DNA from: Neorhizobium vignae
GTDB lineage: Bacteria; Pseudomonadota; Alphaproteobacteria; Rhizobiales; Rhizobiaceae
Assembly: GCF_000732195.1 (NCBI RefSeq)
Contig: NZ_JNNU01000007.1
Coordinates: 1-64,000, forward strand
DNA length: 64,000 nucleotides
Direction of reading: 5' to 3'
Below, in pieces: positions 1-64,000 of this stretch. The notes beneath the pieces are model-generated. The model was not told where the DNA came from, searched no databases, and was given only the letters and a program-made list of their open reading frames with translations. Within the stretch, counting starts at the first letter, position 1, and the number at the start of each line of letters is the position of its first letter. The translations under genes and the position numbers were made by a program.

Positions 1-115
1 AACGGGGAGATTGTAGGCACGGGTTTGGAGGGCGGGGATGAGAGGGGAGCTAAGTGTTTGATGCGGCTGACGGGGAGGTGTCGAATATGCCCGGATAGGC
101 CGGCGCTTGGGGCAT

Positions 116-147
116 GGATCCTCGGGTCAAGCCCGAGGATGACGACC
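116..147 (+). repeat. Rhizobial palindromic intergenic repeat, copy A
   Basis: Core inverted repeat CCTCGGG-TCAAG-CCCGAGG at 120-138, preceded by GGAT and followed by ATGACGACC. The same unit recurs inverted at 208-238, interrupted at 321-367, and inside uvrB at 3195-3227. It is a short, dispersed, palindromic element of the kind scattered through rhizobial genomes. It encodes nothing recognisable. Confidence 0.8.
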
Positions 148-175
148 TTGGATGTCAGATGACGACCTTGGATGT
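138..175 (+). repeat. 18-bp tandem direct repeat at the edge of copy A
   Basis: The sequence GATGACGACCTTGGATGT occurs at 138-155 and again at 158-175, separated by CA, giving a 20-bp period. The first unit includes the right flank of palindromic copy A. This looks like a local duplication rather than a regulatory array. Confidence 0.75.
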
Positions 176-207
176 TGTACCCTCTCCTCCGTCATCCGCC
201 GCCTCTC

Positions 208-238
208 CGTCATCCTCGGGCTTGACCCGAGGATCCAG
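208..238 (-). repeat. Rhizobial palindromic intergenic repeat, copy B (inverted)
   Basis: CGTCATCCTCGGGCTTGACC followed by CGAGGATCCAG; the core palindrome is at 214-232. It is the reverse complement of copy A, so A and B are arranged head to head about 80 bp apart. Confidence 0.8.
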
Positions 239-320
239 TCGCCGTGCGTCTGCGCGGCGACACCCCTTTTATCAGGCGTCGTGTCCGGGAGAGTCTCCGC
301 GCCGCCGACGCGGCGCCGCT

Positions 321-367
321 GGATCCTCGGGTCACCCTCGGGTTTAACCCGAGGGCGAGGATGACGG
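321..367 (+). repeat. Rhizobial palindromic repeat, copy C, with nested second palindrome
   Basis: Starts GGATCCTCGGGTCA and ends CGAGGATGACGG like copy A, but the centre carries an extra near-perfect palindrome, CCTCGGG-TTTAA-CCCGAGG, at about 336-354. It appears to be one repeat expanded by a second copy of its own stem. It lies directly downstream of the stop of the minus-strand gene ending at 406. Confidence 0.65.
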
Positions 368-405
368 AGGAGAGAGCGGGGCGCCCCCCGCGTAAAAACC
401 CGCCC

Positions 406-846
406 CTACTGCCCCAGCAGGTCCCGAAGGCTCCAGGGCTCGTCGCCGGACTGGTCGGCGATGTCGTCCACCTTCCAGCCGCCATTCTCGCGCACCAGCG
501 TGTAGAAGAGCGTCGCCGAGCGCTTGCCGTTGCGGAAGGACACTTCCAGTTCCGCCGTGTCGCCGAAAACGATCGGCGGGGAAAGCTGGATATTGCTGGC
601 GACGCCATCCTGTCCGGCAAGGATCGGATCGAAATCCACCGCCTCGCCATTCGCCGTCAGGCTCTCGTTGAGCGCGTCGGAAAAATAGGCGGAATAGGGC
701 GAGGGCGCTTCGTCCTGGGCCGGGTCGATCGTGTCGGCATAGAGCGATTTGATCAGCGCCTGCGGCGACTTGTAGACCCGCGCCTCGGCGCCGGCCGCGG
801 CCAGCAGGGAAAACAGCAGTCCGAAGACGATGGCCGGCATGCGCAT
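406..846 (-). CDS. Secreted DUF3828 family protein
   Basis: Protein of 146 residues if read from the ATG at 846. An open frame extends upstream to 981, but the 846 start gives a clean Sec signal peptide (MRMPAIVFGLLFSLLAAAGAEA) and has GGAG about 11 bases upstream. The mature part has the DUF3828 pattern: an early ALIKSLY segment, an FDPILAGQD segment in the middle, then strands leading to a GGWKVDDI motif near the C-terminus. The fold resembles NTF2/YbjP-type periplasmic proteins; no catalytic role is known. It lies convergent to the repeat cluster and upstream of the foreign insert. Confidence 0.8.
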   Translation of the reverse strand: MRMPAIVFGLLFSLLAAAGAEARVYKSPQALIKSLYADTIDPAQDEAPSPYSAYFSDALNESLTANGEAVDFDPILAGQDGVASNIQLSPPIVFGDTAELEVSFRNGKRSATLFYTLVRENGGWKVDDIADQSGDEPWSLRDLLGQ

Positions 847-1222
847 GGGTGAGTCGTCTCCGTTTGGATGTGAGGAGATGTTTAGGCGAGGGAGGGGTGG
901 AAGGATAGTGGGGTGGAGATTTGGGAGATAGCTAAAGCCAACCACAGCTCTCCCTGTCGCTAAATAAGGATCATCTGCCACTAACCCTGAATGAGGATTC
1001 GTTTTTCAGCCGGCGTGGGTCCGCCTTCCCAGTGTATTCTCGTCAGCAAGAGGGTTCTAATTTCTCCAACTTGCCGACAAAACGTTTCTGTCGGCTTGGA
1101 TGAAACACATTTGGGTTTGGATAATGACCCTAGCGGCGTCCTTGATGCAGTTCAGGTTAAAGATTGCGTAAATATCATGTTCGCGTCAAACTAGTGAAAA
1201 TCGATTCCAGGTAGGTTGAAAC
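847..1222. other. 376-bp non-coding gap ahead of the deaminase gene
   Basis: Holds the 5' region of the minus-strand DUF3828 gene on the left. From about 980 onward the composition turns noticeably A+T-rich, like the deaminase gene that follows. A short plus-strand frame at 991-1194 has no ribosome-binding site and unconvincing composition, so I do not call it. The clearest structure is a hairpin at 1073-1095. A ribosome-binding site AGGTAGG precedes the ATG at 1223. Confidence 0.6.
1060..1222 (+). ncRNA. Candidate AvcI-like RNA antitoxin region
   Basis: In described AvcID systems a small unstable RNA encoded just upstream of avcD inhibits the deaminase. Here the corresponding gap contains a perfect 7-bp stem GCCGACA/TGTCGGC at 1073-1079 and 1089-1095. 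The loop, AAACGTTTC, is itself nearly palindromic. There is no convincing ORF. The assignment rests on position plus structure; the boundaries are guesses and no sequence match to a known AvcI is claimed. It could equally be the leader of the deaminase mRNA. Confidence 0.3.
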
Positions 1223-2728
1223 ATGGCGATTGCAACTCGCAAAAGTAAATCCGTAGAAAATGTCGCTGATGTTCCAATTGATATCCCGAACGACGAATTC
1301 GTAAGCCTCGAAAAGCGCCGAACGCAAGAACTTGTATTCGCAATGGTCGCTCCCATCGGATCCGGGGCATCGACCGTAGCTGATATAATTAAATCCCGGA
1401 TAGAAGAAAATTTTGGATATGAAACTAATGTCATCAAGATTAGCTCGTTAATAAACGATCGCGCCGAGAGCTTTGGTGAGGAAAAAGTCGAAGATAACGA
1501 CCCTGAACGCGTCGAGCGCCTTCAAAGCCTTGGAAACAAGCTTAGGGGCCGCCATTCAAACGATGTGCTTGCGATTTTGAGTATCGACAAAATAAATAGT
1601 TCGAGGAAGGACACGGCGAACGGTGAAGATAGGCGATTTTGTACGATAATTGACTCGCTAAAAAATCCAGAGGAAGTGGCCGTTCTGCGTAAGGTTTATG
1701 GAGATTTGTTTTGGCTAGTTGGCGTATTTTCGCCCGAGGAGAAGCGAATTTCGCGCCTAGAGAGCAATATTTCAAACTCTACATATCTGACAAAAATAAA
1801 GGACGCCGACTACGACGAAGGGCTGGACTTCGGGCAGTCTGTTCGGAAGACGATGAACTACGCTGATGTATTTTTTCGAAATGATGGTGATAATACAGAT
1901 GGAATAGGAAGATCGGTAGACCGTCTATTAAATCTAGTATTTGGAATTAGTGTTCAGACGCCTACTCGTGATGAGTATGCAATGCAGGCAGCTTCTGGGG
2001 TTTCTCTGAATTCAGCATGCCTTTCGAGACAAGTTGGTGCGGTTATTGTTTCGAAAGCGGGAGAGATAATTGGGCAAGGCGCAAACGATGTTCCGAAATA
2101 CGGCGGGGGAACTTATAACGTAGACGATGGATCAGGAGATAACCGCTGCTATAAATGGAAAGCCTGCCAGTGTTGGAATGACCATCATAAGGAGCGATTG
2201 CTGGATCAGATTGGGGCAAAGGTCGGTAATGTAATTAGCCGCGAGGATTTGCGGACTGGACTTCGAAAGACCGATGTAAAGAACCTGATTGAATTTTCGC
2301 GTGCCGTACATGCGGAAATGGAGGCGATTATTTCAGTCGCTCGCCAAGGAAAAAACGGAATTGTCGGCGCGAAATTATTTACCACAACCTTTCCCTGTCA
2401 CAGTTGCGCTCGCCATATTGTAGCGAGCGGAATCGAGACGGTTGTCTATATCGAACCGTATCCGAAAAGTTTGGCATTGACCCTTCACTCTGATGCTATA
2501 ACTACCAACCCAAGCGAAGCTGGAAAGGTTGCCTTCCTTCAATATGAGGGTGTATCGCCTTCTAGTTTTTCTCGCGTATTTGGAGCCAAGCTTGAGCGTA
2601 AAGAATCGGGTAAGGTAAAAAATGGTACACCAAAACAAGCGAAACCTTTGGCATCACCGCCACTCGATTCGCTAGTAAGTCGTGAGCAGCTTGTGTTGGC
2701 TCCGGTCTTGGAGAAGGAGGGGATGTAG
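1223..2728 (+). CDS. avcD: AvcD-type anti-phage dCTP/dCMP deaminase
   Basis: Protein of 501 residues with the two-domain architecture of AvcD defence deaminases. The N-terminal P-loop kinase-like domain (about 35-245) has APIGSGAST at 43-51; the usual Walker lysine is absent, as I recall for this family. It also contains IIDSLKNPEE near 142. The C-terminal cytidine/deoxycytidylate deaminase domain (about 250-460) has the zinc motif HAE at 363-365 and PCHSC at 391-395. An additional Cys/His-rich patch lies at 309-322. Family knowledge: these enzymes deaminate dCTP/dCMP during phage infection and are restrained by an upstream RNA. A ribosome-binding site AGGTAGG lies 7 bases before the ATG. Composition is far more A+T-rich than the neighbours, suggesting horizontal transfer. 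The stop overlaps the next gene. Confidence 0.88.
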   Translation: MAIATRKSKSVENVADVPIDIPNDEFVSLEKRRTQELVFAMVAPIGSGASTVADIIKSRIEENFGYETNVIKISSLINDRAESFGEEKVEDNDPERVERLQSLGNKLRGRHSNDVLAILSIDKINSSRKDTANGEDRRFCTIIDSLKNPEEVAVLRKVYGDLFWLVGVFSPEEKRISRLESNISNSTYLTKIKDADYDEGLDFGQSVRKTMNYADVFFRNDGDNTDGIGRSVDRLLNLVFGISVQTPTRDEYAMQAASGVSLNSACLSRQVGAVIVSKAGEIIGQGANDVPKYGGGTYNVDDGSGDNRCYKWKACQCWNDHHKERLLDQIGAKVGNVISREDLRTGLRKTDVKNLIEFSRAVHAEMEAIISVARQGKNGIVGAKLFTTTFPCHSCARHIVASGIETVVYIEPYPKSLALTLHSDAITTNPSEAGKVAFLQYEGVSPSSFSRVFGAKLERKESGKVKNGTPKQAKPLASPPLDSLVSREQLVLAPVLEKEGM

Positions 2729-2904
2729 TGGCTAAAACCGAAAAACAGCTAAATTTCCTGTTGCCGATCAATAATGCTCGTATTCAAAGGGCAGAATTGA
2801 AAGTATCGAAAGGAGCGGCTGTACCTTACTCCGCGAATTCCGAAAAGCGCTACGTTCAGATTAAAGAGTCTCTTAAAAGTAAGGGATTGATAAAGTCGCG
2901 ATAA
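2728..2904 (+). CDS. Small basic protein translationally coupled to avcD
   Basis: 58 codons from a GTG that shares one base with the avcD stop (TAGTG). AAGGAGGGG lies directly upstream at an ideal distance, which makes translation credible. The product begins MAKTEKQLNFLLPINNARIQ, is rich in Lys/Arg and has no Cys, membrane segment or signal peptide. Composition matches avcD, so it arrived with it. I do not recognise the family. By position it could be an accessory or inhibitor of the deaminase, but nothing in the sequence shows which. Confidence 0.65.
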   Translation: MAKTEKQLNFLLPINNARIQRAELKVSKGAAVPYSANSEKRYVQIKESLKSKGLIKSR

Positions 2905-2948
2905 GCGTCTTCAAATTTGCTTAAATCTTATCGGCGGTGGGACCGTCG

Positions 2949-3011
2949 CTACTGTTGCATGTAGTAGTCAATAACGTCGTTTCCGAACAGGTGCAGCATA
3001 TCGACGAGCGG
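2949..3011 (-). pseudogene. Possible C-terminal gene remnant at the insert boundary
   Basis: Reading leftward, codons give PLVDMLHLFGNDV then IDYYMQQ and a TAG stop at 2949. A TAA stop at 3012-3014 closes the frame upstream, and before that comes another short in-frame piece. Codon choice and residue pattern look like the tail of a real protein, but it is only 20 residues long and I cannot assign it. It may be debris left when the A+T-rich insert entered. Confidence 0.25.
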
Positions 3012-3077
3012 TTAGACCGAGGGCGCCTCTCCCGCGATATCCTGCACTCATAGAGGCAGGAGCGCCGCCACCTGCGC

Positions 3078-6000
3078 CTACCGCCCCGGCCGCCCGGTTT
3101 TCCCCTTCGTCCGGCTTTTCCGTTTCTGCTCCCCGCCATCCTCATAACTCCCCGCGCCAATCTTGCCGCGCACGAGAGGGCGGGGGTCGTCGGTGGATCC
3201 TCGGGTCGGGTCCGCGGATGACGACGGAGAGGTTGAGGATGATGGCGCCGGCTTCGGTGGAATCTTGCCGATGACCGGCTTTTCGGTGCGGCCGACGGTC
3301 ATTTCGTCGAGGTCGTTCTTGCGGAACAGCGATGGCTTGACGGGGTCTATGTCGCGGCCCATGTCGGAAAGGTCCGGCTTACGGAAGAGCGGCGTCGCGG
3401 TGTCGGTGCCCGGGCCCATGTCGTCGAGGCCGGGTTTGGCGAAGAGGGAGGTCGAGGGTGTGGCTTCCCCCTCATCCGCCCTGCGGGCACCTTCTCCCCG
3501 CTGGGTAGAAGGAGACTCGCGGCGGGCTTTGGCTCCGCCTTTGCCGTTTCCACCCTTGCCGCCACCGCCTTCGATGGCGCGGGCCTCGTCGCGGGCGATC
3601 GGGTCGTCCATGACGGCGAGTTCGGCGGCCTTGAGGCGCTTGATTTCGTCGCGCAGGCGGGCGGCCTTTTCGAAGTCGAGGTCGGCGGCGGCGTCGCGCA
3701 TCGATTTTTCGAGCGCGTTGAGATGGGCCTGCAGATTGTTGCCGACCAGGTGGCCGCCATCCGCAAAACCCTTGCCGGAGACGCCGGAAATGTCGGCGCG
3801 GACGTGGTCGCGCTCGTAGACCGAGTCGAGGATGTCGGAGATCCTGGCCTTCACCGATTCCGGCGTGATGCCGTTGGCGGTGTTGTATTCCATCTGCTTT
3901 TCGCGGCGGCGGGCGGTTTCGTCCATGGCGCGCTGCATCGAGCCGGTGATCTTGTCGGCATAGAGGATGACCTTGCCGTCGACGTTTCTCGCCGCACGCC
4001 CGATGGTCTGGATCAGCGACGTCTCCGAGCGCAAAAAGCCTTCCTTGTCGGCGTCGAGGATGGCGACGAAGGCGCATTCGGGAATGTCGAGGCCTTCGCG
4101 CAGAAGGTTGATGCCGACCAGCACGTCGAAGGCGCCCAGCCTGAGGTCGCGGATGATCTCGATGCGCTCCAGCGTGTCGATGTCCGAGTGCATGTAGCGC
4201 ACGCGCACGCCCTGTTCGTGCAGGTATTCGGTGAGGTCCTCGGCCATGCGCTTGGTGAGCACGGTGCAGAGCGTGCGGTACCCCTTGGCGGCGGTCTCGC
4301 GGATTTCGCCGAGCACGTCGTCGACCTGGGAGCGGGCGGAACGGACTTCCACCGGCGGGTCGATCAGGCCGGTCGGGCGGATCACCTGTTCGGCGAAGAC
4401 GCCGCCGGACTGTTCCATCTCCCAGTTGCCGGGGGTGGCCGAGACGGCGACGGTGAGGGGGCGCATCGCATCCCATTCCTCGAAGCGCAGCGGCCGGTTG
4501 TCCATGCAGGAGGGCAGGCGGAAACCGTATTCGGCGAGCGTCGCTTTTCGTCGGAAGTCGCCCCGGTACATGCCGCCGATCTGGCTGACCGAGACATGGC
4601 TTTCGTCGATGAAGAGGAGCGCGTTGTCGGGGATGTATTCGAACAGGGTCGGCGGCGGCTCGCCGGGATTGCGGCCGGTCAGGTAACGCGAATAGTTCTC
4701 GATGCCGGCGCAGGAGCCGGTCGCCTCCAGCATCTCGATATCGTAGCGGGTGCGCTGCTCCAGCCGCTGGGCTTCGAGCAGGCGGCCGCCCTTTTCGAGC
4801 TCGGCGAGCCGCAGCTTCAGCTCTTCCTTGATCGCCTTGATGGCGCCGTTCAGCGTCGGGCGCGGGGTGACGTAATGCGAGTTGGCGTAGATTTTTACCG
4901 ATTTCAGGTCGCCGACCTTGTGGCCGGTCAGCGGATCGAATTCGGTGATCGCATCGATCTCGTCGCCGAACATCGAGATGCGCCAGGCGGCATCCTCAAG
5001 GTGGGCCGGGAAGATCTCGATCGTGTCGCCGCGGACGCGAAACGAGCCGCGCACGAAATTCAGGTCCTGGCGCTTGTATTGCTGGGCCACCAAGTCTGCC
5101 AACAATTGACGTTGATCCAATCGGTCGCCGACCGACATCTGGAAGGTCATCGCCGTATAGGTCTCGACCGAGCCGATACCGTAGATGCAGGAGACCGAGG
5201 CGACGATGATGCAGTCGTCGCGCTCCAAGAGCGAGCGGGTGGCGGAGTGGCGCATCCGGTCGATCTGCTCGTTGATCGAGGATTCCTTCTCGATGAACGT
5301 GTCGGAGCGCGGCACATAGGCTTCCGGCTGGTAATAGTCGTAATAGGAGACGAAATATTCGACCGCGTTGTCCGGGAAGAAGTTCTTGAACTCGGAATAG
5401 AGCTGCGCCGCCAGCGTCTTGTTGGGGGCGAGGATCACGGCCGGGCGCTGCGTCGCCTCGATCACCTTGGCCATGGTGAAGGTTTTGCCGGAGCCGGTAA
5501 CGCCGAGCAGGACCTGGGAACGCTCGCCGGAATTGATGCCCTCGACGAGGTCGCGGATGGCGGTCGGCTGGTCGCCGGCGGGCTCGTAGTCGGACGCCAT
5601 GCGGATGGTCACGCCGCCCTCGGACTTTTCCGGCCGGGCCGGGCGGTGCGGCGTCCACAGCTTGCCGTCCTTGAACAGCGGATTGCCGCTCTCGATCAGC
5701 GCCGACAGGGCTTCGACCGTTGCGGTGACCGCGCCGGCGGCGAGGTTCTCGGCATCCTCCAGCGACGTATCCATGCCGGCGACCGGGTTGAGGCCGGCGC
5801 GGGCGCGCGTCTTGGGATCCGACGAGGCGCCGATCGACACCCCGCGGGCGGTCTTCGAGGCAGTGGTGTTCTTGGCCGTGGTCGGGGCCGTCTTGGCGGC
5901 CTTGATGGCTTCCTCGCGCGCGGCGATCTCTATTCTCTTGCGGTGCTTGCCGGCCTTCGAAGCGATCTCGCGCTGCGTCTCGACGCCGGAGGCCTCCGCC

Positions 6001-6137
6001 TCGGCTTCCAGCTGCTTCACCCAGTCGGAGACGCTGCCTTGCAGAGGCGCGCCCTCGAACGACGATTGCGGGGCTTCCTCGAAACCGTTGTGATTGTCCG
6101 GGTTCGAGGCGGGCGATTTTTTCGGTGATCTGGCCAT
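3078..6137 (-). CDS. uvrB: Excinuclease ABC subunit UvrB, with long rhizobial extensions
   Basis: Nucleotide-excision-repair damage-recognition helicase; it acts in the cytoplasm with UvrA and UvrC. The 1019 residues compare with roughly 670 in E. coli. A low-complexity N-terminal extension covers 1-175. The core follows: Walker A GVTGSGKT at 212-219, the beta-hairpin region [12 protein letters not shown] at 265-276, DESH at 511-514, helicase motif VI around TIGRAARN at 711-718, and a UVR (UvrC-binding) domain around 806-838. A long tail 840-1019 contains three LF.K..L..M repeats (898-908, 916-927, 936-947). Two segments are encoded by dispersed genomic repeats (874-893 and 972-984). No clear ribosome-binding site is visible at the chosen ATG. 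Confidence 0.97.
3195..3227 (-). repeat. Palindromic repeat copy D embedded in the uvrB reading frame
   Basis: GGATCCTCGGGTCGGGTCCG followed by CGGATGACGACGG. This matches the outer arms of intergenic copies A-C, with a changed centre. It encodes about residues 972-984 of UvrB ([13 protein letters not shown]). Confidence 0.75.
3468..3512 (-). repeat. Second dispersed-type repeat embedded in uvrB
   Basis: CCCCCTCATCCGCCCTGCGG then GCACCTTCTCCCCGCTGGGT AGAAGG. I recognise this as resembling a common intergenic element of rhizobial genomes (CTCATCCG...CACCTTCTCCCCG). Here it is translated in frame as about residues 874-893 of UvrB. The identification is from memory of the motif; no second copy occurs in this window. 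Confidence 0.55.
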
Positions 6138-6239
6138 GCCGCGAATATGGAGAGACTCATCGCGAAAGTGAAGAGGGGCAGGTCACAAAACGAGTACAAA
6201 AGGGAAACGGATTTTGGGGGCACGGAGGAGGTGGAAGGT

Positions 6240-8273
6240 TTACGCCACCTGGCGCTGGGTGGCGGCGCGGCGGCATTCGATCCAGCCGGGGATGCGTTCG
6301 GCCGGCATCGGGCGGCCGAAGAAATAGCCCTGGGCGAATTCGCAGCCGAGCGCTTCGAGCGCCTTGGCCTCTTCCTCGCTCTCGACGCCTTCGACCACCA
6401 CTTCCATCGACAGCGCCCGGCCGAGCCCGACGATGGCGCCGACGATTTCCTGGTTCTGGCGGCTGAGATGCACGCCCGTGATGAAGCGCCGGTCGAGCTT
6501 CAGCCGGTCGACCTTGAGCGCCACGAGATAGGCGAGCGAGGAATGTCCGGCGCCGAAATCGTCGACGGCGAGCTTGTAGCCGGACCGTTCGATGCGCTTC
6601 AGCTGCTCGCCGGCGACCAGCGTATCGAGGATCGCCTCCTCGGTGATCTCGATCTCGAACAGCGCCGGATCGATGCGATGGGCGGTGGTGATGCGGTCGA
6701 GCACGTCGGTGACCGAATAGAGGTCGAACTCGCGCGGCGAGACGTTGATCGCGACGGTCGCCCGCGGCAGGCCGAGCGCGGGCAGGCGGCTCAGCAGGCC
6801 GCACGCGGCCTCGGCAATGGTCGCGGTCAGCCGGTCGGCGAGATTGGCCGCCTGGGCGGCGGCGACGATTTCCGGCGGCGCGATCGGCCCGAGATAGGGA
6901 TGGTGCCAGCGCACCAGCGCCTCGAAGCCGGTGATCTCCTGGGAGGCGAGGTCGACCTGCGGCTGGAACCAGGCTTCGACGTCACCGGCATCCAGCGCGT
7001 CGGCAAGTTCGTGCTCGATCTGGTTCTGGCGGTCGGCCTTTGAGCGGAAGGCGGGCTCGAATTCGCGCCACTGGCGCCGGCCGCCGTCCTTGGCCCGATA
7101 GAGCGCCATGTCGGCGCTGATGAACAGGTCTTCGGCCGTATCCGCATGCTGCGGAAAAAACGCAAGTCCGATCGAGGTGCCGACCACGGTCGGCTGGCCC
7201 TCGAGCATGACCGACTGCCGGCTGCGATCGAGGATGCGTGCCGCCAGCTCGCGAGCGAGGTGCCCCGCATCGGCGCCGCCGAGAATGATCGCGAACTCGT
7301 CGCCGCCGAGCCGGGCGATGGTGCCCCTGCCGTCGACCGCCAAGCGCAACCGGTCGCTGACCTCGACGAGAAGGGCGTCGCCGGCGCTGTGACCGAGCGT
7401 ATCGTTGACCGTCTTGAAACGGTCGAGATCGAGGATGAGGAGGGCCAGTTGCTCCTCCGCGGCGCGGGCGGCGGAAATCCCCGCATCGAGGGCGGTATTG
7501 AAGGCGGCCCGGTTTGCGAGCCCGGTCAGCGGATCGCAATTGGCCAGCACTTCCAGCCGGTAGTTGGCGCGCAGGATATCCGAATTGGCGCAGGAGAGGG
7601 AATCGGCAAGCGCCGTCGCCTTCAGTTTGCCGAGCACGTTGCCGACGAAGGTCGCCTCGCTGGTGCGGCTGCTGCGGATCAGCACCAGCGTCAGCGCCAC
7701 GACGTCGATGGTGAGCAGCCAGCCGCCGGCGCCGCCGCTGACGGCAAGCGACACCATCACCGAGATGTTGGGCGGTATCGCGAAGGCGAGGGAAACCGGG
7801 TTGTGTCCGACGCCCATGAGGACCGCGCCGGTCGCCATGCCGCACATGATCAGATAGAGGCCGCTATCTCCGCCCAGCGCATGGAAATCGGGCACGGTCA
7901 GCGGAAGAGCCGCCCAGGCGAGGCCGCTGACGAGCGCTCCGAAGGTCAGCACATTCAGTGCCTGTTGCGGAGCGTGTTCGACGGTTTCCCAACGCGTCAG
8001 GATCGAGGCCAGGACGACGCGCAGGACCAGGCTTGCGATCACCGCCGTGAACCAGAGGCCGGCCGAAACGGTCAGGCCACGGTCGATCGTGGTGACGAAA
8101 AGCGCCGAAGCGGATATCGCGGCATTGGTGGCGAGCGTCGAGGTCAGGCGTTCGAGCATGGTCGAAGCCTGTGCTCGCTTCACGTCCAGTGCGAGGGCCG
8201 GGTCGATTTGAGCTGTTCTGAGTTCGGCTTCCATCGATCTGCTTGGGCTGGAGTTCCTGATCAACGCCGACAC
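6240..8273 (-). CDS. Membrane GGDEF-EAL cyclic-di-GMP enzyme
   Basis: 677 residues from a GTG at 8273. An ATG at 8234 (residue 14) is an equally good start; neither has a strong ribosome-binding site. Hydrophobic helices at about 50-195 form a MASE-like membrane sensor. A GGDEF domain follows with intact GGDEF at 323-327, so diguanylate cyclase activity is possible. The EAL domain has EALVRW at 451-456, the metal-binding Asn (INVSPREF), EITEE, a DDFGAGHSSL loop (normally DDFGTGYSSL), a downstream Lys and VVVEGVE, so phosphodiesterase activity is also possible. No RxxD inhibitory site precedes GGDEF. It controls c-di-GMP; the input signal is unknown. Confidence 0.9.
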   Translation of the reverse strand: MSALIRNSSPSRSMEAELRTAQIDPALALDVKRAQASTMLERLTSTLATNAAISASALFVTTIDRGLTVSAGLWFTAVIASLVLRVVLASILTRWETVEHAPQQALNVLTFGALVSGLAWAALPLTVPDFHALGGDSGLYLIMCGMATGAVLMGVGHNPVSLAFAIPPNISVMVSLAVSGGAGGWLLTIDVVALTLVLIRSSRTSEATFVGNVLGKLKATALADSLSCANSDILRANYRLEVLANCDPLTGLANRAAFNTALDAGISAARAAEEQLALLILDLDRFKTVNDTLGHSAGDALLVEVSDRLRLAVDGRGTIARLGGDEFAIILGGADAGHLARELAARILDRSRQSVMLEGQPTVVGTSIGLAFFPQHADTAEDLFISADMALYRAKDGGRRQWREFEPAFRSKADRQNQIEHELADALDAGDVEAWFQPQVDLASQEITGFEALVRWHHPYLGPIAPPEIVAAAQAANLADRLTATIAEAACGLLSRLPALGLPRATVAINVSPREFDLYSVTDVLDRITTAHRIDPALFEIEITEEAILDTLVAGEQLKRIERSGYKLAVDDFGAGHSSLAYLVALKVDRLKLDRRFITGVHLSRQNQEIVGAIVGLGRALSMEVVVEGVESEEEAKALEALGCEFAQGYFFGRPMPAERIPGWIECRRAATQRQVA

Positions 8274-8569
8274 TATCGAACGGCGGCGATAAGAAAGTCT
8301 TGCTTTCGGGAGATCTTCGTGAGGCCGACCGTTTTATCCTAAATGAATAGGTAATCGTCCGCTGTCTGCGCCTCGATATTGAGCGAATGCCTTCGAGTTG
8401 TTCCAAGGCCGGGGTCAGATCCTGCAGGAAATCCGATTTTTCGCGCGTCGCTGGAACTTCCCGGGCCGTCATGAATTACAAATTGTCCATGTCACGAAAT
8501 GGCCGCAATTCCTGTTGGTTTCCACCACATTTTTCGGGACTCTAAGGGGGTCCAACGAGGAGTGATTCA

Positions 8570-10042
8570 ATGGCTCTTCCCACCCCGACCCTGGCCGCCA
8601 TCCGGTACGGTTATGGTCTTCGTCCCGGCGAAGAGCCGCCCCGTGATGTCGAGGCGCTGCTGGGACAGATCGAGGAAGGGGCTTCCGAAAAGCCCCGTTT
8701 TCCGCGCGAGGGTATAGCCGGCCGGCTAGACACGGCAACCCGCGTCGTTTCGCTCCTCGCCGCCGAGGCGAAAGCCCGCAAGGCCGGCAATCCGAACGAA
8801 GACGTCCGCAAGGCGACCCAGAGCGAGGCGCGGCGCATCTACCGGCAGGATGCAATGGCGCGGCTTGCCCAAGCGATCCATTCGCCGCTTGGCTTCTATG
8901 AGCGCCTTGCGAGTTTCTGGGTCGACCATTTCTCGACCAGCGTGATGAAGTCGCTGCCGATGCGGATGATCGTGCCGCTCTACGAAGCGCAGGCGATCCG
9001 CCCCAATCTCGGCGGTTCCTTCACCAAGCTGCTGTCCGCCGCCATCCTGCATCCCGCCATGCTGATCTATCTCGACCAGGACCAGAGCGTCGGGCCCGAC
9101 TCCGTTGCCGCCCGCAAGAACGGCCGCGGGCTCAATGAAAACCTCGGTCGCGAGCTGCTCGAACTCCACACCCTGGGCGCCGGCAGCGGCTATACCCAGC
9201 AGGACGTGCGTGCCGCGGCGCTGATCCTGACGGGACTTTCCGTCGACAATCGCGCCATGCAGGTCGTCTATCAGCCGCGGTTCGCCGAGGCGGGACCTGT
9301 CAATCTGCTCGGGCGGACCTATCGGGACGACGAGGGCGACGGTCAGGATCATGTGCTGATGCTCGAAGATCTGGCCGCCAACCCGAAGACCGCGCAGCAT
9401 ATCTGCGGCAAGCTCGTCCGCCATTTCATCGCCGACGACGCGCCCGAGGAGATGGTCGCGGCGATGGTCGCCGCCTGGACGAAGAGCCGCGGCGATCTTA
9501 CCGAGGTTTATCGTGCCATGCTCGCACATCCGCGTGCCTGGTCGGATCCCGGCCGGAAGATCAAGCAGCCGTTCGAATTCGTGGTCTCCGGTTTCCGCGC
9601 GCTCGATCTGCCGGAGAGGAATTTCGGCAATCTGCTGCGCGACATGGACGACGGCGACGAAGACGAGAGCCCGGTCCAGAAGGCCATGGACCTGACCGGC
9701 ATGGCGGCGAGGGAAGACACCAAGAAGAAGGCGGGGCGGGCCAATGCTCTGACGCTCGGCGCCCTGCAGCGCATGGGCCAGCCGATCTGGCAGCCGCCGA
9801 GCCCCGCGGGTTTCGCGGACGAAACGAGCGTATGGCTGACCCCGAGCCAGCTGAGCGAGCGGATTTCGTGGTCGCGAATGGTCGCACGCATCTTCGGGCA
9901 GAAGATGGAGCCTTCCGTCTTCCTTCAGGCAGCACTTGCCGATGCTGCCCATCCGGAGACCAGCAGGATTATCGCCCAGGCGCCCAACAAGGTTCACGGC
10001 ATCACGATGGTGCTGGCGTCCCCTGAATTCAACAGGAGATAG
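8570..10042 (+). CDS. DUF1800 family protein
   Basis: 490 residues; ATG preceded by AACGAGGAG. Family hallmarks: FWVDHFS near residue 120 and the conserved block NENLGRELLELHTLG followed by GYTQQDVRAAALILTG around 190-220. The biochemical function of DUF1800 proteins is not established. They are almost always encoded next to a DUF1501 protein, as here (3-base gap), so the pair probably acts together in the envelope. No clear signal peptide is visible in this partner. Confidence 0.88.
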   Translation: MALPTPTLAAIRYGYGLRPGEEPPRDVEALLGQIEEGASEKPRFPREGIAGRLDTATRVVSLLAAEAKARKAGNPNEDVRKATQSEARRIYRQDAMARLAQAIHSPLGFYERLASFWVDHFSTSVMKSLPMRMIVPLYEAQAIRPNLGGSFTKLLSAAILHPAMLIYLDQDQSVGPDSVAARKNGRGLNENLGRELLELHTLGAGSGYTQQDVRAAALILTGLSVDNRAMQVVYQPRFAEAGPVNLLGRTYRDDEGDGQDHVLMLEDLAANPKTAQHICGKLVRHFIADDAPEEMVAAMVAAWTKSRGDLTEVYRAMLAHPRAWSDPGRKIKQPFEFVVSGFRALDLPERNFGNLLRDMDDGDEDESPVQKAMDLTGMAAREDTKKKAGRANALTLGALQRMGQPIWQPPSPAGFADETSVWLTPSQLSERISWSRMVARIFGQKMEPSVFLQAALADAAHPETSRIIAQAPNKVHGITMVLASPEFNRR

Positions 10043-10045
10043 GAA

Positions 10046-11224
10046 ATGAGCTTTCAACACGGCTTTCCTTTGTCTCGCCGCGGGTTTCTGGCCGGCGCCT
10101 GCTGCGCGGCGGGGGCCTCCATCCTGACGCCGGTCAGTTTTGCCGCGATGCCTGGCGACAACCGGTTCGTGACGATCATCCTGCGCGGCGCCATGGACGG
10201 GCTCGATTTCGTCCAGCCCTACGGCGATCCGGCCTATGCGGCGCTGAGGCCGAAGCTGGGCTTGAGGCCCGATACCGGCCTCATCGATCTCGACGGTTTC
10301 TTCGGGCTCAATCCGGCCGCCTCCGCGCTGATGCCGTTGTGGCAGGCGGGCGAGCTCTCGTTCGTGCACGCGGTCTCGACGCCCTATCGGGACCAGCGCA
10401 GCCATTTCGATGGCCAGGACATGCTGGAGACCGGCGGCAACGGCAAGGGCGAACGCACCGGCTGGCTCAACCGCACGCTCGCGGTCATCCCGCGCTCGAA
10501 CGCCCGCAAGGCGATCGACATCAACACCTCGATGGAACTGATCCTCAGTGGTCCCAACGAGGCGGATTCCTGGTCGTCCCAGAGCAATTTCGCGCTGGCC
10601 GAAGACGAGATCGCCTTTCTCGACCGCCTCTATGCCGGCGACCCGGCTTTCGCGAAGGCCATGGAGGAGGCGAAGAAGACCGATATATCGGCGGACTCCC
10701 TTTACGCCGACGGCAAGCGTGGCGCGGGCATTGCCGACATGGCGCGGCTTGCCGGCGGCATGCTGCGCGAGGACTACCGGATCGCCAGCTTCTCGATCAA
10801 CGGCTGGGACACCCATGTGGGCCAGCAGGGGCAGTTCAGGAAAGCCGTCGGCGATCTTTCGACCGCGATCCTCACGCTGAAGGCGGCACTCGGCGAAGAC
10901 GCCTGGAAAAAGACCGCCGTTCTGGCGATGACCGAATTCGGCCGCACGGCGCGCGAGAACGGCACCAACGGCACCGACCACGGAACCGGCGGACTTGCGG
11001 TGCTCGCCGGCGGAGCGATCCCTGGCGGCAAGGTCCTGGGCAAATGGCCGGGCCTTTCCGAAGACAAGCTGCTCGACCGCCGCGACCTGATGCCGACAGG
11101 CGACGTGCGCGAAGTGGCCGCCGCCATGCTCTACCGTCAGTTCGGCATCGAGCCCGACACTCTTACCGCAAAGGTCTTTCCCGGCCTGAGTTTCGATACG
11201 TCCTCGGCCTATCTGAGGGGATGA
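10046..11224 (+). CDS. DUF1501 family protein with Tat signal
   Basis: 392 residues. The N-terminus has a twin-arginine signal, SRRGFLAGACCAAGASIL, so the protein is exported folded. The body resembles the alkaline-phosphatase/sulfatase-like DUF1501 family: RGAMDGLD near the start, RDQRSHFDGQD at about 116-126, a central GWDTHVGQQGQ block and a terminal TDHGTGG metal-site-like motif. The start has AGGAA just upstream and follows the DUF1800 stop by 3 bases, so the two form one operon. The substrate is unknown. Confidence 0.88.
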   Translation: MSFQHGFPLSRRGFLAGACCAAGASILTPVSFAAMPGDNRFVTIILRGAMDGLDFVQPYGDPAYAALRPKLGLRPDTGLIDLDGFFGLNPAASALMPLWQAGELSFVHAVSTPYRDQRSHFDGQDMLETGGNGKGERTGWLNRTLAVIPRSNARKAIDINTSMELILSGPNEADSWSSQSNFALAEDEIAFLDRLYAGDPAFAKAMEEAKKTDISADSLYADGKRGAGIADMARLAGGMLREDYRIASFSINGWDTHVGQQGQFRKAVGDLSTAILTLKAALGEDAWKKTAVLAMTEFGRTARENGTNGTDHGTGGLAVLAGGAIPGGKVLGKWPGLSEDKLLDRRDLMPTGDVREVAAAMLYRQFGIEPDTLTAKVFPGLSFDTSSAYLRG

Positions 11225-11239
11225 TCGGGCGGGGTTGCG

Positions 11240-11827
11240 CTATGTCAGGATGTCGTAGACGCGAAAGATCCAATAAAGCTGGTAGGCCAGCGCGAAGATG
11301 ACGAAACCGGCGTGATAGCGCCGGTTGGTGGTCGTCGCGGCGATCAGGCTCAGGACGACATAGATCGCGGTGCGCACCGGATATTCCCAGCCGAGCGAGG
11401 CAAAGTATTCCTCGCCCTTCAGCGCCGTATCGACGATGTCGGTGACGAGCAGGCCGGCGAGGAAACCGAAGAACCATTTCCGGCGCGACAGGAAATAATG
11501 TTCGTAGCTGTCGTAATCCTGCATCGAGGTCGGAAAGAGCAGGGCGCAGAGGAAGAAGAACAGCGCGCAGAAGGCGATCAGGAAGAGATAGGCCGCAAAA
11601 CCGATGACCGGCAGGGCGTGCAGCCGGTATTCCCACCACCAGAAATGCACCAGAAACAGGAACAGGAACGCCACCCAGCCGAGATGGACGGGGTAGATGC
11701 GGGCGGCGCGCGGATGCTGGACGATGCCGGCGAGGCCGTTCAGCAGCCGCGCCAGGCTGAGGCTCACCACCATGCCCATGACCACGCGGATATGCGTGAA
11801 GGTTTCGGCGGCGGTCGCGGCGTCCAT
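11240..11827 (-). CDS. Conserved multi-pass membrane protein of unknown function
   Basis: 195 residues with about five hydrophobic helices (roughly 10-30, 45-65, 75-98, 110-130, 155-190). The loops contain many aromatic residues (HFWWWEYRLHALP, YDSYEHYFLSRRKWFF). No catalytic motif is recognised. It lies 13 bases downstream of the thioesterase gene on the same strand, so the two may be co-transcribed. It converges with the DUF1501 gene. Confidence 0.75.
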   Translation of the reverse strand: MDAATAAETFTHIRVVMGMVVSLSLARLLNGLAGIVQHPRAARIYPVHLGWVAFLFLFLVHFWWWEYRLHALPVIGFAAYLFLIAFCALFFFLCALLFPTSMQDYDSYEHYFLSRRKWFFGFLAGLLVTDIVDTALKGEEYFASLGWEYPVRTAIYVVLSLIAATTTNRRYHAGFVIFALAYQLYWIFRVYDILT

Positions 11828-11840
11828 CGCTGTTCCTCGC

Positions 11841-12236
11841 TTATGCCTCGGCCGGCACCGGCACCGGGCGGCCCTCCTCGTCGAGGGCCACCATGATGAA
11901 GGTGCCCGCGGTGACTTTCTCGATCATCCGGTGGCGCGCGCGTTGCGCCCAGGCTTCCACCATGAGCGTGATCGACGAGCGGCCGACGCGGGTGATTTCC
12001 GTGTAGATGTTCAGCGTGTCGCCGATCTTGACCGGCAGTTCGAACGCCATTTCCTTGACCGCTGCGGTGACCACGCGGCCACGGGCGCGCTCGGCGGCGC
12101 GGATGCCGCTCGCCAAGTCCATTTGCGCCATCACCCAGCCGCCGAAAATATCGCCGGCGGCGTTGGCATCTGCCGGCATTGCCAGGGTGCGGAGCGTCAG
12201 TTCACCGGTCGGTTTGGCATTTTCGGTCATCGTCAT
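11841..12236 (-). CDS. Acyl-CoA thioesterase, YciA-type hotdog fold
   Basis: 131 residues, the usual length. Hydrolyses acyl-CoA thioesters. The conserved YciA stretch is present: TLAMPADANAAGDIFGGWVMAQMD around 17-40, including the catalytic Asp region, then VVTAAVKEMAFELPVKIGDTLNIY. The C-terminal FIMVALDEEGRPVPVP is also typical. Likely cytosolic. First gene of a probable two-gene unit with the membrane protein downstream. Confidence 0.92.
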   Translation of the reverse strand: MTMTENAKPTGELTLRTLAMPADANAAGDIFGGWVMAQMDLASGIRAAERARGRVVTAAVKEMAFELPVKIGDTLNIYTEITRVGRSSITLMVEAWAQRARHRMIEKVTAGTFIMVALDEEGRPVPVPAEA

Positions 12237-12441
12237 CTCTCTTTCGAAGCGGTTTCCAGGGCGACTCCTCCCGCCGCGAGACTAACCGGACGCGAGGAGG
12301 AAGGAAACTCCAAGAAAAAATGCTTCTACATCAATAATTTAGACCGCACTAACTCGCGTTCGCCGCGATTTGTGACAGCTTCACCACCTGGTAACCAACG
12401 CCCATTAGAATTTAAGGCGAATTGCACATAAGGGGGACCCC

Positions 12442-14280
12442 ATGCAACGTCTCGCCATTTCCTGGCGCCTTTATAGTCTCGTGCTCCTGTCGCTCGTCAT
12501 TCTTGGCGGCGCCATGACCTTCAGTCTGTTCCAGAGCTACGCCTCGTCGGAACGGGAACGAAAGGCGGGCCTTGCCCAGATGAACGATGTGGCGCTGACC
12601 GTGCTCAAGAAATACCAGGCTCTGGAGGCTTCGGGTGCCATGACCCGCGAGCAGGCCCAGAGCGGGGCCAAGGCCGTCATCTCGGTGATGCGCTACGGCG
12701 AGGGCAGCGGCTATTTCTGGATCAACGACATGCTGCCGCGGATGATCATGCATCCGATCAAGGCGGAGCTGAACGGCAAGGACCTGTCGAACGACAAGGA
12801 CCCGAACGGCAAGTTCCTGTTCGTCGAGTTCGTCAACGCCGTCAAGGCAAGCCCGGCCGGCAAGGGCTTCGTCGATTACTACTGGCCGAAGCCGGGCGCC
12901 GAGCAGCCGGTCGAAAAATATTCGCATGTGGCCGGTTTCGCGCCCTGGGGCTGGATCGTCGGCACGGGCGTCTATGTGGACGACCTGCACGCCATGTTCC
13001 GCCGCGACGCGATCAACTTCGCCTCGATGTTCGGCATCGGCGCGCTGGTGCTGATCGCGGGCGCCACCTTCGTGGTCAAGACGGTTACCGGCCCGATCGG
13101 CAAGATCAAGCAGGCTCTGCAGTCGATCGCATCGGGCGAGGCTCGTGTCACCGTGCCCTGCACCGAACAGAAGAACGAGATCGGCGACATGGCCCGGGCG
13201 CTTTCCGTGCTGCGCGATTCGGTCGACGAACGCGCCCAATTGCAGGCACGCGAAGCGGAACAGGCCCGCATGATCGCCAGCGAGCGTTTCGAGAACGAGC
13301 GCACGATGACGGCCGCCGCCGACCGCCAGGGACGCGCGATCAGCGAGCTCGGCCGGGCGCTCGAGGCGCTGGCCGGGGGCGATCTTTCCGTGGCGCTTGC
13401 CGATATCGGCGAGGACTATGCGAAACTCCGCCACGACTTCAATGCCGCGGTCAGTTCGCTGCACCAGGCGATCGCGGCGATTTCCGAGACGAGCCTTGTC
13501 GTACGCGACAGCGCCTCGGACATTTCCGGAGCGACGGGCCATCTCTCCAAGCGCACCGAACAGCAGGCGGCGGCGCTCGAAGAGACCGCAGCCGCGCTCG
13601 ACGAGATCACCGCAACCGTCCGCACCGCCTCGGAACGGGCGGTCGAGGCCCGTACCATGGTCAGCGAGACCAAGGACAGCGCCGGCCGCTCGGGCGAGAT
13701 CGTCCGCAATGCGATCGACGCCATGGGTCGCATCGAGGAGAGCTCCAGCCGCATCAACCAGATCATCTCGGTGATCGACGAGATCGCCTTCCAGACCAAC
13801 CTTCTGGCGCTCAATGCCGGCGTCGAGGCGGCGCGGGCCGGCGAGGCGGGCAGGGGCTTTGCGGTCGTGGCGCAGGAAGTTCGCGAACTGGCGCAGCGTT
13901 CCGCCAATGCCGCAAAGGAGATCAAGACGCTGATCAGCAATTCCGCCCGCGAGGTGGAAGGCGGCGTGGCGCTGGTGCGCTCCACCGGCGACGCGCTGGT
14001 CGAGATCGCCACGCTGGTCGAGCGGGTCAACGCCCATGTGGACACGATTGCGACGGCCGCCCGCGAACAGGCGACGGGCCTTCAGGAGATCAATTCCTCC
14101 GTCAATCATATGGACCAGATGACCCAGCAGAACGCGGCAATGGTCGAGGAAACCACCGCGGCCAGCCAGACGCTTGCCGAACAGAGCCTGCACCTGCAGG
14201 GCCTTCTTTCGGCCTTCAGGCTCGCTGACGGCGGCCGTGGGGCGGCCTCCGGTCATGTGTCGCGCGCCCGCGCCGCCTGA
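12442..14280 (+). CDS. Methyl-accepting chemotaxis protein with single Cache sensor
   Basis: 612 residues; AAGGGGG ribosome-binding site. TM1 at about 10-32, then a periplasmic sCache_2-type domain (YGEGSGYFWINDM and WGWIVGTGVYVDD are characteristic), TM2 at about 192-212, HAMP to about 265, a second HAMP-like stretch near 300-350, and the cytoplasmic signalling hairpin with the invariant tip ([20 protein letters not shown]). There is no C-terminal CheR/CheB-tethering pentapeptide. It signals to CheA/CheW; the ligand is probably a small organic acid or similar, as inferred from the Cache class. Confidence 0.93.
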   Translation: MQRLAISWRLYSLVLLSLVILGGAMTFSLFQSYASSERERKAGLAQMNDVALTVLKKYQALEASGAMTREQAQSGAKAVISVMRYGEGSGYFWINDMLPRMIMHPIKAELNGKDLSNDKDPNGKFLFVEFVNAVKASPAGKGFVDYYWPKPGAEQPVEKYSHVAGFAPWGWIVGTGVYVDDLHAMFRRDAINFASMFGIGALVLIAGATFVVKTVTGPIGKIKQALQSIASGEARVTVPCTEQKNEIGDMARALSVLRDSVDERAQLQAREAEQARMIASERFENERTMTAAADRQGRAISELGRALEALAGGDLSVALADIGEDYAKLRHDFNAAVSSLHQAIAAISETSLVVRDSASDISGATGHLSKRTEQQAAALEETAAALDEITATVRTASERAVEARTMVSETKDSAGRSGEIVRNAIDAMGRIEESSSRINQIISVIDEIAFQTNLLALNAGVEAARAGEAGRGFAVVAQEVRELAQRSANAAKEIKTLISNSAREVEGGVALVRSTGDALVEIATLVERVNAHVDTIATAAREQATGLQEINSSVNHMDQMTQQNAAMVEETTAASQTLAEQSLHLQGLLSAFRLADGGRGAASGHVSRARAA

Positions 14281-14306
14281 TCCGCACTGATCATCGCCAA
14301 GAGACA

Positions 14307-14339
14307 AAGGCCGCCGGCGCGACAAGCCCGGCGGCCTTT
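14307..14339 (+). terminator. Rho-independent terminator after the chemotaxis receptor
   Basis: A 12-bp stem AAAGGCCGCCGG/CCGGCGGCCTTT with a short loop, followed by TTTT. Confidence 0.85.
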
Positions 14340-14418
14340 TGATGTCGGCCGCGTTGACGAGGGTCAAATACGCGGACCTCCGTTGTCCCTAAACGCAGGG
14401 GCACCTTCAACGGAGAAT

Positions 14419-15000
14419 ATGATGACGAGGATCGTGATCATCCAGGGACATCCGGACGCCGCCGAGCCGCATCTCTGTCATGCGCTGGCCGACGCCTATG
14501 CCAGGGGAGCCGAGGCCGGCGGGCATTCGGTCGAGCGCATCGAACTCGCTCGCATCGGCGTGCCGTTCCTGACCTCGCAGAAGGAACAGCAACAGGGGAG
14601 GCTCAACCCGCCGATCCTCGACGCGCAGGTAAAGATAAGACGGGCGGATCACCTCGTCCTTGTCTATCCGCTCTGGCTCGGCTCCATGCCGGCGCTGGTC
14701 AAGGCGTTCCTGGAACAGGTGGCGCGGCCGGGCTTTGCCTATGACACCTCGCGCGGACCGTTCGGCAGCGGTCTTCTGAGCGGCAGGTCCGCGCGGGTGG
14801 TGATTACCATGGGCATGCCCGCTTGGTATTACCGGATCGTCTACGGCAGCCACAGCCTGAAGGCGCTGAAAGTGGGCATCCTGCATTTCGTCGGCATCCG
14901 GCCGGTCCGGGCGACTTTGGTGGGCACGGTCAATGCCGGGAATTTCGATAGCGCGAAATGGATCGCCAGGATGGAGGCGGCGGGGAGGCGAGCGTCCTGA
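14419..15000 (+). CDS. Flavodoxin-fold NAD(P)H:quinone oxidoreductase-like protein
   Basis: About 193 residues from the ATG at 14419 (a second ATG follows at 14422); GGAGA sits just upstream. A frame extends to a TTG at 14383, but the ATG pair fits the ribosome-binding site better. Family features: RIVIIQGHPD at the N-terminus (FMN phosphate loop), the HLVLVYPLWLGSMPALVKAFLEQV block typical of KefF/MdaB-type reductases, and a GxLxGRSARVVITMG strand. It probably reduces quinones or similar acceptors using FMN/FAD. Confidence 0.85.
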   Translation: MMTRIVIIQGHPDAAEPHLCHALADAYARGAEAGGHSVERIELARIGVPFLTSQKEQQQGRLNPPILDAQVKIRRADHLVLVYPLWLGSMPALVKAFLEQVARPGFAYDTSRGPFGSGLLSGRSARVVITMGMPAWYYRIVYGSHSLKALKVGILHFVGIRPVRATLVGTVNAGNFDSAKWIARMEAAGRRAS

Positions 15001-15120
15001 AACGATCGCAAATTGCATCGAAAGGTCACGAAAGGGCCTTGATTTCTCAAAGGTTCATTTACCGACTTTGCCTAAACTCTCAGCGTGTGTCATTTCGGCA
15101 CCGGAAGAGTGGCAACTGGT

Positions 15121-16581
15121 ATGGCGTATGCTCCCCTTTCTCGGCGGGTGATCGGCTCGCTGATGATCCCGACAATGCTGGCTGCCTGTTCCGCCGGGGA
15201 TCTCGTTCCGCCCGCGCCGATCGACAATGGCCGGGTCGGGGCGATCCAGCCGATGCGCGACATCCCGGGCGAGCGGGTTTCCCAGCAGGCCTATCAGATG
15301 AGCCCGGCGCCGGTTTCGCAGGCAAGCGGCGTCGACTACGCGAACACGCCGAACCTCGCCGGCACCGGTTATCCCAATTCGGCCTATCCGGGTTCCGGCG
15401 CCAGTGACGGCGGCCATTACCTGCGGGCGCCGGCCCAGGTGCAGGCCGCACCCCAGAATGCACCCTTGAATTCACCTATGTCGCAGCAGCCCTCCGGCGC
15501 CCGTCAGGGCCGCCTGCCGATGATCGACAGCGACGAGGCCATGCAGCAGCAGGCATCCGTCGGAGGCCGCAACACGACCCGCAATGCCGGACCGATGAGC
15601 ATTCCGGAAGAGGGCGTCAACATCGACGCCGAACTCGGTTTCGGTCCCGACGAGAGCGACGTGACGGGACTTGCCGAAGAGCAGGATTCCGATATCGCCG
15701 AAGGTGTCGGCGACCAGCCCGTGGTCGACGGCATCGGCACCGACAATCCGCGCGCCCTGCAGCCGCGCCGCCAGCCGATCTCGCAGCAGATGCCCCAGTC
15801 CATGAACGACGACCGGGTGCTGGTGCCGCCGAAACGCCAGGGCGCCGGCCTGCAGGGCGACCTGGCGAACAACGATATGACGTGGAGCGACGGGTCGCGC
15901 GTCATCCCGCCAAGCCGGGCGCCTGCCGGCAGCCAGCAGGTGGCGATGCTGCGCCCCAACAACCCGATGAGCGACAGCGGCCCGATGAGCCAGCGCGACA
16001 TGCCCTGGCAGCGCGATATCATGCCGCGGTCGGAAGTGAGCTGCCGCACGGAACTGAGGCGCCTCGGCGTCGAATTCGACGACCGGCCGCCCATCGACGC
16101 AGGCCCGAGCTGCAGGGTGCCTTATCCGGTGAAACTCTCCGGCCTGTCCGGCAATATCGACGTCAAGCCGGCCGTCACGCTGAACTGCCAGACGACGCTG
16201 GCCTTTGCCAAATGGGTCCGGAACGAGCTCGCCCCTTCCGCCCGTTACCGCTATCTCACCGGCATCCAGAAGATCGTGCCGATGGGCGGATATTCCTGCC
16301 GCCGGATGAACAACAGCAATCAGCGCAACAACCCGATGTCGGAACATGCCAAGGGCAACGCCATCGATATCGGCCAGATCGTGCTGAAGGACGGTCACGA
16401 GATCGACGTGCGCAAGAAGGGCCTGTTCTCGATGCGCGAAGGCGGTCTCCTGAAGGCGGTGCGCAACGACAGCTGCAAATATTTCAACACCGTGCTGGGT
16501 CCCGGCAGCAATGCGGAACACTGGAACCATTTTCACTTCGACCTGCGCTCCCGCAGGGGCGGCAAGCGCTACTGCAACTGA
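15121..16581 (+). CDS. Extensin-like family lipoprotein
   Basis: 486 residues from the ATG at 15121. The frame opens 36 bases earlier with GTG, but this ATG gives a neat lipoprotein signal with lipobox LAAC. A long Pro/Gln/Ser/Met-rich, disordered region occupies about 25-300. It is followed by the extensin-like C-terminal domain: paired cysteines (SCRTELRRLGV, SCRVPYPVKL, NCQTTLAFAKWV), SCRRMNN, SEHAKGNAIDIGQI and the terminal EHWNHFHFDLR. The H..G..D..., H.H pattern is like M15/D-Ala-D-Ala peptidases, so a cell-wall role is likely. Confidence 0.88.
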   Translation: MAYAPLSRRVIGSLMIPTMLAACSAGDLVPPAPIDNGRVGAIQPMRDIPGERVSQQAYQMSPAPVSQASGVDYANTPNLAGTGYPNSAYPGSGASDGGHYLRAPAQVQAAPQNAPLNSPMSQQPSGARQGRLPMIDSDEAMQQQASVGGRNTTRNAGPMSIPEEGVNIDAELGFGPDESDVTGLAEEQDSDIAEGVGDQPVVDGIGTDNPRALQPRRQPISQQMPQSMNDDRVLVPPKRQGAGLQGDLANNDMTWSDGSRVIPPSRAPAGSQQVAMLRPNNPMSDSGPMSQRDMPWQRDIMPRSEVSCRTELRRLGVEFDDRPPIDAGPSCRVPYPVKLSGLSGNIDVKPAVTLNCQTTLAFAKWVRNELAPSARYRYLTGIQKIVPMGGYSCRRMNNSNQRNNPMSEHAKGNAIDIGQIVLKDGHEIDVRKKGLFSMREGGLLKAVRNDSCKYFNTVLGPGSNAEHWNHFHFDLRSRRGGKRYCN

Positions 16582-16590
16582 GGTCCGACG

Positions 16591-16914
16591 ATGGCCGATG
16601 CCGACATGCTCCGCAATCTGGCCCTCTCCCTGGAAGGAACCTCCGAAGCGCCGCATTTCGACAGGGCGGCGTTCAAGGTCAGGCGCATCTACGTGACGCT
16701 GGCGGCCGACGGCCTGACCGCGAATTTCAAGTTCACGCCGGACGAGCAGCAGATCAAATGCGAGATGCTGCCGAACGTCTTCTCGCCGGTCGAGAACGCC
16801 TGGGGCCGCCAGGGCTGGACGACGGCCGTTCTTTCGGAATTCGAAGAGCCGGATCTCCGCAACGCGCTGGAAACGGCGTGGCGGCATGCGCTTCCCGGCA
16901 AGGGCCGGGCCTGA
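16591..16914 (+). CDS. MmcQ/YjbR family DNA-binding-like protein
   Basis: 107 residues, the normal size of the family. Conserved features include SEAPHFDRAAFKV near the N-terminus, a central beta region and WGRQGWTTAVLS. The fold (double wing) suggests nucleic-acid binding but the role is unproven. It starts 9 bases after the extensin-like gene, so the two are probably co-transcribed. Confidence 0.85.
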   Translation: MADADMLRNLALSLEGTSEAPHFDRAAFKVRRIYVTLAADGLTANFKFTPDEQQIKCEMLPNVFSPVENAWGRQGWTTAVLSEFEEPDLRNALETAWRHALPGKGRA

Positions 16915-17157
16915 AGTGCCCAGACCCGATACCCCGAGACACGGGGTGACGGCCAACCTGTGGACATTAATCGTCCATAAACCATATCCGGCAACCAAAC
17001 TGGAACCATAAGCGGCGGCAAAGCAAGAGTGGCGACGCCGCAGCCCGCCCCCCGGCTTACCCCTGCTGCGGCACGAGACCCGGCGTGCTGACCAAGCCCA
17101 TGCGCGCCGGGTCTCACCCGAGCCCTGAACCGGGCTGGCCTGAACCACCCTTCAAAA

Positions 17158-17229
17158 AAGAAAACCGGCTCAGGGAGCCGGCGAGGGTGGAGGTGGGGCT
17201 CGCGGGGAGGAGCCGTGCTTCCGGTTACG
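17158..17229 (-). ncRNA. Candidate trans-acting small RNA with anti-Shine-Dalgarno loop
   Basis: On the minus strand a promoter-like TTGCCG (17266-17261) and TATAAG (17241-17236), with a long 19-base spacer, precede a transcript of about 70 nucleotides. Its first hairpin, GGCTC/GAGCC (17197-17201, 17210-17214), presents CTCCCC in the loop, with CTCCTCCCC overall. A C-rich single strand follows (CCCACCTCCACCC), then a perfect terminator hairpin and T-run. Loops with CCUCCUCCC-type motifs that pair with ribosome-binding sites are typical of rhizobial riboregulators such as the alpha-r14 (NfeR1) family. Membership in a named family is not shown. Confidence 0.5.
17165..17181 (-). terminator. Rho-independent terminator, minus strand
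   Basis: A perfect 7-bp stem CCGGCTC/GAGCCGG with a 3-base loop. In the minus-strand direction it is followed by TTTTCTTTTTT. Confidence 0.85.
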
Positions 17230-17467
17230 CAAGAACTTATACTTGAAAACAGTACACATGCGGCAAGCGGAAATGAAAAGGACTGAAACACTCTGGTCAT
17301 GACGGTCGCGCGTGAGGTTACGTGCGGCGTAAAGGGCGGGACCGTTGCTTGCCTGGTCGGGACAATGCTGTAAGAACGTCACGGAAAAATGACAGCGGCA
17401 GTGGATGTATCTCCTTCTTCCGACCCGATGTCGGACCTGGAGACGGAATTTGTCGATCGCAGCGCTT

Positions 17468-18268
17468 ATGCCCTTCATCCTGGCTCTTCTGGCCGGCGGC
17501 GCGATCGCTGGAATTCTCGCAGGCATGTTCGGAATCGGCGGTGGTGCGATCCTGGTGCCGATCTTCTTTCATGTCTTCGGGCTGCTCGGCGTTCCCGAGG
17601 ACGTGCGCATGCAGCTGGCGCTCGGCACCTCGCTGGCGATCATCGTGCCCACCTCGATCCGCTCCTACATGGCGCACCGGCAGCGCGGCGCGGTCGATAC
17701 CGATCTGCTCAAGGGCTGGATCGTCGCGGTGCCGCTCGGCACGCTGATTGCAACCGTTATCGCTGCCAAGGCGACCAGTGCGGAACTCCAGTTGATCTTC
17801 GCGGTCATTGCGCTGGTGCTTGCCTTCCGAATGATCTTCAATCGTGCGAGCTGGAAGCTTGGCGACGACCTGCCCGGCAATCCCGTCAAGTTCCTGGTCG
17901 GTACCGGCATCGGCATCCTGTCCGGCCTGATGGGCATCGGCGGCGGCGTCCTCAACAACACTTTCATGACCCTCTACGGCCGTTCGATCCACCAGGGAGT
18001 GGCGACCTCCTCGGGCGTCGGTGTGCTGATTTCGCTGCCGGGCCTCGCCGGTTATGTCTGGGGCGGCTGGGGGAAGCCCGGCCTGCCGCCGTTCTCGACC
18101 GGTTATATCAACTGGCTGGCTGTGGCGCTGCTCATCCCGATAACGCTCTACATGGCGCCGATCGGTGCGCGGCTGGCGCATGTGATGTCGAAGCGGCAGC
18201 TCGAAATCGGCTTCGGCATCTTCCTGATCGCCATCTCCATCCAGTTCTTCCTGTCGATTATCCTCTGA
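17468..18268 (+). CDS. TauE/SafE family sulfite exporter-like permease
   Basis: 266 residues from the ATG at 17468. The frame opens at 17405, but the extra N-terminus is polar and arginine-rich. The protein has about eight membrane helices arranged as two repeats, each with a glycine-rich signature: [17 protein letters not shown] near 17-33 and [14 protein letters not shown] near 158-171. Family members export sulfite, sulfonates or related organosulfur anions across the inner membrane. No ribosome-binding site is obvious. It is not visibly in an operon with sulfur genes. Confidence 0.9.
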
Positions 18269-18368
18269 AACGGTCAGCAATATTCTTCTACCAGGGATGG
18301 TTTCGGCGGTTTGCGTGCCTATATTCGCGGCGCATCCCGAAAATCGATTCCTTAAGAAGACCGTTCCC

Positions 18369-19307
18369 ATGGCCTCAGTCGTTTCCATAGATAAGCTTAC
18401 CAAGACCTACGAGAACGGGTTCCAGGCGCTGAAAGGCGTCGACCTGGAGATCGAGGAAGGCGAGATTCTCGCGCTGCTCGGCCCGAACGGCGCCGGCAAG
18501 ACGACGCTGATCTCGATCATCTGCGGCCTCGTCAATCCCTCGACCGGCAAGGTGCTGGTGGGCGGCCGCGACGTCGTCAGGGACTTTCGCCAGACGCGGT
18601 CGCTGATCGGCCTGGTGCCGCAGGAACTGACGACCGACATGTTCGAGACGGTCTGGAACACCGTGACTTTTTCCCGCGGCATCTATGGCAAGAAGCCCAA
18701 TCCGGCACTGGTCGAGAGCGTCCTCAAGGAGCTGTCGCTGTGGAGCAAGAAGGACAGCATGCTGCGCGAACTTTCGGGCGGCATGAAGCGGCGGGTGATG
18801 ATCGCCAAGGCGCTCGCCCATGAGCCGAAAATCCTGTTCCTCGACGAGCCGACCGCCGGCGTTGACGTCAATCTGCGCCGCGAGATGTGGCAGGTCGTCG
18901 AGAAGCTGCGCGAGACCGGCGTCACCATCATCCTCACCACCCACTATATCGAGGAGGCGGAGGAAATCGCCGACCGGGTGGGGGTGATCAACGGCGGCAA
19001 GCTGCTGCTGATCGAGGAGAAGGCGGCGCTGATGAAGAAGCTCGGCCGCAAGCAGCTGAGGCTGGAATTGTCCGAGCCGCTGAAGGCGATGCCTGAAAGC
19101 CTCAAGACCTACAACCTGACGCTTTCCGACGACGGGACGGCGCTGGTCCACGACTACCAGGGCGAGGAAGGGCAGGGCACGATCGCATCGCTGCTGTCGA
19201 CGCTCGCCTCAGAGAACATTCACTTCCGCGATCTTTCCACGCGACAGAGCTCGCTCGAGGATATTTTCGTGGCGCTCGTTGCGGAAAAAGCGGGAGAAGA
19301 CGCATGA
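18369..19307 (+). CDS. ABC-2 type exporter, ATP-binding protein
   Basis: 312 residues from the ATG at 18369; an upstream frame to 18297 is ignored because [10 protein letters not shown] is the usual start. Walker [10 protein letters not shown]-loop VPQEL, signature LSGGMKRR, Walker [13 protein letters not shown] and H-loop TTHY are all present. The C-terminal extension is typical of YadG-like exporters. Its stop overlaps the permease start by 4 bases (ATGA), so the two are translationally coupled. Confidence 0.93.
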
Positions 19308-20065
19308 ATTTCGAAGCGATCAAGTCGATCTATGTCTTCGAGATGGCCCGGCTGCGCCGGACGCTCCTGCAGAGCGTCATCTCGCCGGTCATCACCACCT
19401 CGCTCTATTTCATCGTCTTCGGCACGGCGATCGGCTCGCGCATCCAGACGGTCGAGGGCGTTTCCTACGGGTCGTTCATCACGCCCGGCCTGATCATGCT
19501 GACGCTGCTCACTCAGTGCATCAGCAACGGTTCGATCGGCATCTATTTCCCGAAATTCACCGGCACGATCTACGAGATCCTGTCGGCGCCCGTCGCCATG
19601 ACGGAGATTATTATCGGTTATGTCGGTGCGGCGGCGACCAAGGGGCTGATCATCGGCCTGATCATCCTCGCAACCGCCTCCTTCTTCGTCGACATCCGCA
19701 TCGCCCATCCGTTCATGATGGTGCTCTTCCTGGTGCTGACGGCGGTCACCTTCAGCATGTTCGGTTTCATCATCGGCATCTGGGCGAAGAATTTCGAGCA
19801 GCTCAACATCATCCCGATGCTGGTCGTGCCGCCTTTGACCTTCCTCGGCGGCAGTTTCTATTCGATCAACATGCTGCCGCCCTTCTGGCAGACGGTCAGC
19901 CATTTCAACCCTGTCCTCTATCTCGTCTCCGGCTTCCGCTGGAGCTTCTACGAGATTGCCGACGTCAACCCGATGGTCAGCCTCGGCATGATCTCCCTCT
20001 TCCTGGTGATCTGCCTGTCGATCCTCGGCTGGATCTTCAAGACGGGTTACCGGCTGCGCAACTGA
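19304..20065 (+). CDS. ABC-2 type exporter, permease
   Basis: 253 residues with about six membrane helices. Conserved ABC2_membrane features are visible: a short amphipathic N-terminus ([11 protein letters not shown]), [19 protein letters not shown], a [10 protein letters not shown] helix and the late [20 protein letters not shown] motif of the YadH family. It forms a homodimeric channel with the upstream ATPase. The exported substrate is not predictable. It converges with the MFS gene. Confidence 0.93.
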
Positions 20066-20095
20066 CCGCAGCCGATAACGGTTTCAAGGGCAGGT

Positions 20096-21325
20096 TCAGC
20101 CCTGGCTGAGCTGCACCTGGCGTCCGCCGCGCATGACCATGACAGACGCACCGAGGACGGATGCTATACCGAGGAAGGTCATGACGCCGAGCGGCCCCTG
20201 GGCGTCGATCAGCAGGCCACCGAGCACGGCGCCGCTGGATATGGCGATCTGGAAGGTCGTCAGCAGCAGCGCGCCGGCGCTTTCCGCCTCATCCTGGGCG
20301 GCACGGGTGATGTAGCTCTGGATGCTGACCGGCAGGGCGCCGAAGGCAAAGCCCCAGAGCGTGATGGCAACCGCTGCTGCCGCCGTCGAGGCCCCGAGGG
20401 TGACGAGGAGCACGGCGGACACGGCGATCAGGCCGGAGGCGAAGACGACCCCGAGCGTCGAACTGCGTTCGGTGATCATGCCCCCGGCGATATTGCCGAA
20501 GAAACCGCCGACGCCATAGGCGAGCAGGACGAGCGAGACCATCTCGACGTCAAGCCGCGGAACGTCTTCCAGGTAGGGGCGGATATAGGTGAAGCCCGCG
20601 AAGTGGCCGGCGACGATGAGCAGCGTCGCGATAAGGCCGATGCGGATCTTCGGTCGCTTCAGGACCTCCGCCAGCGTGCCGAGCCCGGCGTGGCCGGCCG
20701 GCGGCAGCGAAGGGACGGTAACGGCCTGCGCCAGCAGCGCCAGCACGCCGACCGCGCCGGCGAGCACGAAGGCCGCCCGCCAGCCGAGGGTGGAGCCGAT
20801 ATAGGCGCCGAGCGGTGCTGCCATCACGGTCGCCACCGAGACGCCGGTGAAGATCATCGCCATGGCGCGGGGCAGGTGGTTCATCGGCACGAGCCGCATG
20901 GCAAGCGCCCCGGCCATGGCCCAGAAGCCGCCGAGCCCGATGCCGAGCAGAACGCGCGACACGAGCAGCACGGTCAGGCCGTTGGCAAGGGCGGCCAGTG
21001 CGCAGGAGAGGATGAGAAGAGCGGTCAGCCCGAACAGCGTCCAGCGCCGGTTGAAGCCGCGGGTGCCGATCACGATGCCGGGACCGGCGAACGCTGCGAC
21101 GACGGCGGTCACCGTCACCGTCTGGCCGGCGACGCCGGGACTGATGCCGAGATCGGCGGAAATGGGGGTGAGCAGGCTCGCCGGCAGGAACTCCGCCGTT
21201 ACCAGGCCGAAGACGCCGAGGGTAAGCGCGATGACGGCGTCCCACCGGGACTTGGACGATGTGTTCGGGGACGACGTGCCGCGCACGGCATCGTCCTCTT
21301 CGAAAGTGCTGTCAGTCATGGTCAT
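20096..21325 (-). CDS. MFS efflux transporter of the AraJ/YdhP type
   Basis: 409 residues with 12 predicted helices after a polar 25-residue N-terminus. It contains MFS motifs such as GIGLGGFWAMAGALAMRLVP and GVSVATVMAAPLGAYIGSTLGWRAAF, characteristic of sugar-efflux/arabinose-efflux-like permeases. It is transcribed divergently from an AraC-type regulator 95 bp away, which probably controls it. A drug, arabinoside or metabolite may be exported; the exact substrate is unknown. Confidence 0.9.
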   Translation of the reverse strand: MTMTDSTFEEDDAVRGTSSPNTSSKSRWDAVIALTLGVFGLVTAEFLPASLLTPISADLGISPGVAGQTVTVTAVVAAFAGPGIVIGTRGFNRRWTLFGLTALLILSCALAALANGLTVLLVSRVLLGIGLGGFWAMAGALAMRLVPMNHLPRAMAMIFTGVSVATVMAAPLGAYIGSTLGWRAAFVLAGAVGVLALLAQAVTVPSLPPAGHAGLGTLAEVLKRPKIRIGLIATLLIVAGHFAGFTYIRPYLEDVPRLDVEMVSLVLLAYGVGGFFGNIAGGMITERSSTLGVVFASGLIAVSAVLLVTLGASTAAAAVAITLWGFAFGALPVSIQSYITRAAQDEAESAGALLLTTFQIAISSGAVLGGLLIDAQGPLGVMTFLGIASVLGASVMVMRGGRQVQLSQG

Positions 21326-21420
21326 GTCCTGCCTTGGGGAGGCGGCACGGAGGTCCGTACCGGGAGGGTGGACCAGACTTAGGCGTGACAGCCTGTACTT
21401 TCCATGCTAGAAAATCCGAT
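21326..21420. promoter_or_regulatory. Divergent promoter region, MFS pump / AraC regulator
   Basis: A 95-bp space between the two divergent starts. Both promoters and any AraC binding site must lie here. I see no perfect long repeat, so no operator is marked. Confidence 0.5.
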
Positions 21421-22398
21421 ATGCTTGACCGTTCGTCCAAAGAAGCTCCGTTAGACACTGCCGATCCGCTCACCGAGATGCTGCGGGGGTTGCGGCTCGA
21501 CGGCGTGGAATACGGTCGCTGCCGGTTGCCGGAACCCTGGGCGACGTCCTTTCCGGCCCAGGAGGCGGCGCGTTTCCACTTCATCTCGTCGGGCTCCGCA
21601 TGGCTGCAGACGCCTTCGGGCGAATGGCTGGCATTGCGGGCGGGCGATGCGGCTCTTCTGCCGCGCGGCGACGCGCATGTGCTGGCAAGCGTCCCGGGCC
21701 TGACGCCGCTGCCGTTCGGCCGGTTCGGGCGCAAGGAAGTCTGCCAGGGTGTGTTCGACGTGCAATGCGCCGACGCCTGCGGCGGCACCGTGGCGCTGAC
21801 CGCCTCGATGCGCTTCAACATCGACAAGCTGCATCCGCTGCTGCAGCTGATGCCCGAGGTGATGCTGACCAGCGATCTTGCCAGAAACGAGCCGTCTATC
21901 CCGCATCTTCTCGACGCCATGGCGCGCGAGGTCGACATGGACCGGGTCGGCGCCGGCGGCATTCTGGCCCGGCTCGCCGACGTCCTGACCGCCACTCTGA
22001 TCCGCACCTGGGTCGAACATGGCTGCGGCGACACGACCGGCTGGATTGCCGCGGTGCGCAATCCCGAAGTCGGCCGGGTGCTGGCCGCCATTCATCTTCA
22101 GCCAGAACGCGACTGGACCATCGCCTCGCTTGCCCGGCTGATGGGCGCGTCCCGGTCGGGTTTCGCCGAACGGTTTCTGCGCGTGGTCGGCGAAACGCCG
22201 GCCCGCTACGTGGCGCGGGTGCGCATGCATCAGGCGCGGCAATGGCTGCGCGACGGCGAACGGGTCGCGACGGTTGCCGAACGGCTCGGCTACGATGCCG
22301 AAGCCTCCTTCAGCCGCGCCTTCAAACGCATCATCGGCGCGCCGCCAAGCCATTTCCGCAACAAGGGCGAAGGCGAGGCCATTCGGGATCTCGGCTGA
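21421..22398 (+). CDS. AraC family transcriptional regulator with cupin sensor
   Basis: 325 residues from the ATG at 21421. The N-terminal half is a cupin_6-type ligand domain (FHFISSGSAWLQTPSGEW, LPRGDAHVL). The C-terminal 100 residues are a double helix-turn-helix: WTIASLARLMGASRSGFAERF, then VATVAERLGYDAEASFSRAFKRIIG. This architecture commonly regulates an adjacent exporter or oxidoreductase. Here the divergent MFS gene is the likely target. The stop lies 2 bases from the convergent protease gene. Confidence 0.9.
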   Translation: MLDRSSKEAPLDTADPLTEMLRGLRLDGVEYGRCRLPEPWATSFPAQEAARFHFISSGSAWLQTPSGEWLALRAGDAALLPRGDAHVLASVPGLTPLPFGRFGRKEVCQGVFDVQCADACGGTVALTASMRFNIDKLHPLLQLMPEVMLTSDLARNEPSIPHLLDAMAREVDMDRVGAGGILARLADVLTATLIRTWVEHGCGDTTGWIAAVRNPEVGRVLAAIHLQPERDWTIASLARLMGASRSGFAERFLRVVGETPARYVARVRMHQARQWLRDGERVATVAERLGYDAEASFSRAFKRIIGAPPSHFRNKGEGEAIRDLG

Positions 22399-22400
22399 CG

Positions 22401-23105
22401 TCAGTCCCGCAATCGCAGCTCGTCCGTCTGCATCTGCAGCGAGCCGAGGGTGGATAGGAAGCTCATGCCGAGCAGGCTTTCCCCGAGCCGTCCGTCTTCC
22501 GCGACCATGGCCCGGATGTTCTTCCGCACGATCGGGCCGATGGCGATTTCGTCGAGGCGGACCGGCGCTGCCATCGCCCGGCCGTTGGCGGTCATCACGG
22601 TCACCGAAAAATCGAGGCTCTGCGGATTGAGGCCGATGGCGCGGGCATCGTCGTAGGAAAGCACGACGGTGCTGGCGCCGGTGTCGACCAGCATCGGCAC
22701 GACCTTGCCCTCAACCCTCACATTGGTCTGGAAATGGTTGCCCCGGGTCTTATGAATGATGACTTCGTTGAGACCTTCGCTCGTCGTCGTGATCACGGCC
22801 GTCCCGGGCAGCAGGCCCGCGGTCACCCTCGCGGCGACATTGCGGGCGTCGTCGCGGTAGAGATAGGCGGTGACCAGCCCGAGGATGATCAGCAGCCAGA
22901 GGGCGATGTTGCGCAGCACCTCACCGGCATTGCCGCGCCGGCCGGCGAGAATCCCGACGGCAAGCAGGCCGGCGATCGGCAGGAGGTAGATGATCTGGCC
23001 GAAATCGTCGTTGTCGATGCCGAAGGTCTGCCCGGCATCGTGATTGAAGATCAAGAACGCCAGGCCAATGCCGAGGACGATGAGGATGCCGGTGAGCGCG
23101 TTCAT
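22401..23105 (-). CDS. Membrane-anchored retropepsin-like aspartic protease (TIGR02281 type)
   Basis: 234 residues. Three hydrophobic helices lie in the first 85 residues, followed by a single-lobed aspartic protease domain of about 120 residues with the active site MLVDTGAST and the later GMSFLSTLGSLQM strand pair. It must act as a dimer, as do clan AA proteases. Its start overlaps the DUF1289 stop (ATGA), so it is the last gene of a cobS-DUF1289-protease operon. The substrate is unknown. Confidence 0.88.
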   Translation of the reverse strand: MNALTGILIVLGIGLAFLIFNHDAGQTFGIDNDDFGQIIYLLPIAGLLAVGILAGRRGNAGEVLRNIALWLLIILGLVTAYLYRDDARNVAARVTAGLLPGTAVITTTSEGLNEVIIHKTRGNHFQTNVRVEGKVVPMLVDTGASTVVLSYDDARAIGLNPQSLDFSVTVMTANGRAMAAPVRLDEIAIGPIVRKNIRAMVAEDGRLGESLLGMSFLSTLGSLQMQTDELRLRD

Positions 23106-23335
23106 GCCGTATCGCGTTCCTTGGTTTGCCGCTGGGCCAAACGCTTCCGGCGCGTCTCCCGCCTTGGCTTTCGCTCGACGGTTTCAAGTCGTGCGGGAAG
23201 CGTGCCCATCAGCGTGCGGCGCTCCGCATCCGTATAATCCATCCAGGCGGCGATCTCGTCGCGGGTCCGTCCGCAGCCGAAGCAATAGCCGGTCTTGAGG
23301 TCGATCGAGCAGACAAGGGTACAGGGCGAAATCAT
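23102..23335 (-). CDS. DUF1289 family small cysteine-motif protein
   Basis: 77 residues from the ATG at 23335; a TTG at 23371 would add 12 residues. The DUF1289 signature is CTLVCSIDLKTGYCFGCGRT, with four cysteines in two pairs that probably bind a metal, followed by EIAAWMDYTDAER. A basic tail (KPRRETRRKR) follows. Overlaps the downstream protease gene by 4 bases. Function unknown. Confidence 0.85.
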   Translation of the reverse strand: MISPCTLVCSIDLKTGYCFGCGRTRDEIAAWMDYTDAERRTLMGTLPARLETVERKPRRETRRKRLAQRQTKERDTA

Positions 23336-23354
23336 GCCTCGATATATCGGGGTT

Positions 23355-24131
23355 TCACGCGGCAAGGGCAAGAGTGGCGAGCATGGCGATCTCGCTCAAT
23401 TGTTGAGTAGCGCCGATCGTATCGCCCGTATGGCCGCCGAGCTTTCGGCGCACGAAACGGGTGAAGCCGAACCCGGCGAGAGCCGCAACGATCAGTGACA
23501 GCAGAACCTTCGGCAGGCCGAGAACAGGGACGAGCAGAACGAGAGCGATGGCGGCGCCGGTAAACAGCGCGATATTGCGGGCGCTGTCCTCCGGAAAGCC
23601 GGCGCCGGCAGCGACGCCGCTTTCCCGCGCCGACGGCAGCGAGCGCCAATGGGCGACCAGGACCGCGCGGCTGACGGCGGCAACGGCAAGGACGGCGAGC
23701 GCCGCCGTGATGGCATCCTGGCGGAACAATGCGGCAAGCGCCGAGCCTCGCAGGCCAAAAGACAGCACCAGCGCGACGACGCCATAGGCGCCGATCCGGC
23801 TGTCCTTCATGATGAGAAGCGCGTGATCCTTGTCGCGCCCGCCGCCGAGACCATCCGCCGCATCCGCCAGGCCGTCCTCGTGGAGCGCGCCGGTCAGAAC
23901 CGTCAGTGCGGCAAGCGAAAGCAGGCTGACGAGCAGCGCATCGCCGGACTGCAGGAACAGGAGAACGAGCGCGGGCAGGGCGGCGATGATCAGCCCCGCC
24001 ACGGGAAAGGCTCGCACCGCCCGCGAGATCGTGCCGTCATGGCCGCGGAAGAATCGGTCCGGCACCGGCAGGCGGCTGAGGAACCCGACCGAGCGGGCGA
24101 GGTCCGCGATGAATTCCGTTGCGTTTGGCAG
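23355..24131 (-). CDS. cobS: Adenosylcobinamide-GDP ribazoletransferase (cobalamin synthase)
   Basis: Joins alpha-ribazole to adenosylcobinamide-GDP, the last assembly step of the lower ligand loop; inner-membrane enzyme (cobV in Pseudomonas denitrificans naming). Typical motifs: HEDGLADAADGLGGG, then MKDSRIGAYGV, GDTIGA near the C-terminus, and several membrane helices. The start is unusual. The first standard codon, GTG at 24065, would cut off the conserved ARSVGFLSRLPVP segment. In frame upstream, a CTG at 24131 is preceded by AAGGGAGG at good spacing, giving 258 residues. I therefore choose CTG. Divergent from cobT. Confidence 0.9.
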   Translation of the reverse strand: MPNATEFIADLARSVGFLSRLPVPDRFFRGHDGTISRAVRAFPVAGLIIAALPALVLLFLQSGDALLVSLLSLAALTVLTGALHEDGLADAADGLGGGRDKDHALLIMKDSRIGAYGVVALVLSFGLRGSALAALFRQDAITAALAVLAVAAVSRAVLVAHWRSLPSARESGVAAGAGFPEDSARNIALFTGAAIALVLLVPVLGLPKVLLSLIVAALAGFGFTRFVRRKLGGHTGDTIGATQQLSEIAMLATLALAA

Positions 24132-24242
24132 TTGTTCCTCCCTTCCGACCCGACTATGAGTTTGCGCACAGAAGCGCGATTTGCCGGGAAAGACAAGTTT
24201 TCCTGACCGCGATACGAGACCGAGCTACAAGAGAGACTTTCC

Positions 24243-25262
24243 ATGAGCGTGAGTGGCCTGCCTTTCGACGATTTCCGTGTCCTGCTGCAGAACCTTCCCG
24301 GACCGGACCCTCGGGCCCTGGTTGCGGCGCGCGAGCGCGATGCGCAGCTTACCAAGCCGCCGGGTGCGCTCGGCCGGCTCGAGGAAATCGCTTTCTGGCT
24401 GGCTGCCTGGACGGGCCGCGCGCCGGCCGTCAACCGGCCGCTTGTGGCGATCTTTGCCGGCAATCACGGCGTCACCCGGCACGGCGTGACCCCGTTCCCG
24501 TCGTCGGTGACGCAGCAGATGGTGGAGAATTTCGCAGCCGGCGGCGCGGCGATCAACCAGATCTGCGTCACCCATGACCTCGGCCTCAAGATCTTCGACC
24601 TGGCGCTCGATTACCCGACCGGCGACATCACCAGCGAGGCAGCCCTCTCCGAGCGAGACTGCGCGGCGACCATGGCCTTTGGAATGGAGGCCATCGCCGG
24701 CGGCACCGATCTTCTCTGCATCGGCGAAATGGGCATCGGCAACACGACGATCGCCGCCGCCATCAACCTCGCGCTCTATGGCGGCGAGGCGGAGGACTGG
24801 GTCGGTCCAGGCACCGGTTCGCATGGCGAATTCATGGAGCGCAAGATCGCCGCGGTGAAGGCGGCGGTCGAATTCCACAAGGACCATCTGAGCGATCCCC
24901 TGGAAATCCTGCGCCGTCTCGGCGGCCGCGAGATCGCCGCGATTGCCGGCGCGATCCTGGCCGCGCGGGTCGAGAAGATCCCGGTCCTCCTCGACGGTTA
25001 TGTAGTGACGGCCGCGGCCGCGATCCTCAAGGCTGCCAATCCGGCGGCACTCGACCACTGCCTGATCGGCCATGTCTCCGGCGAACCGGGGCACCTGCGG
25101 GCGATCGAACAGCTTGGCAAGACGCCGCTTCTGGCGCTCGGCATGCGGCTCGGCGAAGGGACGGGTGCCGCGCTTGCCGCCGGCATCGTCAAGGCCGCCG
25201 CCGCCTGCCATTCCGGCATGGCGACCTTCGAGCAGGCCGGCGTCAGCAACAAGAGCCACTGA
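24243..25262 (+). CDS. cobT: Nicotinate-nucleotide-dimethylbenzimidazole phosphoribosyltransferase
   Basis: Makes alpha-ribazole 5'-phosphate from dimethylbenzimidazole and nicotinate mononucleotide (cobU in P. denitrificans naming). 339 residues, normal length. Motifs: LTKPPGALGRLEE near 35-47, FAGNHGVTRHGVTPFP, GEMGIGNTTIAAA in the centre, and the C-terminal LALGMRLGEGTGAALA with the catalytic glutamate. Divergent from cobS with a 111-bp shared promoter region. No cobalamin riboswitch is evident there. Confidence 0.96.
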   Translation: MSVSGLPFDDFRVLLQNLPGPDPRALVAARERDAQLTKPPGALGRLEEIAFWLAAWTGRAPAVNRPLVAIFAGNHGVTRHGVTPFPSSVTQQMVENFAAGGAAINQICVTHDLGLKIFDLALDYPTGDITSEAALSERDCAATMAFGMEAIAGGTDLLCIGEMGIGNTTIAAAINLALYGGEAEDWVGPGTGSHGEFMERKIAAVKAAVEFHKDHLSDPLEILRRLGGREIAAIAGAILAARVEKIPVLLDGYVVTAAAAILKAANPAALDHCLIGHVSGEPGHLRAIEQLGKTPLLALGMRLGEGTGAALAAGIVKAAAACHSGMATFEQAGVSNKSH

Positions 25263-25269
25263 GCCCTGA

Positions 25270-25662
25270 ATGGAAAAGACGCCGATCGACAGCGGTATCG
25301 AAAGGGCGACCGGCATTCGCCGGGTGATAGCGGCATTTCGCTATTCCATGCAGGGGCTGACGCGCCTGTGGCAGGAGGAAGCGTTTCGCCACGAGGTGAT
25401 CGCCTGCGCGGCGGGCGTTGTGCTCTTCGCTGTCGTCGGCGCCGGCGCGCTCGACTATTTCGTCTTCGCCATCCTGATGCTGGTGCTGTTTGCGGTGGAA
25501 TCGCTGAATACCGCAATCGAGGAACTGGTCGACCGCATCTCCCCGGAAATCTCCACCGTCGGCCGCCACGCCAAGGATCTCGGCTCCTTCGCGGTCTTCT
25601 GCCTGCTGTGTGCGAACGGGTTTTTCGCGCTTTATGTGGTGGTCAGGAGCGTGTGGGGGTGA
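25270..25662 (+). CDS. dgkA: Diacylglycerol kinase
   Basis: 130 residues with three membrane helices. Phosphorylates diacylglycerol, recycling the by-product of membrane-derived or cyclic glucan modification. The family signature ESLNTAIEELVDRISPE (about 77-93) and RHAKDLGS (about 98-105) are intact. It starts 7 bases after cobT and is probably co-transcribed with it. Confidence 0.94.
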   Translation: MEKTPIDSGIERATGIRRVIAAFRYSMQGLTRLWQEEAFRHEVIACAAGVVLFAVVGAGALDYFVFAILMLVLFAVESLNTAIEELVDRISPEISTVGRHAKDLGSFAVFCLLCANGFFALYVVVRSVWG

Positions 25663-25668
25663 CCGCCC

Positions 25669-25719
25669 AAGGATGGCCTCCAGCTCGACTGCAGCTTCCG
25701 GGATGAAGCGAATCGTCAC
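25669..25719 (-). pseudogene. Truncated ParE/RelE-type toxin start
   Basis: A GTG overlapping the antitoxin stop by 4 bases opens a frame encoding MTIRFIPEAAVELEAIL, which is the typical first helix and strand of a ParE/RelE toxin. Homology stops after about 17 codons, where the sequence runs into the end of the convergent dgkA gene. The rest of the toxin has been lost. Confidence 0.6.
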
Positions 25720-25916
25720 TGTGCGTATTTTGACCAGATGGCCTGCCGTGCAGCCTGATCGAGCGACTTGGCGAGACTGGCTTCCTCTTCTGCGGTGAGC
25801 TGATGCAGAGAGTCGCTTTTGTCCACGAGTGTCAGCATGACACGGGCGATCTCATCCTGCATTTCGGCAGGAAGCTCCCTGGCTGCTTCGATGGCGCGGT
25901 CGAGAAGTTTGGTCAT
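25716..25916 (-). CDS. Orphan addiction-module antitoxin
   Basis: 66 residues: TKLLDRAIEAARELPAEMQD..., then LTAEEEASLAKSLDQAARQAIWSKYAQ. This is the pattern of antitoxins paired with ParE/RelE toxins. Members usually have RGEF..DEEVRAIWAKH at the end; here AAR joins directly to QAIWSKY, as if about nine codons were deleted. The partner toxin is truncated, so the module is probably inactive. Confidence 0.7.
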   Translation of the reverse strand: MTKLLDRAIEAARELPAEMQDEIARVMLTLVDKSDSLHQLTAEEEASLAKSLDQAARQAIWSKYAQ

Positions 25917-25964
25917 GACGGTATTATGCACGCAAACAAAACGGTGCAAAAGAGGTCGATCGCC

Positions 25965-27500
<1,536 letters not shown>

Positions 27501-27621
27501 GGCCACTGAAACTGATACCCCGGGTGTTGAGAGAGTATGGCCAAAACCTTAAGAGAGTCCTGCCGGGAAAGGTTTTGTTTGCCATTTTCCTGAAGCTTCC
27601 GTTTTCCAATAAGGCTGGATT

Positions 27622-28188
27622 GTGGCCAGAACGTTCAGGATTTTTCGCGACGGCGCGCTTCTTGCGGCCTTTTTCATCCTTCTGGTGCTGATTGCCGCCA
27701 AGCTGGACGAGGCGGCCGACAGCGTCGTGCTCGGCCCGTTCCATGTGATCGACGGTGATACGCTGGCGGTGGGCGGCGAGCGCCTGCGGCTGCAGGGCAT
27801 GGATGCTCCGGAGCTCGACCAGACCTGCGAAGACGGTCGCGGCCGGCCATGGGCCTGTGGGGAAGAGGCGAGACGGCTGCTGATGCGCCTCGTCGCAGAC
27901 GGTAAGATGGAATGCCTCGGTCGCGAGCGCGACAAATATCGCCGGCTTCTGGTGCGCTGCCGTTCAGGCACAACGAGCATCAACGGCGCGCTGGTGCGTC
28001 AGGGCCTCGCGGTCGCCTCTGGGCGTTATGCGGAGGAACAGGTGGCAGCGAGGCGCGAACGGCTGGGGCTGTGGGCCGGCCAGTTCGAAAGCCCGCGCGA
28101 CTGGCGCGCCAGCCGCGGCATGATGGACGATTTCAGCCTGGTGGAGGCATTTTGGGATTGGGTGAAACGGGTAACGGCCTGGCAATGA
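27622..28188 (+). CDS. Thermonuclease (SNase-like) family protein
   Basis: 188 residues from a GTG. An N-terminal membrane anchor or signal (about 10-27) precedes an SNase fold: VIDGDTLAVGGERLRLQGMDAPEL at 42-65, then DKYRRLLVRC with the second catalytic region, NGALVRQGLAVA and a Trp-rich end. Likely cleaves nucleic acid outside the cytoplasm or at the membrane. Overlaps the next gene by 4 bases. Confidence 0.88.
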   Translation: MARTFRIFRDGALLAAFFILLVLIAAKLDEAADSVVLGPFHVIDGDTLAVGGERLRLQGMDAPELDQTCEDGRGRPWACGEEARRLLMRLVADGKMECLGRERDKYRRLLVRCRSGTTSINGALVRQGLAVASGRYAEEQVAARRERLGLWAGQFESPRDWRASRGMMDDFSLVEAFWDWVKRVTAWQ

Positions 28189-28850
28189 GCATGGATGGCA
28201 TCGTCAATGGCGAGGAAGACATCAGCGATTTGGCCCGCGCGATCGCTGCCTGTCGCATCTGTCGCGACGCGCCCGCGAAAGGCGAGGGCGACCGGTTGCC
28301 GCATCAACCCCGGCCGGTCGCCGTGCTGTCGAAGACCGCGAGGGTGCTGATCGCCGGTCAGGCGCCAGGGCTTCGGGTGCATGAAAGCGGGCTGCCGTTC
28401 GACGATGCTTCCGGCAACCGCCTGCGCGACTGGATGGCGGTGACCCGCGAGGAATTCTATGATCCCAAAAAGTTCGCGATCGTGCCGATGGGTTTCTGTT
28501 TTCCGGGCTATGATGCCAAGGGCAGCGACCTGCCGCCGCGGCTCGAATGCGCGCCGTTCTGGCGCGCCAGGGTAATTGCCGCCATGCCGCAGATCGAGCT
28601 GGTTCTCGCCGTCGGCGGTTATGCGCAGGCCTGGCATCTGGGAAGCCGGCAAGGCAAGAGCATGACGGAGACGGTCGCCAACTGGCGCGACTCCGTCTTC
28701 GCCAATCAGGGACCGAGGATCCTGCCGCTGCCCCATCCGAGCTGGCGCAATACCGGCTGGCTCAAAAAGAATCCGTGGTTCGAGGCGGATCTGCTGCCGG
28801 TGCTGCGACAGCATGTGGATAGCTTGATACGGGAAACAAATTTCGGTTAA
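28185..28850 (+). CDS. Uracil-DNA glycosylase superfamily protein
   Basis: 221 residues. The N-terminal CRIC pair, plus further cysteines in GFCFPG and LECAPFW, resemble the four-cysteine iron-sulfur arrangement of family 4/5 enzymes. The motif VLIAGQAPGLRVHESGLPFDD is at the normal active-site position and LPHPSWRNTGWL is the late motif. The start ATG overlaps the nuclease stop (ATGA), so both are made from one mRNA. Whether it truly removes uracil is not certain, because the active-site Asp/Glu context differs from the canonical GEAPG. Confidence 0.85.
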   Translation: MSMDGIVNGEEDISDLARAIAACRICRDAPAKGEGDRLPHQPRPVAVLSKTARVLIAGQAPGLRVHESGLPFDDASGNRLRDWMAVTREEFYDPKKFAIVPMGFCFPGYDAKGSDLPPRLECAPFWRARVIAAMPQIELVLAVGGYAQAWHLGSRQGKSMTETVANWRDSVFANQGPRILPLPHPSWRNTGWLKKNPWFEADLLPVLRQHVDSLIRETNFG

Positions 28851-28898
28851 CTGCCACGAATTCGGTGTATAACGAAAAATCATTTCGAAAGGACTCTG

Positions 28899-29387
28899 AT
28901 GGACCGCCTTGACCGTAAGATACTGCGCATTCTGCAGGAAGATTCCACTCTCGCCGTCGCGGACCTCGCGAAGAAGGTCGGCCTGTCGACCACGCCTTGC
29001 TGGCGCCGCATCCAGAAGATGGAAGAGGATGGCGTCATCCGTCGCCGCGTGGCGCTGCTCGATCCGGTCAAGGTCAATACCAAGGTCACGGTTTTCGTGT
29101 CGATCCGCACTGCCAGCCACTCGATCGAATGGCTGAAGCGGTTTTCGGAAGTGGTCGTCGATTTCCCGGAAGTGGTCGAATTCTACCGCATGAGCGGCGA
29201 CGTGGACTACCTGCTGCGCGTCGTGGTGCCGGACATCGGCGCCTATGACGCCTTCTACAAGCGCCTGATCGCCAAGATCGAGATCCGCGACGTCTCCTCG
29301 GTCTTCGCGATGGAGCAGATCAAGTACACGACCGAATTGCCGCTCGACTACATGATGCTGGACAACCAGAAGTCCGGCGAAGAATAG
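28899..29387 (+). CDS. Lrp/AsnC family transcriptional regulator
   Basis: 162 residues. An N-terminal winged helix (LDRKILRILQEDSTLAVADLAKKVGLSTTPCWRRIQKMEEDGVI) is followed by a RAM ligand-binding domain (YRMSGDVDYLLRVVVPD). Length and pattern are standard. Followed by its own terminator, so it is a single-gene unit. The target is unknown; amino-acid metabolism is usual for the family. Confidence 0.94.
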   Translation: MDRLDRKILRILQEDSTLAVADLAKKVGLSTTPCWRRIQKMEEDGVIRRRVALLDPVKVNTKVTVFVSIRTASHSIEWLKRFSEVVVDFPEVVEFYRMSGDVDYLLRVVVPDIGAYDAFYKRLIAKIEIRDVSSVFAMEQIKYTTELPLDYMMLDNQKSGEE

Positions 29388-29424
29388 TTCGCTGTTTGGC
29401 GGATCGGGATCATTTTCTGGCAGG

Positions 29425-29448
29425 ACGGGCCGAGTTAAGGCGGCCCGT
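29425..29448 (+). terminator. Rho-independent terminator after the Lrp gene
   Basis: An 8-bp stem ACGGGCCG/CGGCCCGT with an 8-base loop, followed by TTTGGTTTT. Confidence 0.8.
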
Positions 29449-29489
29449 TTGGTTTTATCTGGGCTTCATCGAAACAGATGGAGCTCGAC

Positions 29490-29900
29490 ATGCAGGACCA
29501 GGCCAACAAAACGATCATCCGCGGATATATCGAAGAGATCTGGAACCGCGGTCTGACAGACCGTTTCGCGGATTTCTTCGCGCCGGACTACGATGAAGCC
29601 GTCTATTCGCCCGCCAATGCCGAGGGGCATTGCGCCATGGTGGCGGTGCAGAAGCGGATCATGCCGGATGCAGTCTGGTCGATCGAACGGATGATCGCCG
29701 AAGATGATGGCGTGATGTGCGAGCTGACATTGCGCGGCACGCATCAGGCGGCTTTCAAGGACGTCGACCCCTCTGGCAATCCGATCCGCGTGCGCGCCTA
29801 CCGGACGTTCGTCTTGAAGGACGGAAAGATCGTCCATCATTCCGCATTGCTCGACACCGCCGAACTGCTAAAGCAGATGCGGGGACAGCAGGCGGCATAG
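29490..29900 (+). CDS. SnoaL-like (NTF2 fold) ester cyclase family protein
   Basis: 136 residues from the ATG at 29490, which has GGAG 6 bases before it; the ATG at 29478 lies within that signal. NTF2-like pattern: YIEEIWNRGLTDRFADFFAPDY, a Trp-containing middle strand, LRGTHQAAF and VRAYRTFVLKDGKIVHHSALLD. Such proteins are cyclases or isomerases of small molecules; the substrate cannot be told. It is followed after 16 bases by an AraC regulator, probably in one operon. Confidence 0.82.
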   Translation: MQDQANKTIIRGYIEEIWNRGLTDRFADFFAPDYDEAVYSPANAEGHCAMVAVQKRIMPDAVWSIERMIAEDDGVMCELTLRGTHQAAFKDVDPSGNPIRVRAYRTFVLKDGKIVHHSALLDTAELLKQMRGQQAA

Positions 29901-29916
29901 GGCAAGTCCGGCAGCG

Positions 29917-30669
29917 ATGGCGACGATTTCTCATGCCTATCATCGGGTGTTCGACGAGCCGTTCGAAATCGAACGGGCCTTCGACGCCGACTACCTGCTT
30001 TACGCCTCGACCGGCACCTTCGTTCTCGATATCGGCGAGCGTCGCTGGACGCTGCCGCCGCAAAGAGCGGCGCTGATCGCACGGGGAACGATGATCGCCG
30101 TGCGCAGCAAGGGGCCGGCCACGGCGTCCTCCGTGCTGTTCGGCGACGGCGAGTTCGATGCATCGCTGCCGGCCTGTCGGGTCTTCGGTCTTTCGGAACT
30201 GGCGCGGCAGATGATCCTGCATGTCATGCGTTGGGATGCAGGGCGCGATGCGGCTGACGAAGCCGCGAATGCCTTCTTCAGAGCACTCGCTTCCGTCGCG
30301 GGAGATCTGGCTGCGGAGGAGGACGAGACATGGTTGCCGAAACCGCAGTCGCCGGGGATGGCGGTCGCCGTCGAGCGGATGCTGGAATATCTCGACCGGG
30401 ACATCGAGTTCGGTTCGCTGGCGCAGGCCGCCCATCTTTCGGAGCGGACATTGGCGCGGAAATTCGATGCGGAACTCGGCATGAGCTTTCGCGATTTCCG
30501 GCATCGGGCGCGGATGGTGAGGGCCAAGGAGATGTTGCTCGCCGGCCGGGAGCCGGTGACGGAGATCGGGCTCGCCTGCGGGTTCGAAAGCACGAGCTCC
30601 TTCATCAAGGCGTTCAGAACGTTTGCGGGCGCGACACCGCGGCAATATCGGGCGGGTAAAGCCGGCTAA
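29917..30669 (+). CDS. AraC family transcriptional regulator
   Basis: 250 residues. A cupin-like N-terminal domain (about 10-90) with LPPQRAALIARGTMIAV is followed by an AraC DNA-binding domain. Its helix-turn-helix pair is VEFGSLAQAAHLSERTLARKF-like and EPVTEIGLACGFESTSSFIKAFRTFAGATPRQYR. The stop overlaps the convergent AlkD gene by 4 bases. It may control the preceding SnoaL-like gene. Confidence 0.88.
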   Translation: MATISHAYHRVFDEPFEIERAFDADYLLYASTGTFVLDIGERRWTLPPQRAALIARGTMIAVRSKGPATASSVLFGDGEFDASLPACRVFGLSELARQMILHVMRWDAGRDAADEAANAFFRALASVAGDLAAEEDETWLPKPQSPGMAVAVERMLEYLDRDIEFGSLAQAAHLSERTLARKFDAELGMSFRDFRHRARMVRAKEMLLAGREPVTEIGLACGFESTSSFIKAFRTFAGATPRQYRAGKAG

Positions 30670-31355
30670 CCCCTCAACCGCGCCAAAAGCTTCTCGCTCG
30701 ACAATTCCCTGACGGCGTCCTTGCCGATCCAGCGGGCGGTCCTGTCCGGCGATGCGGCGAGCTTTTCGGAGAGTGCGAGCGCGGGGACGTGGCAGGTGCG
30801 GTTGCGCTTGCCGATATTGCGGAGCGCCCAGTTGACCGCCTTTTTCACGAAATTGCGCGGGTCGGCGGCATGCGCCTCGATCAGCGGCAGATAGGCGATG
30901 AAGGTGCCGTCGGGCTCGTCCTTGCGATGGACGGCGGCGCCCGCGATCATCGCAAACGCGGTGCGGCGGACGAACTCGCGCTCATCCTCGGCGAAATCTG
31001 CGACAAGTTGCTGCCAGAACGGCGTTTCGGTGAAAAGGTCCGCGGCAGTATCGACGATCTCCCAGGAGGCGAAGTCTTCCGACCAGCCGCGGGCCTCGGC
31101 CGGCGTCAGGGCCGCGGGATCGGCGGTATAGATCGCCAGCATCCGGGCTTCGCGAATGCCGGTGCGCCATAGATCCAGCGCCCGCCCGTGATCGCGTTTG
31201 ATCGCCCGCGCGATCTTCTGCAGGTCGGGATTGGAAATGCCGATCGCCTTGTCGGTGACAATGCCGAAACGGGCCATGCCGGAGATGTTCTCCTCCGATC
31301 GCTGCGTTTCGAGATGCGCGATGATCCCGGCGACGTCGGAGGAGGGGCCGATCAT
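30666..31355 (-). CDS. DNA alkylation repair protein, AlkD family
   Basis: 229 residues from the ATG at 31355. HEAT-like helical repeats typical of AlkD glycosylases; recognisable pieces are RFGIVTDKAIGIS, RMLAIYTADP, DFASWEIVDTAADL and KKAVNWALRNIGKR. It would excise bulky alkylated bases by wrapping DNA. It begins 7 bases after the stop of the upstream dehydrogenase, so the two are co-transcribed although functionally unrelated. Confidence 0.9.
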   Translation of the reverse strand: MIGPSSDVAGIIAHLETQRSEENISGMARFGIVTDKAIGISNPDLQKIARAIKRDHGRALDLWRTGIREARMLAIYTADPAALTPAEARGWSEDFASWEIVDTAADLFTETPFWQQLVADFAEDEREFVRRTAFAMIAGAAVHRKDEPDGTFIAYLPLIEAHAADPRNFVKKAVNWALRNIGKRNRTCHVPALALSEKLAASPDRTARWIGKDAVRELSSEKLLARLRG

Positions 31356-31362
31356 GGCCGGC

Positions 31363-32235
31363 CTATTTCTTTTCGAGCCGTGCGAGCAGCGAGGATGTAT
31401 CCCAGCGCTTGCCGCCCATCGCCTGGACGTCACCATAGAACTGGTCGACCAGGGCCGTGACCGGCAGCTTGGCGCCGTTGCGGCGGGCTTCGGTCAGGAC
31501 GATGTCGAGATCCTTGCGCATCCAGTCGACCGCAAAGCCGAAGTCGTACTTGCCGGCATTCATCGTCTTGTAGCGGTTCTCCATCTGCCAGGAGCCGGCC
31601 GCACCCTTGGAAATCACCTCGATGACCTTCTCGATGTCCAGGCCTGCCTGCTTGCCGAAATGGATCGATTCGGCGAGGCCCTGAACGAGCCCGGCGATGC
31701 AGATCTGGTTCATCATCTTGGTGAGCTGGCCGGCGCCGGCCGGACCCATGAGGCCGACCATGCGGGCATAGGCGCCGATCACCGGCCTGGCCTTCTCGAA
31801 CGTCGCTTCGTCACCGCCGCACATCACGGTGAGCACGCCGTTTTCGGCACCCGCCTGGCCGCCGGAGACCGGTGCGTCGATAAAGCCGACGCCCTTTTCC
31901 CGTGCCGCGGCATCGAGCTCGCGAGCGACTTCGGCGCTGGCGGTGGTGTTGTCGATCAGGATCGCTCCCGGTTTCATCCCGGCGAGAACGCCCGTTTTGG
32001 TGATTGTCACCGAGCGGAGATCGTCGTCATTGCCGACGCAGACGAACACGAAATCGGCATCCCTGGCCGCTTCGGCCGGCGTCGCGGCGGCCCTGCCGCC
32101 AAATTTCGTCGCCCAGTCCTCGGCCTTGGCAGCCGTGCGGTTGTAGACGGTGACGTCATGGCCGCCCTTGACCTTGAGATGCCCGGCCATGGGATAACCC
32201 ATCACCCCGAGACCGATGAATGCCACTTTCGCCAT
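31363..32235 (-). CDS. Beta-hydroxyacid dehydrogenase (3-hydroxyisobutyrate / tartronate semialdehyde reductase type)
   Basis: 290 residues. Rossmann motif FIGLGVMGYPMAGHL at 7-20, substrate motif IDAPVSGGQAGAENG at 119-133 and catalytic Lys173 in GAGQLTKMMNQ. NADP/NAD-dependent reduction of a 3-hydroxyacid semialdehyde. Length and spacing are standard, but which of 3-hydroxyisobutyrate, tartronate semialdehyde or another substrate is used cannot be told. Confidence 0.92.
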   Translation of the reverse strand: MAKVAFIGLGVMGYPMAGHLKVKGGHDVTVYNRTAAKAEDWATKFGGRAAATPAEAARDADFVFVCVGNDDDLRSVTITKTGVLAGMKPGAILIDNTTASAEVARELDAAAREKGVGFIDAPVSGGQAGAENGVLTVMCGGDEATFEKARPVIGAYARMVGLMGPAGAGQLTKMMNQICIAGLVQGLAESIHFGKQAGLDIEKVIEVISKGAAGSWQMENRYKTMNAGKYDFGFAVDWMRKDLDIVLTEARRNGAKLPVTALVDQFYGDVQAMGGKRWDTSSLLARLEKK

Positions 32236-32397
32236 GCTGAACCTCCAGAATTTTGTTGCCAGAGGATTAGAGCAAAGCGGACCTTCGGAAAAGCACAGTT
32301 CGGTGAAAAGCGCAGATTTCGGTTTTGGGAGAGGCTTCGCGGAGGCGGGTTTTGACGGGCCATGGCTACCGGCAGGAAATATCCGTTCCGGTCTGGC

Positions 32398-32934
32398 TCA
32401 TTCGCCCGCGGCTGAAAGCACGTAGCGGCATTGTCGGATGTTTTCTCCGCGCGGCCGCGAAAAACGCTCGACGATATCGAGATGACGAAAACCGAGCTTG
32501 ACGAGGATGCGTCCGGAAGCGGGATTGTCCTCGGCATGTCCCGACTTCAGGACCGACAGCCCGATCTCCTCGAAGGCGAAGCGGATTGTCGCGCGCGCCG
32601 CTTCCGATGCATAGCCGGAACCCCAGGCGGCTTGCTCGAACCAGTAGCCGAGTTCGCCCGTGCCACCGGCAATCCCGTCGATATCGACGAGGCCGACCAT
32701 CCGGCCCTCGATGTCCACGGCGAAACGGCAGGCTTCGCCGGCAAGCCATTCCCGCTCGTGATCGGAAAACCACGCTTCTGTCGCCAGCGGATCCGGCGGG
32801 AAGGCGGCCATGCGCAGCATGCGCGTGACCTGCCAGTCGGATTGGATTTCGAACGCCCGGCCGGCATCCCTGGCCGTCGTCGGCCTCAGCACGAGCCGTT
32901 CTGTTTTGAGCGGGCGGCGCGGGGGAACCAGCAT
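32398..32934 (-). CDS. GNAT family N-acetyltransferase, RimJ/RimL type
   Basis: 178 residues. It begins with the TERLVLRPTTARDAGRAFEI pattern of the Acetyltransf_3 group and contains IEGRMVGLVDIDG, GELGYWFEQAAWGSGYASEA (acetyl-CoA loop) and HAEDNPASGRILVKLGF. It uses acetyl-CoA to acylate an amino group; the target is unknown. Downstream of the CopD-like gene on the same strand with a 16-base gap. Confidence 0.9.
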   Translation of the reverse strand: MLVPPRRPLKTERLVLRPTTARDAGRAFEIQSDWQVTRMLRMAAFPPDPLATEAWFSDHEREWLAGEACRFAVDIEGRMVGLVDIDGIAGGTGELGYWFEQAAWGSGYASEAARATIRFAFEEIGLSVLKSGHAEDNPASGRILVKLGFRHLDIVERFSRPRGENIRQCRYVLSAAGE

Positions 32935-32950
32935 CGCTTTGCCGCCGCGG

Positions 32951-33361
32951 TCAGAACGGTTTGATGACCGTAAGCGCGACGATGACGACGACCGAGCCGA
33001 GGATGATCGGCAGGCCGGCGCGCACGAAGGCCGGCGGGTCGAGATGCGGATCGGCTTCCATGCGGCGCATCCAGGCGCCCTGCATCCCGTGCAGCGCCGA
33101 CAGCATCAGCACGATCAGGAACTTGAAGCCGAACCAGCCGGACGTATAGAAGCCGTAGCCGAAGGCGAGCCACAGGCCGAAAAGCCAGGCGCCGCCGAGT
33201 GCGGCCGTGGTGACGGTGCGGTCGTATTTCCTGAGCGCCGAGATGACGCCGGTGCGGATGGTCGGCGGCACCATGCCGATGACGAAGGCGTTGATCAGCA
33301 TGCCGCCGATCAGCAGGAAGTCGGAAAGGATGTGCAGGGCCTTGATAACGAAATACAGCAT
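32951..33361 (-). CDS. Four-helix CopD/HemJ-like membrane protein
   Basis: 136 residues from the ATG at 33361 (TGGAG upstream; a TTG 6 bases earlier is the alternative). Four membrane helices. The N-terminal FVIKALHILSDFLLIGGML carries a helix histidine like heme-binding HemJ/CopD proteins, and LHGMQGAWMRRME a second one. It might bind heme or copper or be a quinone-linked integral protein. Begins 2 bases after the DinB stop, so these genes form an operon. Confidence 0.75.
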   Translation of the reverse strand: MLYFVIKALHILSDFLLIGGMLINAFVIGMVPPTIRTGVISALRKYDRTVTTAALGGAWLFGLWLAFGYGFYTSGWFGFKFLIVLMLSALHGMQGAWMRRMEADPHLDPPAFVRAGLPIILGSVVVIVALTVIKPF

Positions 33362-33363
33362 GG

Positions 33364-33918
33364 TCAACTCCAGATCATGGCTTCGGTGAAGCCCAGTTCG
33401 GCAAAATCTTGTTGTCTCAATTGGTCTTCGCCCGTGCAGAAGAACTCGTCGAGCTGCGGCGGTTCGACCGAGGTTCCCGACAGCATGGCGTGAACCTGGC
33501 CGCGGTGATGGATCTGGTGCTGGAAGAGATGCATCAGCAGGCGATCGGCAGGTTCGACCTGCACGAAGGTTTCCCGGGGAATGCGGATTTCCTCGGTCAC
33601 GGTTTTCTCATCCAAGCTTCGACAGTGATCGATCAGGCGGCGGTCGGCGGCGCGCTGTTCGCGGTCGAGATCGGCAAAGAGGGGACACGGGATTTCCGGC
33701 TCGAAGGCTGCGGGTCCGAGGCAATCGCCTTCGAGCGCGCTGATATAGAGCCAGTCGACGGTGAGGATATGGTTGAGCGTGTGGATGATGGACGGGAAGA
33801 AGCTGACCCGCGTCGCATCCAGCTCTTCGCGCGAAAGCTCTCCGCACGCTTTCAGCAGCCGGTGGTTGGCCCAGGCGTTGTTATAGGCCTGGGCGAGAAG
33901 ATAGCGCTGCGGCGTCAT
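33364..33918 (-). CDS. DinB family metal-dependent protein
   Basis: 184 residues; strong GGAGGG upstream. Four-helix-bundle DinB/YfiT fold with the three metal histidines in the usual places: HTLNHILTVDWLY in helix 2 (His near 46-50) and LFQHQIHHRGQVHAML in helix 4 (about 134-149). Family members are thiol-dependent transferases or damage-inducible proteins of unknown substrate. First gene of the DinB, CopD-like, GNAT set. Confidence 0.88.
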   Translation of the reverse strand: MTPQRYLLAQAYNNAWANHRLLKACGELSREELDATRVSFFPSIIHTLNHILTVDWLYISALEGDCLGPAAFEPEIPCPLFADLDREQRAADRRLIDHCRSLDEKTVTEEIRIPRETFVQVEPADRLLMHLFQHQIHHRGQVHAMLSGTSVEPPQLDEFFCTGEDQLRQQDFAELGFTEAMIWS

Positions 33919-33985
33919 CCGAATCCCTCCGTTGCGGAGGGAAACTATCGGTGATCAGGGGTAATGAGAAGATGGCTCGCCGTCG

Positions 33986-35599
33986 CTAAGATGATTTGGA
34001 CGATTGATCGCCATCGGTTTCCGTCACTGGTTTGCCACCGTTGGCTCTGGGCGTCGCGCGATGGCTGCTTCTGGAATTCGCAATTGAGTGGGCATCTTTA
34101 GCCGCCAGGTTCTGGTTGACGCCCTTGAGCGGCGTATTCTGGGGATTGCGCTTCGAGTCATCAAAATAGTTCGACCCTGGTTCCAGGCTCGTGGCGATGT
34201 CGCTCCAAAGCCGACGCAGCCGACGGACGTGCAGATCATCGGTGATCCAGCACATCAGGTGTTCTGCGGAGGTGGATAGAAGGCCGGGGCTCGTGCTGAT
34301 CCGCTCCCGTGCCCATTTGCAGAACTCATCGACAGTCACCTTCTTGGTGCTCCCTGCTTCGACGATGAGGAAGTTGCTCTTGGACACGTCCGCAGCCATG
34401 CGAAGACGTTCGGTCGGCGCCATGAGGACGCTTGCATAGATGTCATCGAACTGGGACGGCGCATGGATGCTGTCAATCGCCCGCTCCAGGTCGAAAATCG
34501 TGCGGACGTTCAGCTCGCGCAACAACAGGAAGCGTTCCAGGCCGACGATGTGGCAGAGCTGCGCCTGGGCAATCCAATCGATGCACTGATAGATGCCATA
34601 GGGCGTTTCGATGTGAAGGAGGATCGGGTTGTATGTCGCGAGGTTCTGAACGTCGTAGATTCCGCACTCCTCCAGCCGGAAGCGTGTCTCATAGTCGACG
34701 CCGTCGATCACTTCCGGCGAAGTGACTTTTTTGAGCTGGGAGAAACGGTCATCGCTGGTCTTGATCCACCTGATCTGTTCCTGCAGCTTCACGAGCAGGA
34801 ATTTGGTGGAGCTCTGCGGGATGAGGCCAAGCAAGGGCGCAAGCACTAGCCACACGAGCGGAATGCTGTTCGAGCCGTTCCCGCCGGTCACGACGCCGCC
34901 AACCACGGAAAAGGGATCGGAAAGTGCCGCGAACAGAAGCGTGGTGACGACGATCGACGCGATGCTCTCACCCGTCAGCCGCAGGAAGGTGTTGGAGGAG
35001 AGGTCGAATACGGCGAGCCTGCTCAACATCGTGCGAACAGAGGCTATGTATGTGCCCGCGAAGGTGAGCGCTGCGATAACCAGGAGCTGATCAGCTTTGG
35101 TCGGTGCTGCGCCATCCGGAAGAGGGCAGGTACCGGATTGAAGTCCGCAGGCGAGCGCATTGCCAAGAAAATGGAATCCGAAATAGGCGAGAACCATAAA
35201 GCCGATCGTCGAGAGCGCCAGCCTATACCCGAAATAGACTCGCCTTTGTTCGGCCGCGCGGACGAACATTTCCAGTCTCTCGCGCTCATCAAGCGGTTTG
35301 GCATCCTTGGGAGGTTCGTCCAGTCTCAGGTCAGCTGTATATTTCGACCGGACAAACTCGAAGGAGGGATTGGTGGCTATCCCTTTTTGATCCGAGTCCT
35401 TCTTATCAAAATTTTCGTAAAAATCCTGAATCTGCCGTAGTCGCCGCAACCGCACCTCATGGCGTGCGAATAATACGAGCAGCGGCGTCATGATTGCGAG
35501 GAGTAACGCAATCCAGTTGACAGCGCCGAGAATTGCCAGGATTGGGCCCGGCGTCCCAACCAGGCTGTAGAGCAAGGCCGGCCAAGAAGACTGATCCAT
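33986..35599 (-). CDS. Orphan five-TM membrane protein with helix-hairpin-helix-like C-terminal region
   Basis: 537 residues from the ATG at 35599, which has GGGGGA 8 bases upstream; an ATG at 35614 lacks such a signal. Predicted helices are at about 22-45, 125-147, 171-187, 213-233 and 246-260. Two cysteines in the TM2-TM3 loop (about 151 and 158) could form a disulfide. The cytoplasmic half contains two similar stretches, RLEECGIYDVQNLATYNP (about 307-325) and LLLRELNVRTIFDLERAID (about 357-375), resembling helix-hairpin-helix units. The tail is Ser/Asn-rich and disordered. Base composition is more A+T-rich than its neighbours. I do not recognise the family. Confidence 0.72.
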   Translation of the reverse strand: MDQSSWPALLYSLVGTPGPILAILGAVNWIALLLAIMTPLLVLFARHEVRLRRLRQIQDFYENFDKKDSDQKGIATNPSFEFVRSKYTADLRLDEPPKDAKPLDERERLEMFVRAAEQRRVYFGYRLALSTIGFMVLAYFGFHFLGNALACGLQSGTCPLPDGAAPTKADQLLVIAALTFAGTYIASVRTMLSRLAVFDLSSNTFLRLTGESIASIVVTTLLFAALSDPFSVVGGVVTGGNGSNSIPLVWLVLAPLLGLIPQSSTKFLLVKLQEQIRWIKTSDDRFSQLKKVTSPEVIDGVDYETRFRLEECGIYDVQNLATYNPILLHIETPYGIYQCIDWIAQAQLCHIVGLERFLLLRELNVRTIFDLERAIDSIHAPSQFDDIYASVLMAPTERLRMAADVSKSNFLIVEAGSTKKVTVDEFCKWARERISTSPGLLSTSAEHLMCWITDDLHVRRLRRLWSDIATSLEPGSNYFDDSKRNPQNTPLKGVNQNLAAKDAHSIANSRSSHRATPRANGGKPVTETDGDQSSKSS

Positions 35600-35695
35600 T
35601 CGCTTGTCCCCCATAGGTTGAGGGTCAAGTTACGCCGGTTGCATTTATACCGCTACTAATTTGATGCAATCTTTGGTTGCAGCATCAACCTGCGA

Positions 35696-36517
35696 TCAGG
35701 ACTTTACAATCAGCCGCGCAATCACCAGATGGCCCGGCGTCGGGTTGCCGTCCTGCATCCGCACGTTGATGTCGGAGATTTCGAGGAGTTCGAAGCCGGT
35801 GGCGGCGAGGCGTTCGCGGACATAGGTCTCCGAGTGGGCGAAACGCTGGTGCGGGCCGACGATGTAGGGCCGGCCGGCAAAGCTCTCGTCGGGCAGGGTC
35901 TCCGAGGAGAAGACGAACAGGCCGCCGGGAGCCATGTTTTCTGCCGCGCCAAAGAACAGCGGTTCCAGCGCGCCGAGATAGGGCAGCACGTCGGTGGCGG
36001 TCACCAGGTCGAAGGGCTCGTCGTCATTGTCTTCGAGGAAATCCTCGACTTCGGCCACGTAAAGCGTCTCGTAGAGATCCTTTTCGTGCGCGATTTCAAC
36101 CATGTTCTCGGAAATGTCGATGCCGGTGATGTCGTCGACCATGTCGCGCAGCGTGCCGCCTGTCAGCCCCGTGCCGCAGCCGAGATCGAGCATCCGCTTG
36201 AACGGCCCGAGCTTCAGCTCCTGCAGGCGCTGGCGCACGATGACCGGCACGGCGTAGCCCAGCTGCTCGACGAGAATGTCCTCGAAGCTTTCGGCGTGCT
36301 GGTCGAACAGGGTTTCCACATAGGCGTCCGGCGCCTTGGGCGGCGTTTCGCCGCGGCCCATGGCTGCGATGCGCACGGCGGCACCGCCGTGGTCCTCGGG
36401 ATCGAGCTCGAGCACCTGCTCGTAGGCCTTGACGGCTGCGTCGATATCGCCCGCCTTTTCCAGCGCCAGCGCGCGGTTATAGGCCTCTGCCAGGGCTTCC
36501 TCGTCGATCTTCTTCAT
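35696..36517 (-). CDS. TPR-containing SAM-dependent methyltransferase
   Basis: 273 residues from the ATG at 36517 (AAGGA upstream). One or two TPR-like helices (AEAYNRALALEKAGDIDAAVKAYEQVLELDPED, about 8-41) precede a class I methyltransferase: motif I LDLGCGTGLTGG near 117-128, GIDISENMVEIA, an EDNDDEPFDLVTATDV strand and PGGLFVFSSE. The methyl acceptor is unknown. Single gene with its own start. Confidence 0.88.
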   Translation of the reverse strand: MKKIDEEALAEAYNRALALEKAGDIDAAVKAYEQVLELDPEDHGGAAVRIAAMGRGETPPKAPDAYVETLFDQHAESFEDILVEQLGYAVPVIVRQRLQELKLGPFKRMLDLGCGTGLTGGTLRDMVDDITGIDISENMVEIAHEKDLYETLYVAEVEDFLEDNDDEPFDLVTATDVLPYLGALEPLFFGAAENMAPGGLFVFSSETLPDESFAGRPYIVGPHQRFAHSETYVRERLAATGFELLEISDINVRMQDGNPTPGHLVIARLIVKS

Positions 36518-36652
36518 GGCCAGCGTCCTTCTTGTCGCAAGCGGCTTTAAGCCCGCGGCCGGCATTTGTCCATCCGGGGGAACGGGGCGGGTGCTCATTC
36601 GTTGAAAGGCCAAAGCAGAACGGTTTTTGAGAACCATCTCGGGGAGAAGGTC

Positions 36653-37375
36653 ATGCCTGCCGATGAGGGCAAGAGCGTGCTGGAGCAGAATGTCGAGCGG
36701 CGGGCGCCGTCGCTGCCGATGACCTCCGCCGAAAAGGCCAATATGATCATCCACTATTACCGCGGCGAACTCGGGCGGATGACCAGCTGGCGCGACCGCA
36801 TCGACCGCACCTCGAACTGGGCGATCACGGTGGTGGCTGCGCTGCTCTCGGTCTCGCTGTCGACGCCGACGTCGCATCACGGCGTGGTTCTGTTTGCGAT
36901 GCTGCTGATCTCGCTGCTTCTCCTGATCGAAGCACGGCGCTACCGCTTCTTCGACGTCTACCGGGCAAGGGTTCGCAAGCTGGAACGCCATTATTTCGCG
37001 CAGGCACTTTATCCGCAGGCGGACCTCAAGCCCGACTGGGCGCAGGCGATCGCCACGAGCCTGCGCAATCCCCGTTTCCTGATCAGCTATCGCGAAGCGC
37101 TGTTTCGCCGCGTGAGGCGCAATTACGTCTGGATGTACGCCATCCTGCTGATGGCGTGGCTTCTGAAGATCTCGACACCCAAACTCCTGCCCAACGATAC
37201 CCAGGCGGATGTCGTCTTTTCTTGGTCGGAGGCGGTCAGCAACGCCGCGCTCGGTCCGCTGCCGGGATGGAGCGTGATCGCGCTCGTCGCGGTCCTTTAT
37301 GCCGCCGTGATGTTCTCAGCCCTGCATCGTGAGCCGGACGACGGGGAATTCGCCCATGGCGAAGTGCATGTCTGA
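36653..37375 (+). CDS. DUF2270 family membrane protein
   Basis: 240 residues from the ATG at 36653 with GGGGAGAAGG upstream. Features: IHYYRGELGRMTSWRDRIDRTSNWAI, two central helices (about 60-95), the RRYRFFDVYRARVRKLERHYFA segment, NPRFLISYREALFRRVRRNY and two more C-terminal helices. This matches the DUF2270 pattern. Function unknown. Confidence 0.85.
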   Translation: MPADEGKSVLEQNVERRAPSLPMTSAEKANMIIHYYRGELGRMTSWRDRIDRTSNWAITVVAALLSVSLSTPTSHHGVVLFAMLLISLLLLIEARRYRFFDVYRARVRKLERHYFAQALYPQADLKPDWAQAIATSLRNPRFLISYREALFRRVRRNYVWMYAILLMAWLLKISTPKLLPNDTQADVVFSWSEAVSNAALGPLPGWSVIALVAVLYAAVMFSALHREPDDGEFAHGEVHV

Positions 37376-37394
37376 AACGCGCGGCTGCTGTTCC

Positions 37395-37658
37395 CTAGTG
37401 CAGGATGAACTCGCCCTTGACGGCCCGCCACTCGCTGGCCGAGATCAGCTTGCGATGGACATAGCGGACGGAATGCAGCGGCCCGTCGAGCTTCTCCTGC
37501 CAGAATTTCAGAAAACCGTTCATCTCGGGGAAATCCGGGGCCAGGTCGTAGTTCTGCCAGACATAGCTTTGCAGCAGAGCCGGATGGTCCGGCATGCGGT
37601 AGAAGATCTGGGCGGTCGTCAGCCCGTAGCCTTTCAGCATCAGTTCCATTTCAGACAT
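37395..37658 (-). CDS. Usg family protein
   Basis: 87 residues from the ATG at 37658. Matches the Usg family of alphaproteobacteria: KGYGLTTAQIFYRMPDHP, then WQNYDLAPDFPEMNGFLKFWQ and HRKLISASEWR. The family was named from a gene near trpF but has no proven activity. Convergent with DUF2270. Confidence 0.85.
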   Translation of the reverse strand: MSEMELMLKGYGLTTAQIFYRMPDHPALLQSYVWQNYDLAPDFPEMNGFLKFWQEKLDGPLHSVRYVHRKLISASEWRAVKGEFILH

Positions 37659-37809
37659 GCAAGCAGTTCCCGTTTGTTGTTTCGAACCGACGTCGTTGCG
37701 TCGTCCGATAGGAGAACATGCCATGTTTAACCGAAGCTTTACAATTGCGCCTTAAGAACGCATTCGTGATATTTTTCAGTATGTTAGCAGCTATGCTTTG
37801 CGAGTGCTG

Positions 37810-38640
37810 CTAACGCTTCAGATGGCGCGTGAGGCGCGCCTCGATGAAGGCCCAGAGGTGCCGCAGCGCTTCGACGATGGCGAGATAGAAGATCGCCGCC
37901 CACAGATAGCTCTGGTAGTCGAACGTGCGGGAGAAGGCATAGCGCGTCTCGCCCATCAGGTCGTAGACGGTGACGATCGCGACGACGGCCGATCCCTTGA
38001 TCAGCAGCACGATCTCGTTGCCGTAAGGGCGCAGCGCGACGATCAGCGCCTGCGGCAGGATGACCTTGCGGAAGGCGTTGCGTTTCGAAAGGCCGAGCGC
38101 GGCCGCACCCTCGTGCTGGCCGCGCGGCACGCTTTCGATCGCGCCGCGCAGGATCTCCGCCTGATAGGCGGCGGTGTTGAGCGTCAACGAAAAAAGGCCG
38201 CAATACCAGGCTTCGCGAAAGAACCACCAGAGGCCGACGGATTCGAGTTGCGGGCGGAAACTGCCGAGCCCGTAATAGATCAGGAAGAGCTGGGCGAGCA
38301 GCGGCGTGCTTCGAAACACGTAGACATAGGCATAGGCGATGGCGTTCAGCGCCTTGTTTCTCGACATCCGTGCGAAGGCGATCGGGGCCGAGAGGACGGC
38401 ACCGAGGATGACGGAGAGGCCGACCAGCGAGATGGTGGTCCAGAGGCCGTGGAGGTAACGCGGGCCGTAGCGCTGGAATTTGTCCTCGTCCCAGCCATTG
38501 ATCATCATGAAGGCGAGCGCGATCGCAAGGGCCGCCCACACCACCAGGACGACGATGCCGGCGATGCGCGCCGGCGCCAGCGGCTTTTCGAGCAGGGCCG
38601 GAGGCGCGCGGGGCGGGATCAGTTCCCTGACGTAGCTCAT
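37810..38640 (-). CDS. Polar/basic amino-acid ABC transporter permease (HisM-like)
   Basis: 276 residues; inner-membrane permease with about six helices. The BPD_transp_1 coupling loop EILRGAIESVPRGQHEGAAALGL is typical of His/Arg/ornithine/opine uptake systems. The start overlaps the stop of the HisQ-like gene by 4 bases (ATGA). Pairs with that permease to form the heterodimeric channel. Confidence 0.92.
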   Translation of the reverse strand: MSYVRELIPPRAPPALLEKPLAPARIAGIVVLVVWAALAIALAFMMINGWDEDKFQRYGPRYLHGLWTTISLVGLSVILGAVLSAPIAFARMSRNKALNAIAYAYVYVFRSTPLLAQLFLIYYGLGSFRPQLESVGLWWFFREAWYCGLFSLTLNTAAYQAEILRGAIESVPRGQHEGAAALGLSKRNAFRKVILPQALIVALRPYGNEIVLLIKGSAVVAIVTVYDLMGETRYAFSRTFDYQSYLWAAIFYLAIVEALRHLWAFIEARLTRHLKR

Positions 38641-39419
38641 CGATGCCCCTCCGAACGTTTCGCCCAGCGCTCGACGAAGCCGAGGCCGACGGACGAGATC
38701 ATCGCGAGGATCAGATAGAGCAGGCAGGCGATGCCGTAGAAGAAGAAGGCTTCCTTGCTGACCCGCGCCGCGATGCCGGTCTGGCGCAGGATGTCGGCAA
38801 GGCCGATGACCGAGACATAGGACGTGTCCTTCAAGAGGATCAGCCAGAGATTGGTGAGGCCGGGCAGCGCGATGCGGATGAGCTGCGGCAGGATGACGAG
38901 AAGCATGGTGCGCCAGCGGCGCAGACCGAGCGCATCGCCTGCCTCGTACTGGCCACGCGGGATCGCCCTGAATGCCGACAGCATGACCTCGGAGGAGTAG
39001 GACGAGAAGACGACGGCGAGCGCCGCCATGCCGGCGAAAAAGGCGTTGATCTCGACGCGTCCATCGTACCCGAAGGAAGCGAGCACCGCCTGGATGAGGA
39101 TCTGCATGCCGTAATAGACGATGAACAGGGTGAGCAGTTCCGGCAGGCCGCGGAAGATCGTCGTGTAGATGCCGGCCGCAAGCCTCAGCAGCTTGTCCTC
39201 GGACTGCGCCGCCAGCGCGATCAGGAAGCCGATGACCAGCCCGACGGGCAGGGTGGCGAGGGCGAGCGTGATCGTCACCTTGACGCCGAAGGCGATCTCG
39301 TCGCCCCAGCCGGCCTCGCCGCAGGCGACAAGGCTACCGGAACCGAAGAGTGAAAAAAGCCCGACAGGCCCGCAAAGCGGATCAAGCGCCGAAAAGAGGG
39401 CGGAAAAGAATCCGCTCAT
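38637..39419 (-). CDS. Polar/basic amino-acid ABC transporter permease (HisQ-like)
   Basis: 260 residues. After a hydrophobic N-terminus it has the usual permease helices, TTIFRGLPELLTLFIVYYG and the EAA-like loop EVMLSAFRAIPRGQYEAGDALGL. Coupled to the HisM-like gene downstream. It is separated from the binding-protein gene by a hairpin that likely lowers permease expression relative to the binding protein. Confidence 0.92.
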   Translation of the reverse strand: MSGFFSALFSALDPLCGPVGLFSLFGSGSLVACGEAGWGDEIAFGVKVTITLALATLPVGLVIGFLIALAAQSEDKLLRLAAGIYTTIFRGLPELLTLFIVYYGMQILIQAVLASFGYDGRVEINAFFAGMAALAVVFSSYSSEVMLSAFRAIPRGQYEAGDALGLRRWRTMLLVILPQLIRIALPGLTNLWLILLKDTSYVSVIGLADILRQTGIAARVSKEAFFFYGIACLLYLILAMISSVGLGFVERWAKRSEGHR

Positions 39420-39489
39420 AAGGTCGTTTTCCCCTGCGGCCTTTTTGTGTGCCGCTTTTGTCTTGTGTTGACGCCATTAAAAAGAAAAA

Positions 39490-39514
39490 CGGCGGAAGGG
39501 CAAGCCTCCCGCCG
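39490..39514 (-). terminator. Intra-operon attenuating hairpin between binding protein and permeases
   Basis: On the minus strand a CGGCGG/CCGCCG-based stem (39490-39495 with 39509-39514) is followed by TTTTTCTTTTT. Partial termination here would give excess binding protein, a common arrangement in ABC importers. Confidence 0.7.
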
Positions 39515-39539
39515 CGCGGTAACCGGGTTCTCCGGTTGA

Positions 39540-40319
39540 TTACTGGCCGTAGGCGTCGAAATCGAAATACTTGTCGTTGATGGCCTTGTACTTGCCGTTG
39601 GCGCGGATCGCGACGATCGCCGCCGAGAACTTGTCGGCAAGCGCCGTTTCGCCCTTGCGGACCGCGATGCCCGCACCTTCGCCGTTGATCTCGACGTCGA
39701 TCGGCAGCGGCGACAGGATCTTGCAGCACTTGCCGGCATCCGACTTGATCCACTGCGACAGCACGACGATATCGTCGATGACGGCGTCGATACGGCCGTT
39801 GGTGATGTCGAGCTTGTATTCGTCAGCTGTGGGATAGAGCTTCAGCTCCGAGTCGGGCATATGCTTTTCGGCATAGTTCGAATGGGTCGTGGAGCCCTGC
39901 GCGCCGATCGTCTTGCCCTTGAGGCCGGCGGCGGTCGCTTCCTTGATCGGCGAATCCTTCGGAACGGCGATGGCCGGCGGCGTGTTGTAATACTTCTTCG
40001 AGAACGAGACCTGCTCCTTCCGCTCGGGCGTGATCGACATGGAAGCGACGATCGCATCGAATTTCTTCGACTGCAGCGCCGGAATGATGCCGTCCCAGTC
40101 GTTGGTGACGAAGGTGCAGGTGACCTTCATCTCGTCGCAAAGCGCCTTGGCGATATCGACGTCGAAGCCGGTGAGCTGACCGTTGGCTTCCAGGTTGTTG
40201 AAGGGCGGGTAGGCGCCTTCGGTGCCGATCACGAGTTTCTCCTGCGCCATCGCCGAACCGGCGAAAAGCGACAGGGCGGCGATCGAGGCGGCAGCAAGGA
40301 ATCGGGTGGAAATGTTCAT
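39540..40319 (-). CDS. Periplasmic amino-acid-binding protein (HisJ/ArgT/NocT-like)
   Basis: 259 residues from the ATG at 40319. Signal peptide ending at SAMAQ; mature protein begins EKLVIGTEGAYPPFNNLEANGQLTGFDVDIAKALC, the hallmark of SBP_bac_3 proteins. Ligand-contact Arg in the SITPERKEQVSFSKKYY block and Asp in the IDAVIDDI block are kept, pointing to a cationic amino acid or derivative. A Cys pair near 38 and 45 matches the HisJ disulfide. First gene of an operon with two permeases; no ATPase gene is adjacent. Confidence 0.93.
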   Translation of the reverse strand: MNISTRFLAAASIAALSLFAGSAMAQEKLVIGTEGAYPPFNNLEANGQLTGFDVDIAKALCDEMKVTCTFVTNDWDGIIPALQSKKFDAIVASMSITPERKEQVSFSKKYYNTPPAIAVPKDSPIKEATAAGLKGKTIGAQGSTTHSNYAEKHMPDSELKLYPTADEYKLDITNGRIDAVIDDIVVLSQWIKSDAGKCCKILSPLPIDVEINGEGAGIAVRKGETALADKFSAAIVAIRANGKYKAINDKYFDFDAYGQ

Positions 40320-40625
40320 GTTGATCCTCTCTGTTGGCAACCTGCGGTGTTGGTCTTGTTCGGCCGCAGGGAGACGGGGCACGCGTACGGGCGGGCTCCG
40401 AGTGGGTTTTTAGATACCTGCTCGGGAAAAATTGCAACGGCATTTTACGTGCACGTCTGGTTGTCTTGAGTGGATGAACAACACATTCATGCGAGGTTCA
40501 GGCCATTCGCAACAGTCTGCGACGGAACCATTTTGTTGCAATTCAGTTGAGCCGCCGCGTAAGTCCGCCGAAAAAGGCAATCAATAAAGGACGCGCATGA
40601 AAGGGATGACACCCTAGAAGAGGAA
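40320..40625. other. 306-bp divergent intergenic region
   Basis: Carries the promoters of the ABC importer (leftward) and the OmpA-domain gene (rightward). AGAGGAA precedes the OmpA start. I see no coding potential, long repeat or strong hairpin. Confidence 0.5.
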
Positions 40626-42947
40626 ATGTCCATGTCGAAAAAATTCAGACTGTTCGCCAGTGTCGCAGCACCTTTCGTGTCGCTGCCGCTGATGCTTCAG
40701 CCGGCCGGTGCTGTCCCCCTGACGCCCGCTATGGAGATGAGACCCGCCGTTGAGGCGGCCCGGATGCAGGGCGTCGTCGAGGTCCAGCAGCAGATCATCG
40801 TGCCTCCGGAAGGGCAGGAAGGCGAGGGGCGTCCGCGCCGCAAGCCGCAGCAGGAGCAGCAGCAGGCCCCGGCCGAACAGCCAAAGGCTCCGCCTCAGGC
40901 TCAGAAGCAGGAACAGCCGCAGCGCAAGGCCGAGCCGGAAGCTGCCCCGCGTGAGGCCGCACCTCGCCAGGCGCCGCAGGCCGAGCGTCCGGCAGCCGAA
41001 GCGCCCGCGCCGGAGCGTCCGCGCCGTCAGCAGCAGGAGACCGGTCAGGGCCAGGGCGGAAACGACGCCCAGCCGCGCCGCCAGCGCGAGCAGGCTGCCC
41101 CCCAGACCGAGCAGCCGGCAGCGAGGGAAGCCCAGCAGCCCCAGCAGCCCAAGGCCGCACCCGTAGAAAAGCAGGCCGAAACGCCGAAGCCGGAACGGCC
41201 GGCAACCAATCGCGCCGCAACGCCGGAAGCAGCACCTGAGGCTCCCGTGCGCCGCGACGCCCAGCAGCCGAAAGCAGCGCCGGCCGAGAAGCAGGCCGAA
41301 ACCCCCAAGCTGCCGCCCGCCACCAATCGTGCCGCGACGCCGGAAGCGACACCTGAAAAGCCGGCCAGCGGCACTGCCCAGGATCGCAACGCCGCTCCGA
41401 CCCGCAATCAGGCCGAAACACCAAAGCCTCCGCAGGCTCCTGCGACCGATCGCGCTGCGACGCCGGGACAGGTTCCCGGACAGGCTCCGGGCACCGGAAC
41501 CGCGCAGGACAGGCGCAACCAGCCGCCGGCTGACGGTCAAGCCGCTCCGGGCCAGCAGCCTGCCGGGGAAGCGCCTCGCCGGCAGACGACGGAAGGACAG
41601 CCGCCAGCGGCGCCTTCGGGCCAGCCGGTGCCGGGCCAGCTGCAAGGCCAGCAGGCGACTGGAGCACCGGCCACCCAGCCGACCGCGCCCCAGACTGCGA
41701 CCACGCCTCAGCAGGTTGAGCGCGCCAAGGAGCTTGCGAAGGATCCGGCCGCGGCCAAGAGCGGCGAGCAGGTCGTACTGCCCGTTCAGAACGGTGCAGC
41801 CGTGCTCGACAGCGCCAAGGAGGCGCCCTCCACACGTCCGCCGCGGGATGGAGAGCGTCCGCGCCGTCAGGCTCCGCAGCAGGCCGAGCAGCAGCAGCTT
41901 GCACCGCCGAAATCCGATGCAGAGGCTCAGGGCAGCACACGCGCCACCCGCGAGCAGCAGCAGGACTTTCGTCAGCTATCCGAAGAGCGTGGCCAGCGCC
42001 TCGACCAGCGCCCGCAGTTCGAACGGCCCCGTGGCTGGGATTTCCGCGATGCAGCCGGCCTGGGCGGCAGCCGTGACCGTAACGGAGGGCGCGACCGCGA
42101 TGGCGGCCGTGTGATCATCTCGATCGACAACCAATCCGTCGTACGTCATGACGACAGCCGTCGTTTCTACAATGATCGCGATCGGGCGCCGCAATACGAA
42201 CAGCTCCGCGACGGCCGGGTGCGCGAAGTCATCGTGCGCGACGACGGTACGCGGATCGTCACCGTCCGCAACAGCTACGGCGAGATCGTCCAGCGCTCGC
42301 GTATCGTCAGGGGCGGCGAGGAATACGTCCTCTATTATTCGCCGGAGTTGATGGATAACCGCCGCGGCCGCGACTACGTCTGGCGCGATCCGGGCGACGA
42401 TCTGCCGCCGATGCGCCTCAGCGTGCCGCTCGACGACTACATCATCGACACTTCGACCGAGCCGGACCGGGATTATTACGAATTCCTGGAACAGCCGCCG
42501 GTCGAGCGGGTCGAGCGGGTCTATTCGCTGGACGAAGTGCGCTACTCCGCCCGTATCCGGGACAAGGTGCCGCGTATCGACCTGGATACGGTCACGTTTG
42601 CCACCGGCAGTGCCGAAATCCCGATGAACCAGGCGAGTTCGCTTCGCAAGGTTGCCGATGCGATCAGCAAGGTTCTGAAGCGGGATCCTTCCGAAACCTT
42701 CCTGATCGAAGGTCATACGGATGCCGTCGGTGCCGAGGACAGCAATCTCGTCCTCTCCGACGAACGCGCCGAAAGCGTTGCCCGGGTGCTGACCGACGCA
42801 TTCGGCATCCCGCCGGAAAACCTGGCGACTCAGGGTTACGGCGAACGTTACCTCAAGGTCCGCACCGACGGCCCGCAGCAGGAAAACCGCCGCGTCACCG
42901 TGCGCCGCATCACCCCGCTGGTCAAACCGGTCGCGGCGAACCAGTAA
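40626..42947 (+). CDS. Very long OmpA-domain protein with Pro/Ala/Gln-rich stalk
   Basis: 773 residues; an ATG two codons downstream (40632) fits the ribosome-binding site equally well. Signal peptide to about residue 30. A very long low-complexity region (about 55-440) is rich in Pro, Ala, Gln, Lys and Arg and includes three degenerate repeats of about 40 residues (QAETPK...NRAATPE). A structured, Asp/Arg-rich middle section (about 480-640) follows. The C-terminal OmpA-like peptidoglycan-binding domain is at about 650-765 (VTFATGSAEI, LIEGHTDAVGAEDSNLVLSDERA, QGYGERYLKV). The stalk could span the periplasm and anchor to the wall. Confidence 0.9.
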   Translation: MSMSKKFRLFASVAAPFVSLPLMLQPAGAVPLTPAMEMRPAVEAARMQGVVEVQQQIIVPPEGQEGEGRPRRKPQQEQQQAPAEQPKAPPQAQKQEQPQRKAEPEAAPREAAPRQAPQAERPAAEAPAPERPRRQQQETGQGQGGNDAQPRRQREQAAPQTEQPAAREAQQPQQPKAAPVEKQAETPKPERPATNRAATPEAAPEAPVRRDAQQPKAAPAEKQAETPKLPPATNRAATPEATPEKPASGTAQDRNAAPTRNQAETPKPPQAPATDRAATPGQVPGQAPGTGTAQDRRNQPPADGQAAPGQQPAGEAPRRQTTEGQPPAAPSGQPVPGQLQGQQATGAPATQPTAPQTATTPQQVERAKELAKDPAAAKSGEQVVLPVQNGAAVLDSAKEAPSTRPPRDGERPRRQAPQQAEQQQLAPPKSDAEAQGSTRATREQQQDFRQLSEERGQRLDQRPQFERPRGWDFRDAAGLGGSRDRNGGRDRDGGRVIISIDNQSVVRHDDSRRFYNDRDRAPQYEQLRDGRVREVIVRDDGTRIVTVRNSYGEIVQRSRIVRGGEEYVLYYSPELMDNRRGRDYVWRDPGDDLPPMRLSVPLDDYIIDTSTEPDRDYYEFLEQPPVERVERVYSLDEVRYSARIRDKVPRIDLDTVTFATGSAEIPMNQASSLRKVADAISKVLKRDPSETFLIEGHTDAVGAEDSNLVLSDERAESVARVLTDAFGIPPENLATQGYGERYLKVRTDGPQQENRRVTVRRITPLVKPVAANQ
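41158..41510 (+). repeat. Three degenerate ~120-bp coding repeats in the OmpA-domain stalk
   Basis: Units begin near 41158, 41278 and 41395 (120 and 117 bp apart). Each encodes AP-x-x-x-QAETPK, then AT-N/D-RAATP. Confidence 0.65.
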
Positions 42948-42970
42948 AAGGTTTCGGGTACCTCAAGCCA

Positions 42971-42994
42971 AGCCGCCGGAGCGATCCGGCGGCT
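42971..42994 (+). terminator. Rho-independent terminator after the OmpA-domain gene
   Basis: A perfect 10-bp stem AGCCGCCGGA/TCCGGCGGCT with loop GCGA, followed by TTTTT. It also sits at the 3' end of the convergent mobB gene. Confidence 0.9.
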
Positions 42995-42996
42995 TT

Positions 42997-43512
42997 TTAT
43001 TTGTCGGGAAGCCCCGTCAGCTCGGCGATGAAATCGGCAATTGCGTTCGTATCGTCGAGGTCGAAGACCGGTATGGTGGCATCCGGGACCGGGTGGTCTG
43101 CGGCGATGGCGACGATGTGGGGATCGCTGGGCGCAAGCGGTTCGCGGTTGTTCGCGTCGAGGCGGCGGGCCTCGATCTTCGGGACAGGTTCGCGCTTGTA
43201 ACCTTCGATCAGCACCAGATCGCAGGGGGCGAGGCGGGAGAGGATTTCCTCGAAGCTCGGTTCCGGCGCGCCGCGCAACTCGTGCATGATGGCAAAGCGG
43301 GTGCCGGAAACGATCGCCACTTCGTGGGCGCCGGCCTGCCGGTGGCGGAAGGAATCTGCCCCCACCTTGTCGATGTCGAAATCGTGGTGGGCGTGCTTGA
43401 TCGTGGAGATCGCGTAGCCGCGGCGGGTGAATTCCGCCACCAGCCGCACCGCCAGGCCCGTCTTGCCGGAATTTTTCCAGCCAGAAATGCCGAAGACACG
43501 GGGAGGGATCAT
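42997..43512 (-). CDS. mobB: Molybdopterin-guanine dinucleotide biosynthesis adaptor MobB
   Basis: 171 residues. P-loop GWKNSGKTGLAVRLV at 11-25, then STIKHAHHDFDID and LIEGYKREPVPKIE, all standard for MobB. It binds GTP and assists MobA in making the dinucleotide form of the cofactor. The start overlaps the mobA stop by 4 bases. Confidence 0.94.
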   Translation of the reverse strand: MIPPRVFGISGWKNSGKTGLAVRLVAEFTRRGYAISTIKHAHHDFDIDKVGADSFRHRQAGAHEVAIVSGTRFAIMHELRGAPEPSFEEILSRLAPCDLVLIEGYKREPVPKIEARRLDANNREPLAPSDPHIVAIAADHPVPDATIPVFDLDDTNAIADFIAELTGLPDK

Positions 43513-44147
43513 GAAAGCACCTCAGCGAAACGACGCGCCTCTTGAAGATCCTCGGGCGTGTTGATGTTGAAGAAGGGATCGAGCAGCCCCTGCGCCGTCT
43601 CGACCATCGGCAACGCGACAGTCACCGTAGGATGACGCTCCAGGAACGCCTTGATCCGTCGGTTGTCAGGATCGGAGAGCCATGTTTGCAGATCGCGGGC
43701 GATGGAAACTGGCCAGAGCCCGAAGACCGGATGATCCCGACCGTCGGATGCGGCGATGACGATCGCGTTTGGATCGCCCGCCTCAGCCTCGAGCCGGCGC
43801 GCGAGATCGGCGGGTATAAAGGGGCTGTCGGAGGGGACGGTGAGGAGATGGGTTGCCTGAAGGCCGCGGGCCTGGATGTCGCGCAGGCCGGCGAGCACCC
43901 CGGCAAGCGGGCCTATCTGGCCCGGAAGCAAGTCCGGCAGCAGGCGCAAGCCGAGCGGATTGGGGAAGCCCATCGGCGCGTTGAGGGTGATTTCCGAGAT
44001 TTGGGGCAGGAGCCGCCGCACCACATGGCCGAGGATCGTGTCGCCGCCGATGGTGAGAAAAGCCTTGTCGGTGCCCATGCGGCTCGATTTGCCGCCGGCA
44101 AGGACCAGGCCGGGAGGCCGGATGGGAGAAGCGGCGGGCGTGGTCAT
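43509..44147 (-). CDS. mobA: Molybdenum cofactor guanylyltransferase MobA
   Basis: 212 residues. Nucleotidyltransferase motif LVLAGGKSSRMGTDKAFL at 15-32, GPLAGVLAGL near 78-87, LTVPSDSPFIP and NINTPEDL at the end. Transfers GMP from GTP to molybdopterin. Sandwiched in a coupled operon: an MFS gene overlaps its start by one base and mobB overlaps its stop. Confidence 0.95.
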   Translation of the reverse strand: MTTPAASPIRPPGLVLAGGKSSRMGTDKAFLTIGGDTILGHVVRRLLPQISEITLNAPMGFPNPLGLRLLPDLLPGQIGPLAGVLAGLRDIQARGLQATHLLTVPSDSPFIPADLARRLEAEAGDPNAIVIAASDGRDHPVFGLWPVSIARDLQTWLSDPDNRRIKAFLERHPTVTVALPMVETAQGLLDPFFNINTPEDLQEARRFAEVLS

Positions 44148-45391
44148 CAGTCCTCCTCCTTCGTCGGGATCGCGCCTTCGCGGCGGTCGATCTGCCGGAC
44201 ATATGCGCTGGCGACGAGCGCCAGGATGGTCGTGACGCCCATGACGACGAGAAGCGGCATGGCGCCGCTCTCTTCCTTGAGCAATGCTGCGGCAAGTGTC
44301 GACAGCGCGGCTCCGCCGCCCACGGTGATCGCGCCGCCAAGGCCGGAAGCGGAGCCGGCGAGGTGCGGCCGCACACTGACGATGCCGGCATTGGAACTCG
44401 GCAGGGTGAGGCCGTTGCCGACGCCGGTCAGCGCCAGGGGTGCGAAAAAGGCGAGCGGCCAGGGCGCTTCCGCGATGAGGAATCCGGCGGTGATGAGAAC
44501 GCCGACCAGGCTCACCAGGCTGCCGGAGATCATCATGGTCATCGTGCCGAAGTGACGGGTATAGCGGCCTGAAATGAAGTTGCCGATCATGTAGCCGGCC
44601 GCGATCAGAAAGAACTGCACGCCGAGCATGGTGGGCGACAGATGATAGATCGCCGTGCCGACGAAGGGCGCGCCGCCGAGGAACGAGAAGAACACGCCGG
44701 AGGAAAAGGTCGACGTGAACGTATAACCCCAGAAACGGCGCGAGCGAAAAAGGTCCGGCCAGCTGCGGAATTGGGCGGTGAAGCTGGCGGCCGGCGCGTG
44801 GTTCGTTTCGCCCAGATCGGTGAAGACCAGCGTCAGGGTCAACAGGCCGAGGCCGAGCATCAACGCGAAATTCGCCTCCCAGCCGAACATGTCGTTGAGC
44901 GCGCCGCCGATCGTCGGGCTGATCATCGGCACCAGCGACATGCCCATGGTGACATAGGCGATCATCGAGGCGGCACTCTCCATGGGCACGGTATCGCGAA
45001 TGATCGCGCGTGGCAGGACGAAGCCTGCGACCACGGCCGTCTGCAGCAGCCTTCCGATCATGAAGACGGTGACGTTTGCGGCCATCAGGCAGATCACCGT
45101 GCCGACCAGCATGATCAGGATGCTGCCGATCATCACGCGGCGGCGGCCGAAGAGGTCGGAAAGCGGACCGAGCACCAGCTGCAGCACGGCGGTGCCGGCG
45201 ATATAACCGGAGACGGCGAGCTGCATGACGGCGTAGTCGGTGCCGAAATGGGCCGCCATGGCGGAAAGCGACGGCAGGAAGACATTCAGCGAGAGGGCGG
45301 CAAGTCCGGCGCAGACGACGAGCGTCAGGATATGGGGCGGGGTTCGTCTATCCAGAAATCGGCTTTGCTGCACGTCGTTTTGTCCTTTCAT
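44147..45391 (-). CDS. Bcr/CflA family multidrug efflux MFS transporter
   Basis: 414 residues from the ATG at 45391; an open frame continues upstream but lacks a start signal. 12 helices. Motifs SGYIAGTAVLQLVLGPLSDLFGRRRVMIGS and the helix-4 sequence RAIIRDTVPMESAASMIAYVTMGMSLVPMISP are diagnostic of Bcr/CflA drug exporters. Its TGA shares one base with the mobA ATG, so drug export and molybdenum cofactor genes are oddly co-transcribed. Confidence 0.92.
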   Translation of the reverse strand: MKGQNDVQQSRFLDRRTPPHILTLVVCAGLAALSLNVFLPSLSAMAAHFGTDYAVMQLAVSGYIAGTAVLQLVLGPLSDLFGRRRVMIGSILIMLVGTVICLMAANVTVFMIGRLLQTAVVAGFVLPRAIIRDTVPMESAASMIAYVTMGMSLVPMISPTIGGALNDMFGWEANFALMLGLGLLTLTLVFTDLGETNHAPAASFTAQFRSWPDLFRSRRFWGYTFTSTFSSGVFFSFLGGAPFVGTAIYHLSPTMLGVQFFLIAAGYMIGNFISGRYTRHFGTMTMMISGSLVSLVGVLITAGFLIAEAPWPLAFFAPLALTGVGNGLTLPSSNAGIVSVRPHLAGSASGLGGAITVGGGAALSTLAAALLKEESGAMPLLVVMGVTTILALVASAYVRQIDRREGAIPTKEED

Positions 45392-45425
45392 GCCTATCTT
45401 TCGGCCCTTCCACTCCGGCCGGTCG

Positions 45426-46331
45426 TCAGGCAGGCGGGGCGGCTGCTGCCTTGTCAGGGGCGATGCCCTGCCGCTTGCGCTCGCGATAGAAAGTATAAAG
45501 GCCGGAACCGATAACGACTGCTGCGCCCACGAGCATATAGGCGTCCGGACGTTCGCCGAAGGCGAAAATGCCAATGACCAGAGCCCAGAGCAGGCCGGTA
45601 TAGCGGAAGGGCGCGATGAAGGAGATCTCGCCCGTCCGCATCGACTGGATGATCGCCTGGTAGCCTGCGAAGACCAGCACGGACGCAATTGCCAGGTGTC
45701 CCAGCGCATAGGTGCTGACCGGCTGCCATCCGCCCGTCGGGACGATCAGGAGTGCCCCGAGAACCGTGTTGGCGAGGGACGTGAAGAGCGTCACCGTCAA
45801 CGAAGGGATGTCCGCCCGGATGCGCTTGGTGGTGAGGTCGCGGCATGCCGTAAAACCGCAGGCGATGACGGCGAGCAGAGCTGCCGGCGTGAATCCTTCC
45901 GGACCGGGGCGGATGATGATGAGCACGCCGAGGAAGCCGATGCCGATCGCCGTCCAGCGCCGCCAGCCGACCGGCTCGCCCAGGAAGAGGGCCGCCCCCA
46001 GCGTCACCGCAAGCGGCAATGCCTGCATGATCGACGAAATGGCCGCAAATTCGATATGGGCAAGTGCCGAGAGGAAGGTCAGGGTGGCGCCGAGCTCGAA
46101 GAAAGTGCGCAGCAGCACCAGGGGATGCATGACGGCCCTGACCGACAGGGTTACGCCCATGTAGCGCGCCACGCAGTAGATCAGCAGTGTCGCCATGACG
46201 CCGCGCACAGCCATGATCTGGGGGATGCCGAGCTCCGGGGTGACCGACTTGACCAGTGCGTCGTTGCAGGTGAAAGCGGCCATGGCGAGCGACATGAACA
46301 ATGCGCCCCGCGAATTTTCAGACCATGCCAT
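45426..46331 (-). CDS. EamA (DMT superfamily) transporter
   Basis: 301 residues, ten predicted helices in two EamA repeats; LAHIEFAAISSIMQALPLAVTLGAALFLGEPVGWRRW and FIAPFRYTGLLWALVIGIFAFGERPDAYML are the paired signature segments. Likely a metabolite exporter such as an S-adenosylmethionine/amino-acid type; substrate unknown. It ends 35 bases upstream of the Bcr/CflA start on the same strand and may head the operon. Confidence 0.9.
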   Translation of the reverse strand: MAWSENSRGALFMSLAMAAFTCNDALVKSVTPELGIPQIMAVRGVMATLLIYCVARYMGVTLSVRAVMHPLVLLRTFFELGATLTFLSALAHIEFAAISSIMQALPLAVTLGAALFLGEPVGWRRWTAIGIGFLGVLIIIRPGPEGFTPAALLAVIACGFTACRDLTTKRIRADIPSLTVTLFTSLANTVLGALLIVPTGGWQPVSTYALGHLAIASVLVFAGYQAIIQSMRTGEISFIAPFRYTGLLWALVIGIFAFGERPDAYMLVGAAVVIGSGLYTFYRERKRQGIAPDKAAAAPPA

Positions 46332-46609
46332 CTGCGATATTCCTCCGGTACCGGGTCTCTTAAAGCAACGGCTTACCCATCGCCAGCCCGATTGCCTCCC
46401 GGGCGGTACTCTTTTGGGTAGGGGCGGAAATTTCCGATATCCGATACGGTGTAATATAATGAAATGTAAGGGTCCCGAATTAACCGTTGTTCAACCGTAT
46501 TTGACGATTGTGAAAGCCATTCATTCCCGCATGAAGCTGGGATCGTGCCGTTGCCGTTTCGCGATGCCGCAGACGCGAAAGCCGCATCTGGTCTGCAGTT
46601 GGGGGAAAA

Positions 46610-49171
46610 ATGTCTTTCATCGATCGTCTTCTTCAGAGCCGCAGGATCGTCACCAAGGTCCTTCTTTTCGTCATCCCGCTGGTGCTCTTGATCGCCGGTG
46701 TCGGTCTTGCCGGTTATTATACGGCCAGCATGCTGAACGGCCATATGACGGTGACGCGGGCGACGATCGAAAACATCGGCGATTTCGAAAATCTCCAGGC
46801 GGTCCTCCAGGAATTCAACGGCAAGCCCGACAACGCATCGTTTGCGGCCTTGAAGGCTGCGATCGACAGGCAGGAGAGCGGCGTCAAAGCGCTTGAGGAC
46901 CTGCTGGTCACCGATGGCGACCGCGAACGTATCGCCGTCGTCATCGGCCTCGCGCCGAAGATGCGCACCGAGACCGACGTGCTCTGGAAGGTCAAGCAGA
47001 GGCGCGACGAGAACGCCGCCGCGCTCGACAAAAACATCGACGACGTGCGCTCGGTGGCGACGGGGGTTTCCGATCAGGTCGCCAACGTTCGCAAGCAGTT
47101 CGAAGGCAAGGAAAAATTCGCCAAGGGCATGGTGCTGGAAGCCTATGCCTACAAGGCGATCGCCGAACAGATCGGCGAGCTTCGCAATTCCGTCAAGGAA
47201 ACCGGCACGGACGACGGCGCGATCAGCACCGCAGACATGTATCTCGGCATTCTGGACAAGACCTTCCAGGAGGTTCAGTCCTTCCTCACCCCGAACGGCA
47301 TCAAGCAGCTGAAGCCGATCAACGACGCGATCGGTGCGCTTGCCGCCACCATCAAGGGCAATCAGGAGGTTCCGGAAAAGGCGAGAGCGGTACGTGACAC
47401 CGTTGCCGGCATGGAGAAATTGCAGGCGAAAATGGAGGCGGAAGTCACCAGCAAGGCCGGCAACGCGGCCAGCCGTTTCGCCAGCATCGAGGGCGAGGTC
47501 GCGAGCCTGCGCACGCTTCTAGACCGCAGCGCCGAGTCGCTGCGCCTGATCGACGCCATGCAGCTCTACGTCGAGCGGTTGCGCGCAAACCAGATGGAGG
47601 ACGCGCGCAAGGTCGTTCTCGACGTCATGGCAAAGCTGAAGGCTGCCAGTGCGGAAGTTTCCGAACTTGCCAGAAACCCGGCCATGCGCGAGTTCTCGAC
47701 GACGCTTCAGCCCCGCCTGAAATCGATCGAGGAGGATACCGCCAAGCTTCTGTCCATCGCCGCCGACTGGAAAAAGGCGCGCGCCGCCGCCGGCGAAACT
47801 CTGACGGGCGGCATGGCCGGCCTCAAGAATTTCGTGGCCCAGGCCCAGGAAGTCGGCAAGGAAGACAGCGAACGTTCCGCCCAGTTTTCGCTCATCGCCA
47901 TGGTGGTCGGCACGCTGCTTGCCATTGCCGGCGGCCTGATGCTGGTGGAAACGCTGCGCGGCCCGCTGCGCCGCGTCACCGAAGTGATGAAGCGACTCGC
48001 CGACGGCGATCTCGAGGTCAAGATCGAAGGCCGCGAACGGGGCGACGAAATCGGCGACATGGTTCGCTCGGTCACCGTCTTCCGCGATGCCGCGGTCGAA
48101 AATGTCCGTCTCGAGCAGGACGCCGCCGCGGCCCGCGAGCTCTCGACCGCCGAGTCCGAGCGCCGGGCCTCCGAGCGTGCCCGCATTGCCGGGGAACAGC
48201 GCCAGGCACTGACCGCGCTCAACGTGATGCTCGGCAAACTTGCCGAGGGAGACCTCGAGCGCAGCATGGACGAAAACCTGCCGGAAGACTTCATCGAGAT
48301 GGCGCGCACCTACAACCAGGCTGTCGAGGCGCTCCGTGCCACGCTCGCCGACGTGCGCTCGACCGCCGAAGAAATCGATGGCGGCACCGGCAATCTCGCC
48401 GCTTCGGCGGACGATCTTGCCCGACGCACCGAACAGCAGGCGGCAGCACTCGAACAGAGTTCGCGCGCGTTGCGCCATCTGAGCGAAATCGTCCGCTCGA
48501 CGGCCGAAAGCGCCAAGCAGACATCCGTCTCGGTCAACGAGACGGAAGATTTCGCGGTCCGCTCCGGCGAAGTCGTGTCCCGCGCCGTCGACGCCATGGG
48601 CGAGATCAGCCGCTCTTCCGAAAAGATCGCGACGATCATCGGGGTTATCGACGAGATCGCCTTCCAGACCAACCTGCTGGCGCTGAATGCCGGCGTCGAG
48701 GCAGCTCGTGCCGGCGAGGCAGGCCGCGGCTTTGCGGTCGTCGCCCAGGAAGTCCGCGAACTGGCGCAGCGTTGCGCGGGTGCTGCCCGCGAAATCAAGG
48801 GCCTCATTTCGGCCAGCTCGACACAGGTCAGCAACGGCGTGCATCTCGTCGAGGAGACCGGTACAGCCCTTACCGAGATCATCACGCACATCACCGATGT
48901 CCGCAAACTGGTATCGCAGATTTCGGCGGCCACCGGCGAGCAGTCGACCGGCATCAACGAAGTCACCAGGGCGGTCCAGGAGGTCGAGCTGATCACCCAG
49001 CGCAACGCGGCGATGGTCGAGGAAAACAACGCCGAGATCCACGGCCTGCGCAGGCGGGTGGAAATGCTGTCGGAAAAGATCGAGCGCTTCAAGACGCGCG
49101 ATCCGAACGTCAACTTCCATGCCGGCGCCAACGAACGCCGTTCAGGCTTCCGCCGCAGCGACGCTGCCTGA
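46610..49171 (+). CDS. Methyl-accepting chemotaxis protein with long helical sensor
   Basis: 853 residues; GGGGGAAAA before the ATG. TM1 at about 16-38; a periplasmic region of nearly 390 residues that is predominantly helical and lacks Cache motifs; TM2 at about 426-448; HAMP ([21 protein letters not shown]); a second HAMP-like segment near 530-580; then the signalling hairpin with [20 protein letters not shown]. The helical sensor resembles HBM/four-helix types that sense organic acids, but this is an inference. No C-terminal pentapeptide. Confidence 0.92.
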
Positions 49172-49191
49172 GGCTACGCCTCACATGCTTT

Positions 49192-49219
49192 AAAAGCCGG
49201 GACGTGAGTTCCGGCTTTT
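49192..49219 (+). terminator. Rho-independent terminator after the second chemotaxis receptor
   Basis: Stem AAAAGCCGG/CCGGCTTTT with a 10-base loop and T-run. Nearly symmetrical, so it could also serve the convergent moaA transcript. Confidence 0.85.
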
Positions 49220-49276
49220 TTGTTGGGCGTCGAAAACGACAGGGGCGAGGTCTCGAAGGCTGGGTCGGCGCGGATA

Positions 49277-50326
49277 TCACCCGCCGGTGACGCTCATGTG
49301 GCGGGCGACGGCAGGGCGTTTGTGAGTCCGGTCGATGATGAAGTCGTGGCCCTTGGGCTTGCGGGTGATCGCCTCGTCGATCGCGGCCGACAGATAGGCG
49401 TCGTTCTCGGAGGCGCGCAGCGCCGTGCGAAGGTCCGCCGCGTCGTTCTGGCCGAGGCACATGTAGAGCGTGCCGGTGCAGGTGAGCCGCACCCGGTTGC
49501 AGCTCTCGCAGAAATTATGGGTCATCGGCGTGATGAAGCCGAGACGTCCGCCGGTTTCCTGAACTTCGACGTAGCGGGCAGGGCCGCCGGTCTTGTAGGG
49601 GATTTCGGTCAGCGTGAACTGCTCTTCGAGATCGGCGCGCAGCTTGGAGAGCGGTAGATACTGGTCGGTGCGGTCCTCGTCGATCTCGCCCATCGGCATG
49701 GTCTCGATGACCGTCATGTCCATGCCGCGGCCATGCGCGAAACGCAGCATGTCGGCGATCTCGAACTCGTTGAAGTCCTTCAGCGCCACCGCATTCAGCT
49801 TGATCTTCAGCCCGGCCTTCTGGGCGGCGTCGATGCCTTCCATGACCTTGTGGAAATCCCCCCAGCGGGTGATCGCCTTGAATTTTTCGGGGTTCAGCGT
49901 GTCGAGCGAGACGTTGATGCGGCGCACGCCGCTGTCATAGAGTTCATCGGCATATTTTGCGAGCTGCGATCCGTTGGTCGTCAGCGTCAGTTCGTCGAGT
50001 GCGCCGGCCTTGACGTGCTGGCCCAGTTCGCGGACCAGGAACATGATGTTCTTGCGCACCAGCGGCTCGCCACCCGTAAGGCGAATCTTACGAACGCCCT
50101 TGGAAATGAAGGCGGAACAGAGCCGGTTGAGCTCCTCCAGTGTCAGCAGGTCCTTCTTCGGCAGGAAGGTCATGTTTTCCGCCATGCAATAGGTGCAGCG
50201 GAAATCGCAGCGGTCGGTGACCGAGACGCGCAGATAGGTGACCGCGCGGCCGAACGGATCGATCATCGGCGCCTTGTCGGCGATGATGGGCGCTGCGCCT
50301 CCGACCGGTCCTGCGAAACTGTTCAC
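49277..50326 (-). CDS. moaA: GTP 3',8-cyclase MoaA
   Basis: First step of molybdenum cofactor synthesis: radical-SAM rearrangement of GTP. 349 residues from a GTG preceded by GGGAGA at 7-base spacing. The radical-SAM cluster is C40xxxC44xxC47 ([13 protein letters not shown]). The C-terminal cluster is [13 protein letters not shown] plus a third Cys, and the C-terminal GG tail (SVTGG) is intact. [10 protein letters not shown] binds SAM. Confidence 0.96.
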
Positions 50327-50488
50327 GTGGCATTCTCCCTTACCCCGAAAGTGGGGGTTTCGAGCCGTCGCGTCAAGTGCATGACAATCGGTCCGGATAG
50401 AACAGCACCGGACGCAAAACAGCTTGCGGCGAGACGCCGTAGCTCATAATCCTCCGCGAGACACATGACAATCGGGAGCCTTGAAAGC

Positions 50489-50863
50489 ATGAGCGACATC
50501 TGGCCGACGGAACTGCGGGTCTCCAAGGACCGCCACACGCTGAACGTCACCTTCAGCGACGGCGCGGCTTTCCCCCTCCCGGCCGAAACGATGCGCGTGC
50601 TCTCGCCTTCCGCGGAAGTGCAGGGCCACGGTCCGGGTCAGAAGGTGACCGTGCCGGGCAAGCGCAATGTCGGAATTGCGGCCATCACGCCGGCCGGCAA
50701 TTACGCGGTGCGGATCCGTTTCGACGACGGCCATGACAGCGGCATCTTCACCTGGCCTTACCTTCGCGAACTCGGCGAGCGCGGCGTCGAGCTGTTTGCC
50801 GATTACGAGCGCGATCTTGCCGACAAGGGTCTGTCTCGCGATCCGCCGCAAAGGACACGGTAG
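50489..50863 (+). CDS. DUF971 family protein
   Basis: 124 residues from the ATG at 50489; an ATG at 50465 would add eight. DUF971/gamma-butyrobetaine hydroxylase N-domain pattern: WPTELRVSKDRHTLNVTFSDG, LPAETMRVLSPSAEVQGHG, then NYAVRIRFDDGHDSGIFTWPYLRELG. The fold resembles a metal-binding domain and the family is linked to iron-sulfur carriers. Divergent from moaA. Confidence 0.88.
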   Translation: MSDIWPTELRVSKDRHTLNVTFSDGAAFPLPAETMRVLSPSAEVQGHGPGQKVTVPGKRNVGIAAITPAGNYAVRIRFDDGHDSGIFTWPYLRELGERGVELFADYERDLADKGLSRDPPQRTR

Positions 50864-50864
50864 G

Positions 50865-51347
50865 TCAGACCGGTTCGCGGGTATCCTCACGGACCTCCGA
50901 CTGCAGGGTGACGATCAGCCGCTCCATGGATTCCGCCATTGCCATACATTGATCCAGCGGCTCGGAGGAGAGCGTCCGCTCGATCAGGGCCGTCTGGATC
51001 GCCATCGCCCGTTCCGTCACCGAGCGGCCTTCCCGGGTGAGGTAAAGGCGCAGGACGCGCTTGTCCTTCTTGTCGCCGCGCCGCTCGATCAGCCCGCGCT
51101 TTTCCATCTGCGGCAGGGCCATGCTCATGTTGGAGCGCCCGACCAGAAGCTTGTGGGCAAGCTCCTGCTGCGAAATCCCTTCGAACCGGTAGAGATTGAT
51201 CAGGATATCGAGATGCGGCGGCTTGATGTCGAGTTCGGTAAGCTCGCGGGTCAGCACGGTTTGCATCAACTGGCAGGCGCGGGCAACGGCAATCCAACTG
51301 CGAAAACGCGGATGATCCCAGGGCAGGGATTGATTTTTGTTCATCAT
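50865..51347 (-). CDS. MarR family transcriptional regulator
   Basis: 160 residues. Winged-helix core: LTELDIKPPHLDILINLYRFEGISQQELAHKLLVGRSNMSMALPQMEKRGLIERR, with wing residues DKKDKRVLRLYLT. The start codons lie within one of two inverted repeats in the divergent promoter region, which predicts autorepression together with control of the hydrolase gene. The ligand is unknown. Confidence 0.92.
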   Translation of the reverse strand: MMNKNQSLPWDHPRFRSWIAVARACQLMQTVLTRELTELDIKPPHLDILINLYRFEGISQQELAHKLLVGRSNMSMALPQMEKRGLIERRGDKKDKRVLRLYLTREGRSVTERAMAIQTALIERTLSSEPLDQCMAMAESMERLIVTLQSEVREDTREPV

Positions 51348-51373
51348 TGTACTTTATTGTTCAGCATTGAACA
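51337..51373. promoter_or_regulatory. Tandem operator-like inverted repeats for the MarR regulator
   Basis: Two copies of TTGTTCAKCATTGWAC occur at 51337-51352 and 51357-51372, exactly 20 bp apart. The second contains a perfect palindrome TGTTCA-GCAT-TGAACA (51358-51373). The first covers the MarR start codons. Spacing of two helical turns suggests two dimers on one DNA face. Confidence 0.7.
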
Positions 51374-51391
51374 TTATTGGGTTTTCTCACT

Positions 51392-52333
51392 ATGCCATCC
51401 TTTGCACTCAAGGTCATCCGTTTCGGATTTGCCGCCATGGGGCGGCCATTCCCCAATGCCGCAGCCGGGCTCGCCTTTCGCCTTTTCTGCCTGACACCCT
51501 CGCGCCGTCCCAAGGGCGACAAGGCGAGGGCGATGGAGAACGAGGGACGGGAGCGGCTCTCCGCCGCCCAGAAGATCCCGCTCGCCGTTGGAGCCTCGAG
51601 GGTCATGGCCTATCGCTTCAACGGCGACGGCAAGCCCGGCCGGCCCCGTTACCTGGTCGTGCACGGCTGGGGCTCCAGCGCCGCCTATATCGCCGCGCTG
51701 CCGGCGGGGCTCGCCGAAAACGGTGCCGAGGTCGTGGTGCTCGACTTCCCCGGCCACGGACTTTCGAGCGGCCGCAGCCTCAACATGCGCCAGGCCGTGG
51801 AAGCGATCGTTGCGGCGGAGAACCGTTTCGGTCATTTCGACGCGGCCATCGGCCATTCCTTCGGCGGTGCGAGCATGATGCTTGCCGCCGGCGGGGTGAT
51901 GAAGGAAGTCGGCGCGATCTCTCCCTCGAAACTGGTGGTCATCGGAGCGCCGAGCCATATCCATTGGCTGTTCGATGACTTCTCGCGGATGGTCGGCCTG
52001 CCGCCGCGCGTCAAGGCGCAGCTGATCCGGCGGGCGGAGAAGGTAGCCCGCGCCTCGCTCGACGACTTCGACACGGTGGCAAGCGCCGCTCGGTTGGGGA
52101 CGCCCCTGCTGGTCGTGCATGCGCAGGAGGACAAGGAGGTCGCCGCCGACCACGCTCGCCGTTTCGAGGGACTGGCCACGGCACGGCTCGAATGGGCGAA
52201 CGGGCTTGGGCATCGCCGCATCGTCAGCGACCGCGGCGTGATCGAGACCATTGCCGCCTTCCTGACGAACGACTGCCGGGCGCTGCGCGAAACCCCCATC
52301 GTCGCGAAGCCCGGCAACGACGCCGCTGCTTGA
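51392..52333 (+). CDS. Alpha/beta hydrolase
   Basis: 313 residues from the ATG at 51392. VVHGWGSSAAY forms the oxyanion strand, VVVLDFPGHGLSSGRS follows, the nucleophile elbow is AIGHSFGGASMM (Ser in GHSFGG), Asp is in the PLLVVHAQEDKEV segment and His in NGLGHRRI, so the triad is complete. The N-terminal 40 residues are unusual and hydrophobic. Divergent from and presumably repressed by the MarR regulator. Probable esterase; substrate unknown. Confidence 0.88.
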   Translation: MPSFALKVIRFGFAAMGRPFPNAAAGLAFRLFCLTPSRRPKGDKARAMENEGRERLSAAQKIPLAVGASRVMAYRFNGDGKPGRPRYLVVHGWGSSAAYIAALPAGLAENGAEVVVLDFPGHGLSSGRSLNMRQAVEAIVAAENRFGHFDAAIGHSFGGASMMLAAGGVMKEVGAISPSKLVVIGAPSHIHWLFDDFSRMVGLPPRVKAQLIRRAEKVARASLDDFDTVASAARLGTPLLVVHAQEDKEVAADHARRFEGLATARLEWANGLGHRRIVSDRGVIETIAAFLTNDCRALRETPIVAKPGNDAAA

Positions 52334-52401
52334 TCCACAGGGAACGTCATCATAGTGTCGCCCGCGCGGGCTAGGGCCCGCCGATATGAAGGGGGCGAGC
52401 C

Positions 52402-53010
52402 ATGACCATCATCACATCCGTCGAGGAACTGAAGGCGATCTATGACGGCGTCTCGGAAGCGTCGCTCGCCAAGGTGACGAAGACGCTGACCCCGGAATAC
52501 AGGCAGATGATCGAGGCCGCGCCTTTCCTCGCATTCGCGACCGTTGGGCCGGAGGGGCTGGACTGCTCGCCGCGCGGCGATCTCGGCGGGGCGGTGCGTA
52601 TTCAGGACGATTCGACGCTGCTTCTGCCCGACTGGCGCGGCAACAACCGCATCGATTCGCTGATCAATATCGTGCGCGATCCGCGCGTCGCCTTGATGTT
52701 CCTGGTGCCCGGCTCGAACACGACGATGCGGGTCAACGGCCGCGCCGTGATCTCCGTGGAGCCCGCGCTGCTCGACAGCTTCGAGATGGACGGCCGGCAT
52801 CCGCGCAGCGTCACGGTCATCACCGTAAACGAGGTCTATTTCCAGTGCGCCCGCGCACTGATGCGCGCCGAACTCTGGAACCCGGAGCATTTCGTCGATC
52901 CGAAGAGCCTGCCGACGCCCGGAACGCTGCTGAAGGCGGCCAAGGCCGACTTCGACAAGGAGACCTACGACCGGGAATGGCCGGAGCGCGCCGCCAAGAC
53001 CATGTGGTAG
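52402..53010 (+). CDS. PPOX-class FMN flavoprotein (MSMEG_1061 type)
   Basis: 202 residues; GGGGGCGAG ribosome-binding site. Split-barrel flavin-binding fold with FLAFATVGPEGLDCSPRGD, LLPDWRGNNRIDSLINIVRDPRVALMFLVPG and INGRAVIS-like strand (VNGRAVISVEPALL), the pattern of pyridoxamine-phosphate-oxidase-like proteins of this subgroup. Probably an F420/FMN-type reductase of unknown substrate. Confidence 0.88.
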   Translation: MTIITSVEELKAIYDGVSEASLAKVTKTLTPEYRQMIEAAPFLAFATVGPEGLDCSPRGDLGGAVRIQDDSTLLLPDWRGNNRIDSLINIVRDPRVALMFLVPGSNTTMRVNGRAVISVEPALLDSFEMDGRHPRSVTVITVNEVYFQCARALMRAELWNPEHFVDPKSLPTPGTLLKAAKADFDKETYDREWPERAAKTMW

Positions 53011-53130
53011 ACACCGCGCCGGCGTTTTCTTCGTGAAGAAGAGGTCGATCGCGGCGTCCTCATGGACATTTCCAACGCTCAGGGCGACAATCGAATCGAC
53101 CCGCCATAGGGGACGGGCACGGGGGATTTT

Positions 53131-53520
53131 ATGAAATTTGGAACCGGCTTTGCGGCGGTGATCCTGGCTGCGACGATGTTCGGCGCCCATGCGGTGCGGG
53201 CCGACCAGCTGATCGAGGAATACAGCGCCTTCATCGGCGAGGACGACCTGTACAATTCGAACAATGTGCGCCTGCAGGAGCCATGGCAGATCGTCCGCCA
53301 GGATCGCGCAAACTTTCATCGCTTCGGCGTCTCGCAACGCGGCGACCAGAGCGACAGCTTCTTCGACGATGCCGGCAATCGGGAACTCGTCGAGCGCATG
53401 CTCAGCCGCGGCACCATCGACCGGGCTGCCCGCAACGCGGTCGTCCGCGGGAATGTCATGATCAACGTGCAGATCTTTCGAGGGCCCCGCGGCGATTACG
53501 TCAATGTCCTGGTCTACTGA
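53131..53520 (+). CDS. Small secreted protein of unknown function
   Basis: 129 residues with GGGGGA before the ATG. Clear signal peptide ending near HAVRA; the mature domain is about 105 residues with no cysteines, a YSAFIGEDDLYNSNNVRLQ segment and a GDYVNVLVY end. I do not recognise the family, though it looks like a conserved rhizobial periplasmic protein. Its last 17 bases overlap the start of the M15 peptidase gene, implying coupling. Confidence 0.75.
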   Translation: MKFGTGFAAVILAATMFGAHAVRADQLIEEYSAFIGEDDLYNSNNVRLQEPWQIVRQDRANFHRFGVSQRGDQSDSFFDDAGNRELVERMLSRGTIDRAARNAVVRGNVMINVQIFRGPRGDYVNVLVY

Positions 53521-54310
53521 CCGGCCGTTTCTCCGGGCGGCAGCCGTGATGCTGTCGGGCCTTGTCTGCGGCCCGGGCGAGGCGCGCGAATTGCGCCTGG
53601 AGGAGAAGATCGCGGCCCTCGTGAAGACCTATCCCGACATGATCGAAGCCAGCCGCGACGGCAGGCTGATCATGAAGGAGGGCGCCCCGATTGCGATCGA
53701 CGACGGGATCAGGCGCAGCCATGCGCAAATGCTGGCCGAGGGCGATGTCGAGGACAGCCTGTCTCAGGCATATCGACCCGGCGCGTGCGAATACCGCCCG
53801 CCGGTCGATTCCGATCCGGGTCGCATCCGCAGCGACGAATTGATGAAGCGCCTTTATGGCGCGAGTTCCCATGCCGTGCAGTCGAGCCTCGTGCCGGTCG
53901 CATGGTTTGGAGAGACATTGCGCGTCACCAGCCGTAACGGGGTCGACAAGGCGCTCGCCGCCGTCCGCGACGAGCTTGCCGCAGACCCGGGCCTGAAAAC
54001 CTACCTGACGCCGTCAGCCGGCGTCTTCAACTGGCGCAAGGTGGCGGGACAGATCAATCTCTCCGTCCACAGTTTTGGCGCGGCGATCGATCTCAACACG
54101 AAACACGCAGATTACTGGCTGTGGTCGGGAGGCAAACCCGGCAACGTCCCGAACTACAAAAACCGCTTTCCGATGAAGATCGTCGCGGCGTTCGAGCGCC
54201 ATGGCTTTATCTGGGGCGGGCGCTGGTATCACTACGACACCATGCATTTCGAATACCGCCCGGAACTGCTGGCCATCGCCGGCGCCGCGGGCGTCTCTGC
54301 CTGCGACTGA
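53504..54310 (+). CDS. M15 family D-alanyl-D-alanine carboxypeptidase-like protein
   Basis: 268 residues with a signal peptide (to about 27). The zinc-peptidase motifs are complete: SVHSFGAAIDLNTKH (His and Asp ligands) and WYHYDTMHFEYRPELL (His ligand and catalytic region). The family trims peptidoglycan peptides. The ATG lies inside the upstream gene, a 17-base overlap in another frame, so the small secreted protein and this enzyme are probably made together. Confidence 0.9.
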   Translation: MSWSTDRPFLRAAAVMLSGLVCGPGEARELRLEEKIAALVKTYPDMIEASRDGRLIMKEGAPIAIDDGIRRSHAQMLAEGDVEDSLSQAYRPGACEYRPPVDSDPGRIRSDELMKRLYGASSHAVQSSLVPVAWFGETLRVTSRNGVDKALAAVRDELAADPGLKTYLTPSAGVFNWRKVAGQINLSVHSFGAAIDLNTKHADYWLWSGGKPGNVPNYKNRFPMKIVAAFERHGFIWGGRWYHYDTMHFEYRPELLAIAGAAGVSACD

Positions 54311-54317
54311 CGGAACT

Positions 54318-55388
54318 CTACTTCCTGTAGATCAGCCAGCTCTTGCCGACATAGTCCTTCTTCATGCTGTCATCAAAGAAGACCGAGCGGTTCCGGCCGG
54401 AGTTCTTGGCGTGGTAGAGGGCCGTATCGGCATTGGCGTAGAGTTCTCCGGGATCGCCCGCCTGCGAAGCCATCGCAAAGCCGAGAGAAATGGTGACCGG
54501 GCCGTAGTCGATGCCGGAGCGCGAATTGCGGAAGATGCGGGTTTCCAGCGCGCGGCGGACCCGCTCGCAGATGATCATGACCTCTTCCGGCGTGTTGCCT
54601 TCGACGATGATCGCGAATTCCTCGCCGCCGGAGCGGGCGACGAAGACATCCTTGCGGACGTTCGAGCGGATCACGGAAGCAACCGTCGCGAGAATCTTGT
54701 CGCCGACCGGATGGCCATAGCTGTCGTTGATCTTCTTGAAGTTGTCGATATCGGCCAGCACCAGTGCGGTGACCGGCAGCAGGGCCGTATTGTCGTAAGT
54801 CGCCGCAAGGCGCTCATCGAAGGCCCGGCGGTTGGCGATCCGGGTCAGCGAATCGGTGTTGGCGATACGCTTGTATTCATCGAGTTCGCGGCGGACCTGG
54901 TCCATTTCCTGCGAGCGCTGGACGACGCCGCCGACGGTCTTTTCGCCATGCGCCATGGTGCTGCCCGTCGCCTCGCTCAGCAGCGCCAGCGCGCTGGTCA
55001 GCAGGTCGTTGGAAAAATTGCTCTTGGAGTTGATCCGCTGAGCGGTTTCTCCAAGCAGTTTGCCATAGCTCTCGAGCGAGCTCTGTTCCTGGCGCAGCAG
55101 TTTCAGGAGTGCGTCGAGTTCGCCAAGAAGCCTGGTATGGGCGTCTTCGATGACCGCCACCTGGCCGGTTCCAAGATAGCGATGCGAAAGCGCGTCCAGC
55201 TCCTCCTGCGTGGCACGGCTTCCGAGCGCGGCCAGATCACGGGTCAGATCGGGATTGGAACCGATATAGGCCTCGTAGAAAAGCTGATAATTGCGAGGGA
55301 TCGGCGCAACGCCCATCGATCGCACCGCATAGATGATCTGGCCGATCAGATCGCTAGATTGCGCTCTCGGCGCCGTTGCCGTCGTCAT
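54318..55388 (-). CDS. Diguanylate cyclase (soluble GGDEF protein)
   Basis: 356 residues without membrane helices. The helical N-terminal region (10-170) ends in a coiled-coil-like stretch. The GGDEF domain has GGEEF at 254-258 and NTDSLTRIANRRAFDERL at its start. No RxxD inhibitory site is seen. Makes c-di-GMP from GTP. Convergent with the M15 gene. Confidence 0.92.
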   Translation of the reverse strand: MTTATAPRAQSSDLIGQIIYAVRSMGVAPIPRNYQLFYEAYIGSNPDLTRDLAALGSRATQEELDALSHRYLGTGQVAVIEDAHTRLLGELDALLKLLRQEQSSLESYGKLLGETAQRINSKSNFSNDLLTSALALLSEATGSTMAHGEKTVGGVVQRSQEMDQVRRELDEYKRIANTDSLTRIANRRAFDERLAATYDNTALLPVTALVLADIDNFKKINDSYGHPVGDKILATVASVIRSNVRKDVFVARSGGEEFAIIVEGNTPEEVMIICERVRRALETRIFRNSRSGIDYGPVTISLGFAMASQAGDPGELYANADTALYHAKNSGRNRSVFFDDSMKKDYVGKSWLIYRK

Positions 55389-55627
55389 CGACGATCCCCA
55401 CTAGATCCCACCTGTATGCTATTAAACGAAGTAGTATGTGAAAAATGTTGGAAAAGAATTAAGGGGTGCCAGCTGAAGAGCTTGTTCTTAAATTTATTTC
55501 GCATTTCTGAAATGCCCGATTTTCCATCAAAAGTAATGGGTTTTCAGACTTTGAGCCCGAAAAGATATTCAGCCCTATGAATTTGATATATTGTCGGAAT
55601 TAATCATTTCGCGTTGACCGCAAGAGA

Positions 55628-55653
55628 AAGCCCGCCATGCGGAAGGCGGGCTT
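55628..55653 (-). terminator. Rho-independent terminator of fumC
   Basis: A 9-bp stem AAGCCCGCC/GGCGGGCTT with an 8-base loop; on the minus strand it is followed by TCTCTT. Confidence 0.75.
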
Positions 55654-55680
55654 GTATGTTATAGTGTCGGGCGGATCGGC

Positions 55681-57072
55681 TTATTTAGGGCCGATCATGT
55701 TTTCGGGGCGGACATACTGGTCGAACTCCTCGTTCGTCAGGTATCCGCCGCCGACCGCTTCTTCGCGAAGCGTCGTGCCGTTCTTGTGGGCGGTCTTGGC
55801 GATCTTGGCGCAGATGTCGTAGCCGAGCCTGGTGTTAAGGGCGGTGACCAGCATCAGCGAGTTCTCCACGCCGCGCCTGATATTGTCTTCGCGAGCCTCG
55901 ATGCCGACCACGCAATTGTCGGTGAAGGAGACGGCAGCGTCGCCGAGCAGCTGCACCGACTGCAGGAAATTGTAGGCCATCATCGGATTGTAGACGTTGA
56001 GCTCGAAATGGCCCTGGCTGCCGGCGAAGGTGAGAGCCGCATGGTTTCCGAAGATGTGGGCACAGACCTGGGTGAGCGCTTCCGACTGGGTCGGGTTGAC
56101 CTTGCCCGGCATGATCGACGAACCCGGCTCGTTTTCCGGCAGCGACAGTTCGCCAAGGCCCGCACGCGGGCCGGAGCCCAGGAAACGGATGTCGTTGGCG
56201 ATCTTGAAGAGAGCAGCGGCGGCGGCGTTGATCGCGCCGTGCGCAAAAACCATCGAGTCGTGCGAGGCGAGTGCTTCGAACTTGTTGGGAGCCGTGACGA
56301 ACGGCAGGCCGGTGATCTTCGAAATCTCCTCGGCGACCTTTTCGGCAAAGCCGACCGGGGCGTTGAGGCCGGTGCCGACCGCCGTGCCGCCCTGGGCGAG
56401 CTTGGAAAGCGCCGGAAGCGTGAGTTCGATATTGGCGATCGCCGAGCCGACCTGCGCCGCATAACCGGAAAATTCCTGGCCGAGCGTCAGCGGGGTGGCG
56501 TCCTGCGTATGGGTGCGACCGATCTTGATGATGTGGGAGAAGGCCTTGACCTTCACTTCCAGCGCTTCGTGCAGATGCTTCAGCGACGGGATCAGGTGGC
56601 GCACGATGGTTTCGACGCAGGCGATGTGCATGGCCGTCGGATAGGTATCGTTCGACGACTGGCTCATGTTGACGTGATCGTTCGGATGCACGGGCTTCTT
56701 GGAGCCCATCACGCCGCCGAGCATTTCGATCGCGCGGTTGGAGATCACTTCGTTGGCGTTCATGTTCGACTGGGTGCCGGAGCCCGTCTGCCAGACGACC
56801 AGCGGGAAGTGGTCGTCGAGCTTGCCGTCGATGACTTCCTGGGCCGCTTCGACGATGACCTTGCCGATCGAAGCGTCGAGTCCGCCCAGTTCCATATTGG
56901 CGCGGGCGGCGGCCTGCTTGACGATACCGAGCGCACGCACGACCGCGAGCGGTTGTTTTTCCCAGCCGATCTTGAAGTTGCCGAGCGAGCGCTGCGCCTG
57001 AGCCCCCCAATAACGGTCGCTCGCCACGTCGATCGGGCCAAACGTATCGGTTTCGGTGCGGGTCGATGCCAT
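55681..57072 (-). CDS. fumC: Fumarate hydratase class II
   Basis: 463 residues from the ATG at 57072. Converts fumarate to L-malate in the TCA cycle; iron-independent homotetramer. Signature [11 protein letters not shown] at 317-327, substrate segments [14 protein letters not shown] and [18 protein letters not shown], and [16 protein letters not shown] are all intact. Followed by its own terminator. Confidence 0.97.
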
Positions 57073-57453
57073 CTTCGCTGCCTCTTTTTGCTCGTGGTCG
57101 CTGCCGGTGTCCTGAAAGATCAACAACGCGTTACCGCGTCGGAGCCGGCCGGCGGCATTACTATACGATTGGCGAACGTCTGCAAGCCGGCCTAGCAGGC
57201 TTTTTGGCAGGCTTTGGTCGTGCCTTTTATGACACGGACCGCGGAATTATACAGCGCAATCCGCCCTCCGGCCGGGTGCTTGTCGGTGGTCGTCAGTAAA
57301 AATTTAACGAATAGTTTCTTAACCTTCCGGCTGCGCACCGATGCTGTTTCCGGCGGAGCCGAAAGCCACCGGCCACTCGGGCGTTTCTTTCCATCCCTCA
57401 CGCGATCGGTTAGATGGCGTGATATATATTCGAGCCCGCGGATCAAGACGCGG
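57073..57453. other. 381-bp divergent region between fumC and the L,D-transpeptidase gene
   Basis: An open frame runs through it into the transpeptidase, but its translation is not signal-peptide-like and I take it as leader. AAAAATTTAACGAATAG-TTTCTTAACC around 57299-57325 is the most A+T-rich part and may hold the promoter. No stable hairpin with a T-run is seen. Confidence 0.5.
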
Positions 57454-59391
57454 ATGCAGGTGACGGGGACGACATTGCAGCACAAACACCAAAAAACTTC
57501 GATCGCATTGGCGCTCGTCTCCGGCATCTCGATGTTTACCGGTGCGGCCGTTCCGGCACATGCCGTGACACTTCTCGACCTTCTGCGCGGCGGTCCCGGC
57601 GCGGAACGGGCAGGGCGGGCCGATAACGGCCTGCCGGGCGTCGGCGGCAATACCGGCACGCCGACCGAGCGCAGCCTCGCCGATCCCGAGCCGCTGCCGA
57701 AGGTCTCCGGTCCTCGATATTACACCTACAAGCCGGATGCCGAGCGGGCCGTGAAGACGACCGCCTTCGCCGCGGCGTCTGCGACGGACGGCACGCGCCT
57801 CATCGCCGAGGCCAAGGTTTCCGCGCCGGCGGAAATCGCGACCGCTCTCGAAGCCTTCTACAGCAAGGCTGCGGAGCCTCTCTGGATCACCGCTGGCGAC
57901 GTCAATGAGAAGGCGAGGGGCGTGCTGTCGCTCTTCGAGCGGGCCGGCGAATACGGGCTGGAACCGGCCGATTACATCCTCCCGGTCCCGGCGCTGACAA
58001 CGGCAAGCGTCGCGGCCCCGACCGATGCGGCGGCCCCCATCAACGTTTCCGCGACGGCATCTGCACCGGTTTCGGCCGCCGACAGCCACGATCGCGCGCT
58101 GATGCAGTTCGAACTGGCGCTGTCGGAAAAGGTGCTGACGTTCGCGCAGGACATGACGCGTGGCCGCATCGACCCGAACAAGGTGTCCGGTTACCACGAC
58201 TTCAAGCGCAAGGACGGCAAGCTCTCGCTCGTCCTGCCCTTCGCGCAGACCGGTACGGACGTGGCGGCCTACCTCGAAGGCCTCGCGCCGCAGAGCCCTC
58301 AATTCCAGGCGCTGAAGGCCGAGCTTGCAACGCTGCGCGCCGCAGCGGTCAACGACGGTCCGCAGATCTCGCTGCCGAGCGAGATTCTCCTGAAGCCGGG
58401 CAAGAGCAGCGCGGATATGGCGAACATCATCGCCGCAATCCAGCATACCGGTTCGGAAGCGCTGAAGACCAAACATGCGGCGACGCTGGCGGCCTATCAG
58501 CAGACCCCGGACTACACGCCGGAACTCGTCGATGTCGTGAAGTCCTTCCAGGCGGAAGTCGGTCTCAAGGCCGATGGCGTCATCGGCAATGCGACGGTGC
58601 GCAAGATGGTCGGCCATACGTCGAAGGACAAGATCGAGAAGGTCGAAGTCGCCATGGAACAGGTGCGCTGGCTGCCGGACGACCTCGGCCAGCGTTACGT
58701 CTTCATCAACCAGCCGGCCTTCACGGTCTATTACCATGACCGTGGTGCCGAACAGTTCGCGATGCGCGTCGTGGTCGGCAGCAAGTCCAACCAGACCTAT
58801 TTCTTCCAGGATGAAATCGAAACCGTCGAGTTCAACCCCTATTGGGGCGTGCCGCAGTCGATAATCATCAACGAGATGCTGCCGCACCTGCGCCAGGATC
58901 CGAGCTATCTCGACCGGATGGGTTACGAGGTATCGGTCGGCGGCAGGGCGGTCCCGTCGAGCAGCGTCAACTGGTTCGGCTCGACCGACAAGATTTCCGT
59001 GCGCCAGCCGCCCTCGGGTGATAACGCACTCGGCGACTTGAAGATCCTGTTCCCGAACAGCCACGCGATCTACATGCATGACACGCCCTCGAAGAGCTTC
59101 TTCCAGCGCGACATGCGGGCGCTGAGCCACGGCTGCGTCCGTCTTGCCGAACCCCGCAAGATGGCGGCCGCCGTACTCGGCACCACGATCGAGGACGTCA
59201 ACGGGCGGATCGCCGCCGGCGAGAACGTCGCCGCCAAGGTGCCGGTCAGGATCCCGGTCTACGTCGCCTATTTCACCGCCTGGCCGAACAAGGACGGCAA
59301 GGTCGAGTATTTCGACGACGTCTACGGCCGCGACAGTGCGACGATGAAGGCTTTCGTGGCAACCACCAAGGTCCGGGCGGCCCAGAGCTAA
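57454..59391 (+). CDS. L,D-transpeptidase, YcbB/LdtD type
   Basis: 645 residues from the ATG at 57454. Signal peptide to about 40; scaffold helices 100-400; a peptidoglycan-binding domain (VVKSFQAEVGLKADGVIGNATVRKM, about 355-385); and the YkuD catalytic domain (about 400-600) with SHGCVRL, catalytic Cys561. Makes 3-3 (L,D) cross-links in peptidoglycan, prominent in Rhizobiales, whose polar growth uses these enzymes. Located in the periplasm. Confidence 0.93.
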   Translation: MQVTGTTLQHKHQKTSIALALVSGISMFTGAAVPAHAVTLLDLLRGGPGAERAGRADNGLPGVGGNTGTPTERSLADPEPLPKVSGPRYYTYKPDAERAVKTTAFAAASATDGTRLIAEAKVSAPAEIATALEAFYSKAAEPLWITAGDVNEKARGVLSLFERAGEYGLEPADYILPVPALTTASVAAPTDAAAPINVSATASAPVSAADSHDRALMQFELALSEKVLTFAQDMTRGRIDPNKVSGYHDFKRKDGKLSLVLPFAQTGTDVAAYLEGLAPQSPQFQALKAELATLRAAAVNDGPQISLPSEILLKPGKSSADMANIIAAIQHTGSEALKTKHAATLAAYQQTPDYTPELVDVVKSFQAEVGLKADGVIGNATVRKMVGHTSKDKIEKVEVAMEQVRWLPDDLGQRYVFINQPAFTVYYHDRGAEQFAMRVVVGSKSNQTYFFQDEIETVEFNPYWGVPQSIIINEMLPHLRQDPSYLDRMGYEVSVGGRAVPSSSVNWFGSTDKISVRQPPSGDNALGDLKILFPNSHAIYMHDTPSKSFFQRDMRALSHGCVRLAEPRKMAAAVLGTTIEDVNGRIAAGENVAAKVPVRIPVYVAYFTAWPNKDGKVEYFDDVYGRDSATMKAFVATTKVRAAQS

Positions 59392-59430
59392 GGTCAGCTT
59401 GGGCTGAGAACGAGTTTCGGATTGCAGAAG

Positions 59431-59452
59431 AAAGCGGCCTCAGGGCCGCTTT
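59431..59452 (+). terminator. Bidirectional Rho-independent terminator
   Basis: Stem AAAGCGGCC/GGCCGCTTT with a 4-base loop; T-runs on both strands. Lies between the convergent transpeptidase and gph genes and can serve both. Confidence 0.85.
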
Positions 59453-60154
59453 TCATTTGGCAGCCGCCAGCTTCTTCACGTCGGCGGCAATCAACGTTTC
59501 CACCATCCCCACGGTCAGCTCGTCATAACCGCCGATCACCCGATCCGGGTTGAGCGTATCGACCGCGACGTCGGAATAACCGAAAGTCACGGCGACGGAG
59601 GCAATGCCGGCATTCTGCGCGGCAAGGATATCGTTGACGCTGTCGCCGATCATGACGCTCGTCGCGGGATTTCCGCCCGCCCGTTCTATCGTACCGAAAA
59701 TGTGCCGGGCATCCGGCTTGCGGACGGCGAAGGTATCGCCGCAGGTCATCGCGACGAAGCGATCCGAAAGGCCGAGCTTTTCGAGAAGCGGGAAGGCGAG
59801 ACGTTCGGACTTGTTGGTGCAGACCGCAAGCCGCATCCCGGCTGCCGTCAGGCGGTCGAGACACGCCACGACGCCGTCGTAGGGGCGGCTTCTGCCCGGC
59901 ATCTCCGCCTCGTAGTGCTCCATATAGCGATCGAACAGCCTGGCCGCCGTCGGCTCGTCGAGCGGAACCCTGCGAAGTTCGAAAGCGCGGCGGATCATCA
60001 CGCGCACGCCCTGGCCGACGAGATGGGTGAGGTCCTCGAAGGTCACCGGCTGCAGGCCGACGTCCTCGATCGTGTAGTTGAGGCTGTCGATAAGATCCGG
60101 TGCGGTGTCGATCAGCGTGCCGTCGAGGTCGAAAATGACAAGTGGAGCGGTCAA
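59453..60154 (-). CDS. gph: Phosphoglycolate phosphatase
   Basis: 233 residues from a TTG at 60154 that has GAGG 5 bases upstream; the frame continues upstream for about 66 codons without family similarity. HAD motifs: FDLDGTLIDTAPDL (catalytic Asp9 and Asp11), CTNKSERLAF (motif II), VRKPDARH (motif III Lys) and IGDSVNDILAAQNAG (motif IV). Removes phosphate from 2-phosphoglycolate formed by DNA repair or oxygenation. Divergent from rpiA. Confidence 0.9.
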   Translation of the reverse strand: MTAPLVIFDLDGTLIDTAPDLIDSLNYTIEDVGLQPVTFEDLTHLVGQGVRVMIRRAFELRRVPLDEPTAARLFDRYMEHYEAEMPGRSRPYDGVVACLDRLTAAGMRLAVCTNKSERLAFPLLEKLGLSDRFVAMTCGDTFAVRKPDARHIFGTIERAGGNPATSVMIGDSVNDILAAQNAGIASVAVTFGYSDVAVDTLNPDRVIGGYDELTVGMVETLIAADVKKLAAAK

Positions 60155-60326
60155 TGGAACCTCGTGAACGTCGTTCGGGAGATGCCCCGGATTAAGCAAT
60201 GCTGCCGTGAAAAGCAAATATGCGAGATTCGCGGCCCTTCGTAAAACCCGCCGCGAGGGGACTTTCGTTTGCGGGGAGAGGCGTGTAAACAGCGGGTCGG
60301 CGAAAACAGCGGGGAGCTTTTGGCGG

Positions 60327-61022
60327 ATGGACGCCCGGGAAATGAAAGTCAAGGCGGCGCAAGCGGCACTGGCCTATGTCGAGGACGGCATGAGGCTGGG
60401 TATCGGCACCGGTTCGACGGCGGACGAATTCGTCAGGCTACTCGCCGAAAAGGTCCACGGCGGCTTCAAGGTCGAAGGCGTGCCGACATCCGAACGCACC
60501 GCGAGGCTCTGTGTCGAGCTCGGTGTCCCGCTGAAATCGCTCGACGAGCTTCCGGAACTCGATCTGACGGTCGACGGCGCCGACGAAGTCGATGCCAACC
60601 TGACCCTGATCAAGGGCGGCGGCGGTGCATTGCTGCGCGAGAAGATCGTCGCCGCGGCGTCTGCCCGCATGATCGTGATTGCCGACGAAAGCAAGCTGGT
60701 CGATATGCTCGGAGCCTATCCGCTGCCGATCGAGATCAATCCCTTCGGCCAGACGGCGACCCGGATTGCCATCGAAAAGGCTGCTTCCCGGTTAGGATTG
60801 ACCGGCGAGTTGAAGCTGCGCAAATCGGGGGCTGAAGTCTTCACGACGGATGGCGGCCACTACATTTTCGACGCATCTTTTGGCCGCATTCCTGATGCAG
60901 ACGCACTGTCGGCGGAGCTTAATTTCATTCCCGGTGTCGTGGAACACGGGCTGTTCATTCATATGGCGTCCTTAGCGATCATTGCCGGTGAGGCTGGAGC
61001 GCGGACGCTTGAGGCGAAGTAA
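60327..61022 (+). CDS. rpiA: Ribose-5-phosphate isomerase A
   Basis: 231 residues from the ATG at 60327 (GGGAGC upstream); an earlier in-frame start exists but adds non-homologous residues. Motifs: [13 protein letters not shown] at 24-36, VDGADEVD at 82-89 and [13 protein letters not shown] at 96-108. Interconverts ribose-5-P and ribulose-5-P in the pentose phosphate pathway. Followed by a DUF2059 gene after 18 bases. Confidence 0.96.
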
Positions 61023-61040
61023 ACTAGGAGCAACCAACTC

Positions 61041-61775
61041 ATGATCAGATACGCGGTTCTCGGCCGTGCCGCCGCTGTGGCCATCCTCTTCTCCGGCGCC
61101 TTCACGGTATCGGCTCGCGCCCAGGAAGTTTCGGAAGCCCAGCTTGCCGCTGCGCGCGGTGCGATCACGGCGCTCAACGTCACGGATCGTTACGATAATA
61201 TCCTGCCCAACCTGGCAGAACGTCTGAAGGCCCAGTTCATCCAGGCCTCTCCGAATTTCCAGGGCCAAATCTCCAACGTCGTCGACGAGCAGGCGCTCGT
61301 GCTTGCACCGCGCCGTGCCGATCTCGAGAAGGAAGCGGCGACCATTTACGCCAAGAGCTTTTCGGCCGATGAACTGAAGTCGATTTCCACCTTCTTCAAC
61401 ACGGAGACGGGCAAGAAGCTGCTGACCACCCAGCCGCTCGTCAGCCGTGAACTGACCAAGGCCGCTGAAATCTGGGCAAACGGGATTTCCCGCGACCTGA
61501 CCAACCAGAGCTCGGAAAAGCTGCGCGGCATCATCGACGCAAATCCGATCCAGGCGCCGGTCGTCGCTCCGGCTCCGGAAGCACAGGCCGCTGCACCCGC
61601 ACCGGCAAAGCCTGCTGCTCCGCCGGCCCCGGCCAAGCCCGCTGCTGCGCCCGCGGCCAAGCCCGCTGCTCCGGCTGCCACCGCTCCGGCTGCCACCGCT
61701 CCGGCTGCCACCGCTCCGGCCAAGCCCGCCGCTCCGGCCGCCAAGCCGGCCCCGGCGCCCGCGCCGAAGCCCTGA
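61041..61775 (+). CDS. DUF2059 secreted protein with Ala/Pro repeat tail
   Basis: 244 residues. Signal peptide to about residue 28, a helical DUF2059 domain (about 35-165: YDNILPNLAERLKAQFIQ, SADELKSISTFFNTETGKKLL), and an Ala/Pro/Lys tail from about 172 that contains perfect 15-bp repeats. The tail resembles periplasm-spanning linkers. Just downstream of rpiA, possibly one transcript. Function unknown. Confidence 0.88.
   Translation: MIRYAVLGRAAAVAILFSGAFTVSARAQEVSEAQLAAARGAITALNVTDRYDNILPNLAERLKAQFIQASPNFQGQISNVVDEQALVLAPRRADLEKEAATIYAKSFSADELKSISTFFNTETGKKLLTTQPLVSRELTKAAEIWANGISRDLTNQSSEKLRGIIDANPIQAPVVAPAPEAQAAAPAPAKPAAPPAPAKPAAAPAAKPAAPAATAPAATAPAATAPAKPAAPAAKPAPAPAPKP
61668..61712 (+). 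repeat. 15-bp tandem coding repeat, three units
   Basis: GCTCCGGCTGCCACC repeated three times in register, encoding APAAT, at the 3' end of the DUF2059 gene. Such arrays are prone to length variation. Confidence 0.85.
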
Positions 61776-61804
61776 TAGCATCGTCCACCCGTCGAATTTT
61801 AAGG

Positions 61805-61826
61805 AAGCCCGGAGCAATCCGGGCTT
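61805..61826 (+). terminator. Rho-independent terminator after the DUF2059 gene
   Basis: Perfect 9-bp stem AAGCCCGGA/TCCGGGCTT with loop GCAA, followed by TTCC. Confidence 0.8.
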
Positions 61827-61892
61827 TTCCTTTTGGATCTGTCATCCCTATATGTGAGCCACATCCAGCCGCCTGCTCTCAAGGAGAATATT

Positions 61893-63281
61893 ATGACCGC
61901 CTATGACTATGATCTCTTCGTGATTGGCGGCGGATCGGGCGGCGTGAGGGCAGGCCGCGTGGCGGCATCGCTCGGCAAGCGGGTGGCGATCGCCGAGGAA
62001 TATCGTTTCGGCGGCACCTGCGTCATTCGCGGCTGCGTGCCGAAGAAGCTCTTCGTCTACGCATCGCAATATCACGAGCATTTCGAGGACGCGGTCGGTT
62101 ACGGCTGGGACGTCGGAGCGAGCACGTTCGACTGGAAGAAGCTGATCGCCGCGAAGGACAGGGAGATCGCGCGCCTCGAAGGCCTCTATCGCAAGGGTCT
62201 TGAAAACAACGGTGCGGAAATCCTCGAGACCCGCGCCGAGCTGGTCGATGCCCATACGATCCGGCTTACGAAGAGCGGCAAGACGGTCACTGCCGAAAAG
62301 ATCGTTATCGCCACCGGCGGCGCGCCCAACCCGCATGCGGCGCTGCCCGGCCATGAACTCTGCATCTCGTCCAACGAGGCTTTCGATCTGCCCGAACTGC
62401 CGCGCTCCATCCTGATTGCCGGCGGTGGTTATATCGCGGTCGAATTCGCCAACATCTTCCACGGCCTCGGCGTCGACGTGACGCTGATCTATCGCGGCAA
62501 GGAGATCCTGTCGCGCTTCGACCACGACATGCGCCAGGGCCTGCACAAGGCGATGGTCGAGAAGGGCATCCGCATCGTGCTGACGGACGTGATCGAGGAG
62601 GTCACCAGGGCGCCGGCCGGTGGGCTTGTCGCCAGGACAATGAGCGGCGAGACGATTGCGGTCGACACCGTCATGCTGGCGCTCGGGCGCGATCCGAATA
62701 CCAGCGGGCTGGGCCTGGAGGCCGCGGGCGTCGAGATGAACGAGCGCGGCGCCATCGTCGTCGACAGATATTCCCGCACCAGCGTCCCGCATATCTATGC
62801 GCTCGGAGATGTCACCGACCGGGTACAGCTCACGCCCGTGGCGATCCATGAGGCGATGTGCTTCATCGAAACCGAGTACAAGGGCAATCCGACCGCTCCC
62901 GACCACGACCTGATCGCCACCGCCGTCTTCTCGCAGCCGGAGATCGGCACGGTCGGCCTGTCGGAAGAGGAGGCGGCCAAGCGCTATCCGGAGATCGAGA
63001 TCTACCGCGCCGAATTCCGGCCGATGAAGGCGACGCTTTCGGGTCGGTCGGAAAAGATGATCATGAAACTGGTCGTCGACGCGGCAAGCCGCAAGGTGGT
63101 CGGAGCCCACATCCTTGGCCACGATGCCGGCGAGATGGCGCAGCTTCTGGGAATTTCGCTGAAGGCCGGCGTCACCAAGGACGATTTCGACCGCACCATG
63201 GCCGTCCATCCGACGGCAGCGGAAGAGCTGGTCACGATGTACAACCCGAGCTACCGGGTGAAGAACGGCGAGCGCGTCTGA
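61893..63281 (+). CDS. gor: Glutathione-disulfide reductase
   Basis: 462 residues from the ATG at 61893, with AAGGAG 7 bases upstream; the frame opens 20 codons earlier at TTG. FAD motif IGGGSGG at 11-17; redox-active pair C43 and C48 in GGTCVIRGCVPKK; NADP fold IAGGGYIAVEFA; catalytic His in AVHPTAAEELVTM near the end. Reduces GSSG using NADPH in the cytoplasm. Confidence 0.95.
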   Translation: MTAYDYDLFVIGGGSGGVRAGRVAASLGKRVAIAEEYRFGGTCVIRGCVPKKLFVYASQYHEHFEDAVGYGWDVGASTFDWKKLIAAKDREIARLEGLYRKGLENNGAEILETRAELVDAHTIRLTKSGKTVTAEKIVIATGGAPNPHAALPGHELCISSNEAFDLPELPRSILIAGGGYIAVEFANIFHGLGVDVTLIYRGKEILSRFDHDMRQGLHKAMVEKGIRIVLTDVIEEVTRAPAGGLVARTMSGETIAVDTVMLALGRDPNTSGLGLEAAGVEMNERGAIVVDRYSRTSVPHIYALGDVTDRVQLTPVAIHEAMCFIETEYKGNPTAPDHDLIATAVFSQPEIGTVGLSEEEAAKRYPEIEIYRAEFRPMKATLSGRSEKMIMKLVVDAASRKVVGAHILGHDAGEMAQLLGISLKAGVTKDDFDRTMAVHPTAAEELVTMYNPSYRVKNGERV

Positions 63282-63305
63282 CGCGCTCGCAGCTTCGGCG
63301 CGGTG

Positions 63306-64000
63306 TCAGCTGGTGATGCGCGGCGCGCTGACGATCTTGCGGAAAAGGGTATTCATGGCGGCGGCGATACCTTCGGTCGGGCTCACCTCGAAGTAATAAC
63401 CTTCGGTGGCGCAGGCCCGCATGTTGTTGGGTATGCTTGGCTGGAACGGGGCGATCCAGTTGTTGTAGAAGCCGTTCTCCGGCAGAGGCAGATAGGTCGT
63501 ATAGAGCACGGCAATCTTCACGCCCCGGAGCTTTATGTCGTTGCAGTATTCGACGTCGATCGGTTCCATGCAACGCGGCAGCTGTTCCGACCCCTTTTTC
63601 GTGTAGGTCAGCTTCTTTTTGCAGTTCGAGCGCTGCGCATCGCCGACGCCATCGCCAACCAGGAAGACGATCGCCTGCCGGTCGGCAGTACTGGTGCCAT
63701 TGCCCGTCGACTTGATCTTCTCGTCGATGCCGGTGAGAGCCGCATTGTAGTCAGTCTGATTGTTTGGGTAATCGTGACTCGGGATGCTCATCAGCTCGAT
63801 ATTTTCCGTGGCCTTGCCGAGGGCCTCCAGATCGGTCGTCGGACTGGCGACCGTAAAGAGGTTCGCGTCGAGCGCGGAGCGCCCGAACGTGTAAGCCGAC
63901 ATCCGGAACTGACTGTTAACAGTCTGGGTGTCTTTGGCGGTCGTCATCAGCGCGGCGACCGCATCGGCCACAACGTCGATGCGGATCGTTGCTCCAATCT
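63306..64000 (-). CDS. TadG-like / von Willebrand A pilus-associated protein (3' part)
   Basis: Only the C-terminal 231 residues are in view; the frame is open to the window edge. The visible part contains a vWA-like core: DVVADAVAALM, SQFRMSAYTFGRSA, QAIVFLVGDGVGD, GVKIAVLYTTYLPLP, and a terminal YYFEVSPTEGIAAAMNTLFRKI. Rhizobial TadG proteins of the Flp/Tad pilus system share this layout. Several cysteines (about four) could form disulfides, in keeping with export. Confidence 0.78.
   Translation of the reverse strand, partial: IGATIRIDVVADAVAALMTTAKDTQTVNSQFRMSAYTFGRSALDANLFTVASPTTDLEALGKATENIELMSIPSHDYPNNQTDYNAALTGIDEKIKSTGNGTSTADRQAIVFLVGDGVGDAQRSNCKKKLTYTKKGSEQLPRCMEPIDVEYCNDIKLRGVKIAVLYTTYLPLPENGFYNNWIAPFQPSIPNNMRACATEGYYFEVSPTEGIAAAMNTLFRKIVSAPRITS

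Follow-up and report, generated by a model that had tools for sequence, protein, structure and literature searches.

The question raised by this locus is whether the anti-phage deaminase AvcD can have a protein partner. AvcID, described as a type III toxin-antitoxin system, pairs AvcD with AvcI, a noncoding RNA encoded upstream of avcD (PMC10511110, PMC9455884). The window (the whole 64,000-nucleotide stretch of Neorhizobium vignae DNA that we analysed) encodes the same enzyme, whereas its candidate partner is a protein gene downstream of avcD. We located avcD at positions 1223 to 2728 of the forward strand. The 501-aa product, an anti-phage dCTP/dCMP deaminase, matches NF041025 over its full length with 469.2 bits (curated cut-off 400), the PADLOC dCTPase model with E 1.1e-163 and the Pfam family dCMP_cyt_deam_1. 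The zinc-site residues H363, A364 and E365 (HAE) and P391, C392, H393 and C395 (PCHxC) are invariant in an alignment of seven. The avcD of the window is a true anti-phage dCTP deaminase gene.

The small gene occupies positions 2728 to 2904 of the forward strand and has 58 codons. Its GTG start (2728-2730) shares one G with the TAG stop of avcD (2726-2728), the junction reading GAGAAGGAGGGGATGTAGTGGCT, and a Shine-Dalgarno-like AAGGAGG (forward strand, 2714 to 2720) lies 7 nt 5' of the GTG. The 58-aa product, MAKTEKQLNFLLPINNARIQRAELKVSKGAAVPYSANSEKRYVQIKESLKSKGLIKSR, has a pI of 10.4 and has no match at E ≤ 1 in Pfam, PADLOC, NCBIfam or PHROGs. An earlier note on this DNA had reported the shared base, the strong ribosome-binding site and a small basic product of no recognised family, all of which our analysis bears out. 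It had also proposed that the gene could be an undescribed component of the AvcD system, a proposal that gains support from the recurrent pairing of such genes with avcD described below.

We assessed whether the small open reading frame (ORF) is a gene by comparing it with the nearest relative found, at locus L017 of Rhizobium rhizogenes GBBC3284. AvcD is 83% identical between the window and this locus and the small protein is 52% identical. When the small genes are compared by frame, frame 0 reaches a score of 135, against 13 and 12 for the remaining frames. Over 57 codons, pN is 0.336 and pS is 0.865, giving a pN/pS of 0.39 (bootstrap 0.25-0.57) that is not an estimate of omega because synonymous sites are saturated; a ratio ≥ 1 appeared in 0 of 2000 bootstrap draws. 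The other alignable small-ORF pairs have dN/dS values of 0.11-0.62 where computable, with none taken from saturated or identical pairs and a value of 0 for one near-identical pair. Blastn of the window against L017 detected no significant similarity in the 1 kb 5' of avcD or across the 177 nt 3' of the small-gene stop, and the conserved unit near the pair is therefore avcD plus the small gene. Similarity returns at window positions 3082-3196, which in L017 lie 1.2 kb past the small-gene stop. These positions are covered by the 3' end of a gene that we take to be uvrB, and the same gene neighbours the avcD pair in both. Together, these comparisons indicate that the small ORF is a real gene under purifying, protein-level selection. 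According to the earlier note, absence of the ORF beside other avcD genes together with an unselected reading frame would have spoken against the gene; we found the frame to be selected and, as shown next, comparable ORFs to be common beside avcD.

We gathered avcD loci from the best 80 of at least 516 genome relatives, 40 viral contigs and 11 plasmid loci, and added four same-genus relatives and the window. Dropping five loci with a short or weak avcD left 131, of which 129 had 300 nt or more of downstream sequence; removal of redundancy reduced these to 119. In 104 of the 119 loci, an ORF of 40-200 aa starts between -60 and +100 of the avcD stop. The tBLASTn search beside other avcD genes that the earlier note had suggested yielded almost nothing: with the 58-aa protein alone, the only match among the loci then collected was L017 (E 7e-15). 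As the sole query, this protein matched nothing in plasmids, phages or viral contigs. The wider set is therefore visible only through position and motif, which together reveal many ORFs.

A profile of the small family, built from 63 member ORFs drawn from the same loci that it then scored, had a match downstream of avcD at E ≤ 1 in 71 of the 119 loci and a match upstream at E ≤ 10, with weak scores, in nine more. A partner type of about 180 aa was assigned in five loci (L003 by hand) and a small ORF of a WPxWK type in another five. By these profile rules, 29 loci are without an assigned partner; among them, look-alikes can be seen by eye upstream of avcD in L009, L011, L012, L114, L133 and L137 and downstream in L033, L072, L075, L082 and L083. 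Judging from record titles, the hosts of the small ORFs include Alpha-, Beta- and Gammaproteobacteria, Desulfobacterales, a Nitrospirota MAG and Bacteroidota, and those of the upstream type also include a Simkania MAG and an Acidobacteriia MAG. In a redundant set of 69 downstream ORFs (three of the about 180-aa type, and one, L018, without the Q of the motif described below), the ORF overlaps the avcD stop in 44 cases, begins 0-30 nt past it in 22 and lies farther away in 3; the overlaps may be overstated because the first possible start codon was used. Searching profile A3 in 385 genomes of the class gave one strong match (E 2.9e-22), directly after avcD in G400. This match proves nothing alone because its sequence, L140, is a row of A3, which makes the linkage test partly circular. 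No other strong copy was detected in the 385 genomes, in a search where each listed genome contributed no more than 16 scored candidates. Three further matches were partial and lay inside long frames, and G000 itself was unmatched.

The sole nearly invariant column in an alignment of 44 small ORFs is a Q. In the 63-member set, it is followed by L-x-[L/F/M]-x-[F/L], the commonest letters being L (50) at position 2, L (41), F (18) and M (3) at position 4, and F (35) and L (24) at position 6. Both sets had been picked by a looser motif already limiting positions 1, 2, 4 and 6, and L008 and L054 are doubtful picks among the 63. The published clamp-binding consensus is Q-phi-x-[L/M][F/L] or Q-phi-x-[L/M]-x-[F/L] (PMC11139829, PMC13254535). 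We preferred this consensus as the basis of our counts because the looser motif was derived after seeing the sequences, and we applied the published definition unchanged, with phi as L, I, V or A, to the first 60 aa of the downstream ORF. The strict consensus occurs in 36 of the 104 non-redundant loci with a candidate downstream ORF, compared with 2.3 ± 1.5 expected from residue shuffles and with 1 of 294 ends of other long ORFs from the same loci (164 with a candidate ORF). Allowing F at position 4, a relaxation made after the data were seen, gives 53 of 104 loci (shuffles 2.9 ± 1.7, controls 2/294), and the looser data-derived motif gives 65 of 104 (expected 8.1, control 9/294).

Some copies coincide with described clamp binders, namely QLSLPL of Hda (L026), QLELDF, which is contained in the phage-display peptide LQLELDF (L101, L125 and L165), and QLDLF, described as the strongest pentapeptide (L004, L091 and L142) (PMC11139829). 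Judged by its letters and counts, the N-terminal motif of the small ORFs is of the type that binds the bacterial sliding clamp (DnaN), and it is enriched far above chance. The window copy, KQLNFLLPI, is a near-match: QLNFLL (residues 7-12, forward strand, 2746 to 2763) has F at position 4, as do 18 of the 63 family members, and misses the strict consensus. The genome encodes DnaN, and its own Hda-like protein, which scores below the TIGR03420 cut-off, has QLPLQF near the N-terminus. The earlier note had rightly drawn attention to the small gene beside avcD; the clamp-type motif and the upstream ORFs discussed below had escaped it. We rejected the idea that the motif moves into AvcD when the partner lacks it, as a clamp motif lies inside AvcD in 3 of 66 such loci (one being the L021 run-in) versus 1 of 53. 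Zymomonas L190 has no motif in its tail either.

A further 38 loci were fetched after the motif had been recognised (17 from the class, 14 from the phylum and 7 distant plasmid loci). Two end before the avcD stop (L153 and L174) and three are duplicates by eye (L138, L162 and L164), which left 33. Four of these have the strict motif, against an expectation of about 0.7 from the shuffle rate: L139 with QIPMLL, L140 with QLSLKL, L142 with QLDLF in an ORF of the about 180-aa type, and L165 with QLELDF. The motif is less frequent here than among the loci collected first, and many AvcD proteins of the later set are more distant and have other downstream ORFs. The seven distant plasmid loci have no strict motif in the first 60 aa. 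L163, one of the later loci, has a family-type ORF upstream of avcD. In L189, from a Rhodococcus plasmid, an 86-aa ORF (3211-3471) follows a distant AvcD and ends in LQTQLPLLGTLSDH; its clamp-type motif, QLPLL, is at the C-terminus and not at the N-terminus, and it was noticed afterwards and left out of the count.

Conservation of the small protein is bipartite. Identity to L017 is 11/14 over residues 2-15, 3/23 over residues 16-38 (an unconserved linker, forward strand, 2773 to 2841) and 16/20 over residues 39-58 (forward strand, 2842 to 2901), a segment that holds most of a predicted helix. AlphaFold2 modelled the window protein on 44 members with a mean pLDDT of 74 and a pTM of 0.34. The model has a single helix at residues 37-51, with a pLDDT of 93 for residues 41-50 and 88 for residues 51-58. 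Residues 1-36 are without secondary structure, at block pLDDT values of 73, 66, 57 and 70 and none below 50, and the modelled N-terminus is thus not clearly disordered.

The small ORFs may form one family, or several subfamilies with a common motif. When members were held out in five folds of 40% clusters, 58 of 63 ranked first among the about 149 ORFs of their own locus, a result that is partly circular because the family set was selected by the looser motif. The fair test is the one with the motif masked: 29 of 63 held-out members came top in the locus to which they belong, where chance would give about 0.4, 11 of 63 reached E ≤ 0.05, and the window protein was unrecovered. The C-terminal half is therefore related across part of the set. 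At E ≤ 10, the whole family model matched 11 of 296 upstream-adjacent ORFs (two of them from the near-identical L103 and L104) and 10 of 17,383 others. At E ≤ 1, it matched 74 ORFs downstream of avcD, 6 upstream, 4 in unclassed loci and 1 elsewhere, having been trained on 63 of those ORFs.

The slot of AvcI is itself filled by an ORF of 50-70 codons in E. coli, Klebsiella, Photobacterium, Vibrio coralliilyticus, Pseudomonas, Teredinibacter and Marinobacter loci; the gammaproteobacterial loci L008 and L010 have no comparable upstream ORF. The true frame was top-scoring in all 10 pairs of upstream ORFs compared, including L011/L161 (149 versus 38 and 59), L093/L096 (90 versus 20 and 21) and L114/L120 (154 versus 63 and 75), and conservation in these three pairs is lowest at the third codon position. 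A model of the C-terminal part only ranked the upstream ORF first in 10 of 16 loci, at weak E values of 0.08 to 64 (L007, L011, L012, L044, L053, L093, L094, L096, L103 and L120), and did not rank it first in L009, L088, L110, L114, L133 and L137. The upstream ORFs of L007, L009, L093, L096 and L103 are without the clamp motif. From these comparisons, the AvcI slot looks coding in these lineages, and we make no claim that AvcI is a protein. Given the frame-specific conservation in the ten pairs, a conserved protein partner of AvcD would be reason to reconsider whether the AvcI locus is translated. The original AvcI paper reportedly argued against a role of translation. AvcI has been described as having a minimum functional length of about 171 nt and a transcript of slightly less than 300 nt (PMC10511110, PMC9455884). 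Searches for an upstream RNA in the window gave no sign of one: the region has no significant blastn similarity to L017, Rfam gave no match near a gathering score in the window (Rfam may have no AvcI family), and promoter and terminator scans upstream of avcD were at chance level.

We lean, with slightly better than even confidence, towards the small gene encoding a two-ended adaptor subunit of the AvcD defence, with a clamp-binding N-terminus and an AvcD-docking C-terminus. Its motif suggests that the N-terminal KQLNFLLPI would dock on the host sliding clamp, a free linker would join this motif to the C-terminal part, and the conserved basic C-terminal helix would dock on AvcD, as the pairing and the second conserved end suggest. 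Translational coupling would cause the small protein to be made together with AvcD. Such an adaptor would tie the deaminase to the replication machinery, and AvcD could be controlled by, or delivered to, active clamps. Regulation of AvcD is suggested by the similar ORFs that occupy the slot of its inhibitor; the small protein would restrain AvcD at host replisomes, and disturbance by a phage would lead to dCTP/dCMP destruction. Restraint at host replisomes fits the known logic of AvcD best and is the most likely form of the mechanism, with recruitment to forks nearly as likely.

Hda is described as having an arrangement of this kind, in which the motif occupies a loose tail and a docking or folded part follows; its clamp-binding QLSLPL is at a disordered N-terminus (PMC11139829, PMC3836487). 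The small protein resembles this clamp-bound DnaA regulator (Hda/HdaA) in having a short clamp-type hexapeptide at the N-terminus ahead of the working part, whereas it has only 58 aa and no Pfam match and the Hda-like protein of the genome has about 250 aa. With other sliding-clamp ligands (Pol II, Pol IV, UmuC, RecB and transposases) it has in common a short Q-L-x-L-(x)-F/L-type motif; unlike them, the window copy has F at position 4, and the membership of the small protein among these ligands is putative and known from sequence. It speaks against the adaptor reading that QLNFLL of the window qualifies by family resemblance only and not by the strict consensus. The modelled N-terminus without clear disorder, the weak similarity once the motif is masked, the upstream ORFs that lack the motif and its lower frequency in the later loci count against this reading as well.

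Other explanations of the small protein account for part of these observations. It could be a plain type II-like antitoxin of AvcD, the counterpart of AvcI, with a motif that contacts AvcD and no involvement of the clamp; we consider this unlikely, while giving it real weight. Size, charge and gene coupling fit such an antitoxin, AvcI is reported to inhibit AvcD (PMC10511110), several loci without a downstream ORF have a frame-conserved ORF in the AvcI position, and the C-terminal-only model puts the upstream ORF first in 10 of 16 loci, if at weak E values (0.08 to 64). As in type II toxin-antitoxin systems, a gene for a small basic protein is coupled to the gene of a toxic enzyme (by a one-base overlap and a Shine-Dalgarno-like sequence), whereas here the toxin gene comes first, the small protein has no known antitoxin domain and neutralisation would be hypothetical. 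A contact with AvcD would, moreover, not be expected to mirror the clamp consensus as closely as QLSLPL, QLELDF and QLDLF do, or to turn up again in the partners of about 180 aa. AvcD is reportedly activated by rifampicin and not by spectinomycin, which is ill-suited to a labile protein antitoxin (PMC10511110).

We consider it improbable that the motif is a strand or an amphipathic peptide that completes the AvcD fold, which would make the small protein an accessory or assembly subunit that is neither clamp-related nor regulatory. Its alternating hydrophobic residues could extend an AvcD sheet by a strand, and the matches of the family model cluster beside avcD (74 downstream, 6 upstream and 1 elsewhere at E ≤ 1, 63 being training members). 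However, the Q and the spacing match clamp ligands, and 29 of 119 AvcD loci are without an assigned partner, although several of these have look-alike ORFs. That the ORF arose by chance, or is a read-through artefact without function, is hardly credible: it is short, starts with GTG and belongs to no database family, but purifying selection, frame-specific conservation and the recurrence of both position and motif contradict this explanation.

The literature that we searched, which did not include the founding papers Hsueh 2022 and Tal 2022, mentions no protein partner or clamp motif for AvcD in the parts seen. The AvcD defence has so far been described as an RNA-held enzyme that transcription shut-off activates (PMC10511110), and a conserved clamp-tagged protein partner would add a missing component. 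If the adaptor reading is true, the AvcD system would be linked to DNA replication, where its substrate is used. A tentative generalisation, which we think has some chance of being right and a greater chance of being wrong, is that nucleotide-depleting defence of the AvcD type is generally two-protein and replisome-linked: a clamp tag would couple the deaminase to DnaN, the state of the fork or seizure of the clamp by a phage would gate dCTP destruction, and the AvcI RNA locus of gammaproteobacteria would be, or would overlap, the same kind of coding gene.

Other ORF types were observed downstream of avcD. The second partner type, mostly of about 170-200 aa, lies at or overlaps the avcD stop in L003, L004, L013, L014, L112, L142, L144, L149, L167 and L169. 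Its unnamed alpha/beta domain is preceded by QLDLF or QLSLF in some loci and by looser motifs elsewhere. In the model of the L004 protein, residues 1-45, which hold QLDLF, have a pLDDT < 50, and the remainder has an alpha/beta structure that matched no PDB entry confidently. Pfam gave no match for the L013 and L014 proteins; the L013 protein also had none in NCBIfam, and its PHROG matches were weak, with none better than E 0.11. We left this type unnamed because the best Foldseek match had an E of 1.6e-3 and a TM of 0.33; an initial idea that it is DUF488 found no support. The partner ORF of L003 has 470 aa, and its later part resembles what we take to be a TIR domain; the annotation of L195 also places a TIR protein after avcD. 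Small ORFs of a third type (about 55-80 aa, with a W-P-x-W-K-like motif) were seen in L010, L121, L127, L128, L131, L141, L143 and L145, and the L121 member has a weak match to PHROG_38465 (E 0.0013).

In L021 and L041, the avcD frame seems to be shifted near its 3' end and enters the frame of the small gene, which retains its own start. We rejected a natural fusion of avcD and the small gene in these loci; the intervening stretch looks out of frame, and by eye these are frameshifts.

The similarity of the window to seven same-genus genomes (L177-L183) stops at about 888-918, which on this comparison is the left boundary of the segment with which avcD and the small gene arrived. At window positions 2933-3026 and 3082-3196, at 2552-2645 of L005 and 1.2 kb past the small-gene stop in L017, we observed a remnant of the 3' end of a gene, presumably monooxygenase-like, beside the presumed uvrB. 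In G049, the gene of this remnant is whole, with a diverged and shortened avcD adjoining it. The avcD pair of L017 lies near the same uvrB end, and the site thus seems to hold avcD repeatedly.
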